The translations under genes and the position numbers were made by a program. The notes below the pieces were generated by a model, which was given only the letters and a program-made list of their open reading frames with translations, searched no databases and was not told where the DNA came from. Below are positions 1 to 64,000 of a DNA stretch of 64,000 nt, one piece after another (the stretch's first letter is position 1; every line of letters starts with the position of its first letter). This stretch comes from Quercus robur (Eukaryota > Streptophyta > Magnoliopsida > Fagales > Fagaceae). The stretch is taken from contig NC_065541.1 in the NCBI RefSeq assembly GCF_932294415.1, positions 56,708,290-56,772,289 on the forward strand, written 5' to 3'.

Positions 1-845
1 AGACATGAACTTCAGTAGTTCAGTCCATTGTTTTTTTTTTTCTTCATCCCATATTACTTAGTGTTTCAGTTGAAGAGTCAACCTCATGTGTAACTATCCA
101 TGACTTTTGCTTGCATCTGAACTATAGCGTGCCAATGAATGCATATATCTCAAGCTACTAATAAAATGTGTACATTAAATTTATTGTATTTTAGAAGTTT
201 ACATTCTGTTATAAGAGATCTGAAGGTAGTTTGGAAATGAAACATTGTCACATAGTTATTGTATTTGTATATGCAAGGTTAGTTTGTACTCAGCTTGGCA
301 CTTTTTCTATTATTAATAATATTCTTACGTTACTTATCAAAAAAAAAAAAGGTTTTTTATTCTCTTGGCGCACAAATATAAGCTTGCAAACGCATCAAGT
401 TTCAGATAATATGCTATAACAGAATAGGACCTTATAATTGTGAGATACAATTCATGGAGGAAAGATGGTGTTGGCAACATTATGATACTAGTGGGCACCT
501 TCTCTTGAAACTTACAGAAAATCTGAAACCTTGTCTAAACACACATCTTAGGTTGGTGTCATTCCCAAGAGATGGGGGCAAAGAGAAGAAAACATGTAAA
601 ACTGTAGGTAGAAAAGCTCTATATAGCTGTATGGAGAAACTAGGGAGAGCATTAAGATACTTGAAATATGTTATTTGCGTTGGACCATGTTTATGTGCAT
701 GATAAGTTCAGCCAATTATTGACATGCATGCACTTTCAAGCATGACGTGCATTGACATAAAAATGAATTCAAACCTATGACTAAATTTTACAGAGATGTA
801 ACAATTTATAAACCTCAATACCGAAGGGAGTTTTTGTGACACCTC
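1..845. other. No gene seen; probable intron or intergenic sequence with a LINE 3' tail
   Basis: AT-rich sequence with no recognisable exon. Positions about 265-349 resemble the 3' untranslated end of the LINE family seen elsewhere in this window: a T-rich stretch with TATTAATAATATT, then ACTTATC and a run of A. No flanking target duplication was found. Because the RFWD3-like exon at 3294 must be joined to upstream exons, this stretch may be intron of that gene. Confidence 0.35.
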
Positions 846-956
846 TTTTTTTTTGTGTAAATTACTCACACACACGGTGAGTTTTAAACCCAAGATCTCA
901 CCCTCCATCCCATTATTATAGGGCGAGGAAGTACCAATTGAGCTATAGCTCTTTGG
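846..956 (-). mobile_element. tRNA-derived SINE
   Basis: Read on the minus strand the segment starts with a tRNA-like head. A box A-like TAGCTCAATTGGTA is followed about 50 bases later by a degraded box B (GGGTTTAAAACTC), then CCGTGTGTGTGAGTAATTTAC and an A-run (T846-854 on plus). This head, body and tail layout is that of a Pol III-transcribed plant SINE. No clear target duplication was seen, so the ends are approximate. Confidence 0.6.
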
Positions 957-1690
957 TTGAAACCACTTTCTTCATCCTGAAGCATTGCTGCTGCAGTTAG
1001 TGGATGCACTCATACGCCATCACAAAAAAGTAATAATTCCAGTCCATGTACAGAGTACAGACATATATCTGGTTTCCTAATCTTTACTTAAAAGCTGTAC
1101 AGTAGATACTATGGATTGTAGTTAGTGAATGTCATCTTTGTCATTACTAGGTCAAAAGCATGTTAACATCCCTCCCTTTTTGTATGCTTGATGTACCAAC
1201 TTATCCTCTTGGCAACAAAGAAAATGAAAGCAAAAAAGAAACACGTAGTATTGGGTTCCTGGTTACCACAATCGTTAACTATAGATTAAGTCACCTGCTG
1301 GCCAATTGTAGCCATCTTTAGGAGTTAATGGTCTGCATGATCTTTTCTTGTGCTTTTTATTAATTCTTTTGTCAAAGATTGACAACTTCCTCACCTACAA
1401 TTGGTCTGTCTGGAAAAAAGAAGTTTTCTCATATTCGAAGTTGTTCACAAACATGCAAAGTAGTTGATATCCTAAGGGGCAGCATGTTGGTTTCAAGCAT
1501 TAAAGCCCAGAAAACAATCCCTTTACATCTGCATTCAGTTTCCTCAATTAATGAATTTTGAAGGAGCAGGAAAGGATTTCAATGTTCTAGGAGGAAAGGG
1601 ATAGAAATATTTAAATTTCCTAAGTGAAACATCTTAATGATGTCATTAGCTTAACATTTAGCACTGCCTTGAAATCTCACTGGTTGTTGG

Positions 1691-1739
<49 letters not shown>

Positions 1740-2950
1740 GACTTAGGGTTTGACTTCCAATCAAGAAGAACTTTTTCATTGCACCTAAAGGCAACCTCCA
1801 ATTCTAAAGAAAGAGAATATGAGAAAGAGATGTATGAATTAATAATATCAAAATAGTTAAATTAAAGAACATTTTTTTGTTCACTAGGCACAGATCGAGA
1901 GAATGACTAAATGTTTCTGATTTTCTCTAACTTTTGTCATGTCAACCTGCAAGCTCTTCTTTCCCTCTCCCATCATATTTTTTTCTCTTTTTATGCTCTT
2001 TTTACGACTTTCCTCTTGTAATAGCAGAATCTTCTCATAAAATTCCATCTGAGTTTCTGCCATCTCTTCACACAGAATTTACTCCCTTTTCTGAAATACA
2101 GCTCTCTTAATTATAGGTATGGGATGGTAGAATTGTATTGAAATTTAACCTTCTTCCCAGCCAATCATATTTTTTATCCTTATCTAGATAAGTCCCTTAT
2201 CCATTAGGACTTCATCTGATCAATTAGCTGCTGCCAGCAGTGATCCATTTCATTTAGATCAGTTTTCTTAAGCCATAGTCTGATGCAGAAAGGAATGGGT
2301 AGAAAATAGAAAGAATGGGGCAAACCCTAGGCTCGATCACCTAGCTTCTAATAAGAAACCTTTGTTCAAATTGCACTGCCCCAAACCATTCCTGGAGCCT
2401 TTTTTAATAGGCTTCAAGTATTACAAACAGCCACAATTACATCCCATAAAATCCTCAACAACATAAAAGACCAAATTCAAAATTAAAAAATAATAAATTA
2501 GGCTCCAAAGATTACATCAAGCCACAATTACATCCTATAAAATCTTAAACAACATTAATGACCAAATTCAAAATTCAAAATTCAAAATGTGATCTGAAAA
2601 AAGAATAAATTCTTAAAATAAAATTTATTCTGCTCCCTGCACCAGAGTCTAGTAACAAATAGGGTTTAATTCCAGCACAAAGTGGGACCCAAAGTGGCTT
2701 GTTTGGATGCTGGAAAACCTCTAGCTGTGGGCTTGGAACCAGGCCCATATCTGACATATTTTTGGGCCTTTCAAGTCTCCTTTTAAAGCCCAATGCTGCC
2801 CATCCTCACCAAAGCATGGCTCCCCCTGGCTTTTCAAAAATTTTCCCTCCCCCTTTTTTTTATTAATAAAAATTATAAAGTATGTGTACATTTTACAGAG
2901 TGGTTCCCCTTGATATTTAAAAAAAAAAAATTATGCAAACACTCATTTGA
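957..2950. other. Non-coding stretch; microsatellite only
   Basis: No exon with codon-phase support was seen on either strand. It holds a (TA)n tract at about 1697-1724 followed by a T-run. A near-duplicate phrase (ACAATTACATCC(C/T)ATAAAATC, roughly 2432 and 2527) hints at an old local duplication. The interval may be intron of the RFWD3-like gene. Confidence 0.35.
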
Positions 2951-3074
2951 AGTACTATTGTCTTATTTTTTGGTGGGTGGGGTCGTGTATCCATTGTTTA
3001 CTCCCCAATGGTGGGTCCAAAGGGCCCTATCTTGGTGAGGTTCCATGTGATAAATAAAAAAGTACTAATGTCTT
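2951..3074 (+). mobile_element. Short retroposed fragment with target duplication
   Basis: A 96-bp segment (2965-3060) ending in ATAAATAAAAA is bracketed by AGTACTATTGTCTT (2951-2964) and AGTACTAATGTCTT (3061-3074), 13 of 14 bases identical. An A-rich 3' end immediately before the second repeat is the signature of target-primed reverse transcription. The body is too short and diverged to assign to a LINE or SINE family. Confidence 0.6.
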
Positions 3075-3293
3075 TTAATATATATATATATATATATATA
3101 TGTTATTCAGTTTTTTAGTAATATAACTTATTAAATTATGGAGCATTGAAAGCCTATGTTTTCAAAATATATAAATAAATCTTTTTTAGTAAGAGTCCGA
3201 ATTTTTTTTTTTGGGGGTGGGGGGGGGGGGGAGAGATATTTTGCTTTAAAAGTTTAGGACATGTTCTAACATTTCTCTTATTATATATTGAAG

Positions 3294-3774
3294 GCCATTT
3301 CTAGTTCCTGGTTTGGAGAATCAAGGCATTTGCATGTCACTTGCTTATAGCCCCTCAAGTGATGACATTGTTGCTTCATATCGTCCTAAGATCCTAGCAT
3401 CAAATGGAGCTACTAGTTCTCAATCTTCACAGTCATCCACTGCTCTTAATACTGTGGGTTCTCAAGTTCTTGTCAAAAGGGTAGCTGGTAACTTTTACAA
3501 TAAATTGGGATCTACGTCTACCAATGTAAGTTATGTTCAGATGTCAAAGTCTACAATTATAAACATAGAGAATTGCTACCCAATTTTTGCATATGGGGAT
3601 GAAGAGACCCACGGATTGAGGTTGAGGGCATTGCCAAATCTATCTGACAGCCAGAATCTTAAACCACATCAACTTCCTATACTTGACGTGAAGTATGCAC
3701 ATTCCCAGGGCTCAGGTTTACTTGGTTGCATTAGTAAAGAGAAGTTGCAACTTTTCTCTCCAAAGTACATGTGA
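3294..3774 (+). CDS. C-terminal exon of an RFWD3-like RING/WD40 E3 ubiquitin ligase (partial)
   Basis: One open exon of about 160 codons ends in TGA at 3772-3774. It reads R-PFLVPGLENQGICMSLAY, then SSDDIVASYRPK, LVKRV, KLGSTSTNVS, ILDVKYAHSQGSGLLGCISK and LQLFSPKYM. This is the conserved C-terminal part of plant RFWD3-type proteins, which carry an N-terminal RING finger and C-terminal WD40 repeats and ubiquitinate substrates, in animals during DNA-damage repair. The start is set at an AAG/G acceptor before 3294 because homologues keep RPFLVPG. An in-frame TGA at 3289-3291 rules out simple extension. The RING, the coiled coil and most WD40 repeats are not in the window, so either the preceding intron is longer than 3.2 kb or this is a displaced gene fragment. 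The family call is from remembered sequence similarity. Confidence 0.6.
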
Positions 3775-4009
3775 ATAGGTATGTTTATCACTGAAAGTCT
3801 TTAATTTCTTCTGCAAAACTTCTTTATCTGGTTTTTCTATACAAATGGAAACAATATATCTCAGTCTTTCTGTTTTTAGATTTTAAACTATTAATATCTG
3901 ATTGGTTCTGCTCAACTTTTTTGAATTAAGGCTTTGTTGAGTGTTTCTCAAGCATGACCAACTTGGCTTACTGTTCCTCTTCCTCCTCATCTCATTTGTT
4001 TACTCTTGA

Positions 4010-5875
4010 ACCCCAAAACACCATTGTGAGAGGGAGCCGGATTTTGGACTTGTTCTAGTGGCTAATGAATGTCTGGATAGCAAAATTAAGAGCTGTCATT
4101 TGCAAGTGATTTGCAAATCTGATATTGAAAAGTCATATGATCATGTCAACTAGGATTGCTTGCTATATTTATTAGGGGGAATGGGTTTTGGAAAACAGTG
4201 GAGTTGGATTCACTCTTCAAAGGAACCAGGGGTTGAGATAGGGTAATCCTTTAGTGTCCTTAATCTTTATTCTTCTCATGGAGGGTGGTTGCTTTTTAGG
4301 CCTTCAAGTGGGAGATGATGCTTGTGTTACTATTCCAGTTTCTCATTTGTCAATTGTTGATGATGATACAATTTTGCTTCACGATGCTCATGTAGAGCAT
4401 CTCCTTCACATTAGAGTAGTTCTACTTTGTTTTGGGTTGTGACAGGATTGAAAGTGAACTTGTTCCTGTGGGTGAGGCTCAATGATTTGGCTAGTTTCTT
4501 GTGCTGTAAAGTTGGTTAACTACCTATGAATTACTTAGGGCTGCCATTGGGTTCCTCATTCAAAGCAAAGTCTGTTTGGAATACAATCATAGAACAAGTA
4601 GAACAGAGAGTGGCTGGGTGGAATTTCCAAAGAATTACCGCAGCTTTTCCACTCTGTTTGTTTATCACATACATAAAGTCTCTTCCACTTTCCTACCAAA
4701 TCTTTTTTTTTTTTTTTTTGGGATAGATAATGAAAAAAAGTTTATTAATAAATAAATATTTAAAAAAGTCAACCCAAGTACACTGGAAATTTACCATAGG
4801 GGCAAGAATCAAGAACCCAGATAACAAAAATCAATTAAAACATGAAGGGAAAAACATTAATATGTCAGCAACACTAAACTCCATTCAAGGAGAGTAAAAA
4901 TGAAAATAGCCTTAATTTGGAGAATAGACCGTTCACAACCTTCAAAGCATGTAGCATTCCATTCCCTCCAAATACACCACATCAAACAATGCAGTACAAA
5001 CCTCCAAATAGATATATTTCGATGCCAATTGAACTTTTCTTTCCATGAAGCTAATAACTCAATAACCCTGTGCAACATAGCCCAATGAATACCAAACAAG
5101 CAAATGACCATAGTCACTACTCATAAGCTATACGCCAGTGAAGAAGAAGATGATCTTCCGATTCCCCACAGCGCTTACCACACATAGCACCAATCAAGAA
5201 CTACAATATGCCTTTTTCGAAGATTATCTGTGGTAAGAATCTTCTTTGCGTCGGAAGGGGATTTGGAAACCAAAGATTCCTAAGCGCGTGGTGGTCTTTT
5301 TGTGGACAACTACTCATGGTCGGATCCTCACTTTGGATAATCTAATGCTTAAGGGTCGCCCCTTGGCTAATTGGTGTTGTATGTGTTGCCGTGATGGGGA
5401 GTCGGCAGACCACCTTCTTCTTAATTGTCCTGTTACTCATTCCCTATGGTCCTTTATGTTTCAGGCTTTTGGTATTCATTGGTTATGCTAGGTTCGGTGG
5501 CAGGTTTGTTATCTTGTTGGCATCAATGGCTTGGGAAGCATAAATCGGACATTTTGGAACTTGGTTCCAGGATGCTTAATGTGGATTGTGTGGTTGAAAC
5601 GAAATCGTCAATCTTTTGAGGACAAGGAGAAGACGTTGGATGAGTTAAAGGTTTTAAGCCATCGCAGTCTTTTGGAGTGGTCTCATTGTTGGGGTTTCAC
5701 TGATTGTTCTTCTCTCTTTGAGTTTATGTCTTCTCTTAGCTTAGTTTCCTGATTACCCTCTTTTTGTTGTGCTGTGTGCTCTTTTTCTTTCTTGTTGTTC
5801 ATCATCATGAACATCTTGTACTTTTCTCTTAGTTTTTATCATTAATATTAATTTTCTGATTAACTATCAAAAAAG
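4010..5875 (+). pseudogene. Degraded LINE (reverse transcriptase plus zf-RVT), interrupted
   Basis: Frame-shifted remains of a plant L1-type LINE. From about 4010 reading frames give the RT motifs [21 protein letters not shown] and a broken catalytic box (SHLSIVDDDTILL in place of the usual FADD). These are followed by NYLGLPLGSSFKAKSVWN and VAGW (4526-4703). After an inserted minus-strand LINE the plus frame resumes at 5246 with KGIWKPKIPKRVVVFLW, MCCRDGESADHLLLNCP and, in a shifted frame, CLMWIVWLKRNRQSFED (the zf-RVT region), and ends with ACTATCAAAAAAG near 5866-5878. About 250 residues normally found between RT and zf-RVT are missing. Multiple frameshifts and stops show it is dead. Confidence 0.85.
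4705..5245 (-). pseudogene. Second LINE fragment nested in antisense
   Basis: On the minus strand this encodes the C-terminal zf-RVT region of a LINE: GKILTTDNL, DWCYVC, CGESEDHLLLHW, then HCLMWCIWREWNATCFEG. It ends in a poly(A) tail, seen as T-rich sequence at 4705-4723 on plus. It sits exactly between the RT and zf-RVT parts of the plus-strand LINE, so it inserted into that copy. The 5' junction at about 5245 is inferred from where minus homology stops and plus homology resumes; no target duplication was identified. Confidence 0.75.
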
Positions 5876-6675
5876 AAAAAAGAATCTTACCTAAGGAGGC
5901 AGACCAAGACCCATCTATCTTTATTTGGACACATAAATGAAGGGATCAAAGAGATTATGGCTGATCGTGTTCACCAAGAAATTACCTGAAATTGGATCTT
6001 GGTTCATTTTAGATTTTTCCTTTTAATCATAATCAAAGATGTTTTCTTCTCTCATTTCTTTTAAAAAGAAGAAGAACCTAGTGGATCCAACTTTCACTTT
6101 GAGTAACCTTACTGCGGTCGCTCTAGTGAAGAAAGGTTGCCACTTCCCCCTCTCTAAGAATAAGGTAAGCTTACAATGCTCCTTCCTTAACCTAGGTGAG
6201 CCTTTTGACATAGGACAAATTGGAAAATTTGTCTGTTTGCTTGTGGTGGGTTAGAGGTAGGTGAATTTGTGGATCTAAAGTTTAGAGTTGTTGTAGAAAA
6301 GGTTATTGAGTTTGTATTAGAAATTAAAAGATGGTTTGAAGAGTTGTTTGATGGTTATTTGGTAGAAGAAAGTATGCGGTAAAAGGAAGGGTTTGATTAG
6401 GGATTGTATGGAAGAAGGAAACGAGAGGATTTTATGGTGTTCAGGGGCTATATGAACAGTACCACAAGAGAGAGAAGAAGAAAAGGAGATAAGAAAAAAG
6501 GAGAAAAGAACACGCAAAAGCCAACATGCCTCAATTCTCAAAATACTCAATAATTTTATTAATCAACTGCATCTCCTTTTTTAGAACATTGATCTCACAT
6601 ACACACACACATATGTAAGTACTATTTCTTGTCTTATTATTATTAGGACTCCTATTTTGACTAGTAAATTAAAAA
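5876..6675. other. No gene seen
   Basis: AT-rich sequence between LINE copies. Several open frames of 60-80 codons occur on both strands but none shows family similarity or plausible splice context. (AC)n at about 6600-6611. Confidence 0.4.
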
Positions 6676-8089
6676 CCAATGAAAGACTAACTTTTTTTTT
6701 TTTGATAAGTAATAAAGAAGTATATTAAGAAAACTACCTCATGAAAACAGAGGCAGAACAGACAATACAGAGAGAGAAACAAACAGAAAAAGAAAAGAGA
6801 GCTAGAAAACAAGCAGAAAGCAACAAAGAACTAAATACAAAGAAGAGAACAAAGGAACAAAGGGAGGGAATCACTAGAGGTGAGTCCCCAAGCCCTAGAC
6901 CAATCAAAAAGAGAACCACAAAAATAAGCGAGCAACTGGTCATCGGATTTGTCCCTGTCCTCAAAAGTTCGCCAATTCCGCTCCCTCCAAATACACCACA
7001 TTAGGCACAACGGAGCTAAATTCCAAATGCTAGAAGAGTGCTTTCCAAACCAGTTCCACCAACTAAAGAGCATTTCTGCAACTGATCTAGGCAAGACCCA
7101 AGAAATCCCAAAAGATCTGAAAATCAAACTCCACAACTTATAAGCTTTTTCACAATGAAGAAGCAAATGATTCACCGTCTCCCCATTACAACGACACATA
7201 ATACACCAATCAACTAGCTCAAAGCCTCTACACTGCAAAGTGTCCCCTGTAAGAATCTTCTCCCAAGCAGCCGTCCAAACAAAGAAAGAGACGTGCGTAG
7301 GGGCCTTAACCTTCCAAATACCTTTCCAAGGAAAGGGGCTTCAAAGCTTGTCGTAAAAGGAACGAATGTTGAAATCCCCCTTCTTCGACAATTTCCAAAC
7401 CATGCGGTCTTCTTGCTCGGAGTGAGATAAACAAGAATCCAAGGTATGGAGAAAATCATCCACCTCTCCCATCTCCCAATCGTTAGGATCCCTAAGAAAA
7501 GGAACCTTCCAACTTCTACGAGCCTCAGTCCCCAATCTTTCAAGAGATGAGGCCACAGAAGCCTCTCTATTAGAAACAATCTCATACACAACCGGGAAGG
7601 AAAGATGGAGTGGAGAGTCCCCACACCACTGATCTGTCCAAAACTTCACTCTATCTCCCACCCCTATCTCAAACCGGATAAACTTGCTAAAAACCTCCCA
7701 ACCTTTTCGGATACTTCTCCATAAACCACTCCCATGAACACCCCTACCTAACTTGGAAGACCAACCCCCCCACTCTTCCCCAAACTTCAAAGCTACAACC
7801 CTCCTCCATAGACGAGTCTCCTCAACCCCAAACCGCCATAACCACTTCCCAAGTAAAGCTTTATTAAAGGTAGTTAGTTTCCTGATACCCAAGCCACCAT
7901 TAACCTTAGGAGCACACACCTTATCCCACCCCACCAAATGAACCTTCGACTCCCCCCACAGGAAGTCCCTCTGAATCTTCTCAATTTTATTAGCCACATG
8001 CGACGGTATGGTGAAGAGAGATAAATAGTAAGTAGGAAGGCTGGAAAGCGTACTCTTGAGCAGCGTCAATCTTCCAATGAAAGACTAAC
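6676..8089 (-). mobile_element. 5'-truncated LINE with perfect 16-bp target duplication
   Basis: The element (6692-8073, minus) is bracketed by identical copies of CCAATGAAAGACTAAC at 6676-6691 and 8074-8089. Its poly(A) tail is the T-run from 6692. From the 5' side the minus strand encodes the end of RT and the linker (LLKSTLSSLPTYYLSLFTIP, RDFLWGESKVHLVGWDKVC, GGLGIRKLTTFNKALLGKW, WLWRFGVE; 7341-8069). After a one-base frame change near 7340 it encodes the zf-RVT part (FVWTAAWEKIL, DWCIMCRCNGETVNHLLLHC, CLMWCIWRERNWRTFED; 6831-7320). Truncation inside RT, a 3' A-tail and an exact duplication are the products expected of target-primed reverse transcription. It is the best-preserved LINE copy in the window and fairly recent. 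Confidence 0.93.
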
Positions 8090-8814
8090 TAAGACTCAAA
8101 AGAAAATAAAACCTAAGATACTTGGGATATCCTGGAAAATTATAGACTCAACTAAAGTACCAAAATACCCTTAATTTGGAGGAATCACAGAGATTACAGA
8201 TTTACCCCTGATTAAAAAACCAGCCATAACTAAGAAAATAAAAACCCAAATAAAAAATTGTTTAACTATAAAAAATTCATACCTAGACTTTTAAAACCAT
8301 ATGACTTTTATTTCAATTGGACTTCACACATGGACCCGATAAAATAATTCTTGAATAAGCAAATTTGCAAAGTAATAGCAAATCAATCTTCCGTCATTAC
8401 CTTGGCCTTTTGGATCGTCTTCTACCCAAAGCGATATCCCCTGTTTTATGTTTCCCATTGGGTTTACCTTACCTTGTTAACAGGTTGACCCCATTGCATC
8501 AAGGAAAGTCTATCTTGTGCTATAGTTCAGCGATCTCTTTCCTACCAAGGCACTCAAACTCCCTAGTGTCCTAGATCACATTCTATGAATTGAAAGGGTA
8601 GCCTACTCATCCATCAGTTCCTCTCATAGATCGGTTCAGTTTTACGAAGCATTTAGGCACAGTTCACTTGTGTTGATCAATCAAGAGCTTTGCCGCCCCT
8701 CCTTAAGGTTACCTGTTGTATCATACACGTCTTTCATTGTTTCCCATGCTCCATGCCCCATGTATTTATCCAAAGGATGAAGAGTACATTATTCAGTCTA
8801 CCAACATATTCCAC
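8090..8814. other. Unassigned sequence, possibly retroelement-derived
   Basis: No gene is recognised. A 69-codon open frame at 8365-8574 contains YLGLLDRLL, weakly reminiscent of the LINE YLGLPLG block, but the following residues do not fit. It directly precedes recognisable LINE sequence and may be its decayed upstream part. Confidence 0.3.
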
Positions 8815-9475
8815 CTTGTTATGGAGAGAAGGAAAATCATCTCTAGAGAGAGGTTGATCAGGATGAAATACGGGGCTGCATTAGGGCCATTGGACCATGC
8901 AGAAGGCTCAAACTAATCCTAGGTGTGGTTTTTGTGTGTGCGCACCACATGTTAATAATTACTCATAGGTATGGTTTGTGGAAGAGTGTAAGAGTAGGAC
9001 GGGATAGATTTGTGACCTACATTACTCGTGGTTGGAGATGGATATAGGATAAGATTCTGGCATGATTATTGGAGTGGTGATCATGCATGAAAAGAGATGT
9101 TCCTGAGTTGTACTCCATCATAGTTGACAAAGTTGATAAGATTCTGACATGATACTTGGAGGAGGAAGCACATCATGGAACGTTAGATTTGTTGGCAAGT
9201 TTAATAATTGAGAGCTGGAATCAGTTGAAAGCAGAATGGTAGATTGGCAAGTTCCTCTCATAGATTGGCAAGTTTAATACTTGGAGGAGTATATCTTTAT
9301 CATTCTATATTCCTGTACTCCTAGAGGTAGTGTTCATGATTGCTTGGAGTTGAGATTGAGAGCAATGGAAAGTTTGATGTGAAACTCTTCGTGGATCCAA
9401 TGATGTAAGATTCTCATGGAAGAGTATATGGCATGTAAAGATGCCAAAGAGTTTTTTTTGTTTTTTTGTTTGTTT
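8815..9475 (+). pseudogene. Highly degraded LINE remnant
   Basis: Discontinuous plus-strand frames carry order-preserved LINE landmarks: FWHDYWSGDHA-like residues near 9057-9090, KEMFPELYSIIVDKVDKIL near 9094-9150, then FSWKSIWHVKMPK near 9412-9450. They are separated by stops. The sequence breaks off at a T-rich stretch around 9455-9475 without the usual 3' end. Confidence 0.65.
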
Positions 9476-10043
9476 AGACAGACGCATTGGAAAAGATACT
9501 GAGAGGGAATAAAAGTAACTTTCTGTTAATAAAACATGATAAAAGAAAAACTCCTCTCTACCCAATCTTCACTGCTGAACTAATGATTTTTTTGATAAAG
9601 ATGATCTTAATGATCTATTATTTTGTACTCATTCGGATCATCTTAATGATAAAGACAACTCTATTGATGTATTATTTTGTAATCATTCATGACACTGATC
9701 ATCTTAAATTTTCAGATGAATCGAAGTGCTTCCTGGCTTTCTGGTATACCTTCTGAGCACAACACACTTAATGGTGAGTACTGTCCACTTGAGTATATGA
9801 TGAGTATAAGTAGGAGGAGATGGCTGTTAAATTGTAAATAGCATTATAGAAAAGGAAAGGTAGCACTATGATAGCCCGAGGGCATGTTTGCCTAGAAGAT
9901 GTGAGGTTTTAATTTGTTAGGTTGTAGACATGCCCAGTTGCTTAGATGGTGCATGCGTTACTTAAAATGTAAAAAAAATAAAAAAGAGCTCAATGTTTCA
10001 ATATGTTTTTTTAGCCATTGACAGTGTCAACTTCTTTTTAGCC
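9476..10043. other. No gene seen
   Basis: AT-rich. A partial direct repeat of a TTGATAAAGA(T/C)...CTTAATGAT(C/A)... phrase at 9591-9690 suggests local duplication. No exon or RNA gene recognised. Confidence 0.35.
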
Positions 10044-10144
10044 TTTTTTTTTTTTTTTCTTCCTTTCAAGTGTACATAGGAGGATCGAATTGAACACCAG
10101 ACGTTTATCCACATAGGGTAAGGCATGCCATTAGGCCATTGGAA
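10044..10144 (-). mobile_element. Probable tRNA-derived SINE
   Basis: On the minus strand: a box A-like TGGCCTAATGGCA, then about 30 bases later a box B-like GTTCAATTCGATCC, then a short body and a poly(A) tail (T10044-10058 on plus). Imperfectly matching flanks (CTTTTTAGCC on the left, CTTTTTAAACC just beyond 10150) may be a decayed target duplication. Diverged, so family and ends are tentative. Confidence 0.5.
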
Positions 10145-10529
10145 ATTATCTTTTTAAACCATATTTCTGGTTCAAGTGAGATGGCCTGAACTTTTATCCT
10201 CTTCACTGAAATCCATTTACCTTATGTTTGGTTCAACTTATTTTCATGCTAAAAAGGAATATACAAGTCTTAAGAATCACATTTTTCAAGGTACAACTGT
10301 ATTTTTACACAATAAATTGAATAAACTAACGAAAATGAGCCCATCCAAATGTACAATAACATCCAAGTGGGATAAGATTTAGCTAAATTTTGGAGGAAAT
10401 TGAAATTCAATTTAAATGGTAGGAAGGAGACTTAGATCCTTTTCTCATCTAAGTCTCCTTTACTCCCCTAATAATGATAATTGTCACCCTAGTTCGAATA
10501 ATGTTTTTACACGCACCATCTCGAAGTTT

Positions 10530-10995
10530 CTTCTTATTCTAAACTATACTATCTTAACTGCTCGGTTACAATTGAAAGCCCAAACTTTACTTCCATAGTG
10601 AAACTTCTTATTCTAAACTATACTATCTTAATTGCTCAGTTTCAGTTGAAAGCCCAAACTTTACTTCCATAGTTTGGCTACTTTATCTACCAGTAGATTT
10701 ATAGATCCATATACTATGATTACTTAGCAAAAGCATATTTCTGATTCCAAATTCACAAGGCATAAATTAGTACAATGGCCTTTCTACAGGGAAATGAAAG
10801 AGTTGTATTAGTACAATGGCCTTTCTACAGGGAAATGAAAAAGTTACAACTCGTATATTATAATGTCTTCATTAAACATCCAACCTAAAAAAAAAAAAAC
10901 CTAAGCTATGAAAAAAATGTCCAATAATCTTTCCATATAATAATAATAAAAAAATGCCCAATAATCTTTCCATATAATAATAATAATAAAAAATG
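10530..10995. repeat. Three independent short tandem duplications
   Basis: Three unrelated two-copy duplications lie within 470 bp. The first has 74-bp units beginning CTTCTTATTCTAAAC at 10530 and 10604. The second has 41-bp units beginning ATTAGTACAATGG at 10766 and 10807. The third has 37-bp units containing CCAATAATCTTTCC at 10921 and 10958, next to a TAA microsatellite. Units within each pair differ by only a few bases. No coding potential. Confidence 0.85.
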
Positions 10996-11162
10996 CCATA
11001 TATTTAAACTTCTTTTTATTTTATTTTTAAAATGATACTGACTTTATTCCACAAAACAGAAGTTAGATACATCGGGCCTGAGCCCATCTCTATTTTAACT
11101 TTTGTAATATACTGTAATCAGTGGAAAGCATTGAGTTATTTTATGACGGATATTTTAAAGTG

Positions 11163-11171
11163 AAAAAAAAA
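11163..11171 (-). terminator. RNA polymerase III terminator of tRNA-Tyr
   Basis: Nine consecutive T on the minus strand (A on plus), four bases after the 3' end of the tRNA, the standard Pol III stop signal. Confidence 0.85.
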
Positions 11172-11175
11172 CGAG

Positions 11176-11267
11176 TCCGACCTGCCGGATTCGAACCAGC
11201 GACCTAAGGATATCTATTAGGATAAACCTACTACAGTCCTCCGCTCTACCAACTGAGCTAAGGTCGG
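11176..11267 (-). tRNA. tRNA-Tyr (anticodon GTA) with 19-nt intron
   Basis: The minus strand folds as a complete eukaryotic tRNA. The acceptor stem is CCGACCT/AGGTCGG with discriminator A. The D arm is GCTC-AGTTGGTA-GAGC, the anticodon stem GAGGA/TCCTT with loop CTGTAGA after splicing, and the T arm GCTGG-TTCGAAT-CCGGC. The anticodon GTA decodes tyrosine. A 19-base intron (TAGGTTTATCCTAATAGAT) follows the base 3' to the anticodon, the canonical position; tRNA-Tyr and elongator tRNA-Met are the plant nuclear tRNAs that carry introns. Box A and box B are intact and a T9 terminator follows. No CCA is encoded, as expected for a nuclear gene. Confidence 0.97.
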
Positions 11268-13250
11268 TTTGTGTTTTCATTTAGATTGTAATTTGTTATG
11301 TACCTTGTACGGACTAAACTTGACAACATCCCAATCTTGAGAGTTGAAAATCATGCTCAATGCGTAATCTTGCGAAGGAGATAGTACAACTGACATATAA
11401 CATATAACAAGAGATGTCATGATCATGTCTAATAAAAAAAAAAGATATGAGTTTTTTTTTTTTTTTTTGGTAGAAAACAAAAATAAGTATGTGATGAAGC
11501 GATTCCTATGCACTTAGGGCAATCGAGAAGAAGATAAGCACCAACACGCTCACTACTCAAGACCAAAATCTTATTGGCCCAAGTCCCTTATCATTAGGTT
11601 ACTTGTCATGTTAGCTAAGGTTATGTTTGGTTGTATATTTAGAAAATATTAAAAATAATATTTTTTTAATTATTTTGTATTTTCATAAACTTTAAAAAAA
11701 ATTCAAAATCTCTGAAAAACTTTAAGAATAACTTTTATGCAATATGTTTTTAGAGTACACTAGTAGCATGCCCGTGAGATTAAAAAAATATATTCATTAT
11801 ATATAAACAAAAATAATATTTACTATATTATGGAAACTATTTTAATAATCAATGAGCCACCTAAAATTTTAATAGAGTTTCACCTAAAGTAAATTTAATT
11901 ATCTTTATTTAATGAACCATACGACAAAAACACATTCATTTTACCACTAAATTATGGTAGGTAATTAATAAAAAAAATATTAAATTTAATTCTAAATTGT
12001 TTGAAACTTTTGATATTAAAATTTTAATTGGGGTAGAATTCAAACTTTCTTGAAATTTTAAGTAATAAACTATTGTAACAATTAATAAATCACTTGATAT
12101 TTTGGTAATAAACTATAAACTAAGATAAACTATTTTAATAATTAATGAGAGGGAAAATAGTCACTTGGCACAACCATGGTTTCTAAGACCCCATTTTTTT
12201 ATTATATAGTATAGTAGATGAAATATATGATTTGATAATTCATGTCATTTTCACATTGTTTTCTACTTTAATAAAAAAAATATTTCTTTTCAAAACAAGT
12301 AGCAAACTATTTTTGAAATTTTTATTGAGTAGTAATAGGGATACAAAATTTTCCACAATCTTTTTCATTTATGAAAAGTTACGTCTCTAAACTTATTATT
12401 ATTTATTTATTATTATGATTTTTTTTAATAATAAAACAAGGAAAACAACAATGGGGGTTTATGTACCTATGCACTCTCAAAAAAAGCAAGGGCTTAAACA
12501 CAACATTCCTCATGGATGGCCTCCACTGCTCTGAAATCACACAACCAATTACAATACAATGAGAAGCCCACCTAGATAGTAAATGAGCCCCACATTCCTA
12601 TCTCTATTCACCCAAATAACGTCAAACTAGTTAGATGGATGAGTTAGACTTAGTCACAAGACTCACAACACTAGAGGAAAGCTCGTGTCATCAACAACCC
12701 TTCAACAACTACCCTCGAGAACCTTTCCTTGGTTGCAATGCAACCACAACTACTAACCTAAATGCAAGAGTTATTGCAGATAGGGGATTTTCTTGTCTTA
12801 AACCTCTAGATGACTAAATTCTATTCAACATTACACACCTTTGTGAAATGAAATTTGGCAAATTTTTCACATGTATTGAACTTGGAATGGATAGTACAAC
12901 TAACAAAAGAAAAAATCATTCATTCCTATCATAGGCATACTGCATATCCACCTTGATCCCCAACATCTCTCTCCCTTTCCTTCTGATCTCAAAGTTATGG
13001 ACAACTTCTTGAACTATTATGGAATTCTACCGTAAGCACCTTCCTAGAACAAATGCATCTTAAATAAGGCAATAAAATGTTTTAAAAGGGATCTCACTAT
13101 TGAAATCAATAACTTAGTTATAATTTTACAAGAGAAATTTAAGCTTATAGGCTTAGACAAGCTAAACTGAGTGAAAGAGTTTGGTCCAACAAGCTTTGAA
13201 ATCAAGGATTGAAGGTTTGGTTTCATTTCTGCAGCAAATATCCCTAGAAA
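11268..13250. other. Intergenic, AT-rich; diverged interspersed repeat
   Basis: No gene recognised. About 11755-12225 has the look of a dispersed repeat: it opens with ACACTAGTAGCATGCCCGTG and closes with TTATTATATAGTATAGTAGA, with very AT-rich filling. I cannot assign it to a class. The 60-codon frame at 12635-12817 has no family similarity. Confidence 0.35.
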
Positions 13251-13270
13251 AAGAAATTCCCGACAAAATA

Positions 13271-13521
13271 TATTATAACTTCTTCTTCTTCTTTTGAGAA
13301 AAAGAGTAAAAGACTAACTTTATTATAACTTTTTTTTTGTTAGAAGAACTTTATTATAGCTTTTTGATTGTTTATTATTTGCCTTAAAAAATAAGATTGT
13401 TTAATATTAGCTTGATCTTAGAAAAATTATTTTTAAAAAAAAAGAGCTTGGTCTTAGAAAAAACATGCAGCATAGATGTTTATTATTATTATTATTTTGA
13501 TAGGCATGCAGCATAGATGTT
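13271..13521. mobile_element. Cluster of four ultra-short retroinsertions with target duplications
   Basis: Four A/T-tailed inserts follow one another, each between direct repeats. (1) TATTATAACTT at 13271-13281 and 13321-13331 around a 39-bp insert. (2) AACTTTATTATA(A/G)CT at 13316-13330 and 13347-13361 around T8 plus GTTAGAAG. (3) AGCTTG(A/G)TCTTAGAAAAA at 13409-13426 and 13445-13462 around an A-tailed 18-mer. (4) A perfect 17-bp CATGCAGCATAGATGTT at 13464-13480 and 13505-13521 around 24 bp which on minus reads CCTATC plus AAAATAATAATAATA. Inserts 1, 2 and 4 are in minus orientation, insert 3 in plus. They resemble LINE 3' ends truncated almost to the tail. Confidence 0.65.
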
Positions 13522-13707
13522 GGCCGTGCAATAATAAAATACATAAAAACTGATTTTTTTTTTTTTAAAGTAAAATATTGAAATCCCAAATGCAAGCAAG
13601 GTTCTTCCCTTTTGTAACGCGAAATGACCAAATTGTCCTCTGACGTTACGTTAAATTTTGCATTTTTTCTCCACGTAGGTTGAGGGTATTCCTGCCATTC
13701 CAATTGA

Positions 13708-13715
13708 TATAAATA
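13708..13715 (+). promoter_or_regulatory. Candidate TATA box of the DUF4050 gene
   Basis: TATAAATA lies about 30 bp before a pyrimidine-rich, ATG-poor leader that ends at a splice donor (ACAAG/GTATGG at 13981). The position and sequence are right for a core promoter; the transcription start is not demonstrated. Confidence 0.5.
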
Positions 13716-13739
13716 CCTATATATGGCCTACTTATCCAA

Positions 13740-13981
13740 TTCCAGACACATCCACGTCAGAAGGGCACATAGAATTCAGAAGCCTGTGGAAAACAAAGTT
13801 AACAAACACAAAACGCAAGCAAAACACGAAACATACAAAGAAATTCACAAATTCTACATTTTAATTCTAATTCTGTCTCCTATTATCACTCAAACCCATT
13901 TCTCTAAAATCTCTTCTCTCTACTCTCTCTGTATCAATTTCTCTGCAAAAGAAAATGATTCTGTAAAATGTGCACGACAAG
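13740..13981 (+). other. Probable 5'UTR exon of the DUF4050 gene
   Basis: CT-rich leader ending at the donor GTATGG (13982). It has no usable long frame. The next acceptor in the same direction that fits is at 15986, giving a 5'UTR intron of about 2 kb. That intron holds (ATT)n at 14027-14054, a T10G23 tract at 15421-15453 and a TTTC microsatellite near 15811-15832. Confidence 0.5.
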
Positions 13982-15420
13982 GTATGGCTTAATTTTCCGT
14001 TTTTTTTTTTTTTTGGTTATAGTATTATTGTTATTATTATTATTATTATTATTAAGTTGTTGCTTCACTAGTATAAGGTTTGTGTATAAATATGATATGG
14101 GTTTGTGTGATTTTTAACTATTATGGTTAAATGCATTGCAAAAACCCTGAAATAGAATCATGGGTTTAGGCTCGTACTTGTTGTTTTTAGATTTTTATTT
14201 TTATTTTTAATATTAAGAGTTAAATCTGTTGTGTGTAATCTTTGTGATGTTTCCTTTTCTTCTTCGTTTTTCTTGCAGAAGTTTTGTTTTTTCAGGTAAT
14301 TTTTTCAGTAACGTAAATGAAGTTAAATGTTAAGTTGAGATTGAGAAATTTGAGATTCAAGATTACTGAATCAATTTGGTAAAGGAATAAAGATTTATGC
14401 TTTGCATCTTGGAAGCTAAAAGATGAATTCTTGAATAAAATAATTCTTCAATTTGGTTTTGTAAATAATGCTTGACATTTTGGATAAGAAATTGTGTAGA
14501 ATCTTAGCCCAGCGATGAATGGGTAATTGGGTATGGTATAACAAGTTTTTTTTTTTTTTTGATGGGTTAATTTGTATTTATTTTTTTAATTTGGTTCACA
14601 TGGTATGGGTTATGTTGAAAAGGAAATCCGCTATGTTTATCTAACATTTGGATCTGTGTTGAACAAGCAATGATTGTCAAGTTTTTTTAGTAGTTATAGA
14701 TGGGGAGAGTAATGAAAGCTTTAGCTCTACCATAAATTGTGCTTGTGTCAAACAAGGAAATGGGTTCTTGCATTTGAATGTGCCAGAGTTGATAGAAGAT
14801 AGAAAGTATGAAAATTAATGCTTGCGGTTGCTTGTTGGGAAGTTATTATTTTTCTATCTTTAGCAAGTAGTAGAGGTTGATTGGACAATGAGTGATGGTC
14901 TAGATTGTATTGTGGAGATGCATGGGTGTCTGAGATAAAGAAAATACATGGTTGTAGAGAGTATAATAATGAGACTAGCAGTGTGACAATGGACGATGCG
15001 CTTGTTGTATTGAGAAGTAGCTTAATACCTTCTAAGTCTGATTTTTATCTCTAGAAATTTTCTATCTCTCAGGACATTTGACACTTGATCCAAAATATGG
15101 GGTATTGAGTGGCCTAGGGAGTCATTTTTATCTATTTGGAATTTGATGAAAATCAGATTATAAGGTACAGTGAACTGATACAGTGATACCTGTTTGGATG
15201 GAAGTTCTTACTGAAAGTAAAAACCAATTTCTGGGAAAGTAAATGAAGAGGGAGTCAGTGATAGAGGTAGAAATGAACTTTGTGAATGATTATCTTTTAA
15301 AAATAGTACTAAGCATTTCCTTTGGCCAATGAAGGCGTAATAGCTGTTGCCATTGGCATTGGCATTTTCTTTCTTTTTTGGTTTTTTGTTGTTTTGGATA
15401 AGTAGTGGGGTTAGTGCTTC

Positions 15421-15451
<31 letters not shown>

Positions 15452-16014
15452 GGTGTTAATATGTCGTTAAGCTTAATTACAAGTTTGCATACTGTTGAGA
15501 AATAATAACAACTATGAATTTACTAATAAGGAAAATGTGGTTCATAAGATGGAGCTCATGTCATCTTTGTCTTTTCTGTTGAAATTCTTGTGATGTTTGC
15601 AATTAAATTGCACATTCTGTGAAAATATTTAGAAATTAATATGAAAAATTGGAATCAAACATATGTAAAATTTATGTTTTGTGTGATTCATGAATTTCTC
15701 ATTTTGGGAGAATCTATCAAGTTTCCCAAGTTTCATAATTTCAAATTATGAAGCTAGGAGATGTCAACTAACATGTATAGTTTTCATGTTAAGATTATCC
15801 ATATTGTTTTCTTTCTTTCTTTCTTTCTTTCCTTCCTTGACATGTCCATAGCACTGAAGAGCTACTTTATGTTGAGCATTAGCTGTTTTGTCACGTCCCT
15901 GTATTCCACATGGCCATTTCTGTTGATAGAACCTTAAGATGGCTTCTTAAAAGGAACTGTTGTCAACTTCCATTGTGTCATTGCAGAAGGGAATGTTCGT
16001 TCAGTTCAGAGACA

Positions 16015-17828
16015 ATGGAGCAAAATACTGGAAGTTTCCGTCGCAATAGAACACAACCTTCAGAGCATTCTACATGTACTGATAAAGAAAATCAGTCCAA
16101 AGAAAAAGATATGGGCACTTCCGTATATGTCAATCATGGTAAGACTCTTGATTTGGGTGATCTTGTGCTGAAGGGTTTTGTAATGCTAGTTAAAAGTTAA
16201 AACATAAAACAAGGTAGTATCATTTTTTTTCTTTGGATAATCCTAGTCTGTCAATTGCAGTGATGTTGTCCTCCAATTTCTAGCTTTGTTTTAATTTAGT
16301 CCCGTCCAAATACATTTAAAAAAAGGTATTGGAGTTAAGTCATATGTTAGCAATGTGACTGTACAGCTTCCCATTTTTGTCACTTTTCCCTTACCAAAAC
16401 TCAATAGCTAGTCTTCCATGAGAACCAAGCCTGCCATATTCTCACAAAAAGTTACAAGTGAGATTGTACATAATCAGACTTGGAGATCCAAATCCTTCAA
16501 TGATCAAAATTAATGTGGGAGAGGGTGCAGTTTCCAGCAATACATGCAGGTTAATTGCTAGAGAGGAGTTGCTTTCTGGCACCCCATGAGCAAGATAATC
16601 ATTGTTGATTGGTGTTATATGTGCAAACCAAATGGGGAGACAATTATCCATCTCTTTCGACATTGTGCTATTGTTAGGAAGCTCACACTGCTAATATTTG
16701 CTCTGTTTGGGATTTATTAGATCAATGCAAAATTAGATCCTAGTTTTTCTTTTCTTTCTTGTAAACCTCCCATATACTAAGGTTTTGCCTTCTTTTTTTC
16801 TTTTTCCTAATAAATTTTGATTGCTTATAAACAAATATAAACAAAATTCTATTGATGTGGGCCAATTGGCATAACTCTGTTATGACTTCCTTAAATGGAA
16901 ATTTCATTCACATGACTTTCTTACGACTTAACTTTGTTAACTTGACCAAAACATATTTATGAATATTATTACTTACAAAAAACATATTTGAATGAAAGAG
17001 TGAAATTGAAATGAAGTTAAACATTGAAGAGTAACATTGCTACATTCGAAAGAATAAGCACGAAATAGCAACATTATTATGAAGACCAAGAGTGCACTTT
17101 ACTCTTTCCTTTTCTTTTCTATTCTGTATTTTTCAAAATATTTTTTATAATTACTGAAATTCATTATTCAAATATTGTTCTCTGAAGAGTAATCGGGCTG
17201 AATGTGTGATGTAGCTGCAATTGCCTGGCAAGAGAGTAGAAGAAAGTGGGTGGGGGATCCATCTCGACGACCAAAAAGAAAGGCAAAGGACCCAATTATA
17301 AGGTATATACTTTTCCCAATGCTTCGTTGATACAATGGGATCAGTGACAGTAGTCAATGTTAAAAATATTATACTATCTATATATTTTACTATTTAAGCA
17401 AATAGTCTTCTTTTTTTAGAATCATAAGCAAATAGTCATTGAGATTGAGGGATGTGTTATTCTGAAGCCTGAACTAAAATCTGTGGACTTGCAAACTCGA
17501 AAGAACCTTTTTGGTCTTAATTCTTGGAAGCAAAGGTAGTGAGTATAAACAAAAGGGTGATTCATAATAGAGTGACTAAATTTTACGCTAGCCGTCAACC
17601 TACCACAACCCTCCTCCTTTTCTTGGGCTTGAAACCAACTGTGAGCAAAATATATGGCACTAGCAAAAATAAAAGGATGATTCGGCTTCTCTATTTTTTT
17701 TTTTCTTTTATTTTTTCTTATTGGTGAGATTTTTTTTATTCATCTTCATTATCAGACCTAGTGTCATAAAATGAGGATCCTGTTGCAGATTAGGTTAGGA
17801 AAAAAGATTGCTTACATACCTACAAAAA

Positions 17829-17859
<31 letters not shown>

Positions 17860-18745
17860 CACACACATGAGAAAAATGAAGAAGTCCTCTTGTTCAAAAA
17901 CCCAATTATGAAACTCCTTTCCACATCACACCTCTGAAAATAATGTTCTTATAAAGTGAGATGTGCTTTCACATCTTTTAGGGTACTTCTGAGATATAGA
18001 GCAGGGCTTGTAGCTTAAAGGATTAGAGCACATGGCTGTGAACCACCAAGCCAGGGGTTTGAATCCCTTATATTTGCTTCTTTTTCTTTTTTTTTTTGGG
18101 TCTGTTACAATATTTCTGGCCATCACAGTCTTTGTCCAATGTCATTTTTCTGTAGTTACATGATTGAAAGATATCTGGAAAATTTATTGTTTCAGTTGGT
18201 CCATGGCATATGAAGATCTGCTCTTGACTAATGAGCCTTTTCCCGAGCGAATTCCTCTACCTGTAAGCTTCTCAACACACACAATTCATACATGCATGTC
18301 ATGTTCTTGTATTGAATATTTATTTATTTATAACAGCAGCACAGGGTGCTGATGTGCACGTGTTTGTTGTGTGTGTGTTAGGGAGAGAGGGGGGAGAGCA
18401 AGAGACTTAGATTTGAAGCTTTGAAAATTAAAATGAGAGCAAAGATAGAACTGATCACATCATTACATAACTTATTCTTTTTGGTGCTGACTGCTGAGAT
18501 CACATTTATGTCTTTAAATTGATTCCGAGTTACCCATTTTACCCCCCAAAAAATATTTCTAACCAATAATTTGTAGTTACAGTTTAGGACAGGGGATGTC
18601 TAGAGTGTATTATAACTGCCACCTTAATTGTGCGCGTGCCTATGATTTTGGAAGTGTTTATGTGAATCTGGTTGATTGGTCGCTTGTGCAGGAGATGGTA
18701 GACTTCTTGGTTGATATTTGGTATGATGAAGGCCTTTATGACTAG
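16015..18745 (+). CDS. DUF4050 / Gag1-like clamp domain protein, 4 coding exons, 110 aa
   Basis: Coding exons 16015-16138, 17215-17302, 18196-18262 and 18692-18745 join in phase. The product reads MEQNTGSFRRNRT, then YVNHAAIAWQESRRKWVGD, SRRPKRKAKDPIIS, WSMAYEDLLLTNEPFPERIP and LPEMVDFLVDIWYDEGLYD. Plant members of this family share the W-x-(E)-x-RR-x-WVGD block, the YE-x-LL-x-(S/T)N-PFP block and the C-terminal EMVDFLVDIW-x-EGLYD. Their molecular role is not established. The ATG at 16015 is preferred (A at -3, G at +4; the exon opens after TTGCAG at 15986). An in-frame ATG at 15910 would add 35 residues if the upstream sequence is exonic. An alternative acceptor with a strong pyrimidine tract lies at 15851. 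Introns are 1076, 893 and 429 bp; the first holds a LINE fragment and the second a plastid tRNA copy. Confidence 0.85.
16590..16850 (+). pseudogene. LINE 3' fragment in DUF4050 intron
   Basis: A plus-strand frame gives VDWCYMCKPNGETIIHLFRHC followed by LIFALFGIY, the zf-RVT signature of the local LINE family. The 3'UTR-like end AATAAATTTTGATTGCTTATAAAC follows near 16806-16831. It is 5' truncated and carries stops. Confidence 0.65.
18004..18077 (+). pseudogene. Degraded plastid trnR-ACG copy (NUPT)
   Basis: 74 bases align end to end with chloroplast trnR(ACG): GGGC-TGTAGCT, AGGATTAGAGCAC, TGGCT, GAACCAC and GAATCCCT are shared. Most differences are C-to-T or G-to-A. The anticodon is changed from ACG to GTG, and the 3' acceptor strand is mostly lost, so the acceptor stem cannot pair. 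This fits an old nuclear insertion of plastid DNA decaying by cytosine deamination. The flanks may also be plastid-derived (rrn5-trnR spacer), but I could not confirm that from memory. It lies in the third intron of the DUF4050 gene. Confidence 0.7.
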
Positions 18746-20737
18746 ATAGCTAATTGATAGTGTTTGAGTGATGGAATGGAGACTGATGGAAGGTGGATAC
18801 ACTTGAACACTTAACATTCCAATTACACAGTCTATTTCTTGTAGCCTATTCTTCCATTTACTTCGAATTAACACGACTCATATAGTCGGATTTTTTAGAA
18901 AGTCCCCACGTTGGTGGGGGGGTGTTCCTCTAGAATTATAAAGTTCACATTTTATTGAAAATTATAGCTCTGAATTATAGCTCTCAGATATTAATGTATC
19001 TCATTCAGCTTTTACCATTGATGGAAATTGTGTTGTATTTGTCACTTGCATCATCAGGAAAATACTACCTATTAGAACACGCTTTGTAATTCTTCTGTTA
19101 TTTGTAATCTTTTTAACATAGTTCTGTTATTTGTAATCTTAGAAGTATGTTATTCTGTCTCTTTAGTCTTTTTTGCTAGTAGTGTAAAAAAATTTGTTTT
19201 TACTTAATTGATTTTTTCAAACCCTTCCATTTTTTTTTTCTAGGATGCCACGTAAACTCTACAATTAGTAAAACGATTTATTTTTTGTTCATTTTTAGAG
19301 TGACATAAGTTAAAAAGTTTGAATAAATTTGTCAAAACTTAGTTTGCGTTGGTTTTGAGCAATTCTTTTGGATTAGCTAACGAATATTAGTCCGAGCCTG
19401 ATGATCTCAACCTGAATTTTGGATAATTGCACAACTTATAACTAGCATGGTTTTGTAAGTTCCAAGTAGCTCAACTAGTAAAAAAATTTCTCATCAAACC
19501 AAGCTCATCACACGCTCTTTGCGTGTGCAATAATACTCTTTTTTATTTATTTGTTTTTTTGGTTTAGTGTTATAATTTTTAAAAGTGATATATAAATAAC
19601 TGTGTTTTTTTTAGTGTTATAATGTTTAAAAGTAATATATAAGTAACTAGGAAGATAACGTGAAATAATGTTTAAAGATGAGATTGAGATAGTGTCTTAA
19701 ATTTAGTCTAAATGCCAAAAAAAAAAAAAAAAACTTTAGGCTAAATGGAGAAGATAAAAGAAAAAGTCTAAAACTTAAGAATAGTAAATTACTCTTTTAA
19801 CTTGTTTGTGTTTTTTAATTTAAAATTTTTTAACTAAAAGATAGGGGTATTTTAAAAAGTTTAAGAATTTGTGTGAGGGTATTTTAGTATACAAAATATT
19901 AAAAATTAAACCAGAAATCCTGTTATTAATAATGTAGATAGATAGATAAGAGGCCTGAGTTTGAATTGTCTACACGAAAAAAAAAATTTCTTGGTGTCTT
20001 ATAATAAAAAACAATTTTTATAAAGTGAACATTAAATATTTTAAATACTATTGTATTTATTAGAAAAAGATCTTCGAACTTAGTCATCACTGATTCACTA
20101 GTCACTATAGGCTGTTATATGGCATAAATTATAATAATATTCAACACTGTACAAGATAGAAAGAGTATGTATATCATCAGATAATTGGCTCAAATGGATT
20201 AAATCTGAAATCTTGTGATATAATTATCAAATCCCAAAATGGTCTATAGTAAGGACTAAGGAGGGCCATTTTGAATCTCCTACGTCCTTAACCTTGCCCA
20301 GCACATTCAAATGGGCAGTTTGGATTGCCTATCCCTTACCTGTGGTGTGAAAACAATGTTCCCAATCATCTTTTAGCAACCTTAAACCTTCAAGACGAGG
20401 TCCCATAAAAAAGCAGTATCCATGTCGATAATGATCAGGCAATCTTCTTGAGTTTGGTATAATATAAATCTCTTAGCTGAATATATGAAGTCTAAATTGC
20501 TAAACTTTTAAACCCAAAACCGAGTTGAATTTATATCGGAGTGAAAAAATAGTTTCTTCAAAATCAAAATTTTAACACAGTTAGAATTATTGAAATTGGT
20601 TCTTTCACAAATTGGATAAAATTGATATGTTTTCCAATAACCAACTTTCACAGATTCTCTCTTATTTTTGTGTTGCGATGGACGCAAGTGAACTAGTGAA
20701 GTAAGATAGTAAGTATGTGTGAGAAAGTTTGAAATTA

Positions 20738-20768
<31 letters not shown>

Positions 20769-21430
20769 TTACGTTAGTACTAGTAGGCTTATCAATAGAT
20801 CTTAAACGGTATCTATGTGATATGATATTCACTAGGATTAAAATTGTTTTATTTCCAATGTTTCTTAACCTTTAATTTATATTAATATTAATGAAAGAAT
20901 TATGGAGATTAACACCATGTTATGATTGAATTGGATTCTATTCCTTCAAAAATAAATTACAGAGGCTACCATAGAAAAGCACCAAAAAGGGGGAAAAAAA
21001 AGGTTGTATTTGGTTCGATGGAAATTGATTTTGAAAAAATATTTTCTGCATTTACAAGTGTTTATTATAGTAATTGAAAATGTTGATTAACCGGAAATTG
21101 TTTTCCTATTGACTATAAAATAAAGGCACTTATAGTGGAATACAGTTTACACTTTTATTTTCTGTCTTACTCAAAACTTATCAACTAAACCTCCAATCCC
21201 ATCCCTATTATCGTCCTTGGTCACCATTGCCATCGGTGGCCACCATCGTCGGTCCCCAATCACAATATATTTTATCTAAAATGTTCCTTTTTTTATTGTG
21301 TTTGGAAAATGAGAAAATTTAAAAATAAAAAATATATTTTTCATCCCATTTTCAGAGACACAACCAATCACTTGAAAACTTTTTTTTTTTTTTTTTTGTT
21401 GGGGGGGGGGGGGTGTAAATATTTTATGGC
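18746..21430. other. Intergenic; scattered SINE-like remnants and short insertions
   Basis: No gene seen. GTTCCAAGTAGCTCAACTAG at 19459-19478 and the phrases TGAGTTTGAATTGTCTACAC and CTTGGTGTCTTATAATAAA at about 19957-20009 match, in order, the head and body of the SINE at 28548, split by roughly 450 bp of AT-rich filling. TTTAG(T/G)CTAAATG at 19702-19714 and 19735-19747 flanks CC plus A17 plus C. Also a (TA)n tract at about 20747-20770 and a T18-GTT-G13 tract at 21380-21413. Confidence 0.4.
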
Positions 21431-21502
21431 CAGAAAAAAAATTTCATGGAACCAAACATGGCAAGTTGTAAAGTAGCAAAACGGCGTAGTTGCTTCATAA
21501 CC

Positions 21503-21559
21503 AAGTTAAGCTGCAAAACCCATCAAAAAAAAAAAAAAAAAAAAAAGTTAAGCTGCAAA
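21503..21559 (+). mobile_element. Minimal LINE-tail insertion upstream of VPS24
   Basis: AAGTTAAGCTGCAAA occurs at 21503-21517 and 21545-21559. Between them is only ACCCATC followed by about 21 A. A duplicated target with an insert that is almost pure poly(A) tail fits target-primed reverse transcription that stopped after a few template bases. It lies about 270 bp upstream of the VPS24 start codon, in the likely promoter region. Confidence 0.8.
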
Positions 21560-21823
21560 CGACATCGTTCTAACGCAGCCACCCCTGGACCCCGGCTAGA
21601 CTTTTTTTTTTTCTTTTTCTTTTTACCGCAGAAGGACACGCAGACTTTTCCTAGGAAACAAACACGGAAAATGAGAACGAGTAGATGCTTTGAGTTTTGA
21701 TCCAAAGCAGAATATCATCTTCTGAAGGTCTTTATTATTTTTTTTTTTTTAGTTAGTTCATCTGAGTTCTGAATTCTCTTCACTTTTCTTTGAAAGGCAT
21801 AGAAAAAACAAAAACAAAAAAAA

Positions 21824-24800
21824 ATGGACAAATTTAAGAGCGTGTTAAAGCCCAAAGCTAACCCACAAGAGCAATTGAGAGGTTGGCAGCGACGCCTCCG
21901 CCAAGAGTGCCGCAACATCGAGCGACAAATCAGAGGCATGTTCTCTTTTTTCTCTTTCTCTCTCTTTTTTTGTTAAGTAATGTAAATTTTGATTTATGGG
22001 TTTTTTTTTGTTGTTGTTGAAATTAATGAATTTTGTTTGAATTCGTCAACTTTTTTGTTTGTTTGTTTGTTTTGGTTTAATCGGTTTCAAAGATTGGATT
22101 TTTAGATTGATGGGGTTGTCTGATTTTGTGTTTTGATGTTGAATTTTTTGTCTAAAAAAATTTCTTGGGTTGGTTTTTTTAGATGTTCAGAGAGAGGAGA
22201 AGAGTGTGCATAAAGCAATTAGAGAGGCTGCAAAGAGAAATGACATGGGCTCAGCAAAGGTAATTTATAAATTTTATTGCTTTTTCCCTGATGGTTCAAT
22301 TATTCATTTATTGTTAAAACTTTTTTTTTTTTTTTTTGGGTATATATATTTATATAAGATCTGGGACTTTGGAAATAATGAATTGTTATGATGACTTAAG
22401 ATTTGTTAGAAGAATCGAGGATTCGTATGTTTGATGTGTTCTCAAAGTCTATCAGTGTTGTCTTAGTTTGTTCCTTAGTTCATAAAGTTCCTAAAGTCAT
22501 AGATTCCTTGAAGGATTTGTGGGTTATGAACAGGTTATGTATTTGAAAGGAAATGCAGTTAATTATATGGTCCAGATGGTCTTTTTGCCCGTGTTCTTTC
22601 TTTCTTGGTTTCAGGAGTAACACTGTTCTGATTGCAAGAGTAAATGAAAGGACTGATGGAGTATTATGGCCCTCTTGCATGTGTGTCTAAGTTCAATTTT
22701 TATGCGGGCATGTGCATCTCAGTTTAGGTTTAGCCACATGGAATGCTTGGGTGTTCACCTTACACTGAATGTCTACTACTGTTACTATGTTATAATTGAG
22801 CTTTCATCTTTTCCATTATTTTACATTCAAAATTCTCATGTATATTAAATCCAGGCACTTGCAAAGGAAATTGTGATGTCAAGAAAGGCTGTGAATCGCC
22901 TTTACGAGAATAAAGCCCAACTTAATTCAATCTCAATGCACCTTGGAGAAAGTGTTGGTATGTTGCTTAACTTATCTGAACATATTTGTAATTTTTTTTT
23001 AATAAGTAGTGCAATCTTTATTGATATAAAAATAGAGTCACTCCCGTATACATGGAGTATACAGCAGGGGACCAAATAATCACATGCAAATTACATGAAT
23101 CTAATCAAACAATAACAGAACATAAAGAATGACTATGTATGATTGACATCCAATCCAATAAGGTTCTAAGAAAAAACAATTTAAGGTCAGGCATAGTCCT
23201 TTTTGTGTCCTCAAAGCTCCTATTGTTCCTCTCCCTCCATATGCACCACATCAAACAATGTGGAGCAGACATCCACAAAAGTCCATTCCGATGGGGCGTC
23301 TAAAGTGACCTGGCCAAGAAGCTAAATAAATCCACAACAGTCTTTGGCATCACCCAATAAACTCCAAATAAACCCAAAGCCATAGTTCATAATTCTATAG
23401 CAATAGGGCAATGCAGTAAAAGGTGATTAACTGATTCCCCATTGCATTTACACATATAGCACCAATCCAAAAGCCACATTTTCTTTTGCCATAAATTGTC
23501 AATTGTCAAGATCTTCCCCAAAGTGGCAGTCCAGCTAAAGAAAGCAACTCTATATGGAATCTTTGATTTCTGTATGCTCTTCCAAGGGAAAGATTGGTCA
23601 TCATTGCCAAGTAGAACCCTGTAATAACCCTCACTGTGAAGCCCTTATTGTTATCAAGTTCTAAATTCAATGCAAGCATGTAATTTAGGGATGGCAAAAA
23701 TTTCCACTCCGCTTGACCCACCCTGCCCCACTTTACCTTGCATGGGTTTTCTCAGCCCCAAAGAGGCTATGAAGCACGGGTGCGTTTCGGGACTCGGGTG
23801 CGGGTGCGGGTGCGGGTGCGGGTGCGGGACTCGGCAATTTTTGAAAAAGTAGGGTGCGGGTGCGGCGGGACTCGGCGATTAAAAAATTATTAAAAATATT
23901 TTTATTTATATTTTTTATATATTTTTACTATTAAAATATTCTTAAAAAACACATTAATATACTTGATTCACAAAACAAAGAAAGAATAAGGCAAGAAACG
24001 CATCTGAGGCCAGAATTTCGGCCTCTCTGGCGATTTTCACGGCCGATTTTGGCCTGTTTCGGCCGATTCTGGCATGTTTTGGCCGATTCCGGCCTGTTTC
24101 GGCCGTATCGGTCGCCGGCCGATACGGACCGATTCGGCCCGATTTCGGCCGCGTCGGCCCGAGTCGGATCCGCCACGTGGCGCGACGCGGCACGACGCGG
24201 GACGGACGCGCGGTCTGCTGCGTCCCTCCCGCGTCGCCGCGTCCCGCAGCGTCGGACGCGGGTGCGCCGGCTTGGGAGCCGCGTCCGTGCATCCTTGCAA
24301 AGAGGTGACTGGCAAGGGGCGGGATTTACTCCATCAGCCTCATCTTACTCCGCCCTGCCCCAAATGTGTGTGTGTGTGTATATAATGTTTTAAAATATAT
24401 ATTTAAATTATTTTTATATATAATTTAATCTTTTTTTGCATTCCTATATATAATTTTCTTTGAACATCTATTTACAATTATAATTTTTTTTGGTACATAT
24501 TCTATTATTATCCCCCTAAATTCTTGCTTTCTCTCTCTCCCTTAGCGTTCTCATGACTATCCTTCTCCTTTGTGTTTCATCTCTACCCCATTAATGTTGA
24601 AGCCAACTCATTAGGGATGACAAAATACCTCCAAAGCCACCTAAATCTGACCTGGCCCGCTCCTGCCCACACGGGTTTTCCCGCCTTGAAGAGGGGACAT
24701 GGCACCTTTGATCTGAGCCCGCACCACCCCATCGCCATCCCTAGCATGTATATTGTCATGTGAAAATAGACATTACCTCGTTTTTAAGCATCAAGTTGAT

Positions 24801-26998
24801 GAACCTTGTTTGTGACTTACAACTGAAGAAAATTACTCCATATTCTTCTTTTCTTTTTCTTTTTTGGAGGACTTACATTTCACAATAAGGTAAAAATTAA
24901 CATGTTGCTTAAGAATTTTAGTACATCAATGCTAGATTTTGTAAGAATGGTTTTCGAAAAGAATGGGCAAACTATGTTCCCATGTGTTGGTGATATAATA
25001 CCTGATCAGTACAGGAGTGTAAATTCTCAACTGATGGCAACCCATGCTGTTAGACATCTTTTATGATAGTTTATTCAAGGACAAATAACAAACTTGAACT
25101 AGAGGGTGTAGTAGGTAGAATTTAGACGAAACCATTTTGTTGGAGTCAATATATGGTTTAAGAAAGAATTCACTTCTTGCATGTTTGTGATATGACATCT
25201 CTAAAATAGTGAAAGAAATTTACTCCAATATGAAAATTTTCCTTTGTTTCTCTTCAGAAAACAAACTAAGAAGAAAGAAGGGAGAAAGAAATATAGAGAT
25301 CAACTAACATGTATAATTGTGTTGTGACTGGCCTACAAATTGATTGTTGAAGGAAAGTCTCAAAGTCCACCATTTAGTTTATGACTATACTTGCTGCAAA
25401 GAAATTCTTTTGCCACTGCTTAATGGTTAAAGTCATATTCAATGAACTTGACTTTATTGCTGATAAGCAATGACTTATGTGAATAAATGGAGATTTTCAC
25501 TAATGACTTTTTCTTTAGATATTCTATAAACTAAACATACAAATAGAATTCAGAACCCCTTACCATCTTTATGTGTAAATTTATGTTGTGGTCTATGGAT
25601 GTGATGTCAGCAGTGAAAGGCTTTGTCACACTCGTAGCAATCTCTTTTAATTATAATTGTATTGTGTTCTCATTGATTCTGTGTTTGCTTGTTTTTAGTT
25701 TTTTTGCAAGAATATTTTGAAATAATTTCAGTGAAATAAAAAATTCAATGTGCCATGAAACTTGCAGCAATTTCTCGTACTGTTGGTCATTTGTCCAAGA
25801 GTGCAGAGGTCATGAAACTTGTCAATAACCTCATGAAAGCTCCGGAAGTGGCAGCCACAATGCAAGAATTTAGCAAAGAAATGACCAAGGTATCTCTTCA
25901 CCTTTGAACAAGTATTCATTCAAATTCTTTATTGGTAAGAATGATACTTTTTGACAGTTCTAGTGGGAAGAAAACTATTGTGTTTTGCTCTTCTGATGTT
26001 CACTATTTCAGTGTATAACCATTTTAATTTCCACTGGGAGTGGTTTTAATGGCATGTTAGAATATCTTTTGACTGCACTTAATGCGCTAAGTGCTCAATC
26101 TGGCTTAACTAATGTTGTTTGGAGTTACAATCTTGTATGCTCCTTATGTTAGCTTATGTGATTAGACTTCTCTTGTTTTACATATTAAACATTTTGGCTG
26201 AGAAGATATCATTTTTATTAGAAGAATGTTTGTTATGTATCCTGCAAAGTTTGACTGTTTTCAAATGTCATTTAACATATAATCATTTTTTATATAATTA
26301 AATTGTTACAACAAGTGGGGAGGGGGGGATTCAAACCTTGGCCTTCCTCATAAAGGAGACCAAGCAATGCCACTAAGCTACAAGGCTCTTGGCCATCTAA
26401 CTTACTCATGTGAGAATGAATAAAGTATTGCTCAATTCTCTCAATGATATGCAAAAAGATGAGTCAGACACACCCTTTAATTTGGGTCCCTGTGATATAA
26501 GGTGTCAAGGAGTGACCTTTTACATACTAAGGTTTCGGAATGTTCACTGTCAAGCACCAGTTTTGATCTTCTTTTAATTATTCACTTTTGTCATATGTTC
26601 TTGAATTCTCTAGAAGTGACACTTATTTTTTAATTCAGGCAGGAGTGATTGAAGAATTTGTGAATGATGCTGTTGACACTGCATTGGATTCAGAAGATAT
26701 AGAAGAAGAAACTGAAGAAGAAGTTGATAAGGTCCTGACTGAAATAGCTGGTGAGACGGCTGCACAGCTTCCAGAAGCTGTCAGGAAGGAGAGGACAAAG
26801 TTACCTGCCCAGAGAGCTAGTACTTCACAAGAAGTATGTGGAAAATTACTCTCTTCATAACTTTACGTGAATTTTTTTTAACGAAACCAAGGAACTGATC
26901 CGTATGGATTTTCACAGGAAGAAGCTATTGCTGAGGGAGCAGACGATGAGGAAGAGCTGGAAGAGTTAAGAGCACGGCTTGCTAAAGTGAGATCATAA
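21824..26998 (+). CDS. VPS24: Vacuolar protein sorting protein 24 (ESCRT-III, CHMP3 family), 229 aa
   Basis: Six exons join in phase: 21824-21935, 22183-22259, 22855-22957, 25768-25889, 26639-26833, 26918-26998. VPS24 is an ESCRT-III subunit that assembles on endosomes with SNF7 and VPS2 to sort ubiquitinated cargo into multivesicular bodies and drive scission. Visible features: a basic amphipathic N-terminus (MDKFKSVLKPKANP), the helix-1 core WQRRLRQECRNIERQIRD, NRLYENKAQLNSISMHLGES, VMKLVNNLMKAPEVAATMQE, FSKEMTKAGVIEEFVNDAVD, an acidic stretch, and a C-terminal MIM1-like helix (EELEELRARLAKVRS) for VPS4 MIT-domain binding. Length equals that of the Arabidopsis protein as I recall it. Intron 1 uses a GC donor (AGAG/GCATGT); the nearby GT would shift the frame. 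Intron 3 (2.8 kb) holds a LINE and MITEs. A 5' leader with A-rich context precedes the ATG. Confidence 0.97.
22991..23670 (-). pseudogene. LINE 3' fragment in VPS24 intron 3
   Basis: The minus strand encodes, with frameshifts, KGFTVR, SFPWKSIQKSKIPYRVAFF, ATLGKILTIDNL, LDWCYMCKCNGESVNHLLLHC and CLMWCIWRERNNRSFED, the C-terminal zf-RVT region. The tail is the T-run at 22992-23000. It is antisense to VPS24. Target duplication not identified. Confidence 0.8.
23686..24743. mobile_element. MITE with TAGGGATGGC terminal inverted repeats
   Basis: TAGGGATGGC at 23686 is mirrored by GCCATCCCTA ending at 24743. The flanks GCATGTAAT (23676-23684) and GCATGTATA (24744-24752) resemble a target duplication. 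The arms are rich in CCGCCCTGCCCC-like sequence. A second inward-facing end (TAGGGATGAC) at 24613 suggests two merged copies or an internal rearrangement, and another element (23767-24297) is nested inside. Confidence 0.6.
23767..24297. mobile_element. GC-rich hAT-like MITE with perfect 8-bp target duplication
   Basis: A 531-bp block is flanked by CAAAGAGG at 23759-23766 and 24298-24305. Its ends are imperfect inverted repeats (CTATGAAGCACGGGTGCG on the left; CAAGGATGCACGGACGCG read inward from the right; 13 of 18 identical). It has two strongly CpG-rich arms, a GCGGGT array (23797-23825) and a GGCC/GACGCG-rich right arm (24025-24290), around an AT-rich core. The 8-bp duplication points to the hAT superfamily. 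It encodes no transposase; the long open frames across the GC-rich arm reflect lack of TAA/TAG/TGA in such sequence. Confidence 0.75.
26303..26393 (-). mobile_element. tRNA-derived SINE in VPS24 intron 4
   Basis: Minus strand: AGAGCCTTGTAGCTTAGTGG (box A-like), GAAGGCCAAGGTTTGAATCC (box B-like), then CCCCCTCCCCACTTGTTGTA and an AT-rich tail. This is a tRNA-like head of about 75 bases without a foldable acceptor stem, so a SINE rather than a tRNA gene. Ends approximate. Confidence 0.6.
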
Positions 26999-28403
26999 TT
27001 TCTCCAATTGTTTTCATTGCTTAGCCACTAAAGTATTAGAGAAAAAGGGGTTTGTATCATTAGGGTTCTAGCCCATTGTTCTGTTTGAGATTAGGGCTTC
27101 AAACCCAGCTTAACATATTATGAACAGATGATACTTTTTTAGCAAAGGCCATTATATGCTATCTCGTGTATGATATTAAAAAAAATACTAACAAAATTTT
27201 TATTTTTTTAATAAAAATGAATTTCTGAAATCTTCTAGTTTTTATCTGATTATCTGTTTTTGCTTTATTCGACAGCTTCTTGCCTTTCTTTCCTTTTCTG
27301 AATTAAGGATTTTTTTTTCCCGGGTGCGTATGTGTGAGTTGGGGTCTCTGATGTAAGAATTGGCACTTGGCATTTCTTGACATAACAAACAATTATAATT
27401 GAAAAACACTATAGAAAATATTGGATTTTTTTTCTTAATCCATCCGCACCTTGTGGTCTAGGTTGGAAACTTTGGTGCTTGCCTTTTTTATGCTACTTAA
27501 TACACAATGTTTTCCAATTGGCACAATCTTGAATATTGATGCCTTCAAATATAAGGAATTTTCAGCATTCAAGTTCAACCATTATAGTTTTTTCACTAAT
27601 GATGAGAGTTCAATCATGATATTATATCTATGTAGATTGTGTTTTAATATAAACTCAAATTTTTATTTTCAAAAAAACTAAGTATTAACACAAACCAAAA
27701 TCCAACCAAAACTACAAGAGAGGGAGAGAGAAAAGGCTCTGTGATGGGGAATTAAAAAAAAACACACATAATAATATTAATAATAATTTTTTTAAACCAT
27801 AAACCTAAATTAGAGTTATTTGATGCTTCAAAGCTAAGGCTACTAAACATAGCTTCTACTACTGGACTGAATTTTGGATTTGTTTTTCTCCTTTTGTTGT
27901 TTAGTTATGGTGGCCTTTGTAAATCACATTAATTTCGTGTACGAGGAAATTCCTACAAAGTACATAGCAAAAAAACAAAAACAAAAACAAAAACAAAAAA
28001 AAGAGTCTTGCTTAGACAGAGGGGAAAGGAAGTTATATAAAGAAAAAGTCTTGTTAATTTCGTTGCCTTGTACAATTGGCTTGCACCTCTTACATAGGAA
28101 GAGAGGATGTAACATGACAAATCATGAATACTTACAATTCTCTATCAATAATACACGCTTCCTTCCTACTCAATGAATATTTACAAATTTCTACTTATAC
28201 AAATTGGTGTCCTTATAGTCATATATACTTTCAACTTCATGGCAATTTATAACGAATAATAGATAACTTTATGGCTGTTCGCAACGAATAATAATCTAAG
28301 AACATCTTTTTAGCTGTATGTTATACTTTTAATACTTTTACATTGATTTATATTCTTAATTTATTTTGAGTAATTAAGTTATCATGAATAAATAAATAAA
28401 AAA
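26999..28403. other. VPS24 3' flank; no gene seen
   Basis: Contains the presumed VPS24 3'UTR and AT-rich intergenic DNA. A (CAAAAA)n tract lies at about 27971-28002. Open frames such as 27451-27681 have no recognisable similarity. Confidence 0.4.
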
Positions 28404-28531
28404 GGTGCAAATGTACTTTTAGTCCTTACATTTTGCACTTTTTCAATTTTGGTCCCTACATTTTATTTTTACCACTTTTAGTCCCTAAACCAATTAACGC
28501 GTGACATTTAAGTCATTGCCGTCAACCAACT

Positions 28532-28734
28532 AACAAGAAAAGCTGAGTGGGTTCCAGTTAGCTCAACTGGTAAAGTCTCTGATGATTGTATAAGAGATCT
28601 GGGGTTCGATCCCCGCCTACACCAAAAACTGATTGGTGTCTTGGTCTGATGATAATTAGCTATCATCAGGAGCGGACGCCATAGGTTGAAACTCTCTCTC
28701 AAAAAAAAAAAAAAAAAAAACAAGAAAAGCTGAG
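28532..28734 (+). mobile_element. Intact tRNA-derived SINE with perfect 16-bp target duplication
   Basis: The element runs 28548-28718 between AACAAGAAAAGCTGAG at 28532-28547 and 28719-28734. Its tRNA-like head has box A (TTAGCTCAACTGGTAAAG) and box B (GGGGTTCGATCCCC). A tRNA-unrelated body follows, containing CTGATTGGTGTCTTGGTC and GAGCGGACGCCATAGG, then CTCTCTCTC and A18-20. It inserted into the left arm of the Mutator-like element. Both Pol III boxes look functional, and the exact duplication suggests a recent insertion. Confidence 0.92.
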
Positions 28735-29058
28735 GTGGCTGATGGAGAGAATTAAAAATCATTTAGAAACATTAAAATAATAATAATAAGTTTTATTTTG
28801 GTATTAAAAATGTCACATCAGTATATAAATTTAAAAACAGAATTAAAACCCAAAAATCACAAAAATTAAGATCTAAAAAGTATCTTGAACAAAGTTAAAA
28901 AAAAACAAAATTTTCGGAAAATTTTCTTTTTCATTAAAATATTCAGAAAAACATGTTTTTTCCCCAATCTAGTTGGAAACATGTTCAAACCATCTCTTTC
29001 TTCCAATTCCATTTCCAATTACAATTCCTAACTAAAACCCAACAAATTTGTATAAACC

Positions 29059-29103
29059 AATTTCTCTTCTCCACTTATCAAAAAAAAAAAATTTCTCTTC
29101 TCC
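29059..29103 (+). mobile_element. Minimal LINE-tail insertion
   Basis: AATTTCTCTTCTCC at 29059-29072 and 29090-29103 brackets ACTTATC followed by about 10 A. ACTTATC-An is the same terminus seen at about 331-349, and close variants end the larger LINE copies. A target duplication around a near-empty insert indicates extreme 5' truncation. Confidence 0.75.
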
Positions 29104-30203
29104 TCTCTCTAAGCTATTCCACAGTCCCGATCAAATCTCTCCAAACCTCTATCTCTACCTCTTGATCTCACTCTCTTAGCAAGGGTGATGACAACCTTGA
29201 GCTTCTCCATGACAAAACCGTTCTCGAGTCAACGCCATAGCTTGAGGGGTTCAGGTGGAAAGAAAATTTATGGGTTTGTGTTTAAGTTTGTTGGTTGGGT
29301 TTGTGTTTATGTTTGTTGGCTGGGTTTGATCGGTGGAGGTGGTGGCTAGATTTTTCTGTGTTTGGGTAGAGAAAATTTCTAAGTTTGGGTTCGGGTGGAA
29401 AGAAAATTTTTGGGTTTGTGTTTAAGTTTATTGGCTAGGTTTGTGTTTATGTTTGTGTTGTTAAATGTGAGTTATTTAAGTGTTTAGTTTGAAAGAAAAA
29501 TCTTGATTTTCTAGGGAAAATGTTGATGATTGTTCAAGAAAAATTTATGAGTTTGGTTGGGTTTGTTGTTATTGTGAGCCGAATTGGCTGGGTTTGTGTG
29601 CATGTGTTGTTTTATAAGAAAATTTATGGTTTTGGGTGGAAAGAAAATGTTATGATGCATCAGTTTTTTAGATGTGAATTTTTTTAGTGTTTGGTTTGAA
29701 AGAAATTTTCTGGGAAAGAGTTCTTTGATCTAGGTTCTAGTTCTTTGGTTATGGGTTTATGGTTCTATTTCTTGGATTTATGGGTTTGATTTACTAGAGG
29801 TTTCAATGTTGAATGTGTTAGAATTTTTTGTGTTAAGATTGATTATGAATGTTGGCTAGTTGGGTTTGTCTTGATTGGGTGAAGAACATGAAGTTCATGT
29901 TCTGAAGAAGAAGTAGAACATGAAGACTATTAACAATCATGTTCTTCCCAAAAACTAATGAGTATTTTTATTTATTTATTTATTTTAATATTTGTTTTTA
30001 ATTTAATTAATTAATTAATGTGTGTGATTATATTATTTTTTTATTCCCCGTCGGCCACGTCAGCTTTTGCTATTAGTTGGGTGATGGAAATGACCTAAAT
30101 ATCAGGCGTTAATTGATTTAGAAACTAAAAATAGTAAAAACAAATTGTAGGGACCAAAATAGAAAAATGTAAAATATAGAAATTAAAAGTGCATTTATGC
30201 ATT

Positions 30204-31490
30204 AAAAAAAAATCTTAAAGTGGTAAACAGATTCAAAAATATGAAAAATCGTCAAGAGAAACTAAGCAAATTAAACCAAGTTTGAAAAATAAATTACAAT
30301 TTAACATTTCTATTTCATTTTATATGACAATTATATTATTCTACAATTTTTTTTCAATTTTATTAGTGATATCAATTAATATTTTAAAAATAAATTTTAC
30401 TTTCCGATTATATGTTTCTACAACCATTTTCGGTGTGAACTGTGAAGCATCTTAAAATGTGATAAAGTGGGCAGGAAAAACAGAATCTTTAACGTAATAA
30501 ATAAACAAACATAACATTCCCTTTTTTAACTTCTTTAATAAAAAGCAAAGCAAGGTACGTCATGAAAAGCATTTTTTTTCCTTTCCCTAGTTAATATCTC
30601 ACACAGACTAGCACCGACCTTCTCGCCCACTCCACTGCCAAAAGACAGTTCTCTCAGCTTTAGATAGCAACGACCCAAAACGGAATCTCTTAGACCAAAG
30701 CTTATTAGTTACGTGCATTCTTTTTAACAGTAGCCCACTTCACACGTGATCCCTCCATCCTTTACTTCCCGCAACTGCAACCCAAAGCAGCTTCTCCTCC
30801 ACTCTCCACGTCACCACCATTACCAACCCCCCAAAAATATCTTTAAACCCAAAAAATAAAAATAAAATTATACTATCATATTTTCATAGCAAATTTTAAT
30901 GGAGGAAAAATTATAGTCTCTTATTCATTATTTTACTATAAAACTCTTACATGTTTAAAATTATTGAAAACTTTAGTTAGTTTATAATAAAAAAAAATTG
31001 TTAAATTTACTTAACAATTTTAAATGAATAAGAGTCTTTAAGTAGAATAGCCGAATAAGGGATAAATGACGTTGTCTACTTTGAGAACGGTATAATTTCT
31101 CGTAAGTAAAGTGTTGTTACTTTCTGTTATTGCCGGACAAAAAAGTAATTTTAGTAATGATTTCAAATTATAACCAGTAACAACCATTAGAATTTATTAT
31201 GAAAATATTATGAGTACTGAAAAAAGAAAATCTGAATTCAAAACTTTTGCCAGTATGTTGGATCACTCTAAGGAATTCTTAGGTGTGGAATAGAGAATTA
31301 CGTAACCAAAAGAATAGTCAAATTCTCAAAGAAAAAACTCGTCCGTTTCGTATGTTATAAACCGACCCAGACCGACTCTCCCGCAACTAACAGCCCACGA
31401 ATGAAGTAGACCGTTAGATACTTAGTTACCGCCACCTCACCAGTAACAGGTGAGTCAGGTGACCTGTACTCTCTCTCTCTCTCTCACTCA
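30204..31490. other. Intergenic; upstream region of the carboxypeptidase gene
   Basis: No gene seen. AT-rich to about 30600 and 30860-31250. A GC-richer patch with CACGTGAT at 30742 and CCACGTC near 30806 (ACGT-core motifs) lies about 0.8 kb before the start codon. A (CT)n tract and TATATATATATATATAAG at 31495-31512 immediately precede the leader. Confidence 0.4.
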
Positions 31491-31562
31491 CAAATATATA
31501 TATATATATAAGCATTTCCATTTCTCTCTCTCTCTTCAGAGAAGAAAAAAAAACTTACAAAA

Positions 31563-34010
31563 ATGGAGTCCTCAAAAATCTCTCTCTCTGTTCTATTCAC
31601 TTTCCTTTCCCTCTTCTCTCTCTCTTCCTCGATCAACTTCAACGAGGACCTTCATATATCTCGGTCGAACCTGCCATCGGTCCAAGCCGAGAAGTTTATC
31701 AGAGACCTCAATTTGTTCCCCAAGACCGAAATCAACGTCGTCGACCGTCCAGGTTTCTCCTCCGCCGCCGCCGAACCCAAGAAGATCGTCGAGAAACGGT
31801 TCGCTTTTCCCGACCTCGTCGGCTCCGGAGTCACCGTCGACGATTTGGGCCACCACGCTGGCTACTACGATATCGAGCATTCCCATGCCGCTAGGTCAAT
31901 CTTCTAAACCCTAGATTTTCCTTAACGGTCTCTGATTGGTATTTTCATGTAATTATGCGAGTTTTAGAACCGTAAAGTTTTTGTTCTTATCTTAATCTGA
32001 TCATTACTATTAATTCAAACAAATCAGTGATTTATTACTCTACTGGGTTTCTTTAATTTTTTCCTAATATGTGTTAATTCAATGCTTGTTTGTTTTCAAA
32101 TTATAGGACAAACCCAATTTAAATTTGGTATGTGTAGGCGATTTAGGAAATGAATTTGATTCGATAGCAAAGTCTCACATGTGGAAATAGTGAAATATTA
32201 TTACTTTAAAGGGAATTAAGGTCTTAGTTGATCATCAAGGTTTTTTTTTGGTAGTTTAGCTGTTTGTAATAAAATTTTATTCATGTTTGTTTCTACGTAA
32301 GTGTCAATTTTGGGTACTTGGTTACTGTTTCTTAGTATTTGGTTTGATGTTTTTCAGGTTGTTCTACTTTTTCTTTGAATCGCGCACCAACAAGAAAGAC
32401 CCTGTTGTTATCTGGTTGACCGGAGGGCCGGGATGTAGCAGTGAATTGGCCATGTTTTATGAAAATGGTCCTTTTTCTATTGCAAACAACATGTCTCTTG
32501 TGTGGAACGAGTACGGTTGGGACAAGGTATCTATTTTCTTTGTACTTTTAGATGTGATTCTATTTCTATGGTTATAGGTTGTATTAGTTTAAGCTAATAT
32601 GAAAGTGTTAATATTGTATAACAATTAGATGGGTGTTCCCTTTTTGACATGTAGCCACTGTCTACATTTCAAGTCTTCTATCTAGAAGAGAATTTACAAA
32701 TTCGTTTGCTGATTTTGTAGGCATCAAACCTCCTCTATGTTGATCAACCAACTGGGACTGGCTTTAGTTATACTTCTGATAAACGCGACATCCGTCACAA
32801 TGAAGATGGTGTTAGTAATGACCTTTATGACTTCTTACAGGTGTGTCTGTCTATTCATAATAAAAGTTATTGTGATAGAAAGATAATTCAGTAAAAAAAT
32901 TTCTCAATTGACTCGTTTGTGTATTATAATGTTGTAAGGAGAGAATTAACTGGACTTTACATCATTGGGATTATTATTAAGAAAAACACTGTTGAGATGA
33001 GAGAGAATAAAAAACCGTGTTGTAACTGTACGTGAGTATTATTTTGACTCAATGAGCTCTTTCTATGATATCAGGCTTTCTTTGCGGAGCATCCTGAATT
33101 TGCAGAGAATGACTTCTACATAACTGGGGAATCTTATGCTGGGCACTACATCCCTGCCTTTGCTGCTCGAGTTCACCGTGGAAACAAAGCTAACGAAGGA
33201 ATTCATATAAACCTAAAGGTCTGTCACTGATGACTGATATAACATAATCTAGATTTTATACTTGGTCTTTTTAACTTTCCTGAGCAGCTGACCTGAAATT
33301 AAATGGTTAACAGGGATTTGCCATTGGTAATGGACTTACTGACCCTGCAATCCAATATAAAGCTTACACTGATTATGCACTGGACATGGGCTTGATTTCA
33401 AAAACTGCTTACAATCGCATTAGCAAGGTGATTCCGGTCTGTGAAACCGCGATCAAGCTTTGTGGTATGTTTGCATGTTAGATTGGCATATCCCCTAATG
33501 TAAATTTGATACTGTGTTGATCTTTTCATTTGTGCTTGTGCATTGTAGCCTCTTGTTGGTTGGCTACTACTGCTTTTTTGTCTCTCTCTCTCTCTACACT
33601 GTGGTTAAACTTTTTTTTTTTTCAGGCACTGATGGTACAATCTCTTGTGTGGCTTCATATTTTGTTTGCAATACTATATTCAGTAGCATCATGGCCCTTG
33701 CTGGCGGTATCAATGTAAGATAACTCATTCTATTCTTCATTTAGTGCTTTAAGTCTGATCATGGTACTGCAATTTGTCAGTTCTTTTTTTTTTTTTTGGG
33801 GGGGGGGGGGTGAGTAATTAAATTTTCAATTCTTAATTTAACATGTTTAGCATTTGACAATTTCCTTTTAATGAAAAATATAAAGAATGATTTTTTCAAA
33901 CAGAAGAGTTTGTAGAAGATGGGAATATCCCCCTTTTTTTTTTTTTTTTTTGTATAGACAATGAGACTTAAGACCTGAAAATATAGACTATTTGTGACAT
34001 AAGCATAATT

Positions 34011-34042
<32 letters not shown>

Positions 34043-34665
34043 CCTGAAACATAAGCATATTTCCCTTACCTCTTGATTTTCATAACTATGTGCATTCTGA
34101 CACCTGGATAGACCTCAAATTTGACAAGCATTAATATTTTTACTTTGCAGTATTATGACATTAGAAAGAAGTGTGAGGGGACCCTCTGTTATGATTTCTC
34201 AAACATGGATAAGTTCCTAAACCAGGAATCTGTTAGGGATGCACTAGGAGTTGGGGATTTAGACTTTGTGTCGTGTAGCCCTACAGTGTATCAGGCCATG
34301 TTGGTGGACTGGATGAGGAATCTCGAAGTGGGTATTCCTACACTTCTTGAGGATGGAATCAAATTGCTTGTGTATGCTGGAGAATATGATCTCATATGCA
34401 ACTGGCTTGGTAAGCTTTTATGCTTAATGGAAAACCAGCATGTTCTAAGTTAGGAATCTAATGTGTTAAAGAATTACCAATAACAATTGTATTGGATGTG
34501 ATTCAAGCCTGGATTATAATTTTGTTTGAGTAGGTAACTCAAGATGGGTTCATGCTATGGAATGGTCTGGTCAGAAAAATTTTGTAGCATCCCCTGAAGT
34601 TCAATTTGAAGTCAATAATTCAACAGCTGGAGTACTGAAAAGCCATGGACCTCTCAGTTTCCTTA

Positions 34666-34706
<41 letters not shown>

Positions 34707-34931
34707 ACACACACACCACACGCACACCTCACCTACCAATGGCTAATTGTTGGTTGCCAGTGCTGACATAGTTGTGTGATATATGTAAACAATAAACAGG
34801 TCCATGATGCGGGTCACATGGTTCCTATGGACCAGCCCAAAGCTGCATTAGAGATGCTGACAAGGTGGACTCAGGGCAAACTTTCTGAAGTGCCATCTGA
34901 TGATACTGGAATATTGATTGCTGAGATGTGA
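31563..34931 (+). CDS. Serine carboxypeptidase-like protein (SCPL48/49 type), 509 aa
   Basis: Nine exons join in phase: 31563-31894, 32358-32526, 32721-32840, 33075-33218, 33314-33464, 33626-33714, 34151-34409, 34534-34667, 34800-34931. This is peptidase family S10, a secreted or vacuolar enzyme removing C-terminal residues. A hydrophobic signal peptide spans residues 1-23 ([18 protein letters not shown]). A propeptide-like segment follows. Conserved parts are [20 protein letters not shown], the oxyanion-hole motif GGPGCSSE, the nucleophile Ser227 in [11 protein letters not shown], the catalytic Asp415 in [14 protein letters not shown] and His472 in [12 protein letters not shown]. All three catalytic residues are present. 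Potential N-glycosylation sites include NMS and NST. Length fits the SCPL48/49 (barley carboxypeptidase III-like) group. Intron 6 carries T/G homopolymers and a short retroinsertion; intron 8 starts with a long (TC)n right at its donor. Confidence 0.97.
33997..34064 (-). mobile_element. Minimal LINE-tail insertion in carboxypeptidase intron 6
   Basis: ACATAAGCATAATTCC (33997-34012) and ACATAAGCATATTTCC (34049-34064), 15 of 16 identical, flank about T30 plus CCTGAA. In minus orientation that is TTCAGG followed by a 30-base poly(A). The tail-only insert with a 16-bp target duplication matches the other examples. Confidence 0.75.
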
Positions 34932-35549
34932 TTGCCTCCTTCTTTCATCTTATTTTGTTATCTTATACAGAGCTGTGTTTGACCTCAATGTCAGAGCAAA
35001 TCAGTATATTGTTTCCTTGGGTTCTTACTATGCTTGTAAATATTTGTGCACACCTCAACTTTGGTATGAAAAAGAACTCTAGTCTCTAGATAATGTGGTA
35101 TCTTGACGTTTTTTGAAGATTTCTCAACAATAACCAATGAGAATATGATGCCTAATGTTTGTATAGTTGATATGCTTCTGTATATTCTTTCTTTTTCTAG
35201 TTTGTCTATTGTTCTGCGTTGTAATTTGACCTGCAAGACATTTCAACCATCATCATGTGGTCATTCAAGGGGAGTGGATGTAGACGAAGTTCTCAAACAA
35301 AAAGTCTGTTTTGTGTTTTTTCAAATTTCTCAAAAGAAAAGTCTGTTTTGTGTTTTTTCTGCATTGATAACCAATTACGGCTTTGTGCTAAGCCATCTGA
35401 TATCACCATGAGGTCGATGGTTATTTGCTTATGGATGGTACTTCTGTGATGCGCAGTAGACCAAGTATGTCAATCCTGTCAATTTTGATAGAACTTGAAC
35501 AAACTACCAGGTTGAAGCCCATGAACACAACCTTGAACAAACCCATCTG

Positions 35550-35586
<37 letters not shown>

Positions 35587-36281
35587 CCAATGCCAGAGCG
35601 GGAAACAATCCTTGAATTTCTGCTGCTAATCTCCCTATATTCTCATTTTCCCCCTCTTTCTCTGTGTCTTCTCTATTTTTATGTATAGAGAAAAGACGAG
35701 AAGGGGGAGGAAAATCAGGAAAGATGAGATGGAAGAGGAAGAGGGGGTAGTAGATTATAGGTTGTAGAAAAGATCTTGCTCTGCTAAAACAAATGCAGTT
35801 GAGATCTTAACGTGCGGGGTCCAGACTACAGAGGTTAATGTTTTGCGGACCATTTATATGTTGGGGTGGGCTACCTCATGATTGGCACAATTTGGTATCA
35901 GTTCTTCTCCCAAAACTTTCCACCTCAATTTCATGTATATATCAATGTATGTCTTAAATGCAATGGCTTTAGCATTTCGAGTGTGAGCCTATCAATTTAC
36001 CAGCAAACACTCTTCTAGCCCGAATGCCATTTCTCACAAGTCACAACTAACCAGTCAGGTTAAAATTAAGTCTCTCTCTCTATGTACTCGAACCCCAAGT
36101 TTGCTTAGTCATCTGAAAAGGTTGTCCCTGCACTAGATGCTAGAATATCTCATTAGCATTATGGAGTACTATATAAAAGTATACAACTGAAACGGATCTC
36201 GATGGATAACTTTAGCCACCAATACCATGAAAATTTCACGAGTAGAACATTTTGTTACTGGGAGAGGTTTATGAGTTAGAA
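34932..36281. other. Carboxypeptidase 3' flank; no further gene seen
   Basis: Includes the presumed 3'UTR, with several AT-rich putative polyadenylation regions within 300 bp of the stop. A (CT)n tract at 35554-35584 and CT/GGA-rich sequence follow. A short direct repeat of an AAAGTCTGTTTTGTGTTTTTTC phrase sits near 35299 and 35338. No coding evidence. Confidence 0.4.
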
Positions 36282-36548
36282 ACATTTGTCGAGGGTTCTT
36301 TTTACATTTCTTGTACCTTAAACATGCGTCTTAATATTATTGGACAACGCTTAGTCTAGGCTTTTTCTAAGAAGGAAATTGGGCCTAGCGCTCCGTGGAA
36401 TGGGCTCCAAAGTACCATTCTGCCGCTGCTAGTTTGTGCGCAAACATTGAGTCCAAGTCCAAGGGAAGACGTTGCAAAGTAGGCTTATCCTCTGTTTCTG
36501 CCACAGAAGGAACTTTTCTTCAGTTTCTGCCATAGGACTGACTTTTTT

Positions 36549-36748
36549 GCTGTGCGGTAAAACTTTCTGCTGTCCAATAAAATCCTCTGTTGCACAGTAA
36601 AACTTTCTGCTGTGCAGTAAAGCTTTTTGCTGTGTAATAAAACTTTCTGCTATGCAATAAAATCTTTTGCTGTGCAATAAAGGTTTCTACTGAGTAGTAA
36701 AGCTTTCTGCTGTGCAGTAACATTTTCTGTTGTGTAGTAAAACTTTCT
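36549..36748. repeat. 20-bp minisatellite, 10 copies, inside the solo LTR
   Basis: Ten units of exactly 20 bp without indels, consensus GCTGTGCAGTAAAACTTTCT. Individual units differ at 1-6 positions. The core CTGCTGTGCAG is partly self-complementary. The related LTR at 60 kb lacks this array but has looser CAGCAGAA(T/C)AACT repeats. Because 20 is not a multiple of three, the long minus-strand open frames here are by-products of a stop-poor repeat, not proteins. Confidence 0.95.
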
Positions 36749-36888
36749 ACACTTTTCTGCAACATGAATGACTACTCTTCATTTTTTTTACTGCAGAAAT
36801 ACTTTTCTACTTCCTGCACATAAACAAATCTAAAATCCAAAGAAAATACCATCAAATAAATGTTAGTTTAAATGGGTTAGCATATTCT

Positions 36889-36892
<4 letters not shown>

Positions 36893-36922
<30 letters not shown>

Positions 36923-36990
36923 TATATATACATATATGTATTCATATTTACATATATAAAATATATGGCAGAACATAAGCTACAATGTAT
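36893..36990. repeat. TA-rich microsatellite within the solo LTR
   Basis: (TA)n about 36893-36918 followed by TATGCGTATATA-type imperfect repeats to about 37010. Slippage-prone, non-coding. Confidence 0.8.
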
Positions 36991-38303
36991 ATGTATATAT
37001 ACTTATGATGGGATAATGATTAGTTCACGTCAAAAGTAAAACACGTAATAACAAAGAAATAGGAAAGTTTCAGCAGAAAAGGTTTAGCTAGTATAATAGC
37101 TAACACAGTAAATATAATAAAAAAGGTGCTATAGCAGAATAACTAGTACAACAAGTAAAAATACCACAGCAGAACAATTGATCCAGCAAACGTGATAAAA
37201 ATGTGCTACAACAGAATGACTAAATACAACAGATATAAGTTCCAATGAGTGAAATCAAATATATTTGCAATCAAAATCAAGTATTGAATCTTCCCATAGG
37301 ATAATTAAACCAAGAAAGAACCCAAACCCCAACTTGAACAACATTGCCATAGGCTTTTGCCATCAAAATTGTGCATTTTGGAAATAGGCCTAAATGGCCA
37401 TTAGCTAATACTTTTGAGGACTTCAAAGAGTGGGTTTGCTAAGAGTGAGGGAAAGGATGATCTATTGATGCATGCCCCTATTTCTGCCGTATTTTCTCTC
37501 TTCTTTTTACCACTTTCTTTCTTTATTTCTCTCCGTTCTTTTTACTCTTAGTTGCTTACTACTCTCTTGTCATGAGTTGTTTTTCTCCCTTGGGTATTTT
37601 CCCTTTTGAATCCCCCTCTCCCTAGGTGCCTCTCTCTCTCTAAGTGCCTTCCGTAGGTTCTTACTGCTCTCTTACCATGGGTTCCTCCCCTTAGGTGCTT
37701 CCCGCTTTCATCCATGGCTACCTCTTCCTTTTATAGCGAATTGATTCAATGAGATTTCTCCCTTTTACCCCTAGGGTTTTACCAACTATTTTTCGCTTGT
37801 TGTGAGCATTCCTTCAGTACTGCCCACCAACCCATTGGTTGCCCGGCCACTGCCTCTGCTCATAATACATTTGCTGCATCACTACTCATTTATTTCCTTT
37901 AGTTTGGCTTTTCTTTCCTTCACGCAATTCCTGCTATTGACACTTCCTGTCGTTCCTTATTTCTTTTTATGTTTTCACACCTATCTTTTATACAAAAGGA
38001 TTTGGGCCTTTGTAGGCCAAATAATGTTAACTAGATCAAAAAGGTCTTGGGCCCAATTTGCCTTGATCTGTCAAAACCATTTTGCTGAAGAACTGTATTC
38101 TGCGGCAGATCTGTATTCTGCTACAAATTTGTAATCTGCTGTAGATCTGCATTTTGCTGTAGATCGCTTTCCCTTGCACTTCTTTCTTTGGACCTTTCTT
38201 GCTCTATGGTCTTCTTGGTGGGTCTTTGGGCCTTGCTTTTCATTGGGCTTTCCTCCATATGGGCTTTTGGGTACAGATTCAAAAAATGGGCATCAACAAC
38301 ATT

Positions 38304-39079
38304 CAATCATATAAATGAAATTAGACATTGCTATGTTTGGTTTGCAAGTTTCCGTCCCCAATTCTCACTTTTTATAACTCAATTCTCAGATTTCATGAAC
38401 CCCACCCTATTTTAGTTTGTTTGGGTTAGTTTCTGTAACTCAATTTCCATAATTCAATACTCAAAAAACTGAGTTTGAGTTATGGAAACTGAAAACGAGT
38501 TTTCATTATTTTTAGGTGATGAGTTATGAGTTTCAATGGCATTTTTGTAAATTTATGTAAACAAGTGGGATCCACTCTCATGACTTGTCTCAACAAGTCA
38601 TACCTCTCCTAACTTCGTTTGAGTTTTGTGTGATGCTAAAACTAAACATAAACTTAGTTTTCAATATTTACCTTGTGTTTAACATATTAAATTATCTTTA
38701 TCTTTTAAAATATTTCAACTTTAATCTTTTTTTTTTCTATTATCCGAAGGAAATTTAAAAAATAGATTAAAATAGACCATTGATTTCTGAAGTTTGCCAA
38801 GTGATTGTTTTTGGTCCCTCTCAAATATCTTTATATGTTATTAACTCATTTGTTAATTCCCCCTCAAAAAAAAAAAAAAAACTCATTTGTTAATTGTTAT
38901 ACGAGTACGACAATGCTTTATCTGTCACCCACTATTTATCAATACGGCGAGCCGTTTCCCTAACATAGCAAGTTAACAACAAGAAGCTCATCGACAAGTA
39001 AAACAAAAAACAATGTACGAGTTCGTTTAGCTGCCTCCGGATAAAGAAAAAGGTAGAGTCTCAGACTCATAGTCTCATC
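38304..39079. other. Upstream region of the DUF3783-like gene
   Basis: Non-coding apart from a short retroinsertion at 38843-38895. The last 100 bp (ACAAGAAGCTCATCGAC and following) look like a 5' leader; no convincing TATA box. Confidence 0.4.
38843..38895 (+). mobile_element. Minimal retroinsertion with 16-bp target duplication
   Basis: AACTCATTTGTTAATT at 38843-38858 and 38880-38895 brackets CCCCCTC and about A15. The CTC-An junction resembles the end of the intact SINE at 28548, so this may be an extremely truncated SINE or LINE copy. It lies about 185 bp upstream of the start codon at 39080. Confidence 0.8.
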
Positions 39080-42000
39080 ATGGCGTCCATGCTTGGGTTT
39101 TTACCAAACCATTCTCTGTACTCTCGAACGCTATGGGCCCCTTCGGTCTCCATAAACCATTTTGTAGCTTCACCTTCACATACTTCAACTGTTTCATATT
39201 TATCCCCAAACAACACCCATCAGCTGAAGCTCAAGCATTTCCCACAACCGCAAGCATCTTCTTCTGAAGGTGAGCTTATCCTTTTCAGTTTCTTCATTTC
39301 TTGTCTTTATTTTCACTCAGGAGGGTATTTTGGGAGATGGGTATGTGTTAAACTTTAGTGGTTAAGCTTTTAGCCTTTTAATAATGTTAAATTTTGCATT
39401 TTCTTGATTGTTTGCAAAGTTGAACCAATTGAAGTTGAATATGTAGCGTTATAATAATGGTTAAATGATCAAATTCACCCTTTCTTAATGCTTTATGCTG
39501 TTGGAACAATTGGAAATTTATCATAGTATGGAGCAGATGGTCCTGAGTTTACATGTGAAAGGGAGTGTTAGAATAATAGCTAAATGATTAAACTCATCAT
39601 TTCCTAACAGCTTAGGCTTTGGGGAAATTGGTAATTTATAATGTAGTGTTTGGAGGATTTGGGAGCAGGGACTATGGTTGTATAAGTGAAACAATGTAGG
39701 AAGGTTAAGGGGTAGAAGGAATTATTTGAATGCAATTTTGTTTGTTTCTTTTGGAGTCATTTGCATTAGAGAATGAATTTGACTTATTTGAACAATCTTA
39801 TCTTCTTGATGCTGCTACCATTTCTTCCCAGTGGGCAGGCAATAATTGAAAATTCAGTAGAGACAAGAAGAGGAATTGGTTGTTGGAAAGTTGGCATCTT
39901 TATTTCTAAATCGAAACTTATTCATAAACACATTTTTGAGATACACTCGCTCATTCTCATAATCATTATTTATATTCTTATATTCTTTGAAATTTAATGC
40001 TACCTTTTTTTTGGATTATTATCTTCATCTTACAGGAATTCCTGGTGATTTAATTGAAGACTCAAAGTTTGTACCTTTGAATGCTGAGGATCCCAGATAT
40101 GGTCCACCTGTAAGTTCTGGTTAGTTACATTCCAATTGTAAAATTCTTACTTCCTCCTATGTGATGACAAAGATTGCTCATGCTCTTATTAGTAATACTT
40201 TTAGACAATCGTATATACTATGTGGTTTTGCTGTATGTATCAGCTCTAAGATACAAGTTTCTGAAACAGAAAGATATTTTTAGCTTTAAATCTTTTTCTA
40301 TATTTAGTTGTTCAGTTTAGAATTTACAGTACCTTAAAGAAAGTAGTTACTCTTATTTTTGGATCATGTATACTTATAAGTTATAACCACAACCATAACT
40401 TGTTGCCTGGGAAATCATAAACATTTTCCTAAAAGTGGTTATTAAAATAACTAAATAGATGGGATCATATTCTAAATCCTACTGAAGTTGATGATTCAAA
40501 CTTGCAGGCTTTATTGTTATTGGGCTTTGAAGTGGAAGAGGCCATGAAGGTAATCTTTTGTTTTTCATATCATTTGCCATCTCTGCCACTATTCTATACA
40601 TTAGGTGAATATTTGAATAGGCTCTAGGAAATGCTTTTGTACAATAATAAGCGTAAATCAATGTAATACTGTTGTTTGCTACAAAATATATATTTTTTCA
40701 TATTAAAATTCATGCATATTGTGTCCAATAAGCTTTGACTCAAATGACATGTTGAAATTTGTTGTGTGTGTGTTGGGGGGGGGGGGGGGGGGGTGTTATT
40801 TTGCACCTCTGTTTGAAGGTTATAAGGTTCAACGTTTAACTTAAGCGTTCTTTTCTGTCTCAACCAAATCTTTGAACACCATTTCTGCTCACCATATATA
40901 GTAAGAAGTGCCGCATCCAGGATCTTTTGTTTATTCTCATAGTATTTATAATGGTATTCTGACTGATTATTTAAATATATATATATATATATATATATAT
41001 TTTTTTTAAAAGAGAGTTTTGTCACTCTTTAGTGGTCAGGTTAGCATGTATCATTATGATCGTATAACTCGAGGTCTATTTCTAAGATAATAATATCAAA
41101 TGGTGAACCAGTATGATTTTTTTTAAGGGGGGGATAGGAAAATTGTCAATGTGAAGATATGGTGCCTGAATTTGAATTTGTAAGCCTTAGGAATGACTTC
41201 CGTGCAGCTTTGAGATGAATCTTCATTTAAGGAAGCATACTGTGCTTGGCTACTTGCCTCTTTGTAGGACTTTTTTTTATATTAATGCCCAAGAAATTGG
41301 TTCTATCCCACCCTACAATTCTTTTTTTGTTTTCCTCATGCAGATACAACAGCTTTTGAAAGAGTTGGATGGTGAATTCCTTGAGGTATTTAGTTATACC
41401 ATATATTTGTGTTCACTTTATATGAGCTTGATGGAGAACTTTTTCCGGATAGGGGGTAAACCTGAAAATCGTAAAAATCATTTGTTTCTTTTTTCTATAC
41501 GTTTTCCATTGATATCCTGCTCTTGACTTAATTATTTTGAAATTTTCACTTTATGCAACTCTGGAAGATATTGAGTACCATAACCCCATGCTTAAGACTT
41601 ACGTGATTTTGTCTAAATGTGCTCCTAATCTCTATATTAAACTTGATGCTCACTATTGTAGATTATTTTTTGTACTGAAGACATGATTACTCGTCCCCTT
41701 TGGGAAGCAATGAATACAAGGCAGCCCCATTTGGAAGCAGTAAAGGTTGATTTCTTCAACTTGCTACTCACTTTTTTCCTGTTGATAATTCTATTATGGC
41801 CAATTTTTTACCTATGTCCTGCCTATCGTATCTTGCCACCAACATGTTTCAGTGGAAGCTGAATAATCCAATCATGTTTTAATAGCATTTGATTCAATAT
41901 ATCTTGTTGTTATACCATCGAACGAGTACATCTTTTCTCTTAGAACTCTTACAAAGGGAAAGTCATCTTAGTATCTAAATAAATATCTCTTTACTCAATT

Positions 42001-43279
42001 TGTTGAATTTTGTTATTTACTGGGATGGAAAATGTAAACTACTACATACTTGTTTTTAATATTTTTCATAGCATCAAATGCCAAAAACTTCTCTTCTCAA
42101 CATTATGTGAACCAACCAAATAATAATGCAGTCAAAGCATTTCACCTATTGATCGGAAGCCAATACTTCCCAGAGAAGGCAGTGCTTTAGGTTCTAATAA
42201 AATGAAGGATCATCTCAGATTATAAAACTTGTTAAATTTCAACTTGTATTCATACTTGTATGCATGTAACCAGTGTATTTTCTTCCGCAGGTAGCCAAGT
42301 CACTGCCACGGATCTGCTTCTTATCTGGTCTAAGTGGAGAGGAGATGATGGTGTTGATTGATGCCTTTCCAGAAACTGGTATTGGAACTTTCCTTACCCC
42401 AGATGAAGCTAGTAAACTTCACATTTCGCTTTGAATGGTAGTCAAGTCATAATTGAGAATTTTGACTCAACCAGAGGGGCTTCCTGAAAATTTTGAAGTT
42501 CCAGAAACTCTAATCTCAATACTTTAATATGAAGGAATAAATCACATTAAAACGGAAAGAATGTCAGACGCATCGATACAAAAGGATGTTGAAATCTGGA
42601 ACTTGTTACCAAGTACCAGCATTATGGCCTGGGTATATATGTGGAACAGAGATCTATCTCCACCATATGTACATGCATTTAAAAAAAAAAAAAATTGACG
42701 AATATGTATATGCATTTAATTCATATGGGTGAACTTGTAGAGTCATAGCAATTTCTTCATGTGGTTTTCTTGTACAGGGATGCCCCAAACCCAAATGCAA
42801 AACTTCATTTTGCAGTATATTTATATTTATACACATACATGCCCCTTCCTCCTAAACCCTAATTTGGCTCAGGGAAGTGGACTCTTTGGTCTTCTCAATG
42901 GGTGACCCCTTGTGTCTATCAAGTATCGTTACAGTTAATGGCGATAAACCATATTTCCAGTGTTCCTTCTTTTAATCAATTATACAGTTCCTGATAAATA
43001 TATCCTGATAAATATATCTTGTGCTAGCTTCCATCTATGTATTACATTTGAAACTGTCCTTTTATACAGGACTAGAACCAGCCGTATTTGCGGCACTTGT
43101 TCCCAATAGTGCTGATAAGCCGCTCCAGGAGTTGATAGAAGAGATTATGGGGGACCATGAAATGCTGGTAAAGATTTTTCCTTGATATCTATGTGAGTTT
43201 CTATGGAATCATCTCATCTTGTTACCGATGCTATACTTTTATTTTCATGCAGACTGCAAAGCAACCCAGTTCGACATAG
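39080..43279 (+). CDS. Predicted plastid-targeted protein with DUF3783-like C-terminus, 214 aa
   Basis: Eight exons join in phase: 39080-39269, 40036-40109, 40508-40549, 41344-41385, 41662-41745, 42291-42378, 43070-43167, 43253-43279. Residues 1 to about 60 are rich in S/T/H/P with few acidic residues (MASMLGFLPNHSLYSRTLW...), as in chloroplast transit peptides. The mature part reads IPGDLIEDSKFVPLNAEDPR, ALLLLGFEVEEAMKIQQLL, ELDGEFLEIIFCTEDMITRP, LWEAMNTRQPHLEAVKV, then SLPRICFLSGLSGEEMMVLI, DAFPETGLEPAVFAALVPNS and LQELIEEIMGDHEML. The last third (residues 145-206) has the layout of DUF3783, a small bacterial domain of unknown function; this match is from memory. Function unknown. Retention of intron 6 would give an alternative end (GTFLTPDEASKLHISL, stop at 42432-42434). 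Confidence 0.9.
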
Positions 43280-44049
43280 GCATATCCAAATCAGATGTCT
43301 GCAAGAGTATCACTTTTCTTCATGAGCTCGATTGTTTTATATAGTGTTGTGGCAAAAGATCATCTAGTTTTCAGTTAGAAAAACGTATCTTATGTTCTAT
43401 AGCAGGAAAAGAGCATATAAGTAAATATGAAGCTTTGTACGTCATTAAAACTTCAAATGATATCCTAATCTTCTTATGATGTTGACAATGATATCTGACG
43501 CCTCTTATGATGTTGACACCAATGCACGTGTAAAATTCAAGCAACTCTAGAAGCTGAAATGGATACCTTGTCTTTACATTGTTTTTGGCTTGATGATCCA
43601 AATATGTTACATAAAATTGCTCAATCATCATGAGATATATATATATAAATTTGAAACATCCAATGTTTTATCGTTCACATGGTAGTTTTGCTTGTAAAGT
43701 GCTCCTGTCTTTCTAATTCCTATTCCATCAATAGTCACAAAACCTGTGGAACATGGATGTCTTCCCCAATCAAAGCCACCATCCAATAACAAGATATGAA
43801 ATGTGTTAATTAACAATTTCTTTAACTTTTTCACTAGGTCAGCACTATGAATGTAGGTACCAGCCAAAAGGTACAAGCTAGTCAGTAGACAAGCGGTTAT
43901 TGTAAAGGTTGATAGAATTCCTGCATTCATTTGCGTACAATGTAATTTGAATACACATCTCTATGTCCACCGTGACCACTGCTCTAGGACATGAATTATA
44001 CTATCCTACAGGCCTCGATACCAAAGGAAAAAAAGGAAAAGAACAATAA
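43280..44049. other. Convergent intergenic region
   Basis: Lies between the 3' ends of the plus-strand DUF3783-like gene and the minus-strand U11/U12-31K gene. No exon recognised; open frames at 43371-43930 on minus lack similarity. Confidence 0.4.
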
Positions 44050-44339
44050 CCCTAATCACTAGAACTTGTGCTTCTTTATTTCTTTTACACAGTATGACAA
44101 GAGTCTATTAAATTACATACTGCTCAGAAGAACTTCAGACTGAGCGAGGACCACCTACATCATCATAGAAAGAGAACCAAAAAATTGAGATGATCCAAAA
44201 TAATTTAAGCCAGAGCATCAATATTCAACTACACTGGTCCTTGCTACAGCAACCACAAATGTGCTCTGGTGAGAATTCAGAGCAGTCTTAAGCAACCTTG
44301 CTGGGAGAATATGATGAGCAGCATGCAGCATTATGTCTC
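44050..44339 (-). other. Probable last exon (3'UTR) of the U11/U12-31K gene
   Basis: On minus a strong acceptor (CTCTCTCTTTTGCAG/GAGAC) is at 44340. The sequence ends near an AATAAAG signal (about 44075). A matching donor, AAAT/GTAAGT, lies 38 bases after the U11/U12-31K stop (intron 44340-45800). A donor this close to the stop would not be expected to trigger nonsense-mediated decay. A 40-codon frame through the exon ends at a stop near 44220 and could instead be a coding end of another transcript. No transcript evidence is available here. Confidence 0.45.
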
Positions 44340-45838
44340 CTGCAAAAGAGAGAGTTGGTTTGGTTAGCCCCAATATCCGAGTAATCCTGATATTAGCAGC
44401 ATAAGTGTACTAATTATTACCAATGTTTTATCTGATAACTTCCTCTGTATTTAGCCATACAACCTATTGTCAATACATAATATCTTATCTTCTCCTATAC
44501 TCCCCATCCAAACATATTATTTTTAGATAGGCAAAATTAATTTTATTGAAACAAGACTACCTAGTGAAAATAGTCACGAAGTAGCCTAAAGAATTAGAAA
44601 CGAAAAACTATCTACATATGCATCAAATCTATGAAAGAATTAATAGAGTTGCTATCTGTGAGACCCAAAGCAAAGGACCACTCATAAAGATAACTAACTA
44701 CTACTACTACTACCATGTTCTTTTTTGTTTTGAAAAAGTGGTTAATTCAAAACAACTCAAGTTCAGTCATTCTTGAGTTTATCCTAATCAATCAACAAAC
44801 CTAAACCCAGTATCCCCTATTGTAGACTCTAAATCATATATTTCCCCAAACCTAGCCATTTGAGCAAGCAGTAACATCCAGGTCACCATATTTATCATAC
44901 ACAAAGTTGGTTCATAAATTTCAAGGAATAAACCAAAACAAGCATCAAACTTATCCAAATAACAAAACATTTGAGCAAGCAAATTAGGCCCAGGCTCAGG
45001 TAGCTTGGTTTTTTATTCAGGCCTCTGAAAACAAATATATCGTCTCTTTGCAAACTACATATGAAAGCCCTAACGAAACAAACACATCTAAACCAAATTA
45101 AAATGAATGCATATAACCCAGAGAAAGAGAACTCCCTAACAACTTTACTCAACCTCTTTTTCTACAAAGGCTAGAAAAGAAGGAACAGGGAAAAGCTTAT
45201 GTTTTAATGAATCACTTGTAGATATATTGCTAATACACAAAGAGTTAATGGTATTTCACGATGACCAGTCGATTGAGGCAAAGCAATACTTGAAACAGCA
45301 ATCCATAAGATAGGAGACACACCTTCATTTATAAAATCTATGCAAACAAATTCATCCAAGTAACATGGCTGCTCAACAAAACCATTAATCATTGATACCT
45401 ACAAACTTCCTGTAACCCCAAGTTTACAAAGAATAAACCCCACTACCTCCAATGTCTAGACAACTAAGAGAACAGTACAGAAACTTTCAACCATGTCCCC
45501 CAATCTCATGTTATGGTTTCCCAACACAATCATATATAGCTCTACATACAATAATCCCATCAATCAAAGAACCACCCTCTGCAAAATTAACCAAAACTGA
45601 TCTTATCTTCACAATTCAGGCACATCCAAATATGTCAATGATAAAAATCAAAACTAACAAACCCCCTAACTTGACATCCACTACCATCTAAACCACGTAT
45701 TTTCAATTGGCATCTCTTGGTATTTCCAATGGAAAGGTTCAAACAAAGTACAAACAATTAAAACACATCAAATAAACCAGTGAGGTTCGATTAAACTTAC
45801 ATTTAAAGCATACCCAACACAACAAAATTTGGTTTTTT

Positions 45839-46052
45839 TCACTCATCCTCTTCACTCTCATCGCTGAAGTAGCTAGCTTTCTTAACTTTCTTCCTCTTCT
45901 TCTCCTCAACCTCAACAACCCCATCAGTCAACAACCGCTGGTTAGCCCCACCGTCCACCACCGACGCCCAATTATCATCCTCCAATCCCACCACCTCTTC
46001 CTCCTCCTCCTCCTCCTCATCATCATCATAACCACGATCTCCAATCCGAAAC

Positions 46053-46083
<31 letters not shown>

Positions 46084-46651
46084 GTGGCTTTTTGGGAACA
46101 GGTCGCTCCCTAGGACCCAGCTGATTCTTAGGACACTCATAGGAAAGGTGCCCATCGTCCCCACACTCATAACACCGAGACTTATCCTTGTACACGCGCT
46201 TCCGAATAAACTCAGGAGCTCGCCCATTGTCGGCGGCAATGGAAGCCGAGATGGTTCGTCCATTGAGGATCTTCCCGTGCATTTGACGCGCGGCGGAGAG
46301 AGCGTGGTCCTGGGAGACGAACTGGACGAAAGCGACGCCGCGGCTTTGGCGGGTGACGCGGTCTTTGAGGACGGTGACGCGGGCGATTTTGCCGAAGGTG
46401 GAGAAGAAAGTGTGGAGGTCGGAGTTGGTGAGGGTGTAGTCTAGGTTTGATACGTAGAGCGTTGATTTTGATGGGGCTAGCCCTTTAGACCCACCTTTGG
46501 TTTTGGCGGCTCTGTTATCGTTGGCGTTGGGGTTTTGTTGGGGTTTTGAGGTTGTGGTAGATGCTGGGTTTGAAGAAGAGGAAGAAGGGTAGCGGTAATA
46601 GAAGGTGTCGTCTTCATCGTCGCTGCTATCGGTTTGCTTCTTCCGCACCAT
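45839..46651 (-). CDS. U11/U12 small nuclear ribonucleoprotein 31 kDa protein, 270 aa
   Basis: A single uninterrupted coding exon on minus. The protein is a component of the U11/U12 di-snRNP that recognises U12-type (minor) introns; the animal counterpart is ZCRB1. Residues 62-142 form an RRM with RNP2 LYVSNL (65-70) and RNP1 RGVAFVQF (104-111). A CCHC zinc knuckle follows (C160, C163, H168, C173 in [14 protein letters not shown]). A basic PVPKKPR segment, ten glycines in a row (191-200), an acidic run ([11 protein letters not shown]), a lysine-rich KKRKKVKK and an acidic tail follow. The N-terminus is serine- and asparagine-rich. Domain order and length match the plant family. The polyglycine (CCG/CCA repeats, 46051-46083) and polyglutamate (TCC repeats) runs are likely length-variable. 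Confidence 0.96.
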
Positions 46652-46689
46652 GGTGCCTTTTCTCTCTCGACTGTTCTCTTTGCCACTAT

Positions 46690-47860
46690 TTGTTTTAATT
46701 TTTTTTTTTTATATATGAAATTTCTGGCTTTTTTTTTTTTTTTTTTTTTTTTTTTCGCCCGTATAGCACAATTTAAGAAAATTTTAAGTGAGACACTTCC
46801 GATCAAACTCTTGAAAGTCTCAAGCGAAACTCAAGTCTCAAGCAAGCATTATGGGCTCACATGGCCATTTGATTAAATGGATTTGTTAACGGATGCTTTT
46901 AGAGCAATTATTAATAAACTATAATAAAAAAGTTTTGATACCACTTTCATGAGAAATATAAAAAATTGCCAATAATATTTATTGTTTTATTATTCTCTCA
47001 ATAAAATGTTTCTAAAAATAGCTCTTAAACCAATGCCCTTAAGGTATTGGTTAACATTTCCCTTAAACATAATACTTGGAACTTGAGTTTATTTCACTTT
47101 ATTCGAGTTCTAAAAAGTACTATATAATTAAATAAGTTTGACATGATATTTTTCTTACAATTTTTATAAAACTATGTTATTTGGCAAAATTATCTTGAAA
47201 TTTCATCATATATATGCATATCTTAGTTTTTTTTATAAAAAAAAAAAAAAAATTATTATGGACAAATAATGGCTACAACTTAATATGCCTATATTTTGAA
47301 AATCTTAGATTGCATGTTCTTTTAAGATCTTAACATGCGTGTCAAATTTTGTATCAATCATATATTTTTTATTATTCAATCTCCGTAAACCTATTTTTTT
47401 GCACATAATTTTATACTACAAAATTTAAAATTTAAATATTTGATTGACAATTTAGATATCGTTCTTTGATCTTCTATAAGTTTGCACATATGGAGGGTAT
47501 AAGAAGAAAATATTATTCAAATGTGAATTTATCAAAATTCACATCCGATAAAAAGATATTTGGTGAAGTTGTAGTCCTTGGTTACAATTAAGTTTATAAT
47601 CAAACTTTTTCTATTTGTAATCCCCAAATATTTGTCTCTCATTCTCTTTCAAAACTCTCACAGTCGCCCTTCCATTTTCAATTTCATCTCTATCTTAACA
47701 ATAATGGAGTCATATTATTAAGAAAAGTAAATTACCTCTATCTTGCCCCATTCCTAACTTACCTCGCTTTCACCATGTGCTGGTTTTACCAACCTTACCC
47801 CACCCTATAACAATCCCTAATAATTTTATTAACATATCAAAAGGACAGTAGAGTTCCTTG
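46690..47860. other. Upstream of U11/U12-31K; AT-rich, no gene seen
   Basis: Starts with a T-run of about 28 (46728-46755) close to the U11/U12-31K leader, then AT-rich sequence with A/T homopolymers. No exon, RNA gene or classifiable repeat seen. Confidence 0.4.
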
Positions 47861-47869
47861 CTCCAACAA

Positions 47870-48463
47870 TTGATTAAACTAGTTTACATCTTCTAAGGGA
47901 TTGTGATGCAGTGAGGAGGTTGTGGTGTCAAGCTGATACTAATAGGCGTGATAACAGGTTCTTTAGTGCAGACCTGGGCTTTGGGTTGTGGAAGAACTTG
48001 TGTGATAATACGAATTATGGCAATCACAATATTACTTGGAGCTATTTCTTTGGTTTTTGCATTTGGAAGCTTTGGTTATTTTGCAATAGATGAATATTCG
48101 AACCAGGTGACTCAAGTACACTTGCAGTGGAGGAAATCAGAAACATGGCAGTGGAGTTTTCCTTCTCTGCTGGGAAGGTGAAGCATACAAGTGGCAGGTT
48201 CCCAATACAGGTTAGATGGAATAAACCTGATATAAACCGGATTAAGTTGAATACTGATGGTTCGGCTTTAGATAACCCCGGGCTAGCTAGTGGCAGTGAT
48301 CATAATGGTAATTGGGTATCAAGTTTTGCCAAAGCTCTTGGCATCACTACTAGTTTTGAGGCTAAACTATGGGCTCTTTGTGATGGTCTTAGACTAAGTT
48401 CCTCACTTGGGGTTCAAGCACTGGAGATAGAGTTAAATGCAAAAGTTGTTGTGGATTGGATAT
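47870..48463 (+). pseudogene. LINE-type RNase H domain remnant, 5' part
   Basis: Frames read RRLWCQADTNR (zf-RVT end), then IWKLWLFCNR, then an RNase H-like domain: RWNKPDINRIKLNTDGSALD, SFAKALGITTSFEAKLWALC, DGLRLSSSLGVQALEIELNA, KVVVDWI. The first acidic residue (NTDGS) and the Glu (FEAKLWAL) are kept. The third position, normally Asp in IELD, is Asn here (IELNAK), so it was probably inactive. The frame is cut at 48463 by an LTR insertion and resumes at 55306. Confidence 0.75.
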
Positions 48464-49178
48464 TATTAGGACATATGTGATTCACTTGTTAAGAACATAT
48501 GTCACTATTTTATGTAATTGACTAATCTTTTGACAAAACGCACTTTACTTGTAATTGAATAAATCTAGGATGTGTTTAATGCTTCAAGAAACCTTATTTC
48601 AAGTTCAAGTGTTAAAATCATGCAAGTCCGTCTAAGATTCAAGTCTAAAAAGTGCCTGTCATTAAAGCTCAACAGCTAACTCGATAGATAGGTATCTATC
48701 GAGGTTTATGAAAAACAGAGTTTCAGTTCTGTTTTGACTCCAATCCGTGATTGTATATTTGGGCTTTCTTTTCTCACAACTCTAGACATATAAAAGGATT
48801 ATTTTAAGAGCCGTCAAAGGTAACACAAGTTGCACAAATATTGAGCAAAGTTTGTTCAAGCAAATTGTGACCGGAAACAAAATTTGCCCTAGTTCATCTT
48901 TCTTGTGAAGAAGCTGCTGTGTTTGTACACCGTAGAGTTTTGTAACCAAGAAACTTCTTGATCTTCATTGTGTGATGAATTGAAGAACTTTGTAGCCAAC
49001 AACCTTCTCTAGTTGGTGATTGAAGTCGCGTACTAGGATCCACGCAATTGGTTAGTCACGTACTGGGAGCCGTGCATTACAATGAGAGATTGTCACTACA
49101 AAACAAATCCAATTGGGTATTGGGGTAAGGGTTAAACTGTAGGTTGGTATAAGGTACTAAGATTCTTTTACTTGTAAC

Positions 49179-50289
49179 TGAAAGTTCAAAAACGTGTACA
49201 AAAACACTTTTGAACGTTTAGACCCCCAAAAACCAATTTAATCAACACACGCAATATGTTAAACAATAGTGTGCGGAAACTTAACATATGCTATAACATT
49301 GTATTGATTAAACAACTATCTAAGCCACAACAAAATAAACCACAGCAGATAAATGTAAAGGCAGAGATAGAGAGGAAGGAAGATGCAAACACAGCGATAA
49401 CACCAGATATGTTATCGAAGAGGAAACCGAAGACCTCGGCGAAAAACCTCTCCGCCGCCCTCCAAGCGGTAATCAATCCACTAGAAAATACAGTTGGGAT
49501 ACAAGGACAGCAATAGACCCTCCAAGCCTAATCTACCCAATGCACCTAAGCCCTCCAAGCTTCTTACTCCAACGAGGTTGCGCCGAACCTTTTTCTTTTC
49601 TAGCTTTCCGGATTCCGCTACTTCACCGTAGCATCAACCAATAAAGATTGGCTCCTTCCTAACTGCTTCCCAGAACTCCAAACGACTGTCTCACAGAGAT
49701 GATAATGGTGAGAACCAGGTTTGGTATAAAGGCCTCTCAAGGATTTGACAATGGAGAGGAAGAGAGTGAGGGATTTTGATGAGACTCTAAGGTAGAGATT
49801 GTGGGTAAAACAATCTGGTTTTTCTTTAGGGTTTCTCTCTCAAAATTCTCTCTGGAAGCTCTCTTTCAATCGTGGGTTAAAAGGGTATTTATACTGAAGA
49901 GGAGTGGAATGCGAAACGTCAGGTTTTTCCAAAACAGGGGTGGCTCGCGGCTTGACCTCGCGGCTTGACTAAGTCGCGAGTTCCAGTCGCGAGTTAACCG
50001 TATGGCCAGTTGTCCTGTTTTGTCCTGTAGTGCTCCAGCTAGCATGACTGTTCATCTTCCAGCATGCTTGGCACGTGTGCAGATTCTGGCGGGTTGAAGC
50101 CGCGAGTCCAGTCGCGAGTCCCAGCCGCGACTCTCTGTTTTCTTGCACACTCTTGAGCAATCTTCACACTATCTCACTCACTACCCTTACAACAATCCCA
50201 CCTAAATACAGGGTTACTAAATGCTGAATTACAAGCAAATTTGGCACGGAATAAAGCCAATTAGATGGTTGAATAAATTCAACCTTACA
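49179..50289 (-). repeat. 3' LTR of the Copia-like element
   Basis: 1111 bp, near-identical to 53937-55046. It contains a cluster of TCGCGA/CGCGAG motifs at about 49945-50135 and a GGTATTTATACTGAAG patch near 49887. Short open frames inside (such as 49256-49516) are duplicated exactly in the other LTR and have no known similarity. Confidence 0.95.
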
Positions 50290-50302
50290 ATCTCCCCCTT
50301 TG
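50290..50302 (-). other. Polypurine tract of the Copia-like element
   Basis: Minus strand AAAGGGGGAGAT directly abuts the TG of the 3' LTR, the expected plus-strand primer position. Similar AGGGGGAGA boxes recur further inside, between about 51240 and 51395. Confidence 0.8.
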
Positions 50303-52837
50303 GCTATTCCGTGACAAAACCCTAAAACAGACTCTAGACTTAACATGTGAGTTGGGAACAGTTGAACAAAACTCACTCACACCTAACTCTAGAAGCTGTA
50401 AAGCACTTGAATCAAATGAACATAACCTCCTGAAACACAACAATACACCATGATCATTGTAAGCAGAAAATTCTAAATGCATATGAAACAGGCAAAAAGA
50501 GATCAAGCATAAGATGGAGTTAATGAACAAACCATGGCTTGATCAACCAAGTGAACACCACAAAGTAGTGATCACAGTGTTCATTCACACATGGAATGAA
50601 CACAAGGACATACAAGTTAACAAGCACAAGGCAAGACACTTGTATGTTCAACACTCAACCAATGCATAGCACACAAGGCATATGCATCTAGGAACAATCC
50701 TACAAGGGCACAAGAGTGACAGTACATAAACCACAATGCTGAACATTTAGATTTAAAATACTGATTTCACATAGCATAAAGGCTGCACTTAAGCATGGTA
50801 CAAACCACAAGGCCTACAAACTATGCATAAAACATAAACCCTCAAAGCTTACAAAAGCATATGGGTACAAAACATTATATTGAATAAAAACTTAAACAAT
50901 ATAAACTAAAAGTGCTTTAAAATTTCTCCCTTTCAAAGAGATGAGAAGCTGTGATGCACTTGGAACATATATGTACTTGTGCCCTGAAACACTTGCACAA
51001 ACCACATTAGACCCTCAAGGTAAAGTACGTAATAAATGACAAGTATAGAAATGACTACAATGATCACATAGCAAAGCAAATGATCATCTGAACATGCATT
51101 CAATGAAGTATAATAACATAGGGATATATGCATGTCCAAAGCACAAACATGATGCAATGAGAACACCAAAGCATAACACAAAGCACCATAAAGCTAACAA
51201 GAAAACAAACAGAACAAGGTTTTCTAGTTAACACAATGTCTTCTCCCCCTTGGTATATGCATCTCCCCTATGGAATATCTCTCCCCCTACAAATGTGCAT
51301 GAGAAATAGAATTTCTCCCCCTAAGGATGTGCACAAGAGTCATATAGAAATGACAGAATACTCCGAAACATACTCTAGAGTATACTCTCCCCCTTTTTGT
51401 CAGGAATAGACAAAGGGTCAAGAAGAAACGAGGGTAAGATATGAAGGTATGAACAATGCTAATGATGCATGAGGGGAAAAAAGAAAAAAAATTTTTTTTT
51501 TGAAAACAACTTTGAAAATAACCCTCAATATGCAAAACACGCGATTTTCGCGACTGAGTTAAGTCGCCAGGGCAAGCCGCCAAAACGCTCAAAGACAAAA
51601 TTTTGAAAAATTTTCTAAGTGTTTTTCGCGACTGAAGGGTCTACCCGCGAGGGAGTCGCGAGCTGAGCCGCCAAAATCTCTGAGTAACCCTCGCGACTGG
51701 ACCTTCCACTCACGAACAAGTTGCCAAAAAAGACCCGCGAAGACGCGACTGAGTCTCGCTACTTGACTTACCCGCGACTGAGTCGCCAAAACAGGGCAAA
51801 ACTGTATTTTTGAAATTTTCAGATTTTTCCAGCAAAATACTTTCCAAAAACACCTAAAACACTCAAAAATCTTTTTGTGCTTGAATTAACAAAGATTGAG
51901 CATGTGAAAACACATTTTATCAAGTACAATCACACAAATGAATATGGCATTTATCAAACATAAACTTGTGTGATGTGTGTGGATATCAACAATGAAATAG
52001 TCCTTTGTCTAATGTGAAGCTTCAATGATCAATTCAACCAAGGCATACACAATTAGCACTAGATCATGTGACCAATCTCAATTATAGAAATATGAATATA
52101 TGACTTCCCACACAACTTGATAACATAACTTGGAGCTTTTCATTTGACTCCACTAACAATCATAACATTTGATCTTTTTGATCTATTGAGGCAATCATCT
52201 CTCATTGTGAAAGGGATAGACAACATTTTTCTTTGAAGAACAGGCCTTTGGCCTTTTTGAAAGAAATTTCACTTTTAATATAAGGTCGCTTACCCTTTTT
52301 CCTAGTCAAATACTAGAATGTGCGACAGGCTTTTGCAGCTCAATATCTCTTTTCATTTGGAGATTTACATTTGGTGAGCTCTTTTTAGCAAAAAAAATAA
52401 AAAGTGGGAAGATATATAGACACAAGTCTATGCATGTCTCAAGATCAACATAACCATTCACTAATCATTCATGACAAGTTTGGAGATCTATTTACAACAA
52501 TCACATAGATTTCAAGATTTCTTCCACAGTGATATGAGTGCAAAGAAACAAGCAATGCTCGAAAATGCACAAAGCCATTAGCACAAAGGTACAAGGCAAA
52601 ACAAGTTTTGAGACAAAACTCAACAACGTCGATCAAGCTTTTTGATTTTCTACTTTTTATGTGGTTTTGGATTTTTACACACACAAACCAAAGACATAAA
52701 AGTAAGATCAAAACAAAAACAAAACAATGCATATAAAGATATGCATGATGCACAAATGCATGACAATGAAGCATCTAATGCATAAAGGGTCCTACAAAGA
52801 TCGAAAGAATTAGATCAAGGACCAAAGGAGCAAAAGC
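50303..52837 (-). other. Non-coding interior of the Copia-like element
   Basis: About 2.5 kb where pol would normally lie, without recognisable pol motifs. It holds several polypurine-like AGGGGGAGA boxes (51240-51395) and a second cluster of CGCGACTGAG/TCGCGA motifs (51541-51790), similar to those in the LTRs. The remainder is A-rich on plus. Confidence 0.7.
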
Positions 52838-53860
52838 TCAACCAGAGGAACCCTTCCTCATCCAAACAGAACAATTGTTTGGAATGAGTGTCTCATGAGA
52901 AGTGAGACGAGGGTTGGAAGAATGAGAACCGGAGATGCACATAGACAAGGAGTTAAGAGCATTAAACACTTTCTTTAACAACATGCCATTATCACTCAAA
53001 TCCGGTTTATCCTTTTTAGCACAACTTCCAAGAAGCTCAAGTTTTTCTTTTCTTTTGATTCTTTTAAAAGCATGAAACTTAGAGCATTGAGGTCTTAGAT
53101 GACCAAAGGCACCACAATGGTGACACACAATGTGTTTAGGTCCACTAGGCCTTTTGGGAAGGGATCTAGCAATATGGTTTTGTTCCCTCTTCAACTTATG
53201 ACATTGAGGTCTTATATGACCAGTCACACCACAATGGTGGCAAGTTGGAACAAACTTAGATCCATCCAGAGCCTTAGGTTGAGACCTAAACAGAGGCTTT
53301 GACTCAACAGCCTTTCTCTCCACATTTTGATTTCTTTTATGTGGAGGAATGTACACCGATTTGTCCTTTAAGGTAGAACACACACTAGGCACAAAATCGG
53401 GTATCACAACATGATTGCAACAAATATTTTCATCCTTTTTAACAATAGGTTCAGCAATCAAACACTTGGCATGCATCTTAAGAGATTCATTTTCACATTT
53501 AAGATCATCAACAAGTTTGTTAGACAAAACAAGTTTAGCATCCAAGTCCATATTCAAACATTCAAACTCTTTCAGCTTTTCAAGAGAAATTTCAGCAAGT
53601 TTTTTATATTTCTCAACCAATTTGTTGGATTCATTGAGCTTAGCAATCAAATCATCCTTTTCACAAAATAACTTGCTCAAATTCTTTTGAAACTTCTTAG
53701 CATTTTTCTTCAAGAGTTTGTCAACAACACCCATGGATTCAATTAACATGTCATCACAATTATGAGGATTAGCACTCATAGAGACATTTTCACAAACACG
53801 TGGCATGTTACATTCATCACCAACCAAATCATGCAAAGAGGCATACAAAGCACAATCCAT
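52838..53860 (-). CDS. Gag-like protein with coiled coil and two CCHC knuckles, 340 aa
   Basis: The start ATG (53860, context CCATGG) lies about 65 bases inside the primer site. The ORF can be extended into the LTR, but that is unlikely to be coding. Residues 1-60 are MDCALYASLHDLVGDEC-type sequence. Then comes a long heptad-like helical region rich in K/L/E (KKNAKKFQKNLSKLF, KLNESNKLVEKYKKLAEISL, KLKEFECLNMDLDAKLVLSN). Then two zinc knuckles, CHHCGVTGHIRPQC and CHHCGAFGHLRPQC (C-x2-C-x4-H-x4-C), separated by a basic linker. The usual N-terminal UBN2 gag domain of Copia elements is absent. The layout matches the linker and nucleocapsid part of plant Copia gag-pol proteins. The ORF is fully open, consistent with recent insertion or with selection for an RNA-binding product. 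Confidence 0.85.
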   Translation of the reverse strand: MDCALYASLHDLVGDECNMPRVCENVSMSANPHNCDDMLIESMGVVDKLLKKNAKKFQKNLSKLFCEKDDLIAKLNESNKLVEKYKKLAEISLEKLKEFECLNMDLDAKLVLSNKLVDDLKCENESLKMHAKCLIAEPIVKKDENICCNHVVIPDFVPSVCSTLKDKSVYIPPHKRNQNVERKAVESKPLFRSQPKALDGSKFVPTCHHCGVTGHIRPQCHKLKREQNHIARSLPKRPSGPKHIVCHHCGAFGHLRPQCSKFHAFKRIKRKEKLELLGSCAKKDKPDLSDNGMLLKKVFNALNSLSMCISGSHSSNPRLTSHETLIPNNCSVWMRKGSSG

Positions 53861-53922
53861 GGCAAATAAACAAAAGGGGTCAAGGATCACACTTAGGTAT
53901 TTAAACCACAATAAGTGTACCC

Positions 53923-53934
53923 GCTCTGATACCA
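53923..53934 (-). other. Primer binding site (initiator tRNA-Met)
   Basis: TGGTATCAGAGC on minus, two bases downstream of the 5' LTR, is the standard plant Copia primer site complementary to the 3' end of initiator tRNA-Met. Confidence 0.92.
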
Positions 53935-53936
53935 AT

Positions 53937-55046
53937 TGAAAGTTCAAAAACGTGTACAAAAACACTTTTGAACGTTTAGACCCCCAAAAACCAATTTAAT
54001 CAACACACGCAATATGTTAAACAATAGTGTGCGGAAACTTAACATATGCTATAACATTGTATTGATTAAACAACTATCTAAGCCACAACAAAATAAACCA
54101 CAGCAGATAAATGTAAAGGCAGAGATAGAGAGGAAGGAAGATGCAAACACAGCGATAACACCAGATATGTTATCGAAGAGGAAACCGAAGACCTCGGCGA
54201 AAAACCTCTCCGCCGCCCTCCAAGCGGTAATCAATCCACTAGAAAATACAGTTGGGATACAAGGACAGCAATAGACCCTCCAAGCCTAATCTACCCAATG
54301 CACCTAAGCCCTCCAAGCTTCTTACTCCAACGAGGTTGCGCCGAACTTTTTCTTTTCTAGCTTTCCGGATTCCGCTACTTCACCGTAGCATCAACCAATA
54401 AAGATTGGCTCCTTCCTAACTGCTTCCCAGAACTCCAAACGACTGTCTCACAGAGATGATAATGGTGAGAACCAGGTTTGGTATAAAGGCCTCTCAAGGA
54501 TTTGACAATGGAGAGGAAGAGAGTGAGGGATTTTGATGAGACTCTAAGGTAGAGATTGTGGGTAAAACAATCTGGTTTTTCTTTAGGGTTTCTCTCTCAA
54601 AATTCTCTCTGGAAGCTCTCTTTCAATCGTGGGTTAAAAGGGTATTTATACTGAAGAGGAGTGGAATGCGAAACGTCAGGTTTTTCCAAAACAGGGGTAG
54701 CTCGCGGCTTGACCTCGCGGCTTGACTAAGTCGCGAGTTCCAGTCGCGAGTTAACCGTATGGCCAGTTGTCCTGTTTTGTCCTGTAGTGCTCCAGCTAGC
54801 ATGACTGTTCATCTTCCAGCATGCTTGGCACGTGTGCAGATTCTGGCGGGTTGAAGCCGCGAGTCCAGTCGCGAGTCCCAGCCGCGACTCTCTGTTTTCT
54901 TGCACACTCTTGAGCAATCTTCACACTATCTCACTCACTACCCTTACAACAATCCCACCTAAATACAGGGTTACTAAATGCTGAATTACAAGCAAATTTG
55001 GCACGGAATAAAGCCAATTAGATGGTTGAATAAATTCAACCTTACA
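53937..55046 (-). repeat. 5' LTR of the Copia-like element
   Basis: 1110 bp; see the partner LTR at 49179-50289. The CGCGAG motif cluster lies at about 54702-54892. Confidence 0.95.
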
Positions 55047-55305
55047 GTAACCTATTGTTTTGATAATAGTAGATTTTCAGGAGTGATAACCTTAAAATCA
55101 CTCGGTGGGGTTTTTACCGTGTAAGTTTTCTCCATTCGTAAACAAATCACTGTGTCAATTTATTTTCCACTGCATACTTAGTTTAATTGGTGATTTGTTT
55201 GTGCTACCACATGCTTTGCATGTTAATTTGATTAATTCATAAATTTGGCTAATTAATCAATTAATATATCATAAAGGGTCAATTCGTTTTTGGCCTATCA
55301 AATAT

Positions 55306-55427
55306 TAGGACGAGCTTGCTCAAATTTTCGCCATTCCTCTCTTGTTACAGATTGCAAAGAGTTGATGAGCAAATTTCGTCATGTAGACACCATATTTTGT
55401 ATCCCTTAAGACTCCGACCCGAATTCC
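55306..55427 (+). pseudogene. RNase H remnant, 3' part
   Basis: Joined in phase to 48463 the frame continues LGRACSNFRHSSLVTDCKEL then MSKFRHVDTIFCIP and a stop. DCKELMSKFRHV corresponds to the DC(R/K)xL-xxF-xxV helix of plant LINE RNase H domains. The exact frame continuity across 6.8 kb confirms that everything between is insertion. Confidence 0.75.
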
Positions 55428-55432
55428 CCGAT

Positions 55433-56482
55433 TGATAGGCCACAAACTGAATGACCCCTTGTGATAGATATTAATTAATTAATTAACCAAGTTATTAATT
55501 AATCAATTTATCATGCAAACGTGTGGTAGCACAAACAAATTACTAATAAACTAATAATGCAACGAAAAATAAATAACACAGTGATTTGTTTACGAATGGG
55601 GAAAACCTAACAGCAAAAATCCCACCGAGTGATTTTCAAGTTACCACTCCCAAAACTCCACTATTATCACAACAAGCGGTTACAAGTAAAGGAATCCTAA
55701 GTATCTTACCAACCTACAGTTGAACTCTTACCCCAATATCCAATTGGACTTGTTCTGTAGTGACAGTTCCCCTTTCAATGCACGACTCCCAAGTACGTGA
55801 CTAACCAATTGTGCGGATCCCAGTATGCGACTTCAATCACCAACTGAGAAGGTTGTTGGTTGCAAAGTTCTTCAGTTCATCCACACGATGAAGATCAAGA
55901 AGATGTTTGGTCACAAAACCCTAAGGTGCACATACACAGCAACTTCTTCAAGAGAAAGAGATGAACTAGGGCAAGAACTTCATCTCCGGTCACAATTTGC
56001 TTGAATAGAGTTTGCTTGAACAGAGTTTGCTTAAAACTTGTGCAACTTGTGAACCGTTTGACGGCCCTTAAACTGATCCTTTTATATGTCTAGGGTTAGG
56101 AGAAAAGAAAGCCCAAAGACAAATTCACGGATCCCAAGAAAATTAGATTGGAATTCTGAAAATCTTAAACCTCGACAGATAGAAGGTGTCGAGCAACTGT
56201 CGAGCAGGTGTCGAGCACACCGAATGTAGAACAGCTTTCTTAAGCTCGATAGATACAGTTGTCGAGCCAGCTGTCGAGCTTTAATGATTTTGCACTATGA
56301 ACTTGTTTTCTTGGACAGACTTGAAGGCTTCAATACTTGATCTTGAAACAAGGTTTCTTAAAGTATTTAAACACATCTTAAATTTACCCAAATACAAGTA
56401 AAGTGCGTTTTGTCAAAGGATAAGCCAATTACATAAAATCATGACATATGTTCTTAACATGTGAAACACATATGTCCTAACA
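55433..56482 (-). mobile_element. Solo LTR B, inverted relative to LTR A
   Basis: 1050 bp on minus, TGTTAGGACATATGTG to GGCCTATCA, flanked by CCGAT (55428-55432) and CCAAT (56483-56487), a 5-bp target duplication with one transition. It matches LTR A over its whole length in inverted orientation, but has a longer array of TGTCGAGC motifs (about 56172-56282). No internal region remains. Confidence 0.82.
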
Positions 56483-57245
56483 CCAATGATGCTAAACTCT
56501 AAAGTTCAAGGTTGATTTAGGGCCCAATCAAACTTAATTTGACTTGAGAAAGGTTTTTACCCTAAGGCATGTGTATGCGTATGCAAGCTTCATGCATGCG
56601 TACACATACACGGGCACGCGTATGCATGCTAGGGTTCCAGAAACTATGAAATGCAAGTTTTTCTACATTAAAACTGAGGTTTGGAGTGAATCTCACATCG
56701 TTTGGGAGCCGTTCCAAACCCTCACTTTCTCAATATAAAAAGCCATACATGGTACCTTTTGAAAATACACAGAAAATCCTAAGGGAAAATCTAAGATTCA
56801 CTAAAAATAGTGAATCAAAGAGGGAGTTTTTTACAAACATCCTCAAGTCAATATTTTCTAATTGGGGCTTTTTCTAGCCTTGATTTTCGAGTTTTAAGAT
56901 TACTAATCACTTTTGCATTTGATTGTGAATAGATTTGACTGAGAGGAACGATCAAAATCAAGCCAAAGAGCTTTGTGTTTAAGGTATATGTTCTAAGTCT
57001 TTTTCCTTTCTTTTCTTATTTTAATTCTTTTTTTTTCTTTGTTTTTCTGGGTTTATTTGTGATATAACATGTTTGTTTAAGTTTAGGTTTTCTCTGTTTT
57101 AAAGCATGTTAGGTTGTTAGATTTAATAGTTTTTGTTTCTGCTCTGTTTTTGTTCTTGTTGTTTTTGGGTTAAGGTTTGGGCATGTATGCATACGCATGC
57201 GTTCTGCATGTGTACGCACACTCAAAGTATGCATACGCATACAAC

Positions 57246-58099
57246 CAGGGACAGATTCAGGATTTTAAACTAGTGAAGACCAGAGTATAAAGGAAAAAAA
57301 AAAAAAAAACTCCAAATAGGCATCCATATAGTATTAAAAAATTAAAAATATTCAAAATCGTTGTTTCTAAATACATTAAGATGAAATCATTTACCAACAA
57401 AGGCAAAAACAAAAACAAAATAATGTTTTTTTTTTTTAATACTAGGCTGGTTAGGATTTTTTTTTTTATTATAAAAAAATTAGAGCATTTACAATGGTGG
57501 TGTTAAAATTTTTAGCTTTTAGCACCTCAAAAAGCTACTTTATCTATTTTACCACCTCACTTTACAATACACCCATATCAAATGTTATATTTTTTTATCA
57601 CTTAATTAAAAATAATATAAACAACTCGTTAAAATAATAAAAGAAGTCATAAAAAAAAAAAAAAAAGGAAGTGAGAGAATTTGAGTTTTTTAATTGAAGG
57701 AAGAGATATAATCTTAATAAAATATTGTATTTTATTTTTAACAATTTGCAACACTCAACTGGTATTTATACCAGTTTACTGTAGTTGTAAAAAAATTTGT
57801 TTTAGCTTCTCCAATAACATATGATTTTTTGGTTCTTTGGTAGTAAAATAGTTTTTTTTTTTTTTTTTTTTTTGTTGCTAAAATACAATTACCATTGTGA
57901 ATGTTTTTATTGTTTTTATTAAGTTTTTGGGTTGGATAGTTGCTATTTGGGTGAAGCTAGTTAGGCTTATTTAGGAGAGGGGGGCCTTAGGTTTTGGAAA
58001 AGGGCCTAACTATAGAAATGAAATATATAAAAACTAAAAAATATATATATATATATTTGGACCTAGGGAGGCCCGGGCCCCCACCTGTGTTTGTCCCTG
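57246..58099. mobile_element. hAT-like MITE, 854 bp
   Basis: Terminal inverted repeats CAGGGACAGA (57246) and TTTGTCCCTG (to 58099). Flanking 8-bp duplication CATACAAC (57238-57245) and CATACATC (58100-58107), 7 of 8 identical. The right arm contains GGCCCGGGCCCCC, typical of this widespread plant family. It encodes no transposase and contains a further MITE. Confidence 0.8.
57482..57907. mobile_element. MITE nested inside the hAT-like MITE
   Basis: GAGCATTTACAATGGTGG at 57484 is mirrored by ACCATTGTGAATGTTTTT near 57890. AT-rich filling with no coding frame. A short duplication such as TTA may flank it. Superfamily not assigned; ends approximate. Confidence 0.5.
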
Positions 58100-59007
58100 C
58101 ATACATCTGGGCCACGTACGAAGGCCCTATGTATGTGTACTCGTACTCAAGCCCAGAAACCTTAATCTGCATCTTTTTGTTGTTGTTTCTTTGCTTCATT
58201 TATGATATATGCCTTTGTTTTGTTCTCTTTTTATGTTTTTGAGTCTCTGTTTCTCTGTTTGTGTTTACTTATCCTCCTGATGTTAGATTAGCGTTTTTCT
58301 TTCAATTACTCTTTGATATATCATGATCATGCATTTACATGTCCATCCAATTGTTGCATAGGTAATGTGATGCACTAAGGTAAGGTATGCATTCATATGT
58401 AATTCATTTGATTGAATATGATCTTGTTTAGGTTTAATGAACATGATATGTGAGTTTAGATGGACATGTTTGTGTTCTTGTTTCTTGATGCTTTCCGACA
58501 ATTCTCTGATGCTATCATGTCTATGTTTCTACCCTTGGGTATCTTGTTTATTTGCTGCCTTGAATGAGATAATATGATATGTATGACAGATGCATGCTAG
58601 GCTTGATGTGAGTTGCCATGATAGATGTAAGTTAGAGTTTTGGGGATGATAGATGTAAGTTAGAATTTTGGGGATGAATGATGCTATGTTGTATGCTGAG
58701 ATGTATGCTAGTGTGTGTGTGTGAATTTAGAATGCAATGTTGAACATGCCTTTAATGAGATTAAGATGTAAGATACAATTAGTGGAAGCTGACCCACGAG
58801 TCGGGCCGTCTTAGGTGCCTAACACCTTTCCAAACGGCATCTAAACTTCAAACCCATACTCGGGTAGTAAGATCAGTCCTTCCACATAAGGGCGCTATAT
58901 ACATGGTTCCTAAGCCATAAAACTAAGTGGCGACTCCATTTCTTTTCTCTGCCTTGGTCCACTCGGCCGAGGCATACCCCTCCTCCAAAAAAGCGCTACG
59001 CCCATAG

Positions 59008-59027
59008 TGGCGGCTTTGCTAGGGATA
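59008..59027 (+). other. Primer binding site, tRNA-Arg type (degraded)
   Basis: TGGCGGCTTTGCTAGGGATA differs at only a few positions from the TGGCGACTCTGCTGGGGA site used by Tat/Ogre Gypsy elements. The differences are transitions. Confidence 0.55.
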
Positions 59028-59046
59028 GAGAGTTTGATTCCAATGG

Positions 59047-59400
59047 CACTACAACAAAGTTGGTTTCTATCGAGGGTCAGAACCCTTAAAAAAGTATTAA
59101 AAGCCCTAAAAAAGATTATTTTGAGGGTCTAGAAGGCCCTTGATAATATTTGAAACAAATTCCCTCGAAAAAAATTTCGATGGCCTATGTGACCCTTGAA
59201 ACAGAAATTTCGACAGCCAACACAACCCTTGAAACAAATGTTTTATCTTTATGGAGTATTGGCGACCCTCAAAAATTCAAAAATAAGGAAAAGTACAATA
59301 ACCTTTTTTTGAGGGTCTCTAGATCCTCAAAATAGGGTTTTTCTCTTCTTTTTTTTTTAAAATAAAAAATAAAATCCCACAGCAACCCAATTGTAATGAA
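59047..59400. mobile_element. Left end of a CACTA transposon
   Basis: Begins CACTACAACAAAG, the En/Spm-type terminus, followed by subterminal GAGGGTC/GACCCT repeats in both orientations (59073, 59112, 59201, 59265, 59310). No matching TTTGTTGTAGTG end was seen downstream in the window, so the element is truncated or interrupted; its right limit is unknown. It inserted just after the Gypsy primer site. Confidence 0.65.
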
Positions 59401-59992
59401 CAAAAGCTTAAGTAGTAGAAAGGAAATATACAAGGCTAACTCATCTTATATAAAAATAAATAAATAAAACAAATCTTAAAATAAAATTTTTGGTCAGTAT
59501 CCCAAAATTAATTACTAACATCAGTAATTTTGCCATCTTTGTTTCTGATAACTTGGACAAGGTAATTTTCCTCTTGGCCATCTACAGTAAGTTGAAAGCA
59601 TCCTAGAATAATGTAATATGGACAAACCCACCTGATAGAATCCACTGGTGCAATTATTTAAGATATATTTTAGTTTCAGTGCTTAATTATGTTAAAAAAA
59701 ATTAAAGAAAAATATCAAATAAAATAAAAAGGAATAAGAACGGCCATATTTTAACAAGAGGCTTTAAAATTAAGCATTTGATAATAAACTTAGATTAAAT
59801 GGAAAGTGGAAACTCTTCCCACCATAAAATGAGGAGGAGAGTGAGGTCCTAGTTTTGATAGAAAAATTGAGCATGTTATATTCATCAATAATTGAAGTTA
59901 CGAACCAAAAAAAAAAAAAAAAAAAACCTTTAAACACAACTAACTAGAGGGATAATCATGGCAACCACATACTAATTCTGAGTTTTTGATAG
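59401..59992. other. Unassigned, possibly CACTA interior
   Basis: AT-rich, no coding frame or RNA gene recognised. An A-run at about 59908-59927. Confidence 0.3.
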
Positions 59993-62040
59993 ATCTCTGT
60001 GGGGGGCCTTTTCATGTTAATGGGCCAAAGCCCGTCTGCTACACCAAGGCCTGTGAGTTAGTGGGTAAGGGAGTTGGGACTAGCTTTGTGGGGTTACACT
60101 GCAAGCCAGCTTATGCGCAAGCCAAGCATGCCCAATACTTAAACAATAGGAAAACGGTATGGTAGGATGGACACGACAAATGTAGTCACAGCAGAATAAC
60201 TGTCACCACGAACACAACGAAAGATACAACAGTAGAACAATTTTTATAATAAAGTATAATAAAATAAACTACCGCAGGACAACTAATATTGCAAATAAAA
60301 TAAAAGATAATATAGCAGAACAACTGATACAGCAAATAGAGCAAGAATGTTACAGCAGAATAACTAATAATTTGAAAAACACTACAGCAAAATGAATAAT
60401 GACGGGGATATCAAATAAGCTAAAATATGTCATAGCGAGGGAATTACGATTCTAAGCAAGTGCAATAGTGTTAGCTCGCTCTCCCAATCCTAGACCAAGT
60501 CATTCAGCATGAACAGGTCCAAGAAGGGAACCAAACGCAATCATGGGAAACCTCGTTACAGGTTCCTACCATTAAAGTTACTTGTGCTAGATAAAGGGTC
60601 TAAATGATTTTGGGTTCTGATTCACAGAGTTTCAAAGGGTAGGAATGTCAAGAGGGTGAGAAAAAATGGTCTACTAATGTATGCCCCTATTCCTACCATA
60701 TTTTCTCTCTTCCCTTTTTCTTTTTACTACTTCGCTTTCTTTTCTTTGGTTCTCTAATTATTAGTTTTTTTCTTTACTCTCCTTTCCATGTTCTTCCTAC
60801 TATTCATGGCTACCTCACCTCCTTTTATATTGCTTGATTCCATGGGATTTCTCCCTTTTGTCCCTAAAGCTTCACCAACCATTTTTGGTTTCTTGTGGGC
60901 TTCTCTCCAGGATTACCCACCAACCCATTGGTTGCCCGGCCATTACTTCTGCTCAGAGTGTGCTTGCTACACCACTCTTCATTCCAGGACAAAACTCTTT
61001 GTTTTGTTTCTCCCTCCCCTCCTCCTCCCCCCCCCCCCCCCTCCCTTCTTTGCCTAACCCAAATGGATAAGAATTGGAGGCTCTTTCCCTACTTACCCCT
61101 ATGGCATGCATCAAGTGGCCTCGGCCCTTTGCTTGCCTCTTTTTGGGTGAAATGCCATCCCAACAAGGCATTTTCCCTAAAAGAAGCCTTGACAAGAACC
61201 CAAAAATAGACCTCTTTTCCCCTACTACCAAAGCACAACCTCTGAATCCCTTGACTGAGGGGCCACCTCTTCTGTATTGGCTGGGTTCATGTAGGTGGTG
61301 CTCCAGCCCTTGTGTGAGTTCCATTATCCTCTATGTTTGTCTTCTTTTACTCCCACACCATTTTTTCCATTCTTGCCTTATCTCATTCTGCTGCATGTTC
61401 ATGCTTATCCCCCACAGTGAGAAAAGCGTGGGCTCTTGGGCTTGCACTGCCTCCTTTTATTCCCTTCGTGGGCTTGGACATTGTCTTGGTAGAAGCCCTT
61501 GTCGGTCCAACTTGTTGGGCTTCCATTTCTGTTGCTCCGTTTCTTGCCATGCCTATGGGCTTGCCATGTTGGCTCATTGGACTTATTACCTTTTCCGTTG
61601 GGCTCCCATGGCCCATTTACTTTACTTTTACCTCTTATTAGGCCCATGAACCTTCTGTATGTCATTCCTACCATGCTGGCTCATTGGATTTATTACCTCT
61701 TTTCTTGGGCTTCCAAGGCCCATTTGCTTTACTTTTACCTCTTGTTGTGCCCATGAGCCTACTGGCTGTCATTTCTGTCATGTTGGCCCATTGGGTTTGT
61801 TACCTCTTTTCTTGGGCTTCCATAGCCCATTTGCTTTACTTTTGCTTCTTGTTGTGCCCATGGGCCTGTTGGTTGTCATTCTTGCCATGTTGGCCATTGG
61901 GTTTATTACCTCTTTTCTCGGGCCCACGACCCATTTACTTTACTTTTACCTCTTCCATTGCCCTTTTTCTCTCACCTTCCCTTATTGTTGGGCTTCTTCT
62001 ACCATTGGGCTATTTGTCAAAAATGGGCATCAACAATCTC
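59993..62040 (+). mobile_element. Solo LTR, copy 2 of the ~2-kb family, perfect TSD
   Basis: The LTR spans 59998-62035, TGTGGGGGGCC to GGGCATCAACA, between ATCTC at 59993-59997 and 62036-62040. It shares its organisation with 36287-38298. It carries CAGCAGAA(T/C)AACT-type repeats (about 60188-60400), CCCACCAACCCATTGGTTGC (60915-60934), a C-run at about 61027-61041 and a 107-bp tandem repeat. No internal domain or partner LTR is adjacent. Long open frames (61074-61649, 61659-62048) follow the pyrimidine-rich repeat and have no family similarity. Strand is conventional. Confidence 0.88.
61574..61965. repeat. 107-bp tandem repeat, about 3.7 copies, in the solo LTR
   Basis: Units begin (T/C)CATTGG at 61574, 61681, 61788 and 61894 and contain TTATTACCTCTTTTCTTGGG and CCCATTTGCTTTACTTTT. 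Similarity between neighbouring units is high (estimated by eye above 80%). The copy at 36-38 kb does not show this expansion. Confidence 0.9.
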
Positions 62041-62616
62041 TAGTATAAACTTGTACTAGCTCCAAACCCTCATTCATCACTTAGCTTTGTTTGGGAACAC
62101 CCTCACCACTAAGGCAGAACCATTTTTTCATCCACTCACATGTGAACTTAGCTCTAAAGATTTAAGGGTTAATCCAATTCCACAAGCACACAAGAATCAA
62201 AGGGAATTTCTAAGCTATATTTAGTTTGAAAAAGAAAAGCAAGAAAAATCAAGTTTGCATGCAGAGTTTGACTAAAAATGGAGATCAAAAAAAAAAAAAA
62301 AACAATCAGCAATCTACAGGACAAAATGTATTGATAGAGCGATTCAGGTAATGGACATCTTATTCTCCACGTTTTCTAATCAATTTACCAAGAATTAGTC
62401 CACTTGTTTTGACACCTTTGACAAATGCCAACCATCAAAGTCTACACACTACAAAATTTAAAAAATAAAAATCAAACATGTATATGCAAGGAATTCTGAC
62501 AAGGCATAAACTACTAGTACATTCTTGTCACTGTATAAACTGAACAAAAAAAATACAGAAATAATAATTGAATCAGAAAGAATAAATTGCATTTTGTTTT
62601 ATATGGATTCATTACA
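62041..62616. other. No gene seen; 3' flank of the minus-strand exon
   Basis: AT-rich; probably includes the 3'UTR of the exon at 62617-62710. A GATC plus A17 tract at about 62285-62302 lacks a convincing flanking duplication. Confidence 0.35.
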
Positions 62617-62710
62617 TTAGACCTTGGTAAGATTTCCATCAGGCTTGGCAGCTTTGAGGCTAGCTAATCCAAATAGAATCTTTATCCTATGTGCATCTTC
62701 TTTTGTTCTA
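62617..62710 (-). CDS. Terminal exon of an unrecognised gene (partial)
   Basis: On minus, TTTGCAG/T opens a 94-base exon ending in TAA at 62617-62619. It encodes RTKEDAHRIKILFGLASLKA followed by AKPDGNLTKV. The composition, a good acceptor and a stop after a charged helix-like segment suggest a genuine C-terminus. I do not recognise the family. Upstream exons should lie beyond 62710 on plus coordinates, possibly outside the window; none was convincingly found to 64000. A chance open frame of 31 codons cannot be excluded. Confidence 0.45.
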
Positions 62711-63426
62711 CTGCAAATACAAATAGAAAGCCATTTTGATTAAGTGAACAATCTATGAATAATCATGCTTCATTCTTCTTCTCATTCAATAGAGAAATGC
62801 ATATAAGCCCCTGTAATCAATATAGGACTAAACCAAAGAAACCATATGCTATATGATCAACCTTTTTACCTAGCCCCTATAACGGTCTATGAGATCTATC
62901 CTTTTGCTTGTATGCTATATGCTCTGCATTTGTTCTTGAAGTTACAAGCAGGGAACGAGAAACTAGCAATAAATATCAGCTCTTTAAAGAGGAATGGCAT
63001 TATAAGATCATCTTATTATTGATTTTACATGAAGTACATCTAACCAGTCACCTAAGTCATGTGCAAAATATAATCACCATCTAATTGATCCCAGAGTAGT
63101 AGGAAAGAAGGTTTGAAATGAAATTCATCATCTCTTAGATACCAAAGGTAATTCTAAGGGACTGTTTGGAATCCGCTTATTTTGCTAAAACTGAAAACTT
63201 TTTACTGAAAGTACTGTAAATAAAGGTAAAAGTTAGCTGAAATAGTATAGTTGGACCTAGGAGTGTGCAAAAACTGACCGGCACTGACAATACCGCACCG
63301 CCGTTAGAGCCGACTGATGGAGTTAAGGCCGGTGAACGGAGGGGAACCCCAGTTCCGACGCATGTGCGGTACAGAAGTAGGAACGCAAGTCTGAAACCGA
63401 TTCAAAAAATCGAACTGTCTGATAAA

Positions 63427-63458
<32 letters not shown>

Positions 63459-64000
63459 CGGAACTGCGTCATTTCACTTAGTTAAAAAAAAAAAATAAAA
63501 AAAAAATAAAAAAATAAAAAAAAAGAAAAAAAAGAAAAGAAAACAACGACGTTTTGTGCACAACCCTTGCCCTAACTCCCAGGTATAAATTCGTTATTTT
63601 CTCAGTCTTCCTCCTTAACCCTCTCAGTCTCTCTTTCGCCTTTGGGCTTTGTTGGGTGATGGCTCTCTTTGAGTCATTGTCTGCCATGTCTCTCTCTCAT
63701 CGCCTCACCAGTCACCGACTGACAGCCTCGTTGCCACTAGCCACTCCACCGATAACTCCATGTCTCCGCTCTCCATCTCTCACCATGCCATTTTAAAGAT
63801 TCTCTCTCTCACTTTGAGTCCAATTGTCCAAGTCCATCTGTGAACTATGATCTATCTAACGTTTTTTGTTCTTGGCATTTTTCAGCAATTTGATTTTTGG
63901 CATCTGTGAATTATACCTTTTACTCATGTTTTCGCTTATTTATTTATTTTATTTAGTTATTAAATTAAATCTGGGGTTTTCTTATTGTATTGGCTTTTTC
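62711..64000. other. Repeat-bearing non-coding stretch
   Basis: About 63163-63255 resembles a common tree MITE (GGACTGTTTGGAATCCGCTT to GCTGAAATAGTATAG). It is followed by a second MITE-like start (TAGGAGTGTGCAAAAACTGA at 63258) rich in CCG. A (TA)n tract lies at 63430-63458 and A-rich sequence at 63484-63541. A CT-rich leader-like segment with an ATG at 63659 (MALFESLSAMSLSHRLTSHR) ends the window; it could be a first exon but shows no family similarity. Confidence 0.35.

Follow-up and report, generated by a model that had tools for sequence, protein, structure and literature searches.

Insertion of LINEs by target-primed reverse transcription (TPRT) leaves target-site duplications (TSDs) of roughly 7–20 bp, and the L1 endonuclease nicks TTTT/AA-like sites. 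LINE integration has mostly been studied via long copies, and initiations that end early barely mark repeat annotation. According to PMC3747384, plant L1 LINEs carry poly(A) ends thought to be recognised in a relaxed fashion, poly(A)-ended plant SINEs are presumably mobilised by L1, and truncated LINE copies measure 100 to 1,000 bp. In PMC12016303 the median length of human L1 insertions is 394 bp for somatic and 1240 bp for germline events. Simple poly(A) insertions make up three cases among 48 listed human disease mutations, and a ~120-bp poly(T) in human NF1 is described as L1 endonuclease-dependent, its suggested source being an Alu, L1, or processed pseudogene that was severely truncated (PMC3219598).

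The insertion considered here lies at 21503–21559 of the window, by which we mean the whole 64,000-nt stretch of Quercus robur DNA that was analysed, and has the layout ATAACC / AAGTTAAGCTGCAAA / ACCCATC / A22 / (AA)GTTAAGCTGCAAA / CGACATCG. On the plus strand, the first TSD copy (AAGTTAAGCTGCAAA, 21503–21517) is repeated exactly over 15 bp at 21545–21559; between the copies stand a 7-nt insert read from the sequence as ACCCATC (21518–21524) and an A22 run (21525–21546) assigned as the poly(A) tail, whose last two A residues double as the AA of copy 2. The first-pass annotation had described an exact duplication of 13–15 bp around ACCCATC and an A-run, which is confirmed at 15 bp. The poly(A) adjoins the 5′ side of the second copy, as a LINE-mediated insertion by TPRT demands, and the nick context, CC|AAGT, is a weak match to a TTTT/AA-like L1-endonuclease site.

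The insertion precedes by 265 bp the ATG (21824) of a VPS24/CHMP3-like gene, the start of which was read at 21824–22960 (plus strand) as three exons with assumed splice sites. The peptide spliced from these exons matches Pfam Snf7 (2.1e-12), so the gene call behind the earlier placement upstream of VPS24 was correct. A VPS24 intron also contains, from 22992 to about 23560, an antisense L1-type LINE relic with the end ACTTATT-A9.

Chance as the source of the repeat is ruled out by permutation, by Markov-4 simulations, and by the genome count of the duplicated 13-mer, for which 27 matches are listed in the 786-Mb genome (42 contigs), the window copies being the only close pair among them. A genome search at the sensitivity used detected no paralog of the locus; six other matches cover ~30–35 bp around the A-run. 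When aligned as a diverged 22-bp tandem duplication the site is 19/22 identical, and ACCCATC agrees at 4/7 positions with the flank after copy 2 (CGACATC), a likeness that such a duplication would also yield; taken alone, the focal site could be of this kind. In a by-eye comparison of sister sites, the insert is unlike the flank after copy 2, with the exception of one in sampled region L015.

The same anatomy recurs within the window. A scan of A-runs of at least 6 nt with repeats of at least 12 nt returned seven rows with inserts of at most 60 nt, versus a mean of 0.07 in 15 Markov-4 simulations, and in four of them (21503, 29059, 38843, and 17395) the insert is 7 nt. The row at 17395–17437 continues with A7 plus three more bases, the row at 35300 has a 15-nt insert, and at least one row, at 10921, is a plain tandem duplication. 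Two plus-strand sister mini-insertions are found at 29059–29103 (TSD AATTTCTCTTCTCC, insert ACTTATC, A12) and 38843–38895 (TSD AACTCATTTGTTAATT, insert CCCCCTC, A16). On the minus strand, a probable sister at 13464–13521, read by eye, combines a 17-bp TSD with the insert CCTATC and the tail AAAA(TAA)n, its A-run falling below the length limit of the A-run scans; a weaker one at 33997–34064 has a 16-bp TSD with one mismatch, TTCAGG, and A30, and a possible one at 13316–13358 has TSD TATAATAAAGTT, insert CTTCTAAC, and A9 followed by GT. The sites at 13416–13462 (8-nt insert TTATTTTT) and 19605 (12-nt insert) could also be class members, while an A15 run at 14546 that follows TTAACCCATC lacks a TSD of at least 12 nt in the window scan and was set aside.

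Several neighbouring features of the window were noted alongside. Positions 331–350 carry ACTTATC-A12 without a recognisable TSD; this could be the end of a LINE or an old mini-insert whose repeats have decayed. C-runs recur close to the 5′ side of A-runs, as read on the A strand, at 21380–21413, 33784–33810 (C13-A14), 15421–15453, and 3202–3231, with further such pairs in sampled regions L163, L172, L158, and L027; they could be C-rich mini-inserts that have expanded, or a distinct type of composite microsatellite. A 34-bp direct repeat with a 7-nt spacer and without an A-run occupies 10766–10840.

Longer elements are present as well. A 5′-truncated L1-type LINE at 6676–8090 (minus strand) has a 17-bp TSD, AGTTAGTCTTTCATTGG, and the 3′ end TTATTACTTATC-A12, and its C-terminal peptide matches Pfam zf-RVT (1.3e-7). 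The mini-insert at 29059 is exactly the last 7 nt of this LINE (ACTTATC) plus A12. A SINE-like element at 28532–28734 (plus strand) is flanked by a 16-bp TSD and has the 3′ end CTCTCTC-A20; it is putatively of tRNA type (B-box-like). Among the window and the sampled regions, two SINE-like families of about 143–153 nt with TSDs and poly(A) were seen, with copies at 28532–28734 of the window, near position 2457 of L008, at L015:9428–9615, and at L025:1806–1982.

To sample A-runs without choice of motif, 20 random regions of 10 kb were taken, from which L010 and L013 were dropped as satellite-like; both are therefore absent from the direct-repeat pair count and from the two A-run scans (242 and 354 runs). 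Counting a second set of 20 regions of 2 kb, 40 random regions were sampled, and at least three (L010, L013, and L037) have the appearance of satellite arrays. With the window added, the sample amounts to 244 kb and contains 242 A-runs of at least 9 nt, ten of which have an exact upstream repeat of at least 11 nt within 70 nt; permuted flanks gave 5/14,472, i.e. 0.08 expected. Four of these ten matches come from the window, which was chosen because of the focal finding. The insert lengths are 7, 7, 7, 7, 8, 8, 9, 10, 30, and 55 nt, and C is the final base in all but one of the ten. For the 10-nt case (L015:4752) a better reading is a diverged duplication of 24 bp to which C and an A-run are added; in the 30-nt case (L011) a nearer 12-bp TSD copy lies inside, leaving TAACTTATC, 9 nt; and the 55-nt case (L024) has repeat-rich surroundings.

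A relaxed scan, to which eight further loci were added, covered 354 A-runs of at least 8 nt in 268 kb and gave a score of at least 16 in 30 of them versus 1.5 expected. It newly yielded TTCAGG-A30, GGTTTC-A10, and CCTAT-A8, together with SINE copies of 148–153 nt. The other rows (1, 8, 12, 30, 44, 55, 62, 64, 64, 67, 116, and 216–280 nt) were set aside, mostly as tandem repeats; those of 30–116 nt, intermediate between mini-inserts and SINE copies, are read as tandem repeats, except for the 30, which is read as a 9-nt insert. A further 40 kb of random regions, judged by reading, held mini-inserts at 0/21 A-runs of at least 9 nt, and a single A7 run there, whose tail is interrupted, is a mini-insert (TGCTT, 17-bp TSD, L036).

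The pattern C-A14 occurs at 13,182 genome sites versus 8267 for the reversed pattern, a control count by which such sites are not unusual in themselves. Among the first 20 of the 13,182 sites, all with a preceding C by design, five have a TSD (0.09 expected from permutation), and their inserts were read as TCCTCC, ATTCCTC, TTTAACC, CTTTC, and TCTTTC; for the TCCTCC site the script's minimum reading is 2 nt, reached by extension across one mismatch. A-runs outside the motif samples thus also display the mini-insert class, mostly with inserts of 5–9 nt.

ACTTATC-A12 occurs 1425 times in the genome versus 66 for the reversed string, and 80 sites were read from the first 89 listed, nine being skipped, most of them lying in clusters. 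A TSD score of at least 11 was reached at 31 of the 80, versus 0.64 with permuted flanks, and 19 of those 31 leave at most 8 nt (0.03 expected); the remaining 12 leave 9, 10, 11, 15, 20, 24, 24, 25, 32, 43, 52, and 87 nt. A stricter count gives 30 with a TSD, 19 of them short. Many sister inserts are identical to a LINE 3′ end. Where no TSD is near, TT precedes the motif at 37/50 sites, as in the LINE, and many of these sites have a LINE-like 3′ UTR by eye.

The focal motif, ACCCATC-A12, occurs 56 times versus 18 for the reversed string. Twelve of the first 20 sites have a TSD (0.03 permuted), ten with inserts of 6–8 nt (0.0 permuted) and the other two with 30 and 83 nt; the stricter count is 11 with a TSD and ten short. 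Insert lengths are minimum readings, and motif searches judge inserts below 6 nt unfairly; on this basis the two motifs together have 14 sites at 6 nt and 11 at 7 nt, lengths that are indistinguishable at some sites because an A follows copy 2, and the class falls off above about 7 nt. Two near-identical sites counted separately, L116 and L117 (C1:34.99 and 35.01 Mb), have near-identical flanks around one TSD-flanked insert; the tail is A12 in the one and A24 in the second, suggesting a change of tail length after insertion.

TSD length was read in a set of 34 members (31 of 100 fetched sites and three in the window), with the boundary forced at 7 nt and a score of at least 10; three of the members, L058, L095, and L108, clearly fit lengths of 4, 43, and 9 better. 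With 8–23 bp allowed, the TSDs run from 10 to 22 bp and 26/34 fall at 14–17 bp, a narrow stagger that points to an endonuclease product and would be unexpected if random breaks had been filled in. In 28/34 members the TSD begins with A, and T or C stands just before the TSD in 24/34; the leading A residues, and in part the preceding T or C, are weak evidence for an L1-type nick because they overlap the tail. In the 244-kb sample the A-run lies beside copy 2 in 21 repeat pairs and beside the other copy, as a mirror image, in five; in the 242-run scan this polarity is 10 to 3.

Empty sites were sought by querying 14 further sites against roughly 0.3 Mb of sampled sequence, in which 11 of the 14 queries had no match beyond themselves. 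For L009:4896 both flanks matched and the junction did not, for L024/L017 the match starts at the TSD edge, and one query, L009:6046, gave a useful match. This sister insert (L009:6046–6095) has ACTTAGAATTATT around AAATTCAGC-A14-T. In its paralog at L009:2976–3145, one ACTTAGAATTAT copy runs directly into sequence that aligns as the downstream flank, with no A-run; an AT-microsatellite beside the junction is also shorter there.

TPRT best fits the TSD length, the polarity of the A-run, the LINE 3′-end 7-mers in sister sites, and the one empty-site paralog, and we assign a probability of about 0.85 to a TPRT origin of the focal insertion and its class. In the proposed course, a plant L1-type LINE endonuclease would nick the bottom strand, and a polyadenylated RNA, from a LINE or another transcript, would anneal through its poly(A) tail to the T-ended primer. 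Reverse transcription would then pass through the tail into the 3′ UTR, copy about 7 nt of it, and end there instead of proceeding for hundreds of bases. The top strand would be cut about 15 nt away, and fill-in and joining would give the order TSD, 7 nt, poly(A), TSD. The stop may occur inside the reverse transcriptase complex, for instance at the moment when the cleft has just released the poly(A):oligo(T) hybrid and with it a hold that depends on poly(A). That an early stop of reverse transcription accounts for the short length is, in our estimate, an even bet.

The first-pass annotation had seen a near-empty LINE insertion made by aborted TPRT. TSDs, polarity, LINE ends in sister sites, and the empty sister site support TPRT, but a LINE template is unproven, since only one of the 20 ACCCATC-A12 sites (L137) has a LINE-like 3′ UTR upstream by eye. 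On this count a LINE family ending in ACCCATC was rejected as the sole source, and the focal template may be another polyadenylated RNA. The pyrimidine-rich inserts are diverse, which suggests more than one template, and the excess of ACTTATC would make LINE RNA the favoured one. The same annotation had noted that repeat maskers overlook such events. A reading as a rare accident does not hold: the anatomy recurs in the window, at random A-runs, in both motif samples, and in the C-A14 sample, and the insertion belongs to a large class with inserts mostly of 5–9 nt and a mode of 6–7. Recurrence in the sampled regions makes stopping at this point look like a regular event.

A broader proposal, which we hold tentatively and at slightly less than even odds, is that plant L1 reverse transcriptase has a discrete early checkpoint, at which many initiations end about one cleft length (6–7 nt) past the poly(A). 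The genome would then carry some ten thousand scars, which would have seeded a share of its A-microsatellites and would record the 3′ ends of the RNAs touched. The figure is extrapolated from about four clear cases in 240 kb of random regions, the window being left out, and from 5/20 of the 13,182 C-A14 sites. Given a class of scars with such a sharp length, an assembly by itself would be enough to count how often and at what point the reaction fails. The class would also be a source of A-rich microsatellites and of small insertions near promoters in plants, and would allow a listing of the RNAs on which the LINE machinery has primed.

Within TPRT, the strongest rival holds that the short copy is full length and that its template is a very short RNA of ~7 nt plus poly(A), such as a decay fragment protected by LINE protein. 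This would account for a sharp length across different 7-mers. However, TSD-flanked inserts of 9–52 nt also occur, as a leaky early stop predicts, and we know of no such short template RNAs; we consider this unlikely, though still deserving some weight. It is distinctly less probable that the template was pure poly(A) and that the seven bases are non-templated additions made by the reverse transcriptase before a strand jump. The insert sequences are indeed diverse, and purine-rich as cDNA, but random addition would not yield ACTTATC, the LINE 3′ end, nearly so often.

Outside TPRT, patch-mediated repair of a double-strand break could have filled in a staggered break with filler that by chance consisted of seven bases and an A-run. 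Direct repeats that are short and have no A-run are indeed frequent, with 140 non-array pairs in 244 kb, and the window holds 27 repeat pairs of at least 13 nt versus 0.05 expected, satellite-like and A-run cases included; L015:4752 also suits a duplication. However, filler in such repair has no strand polarity and repeat lengths are broad, and neither describes this class: the A-run favours the copy-2 side, TSD lengths bunch at 14–17 bp, and inserts reproduce a LINE 3′ terminus. We judge patch repair very improbable here. An assembly artefact at the homopolymer merits almost no credence, for although A-run length is uncheckable without reads, some 30 separate sites repeat the anatomy with different TSDs, and an artefact would have no reason to pick LINE 3′ ends.

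No description of a 5–9 nt class was found in the open-licence literature searched, PMC2837659 (abstract and outline) included, which argues only weakly for novelty. What is new here is the discrete, frequent class of ~7 nt; the single focal case is ordinary. Patch-mediated tandem duplications in plants share with the class short direct repeats around filler DNA, and neither poly(A) polarity nor a LINE 3′ end is expected of them. Poly(A)-ended plant SINEs share the TSD and the poly(A), but the SINE copies found here have about 143–153 nt before the tail, unlike the mini-inserts. Human poly(A)/poly(T) insertions, of which the NF1 case is the example, likewise consist of a homopolymer inserted by L1 endonuclease-dependent retrotransposition, but the NF1 run is much longer, and the excerpted text of PMC3219598 mentions no fixed short 5′ remnant. 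With 5′-truncated L1 LINE insertions the class shares a TSD of ~15 bp, a poly(A) next to copy 2, and, in sister sites, LINE 3′ sequence; those insertions extend over hundreds to thousands of nucleotides, whereas the inserts of this class measure 5–9 nt.
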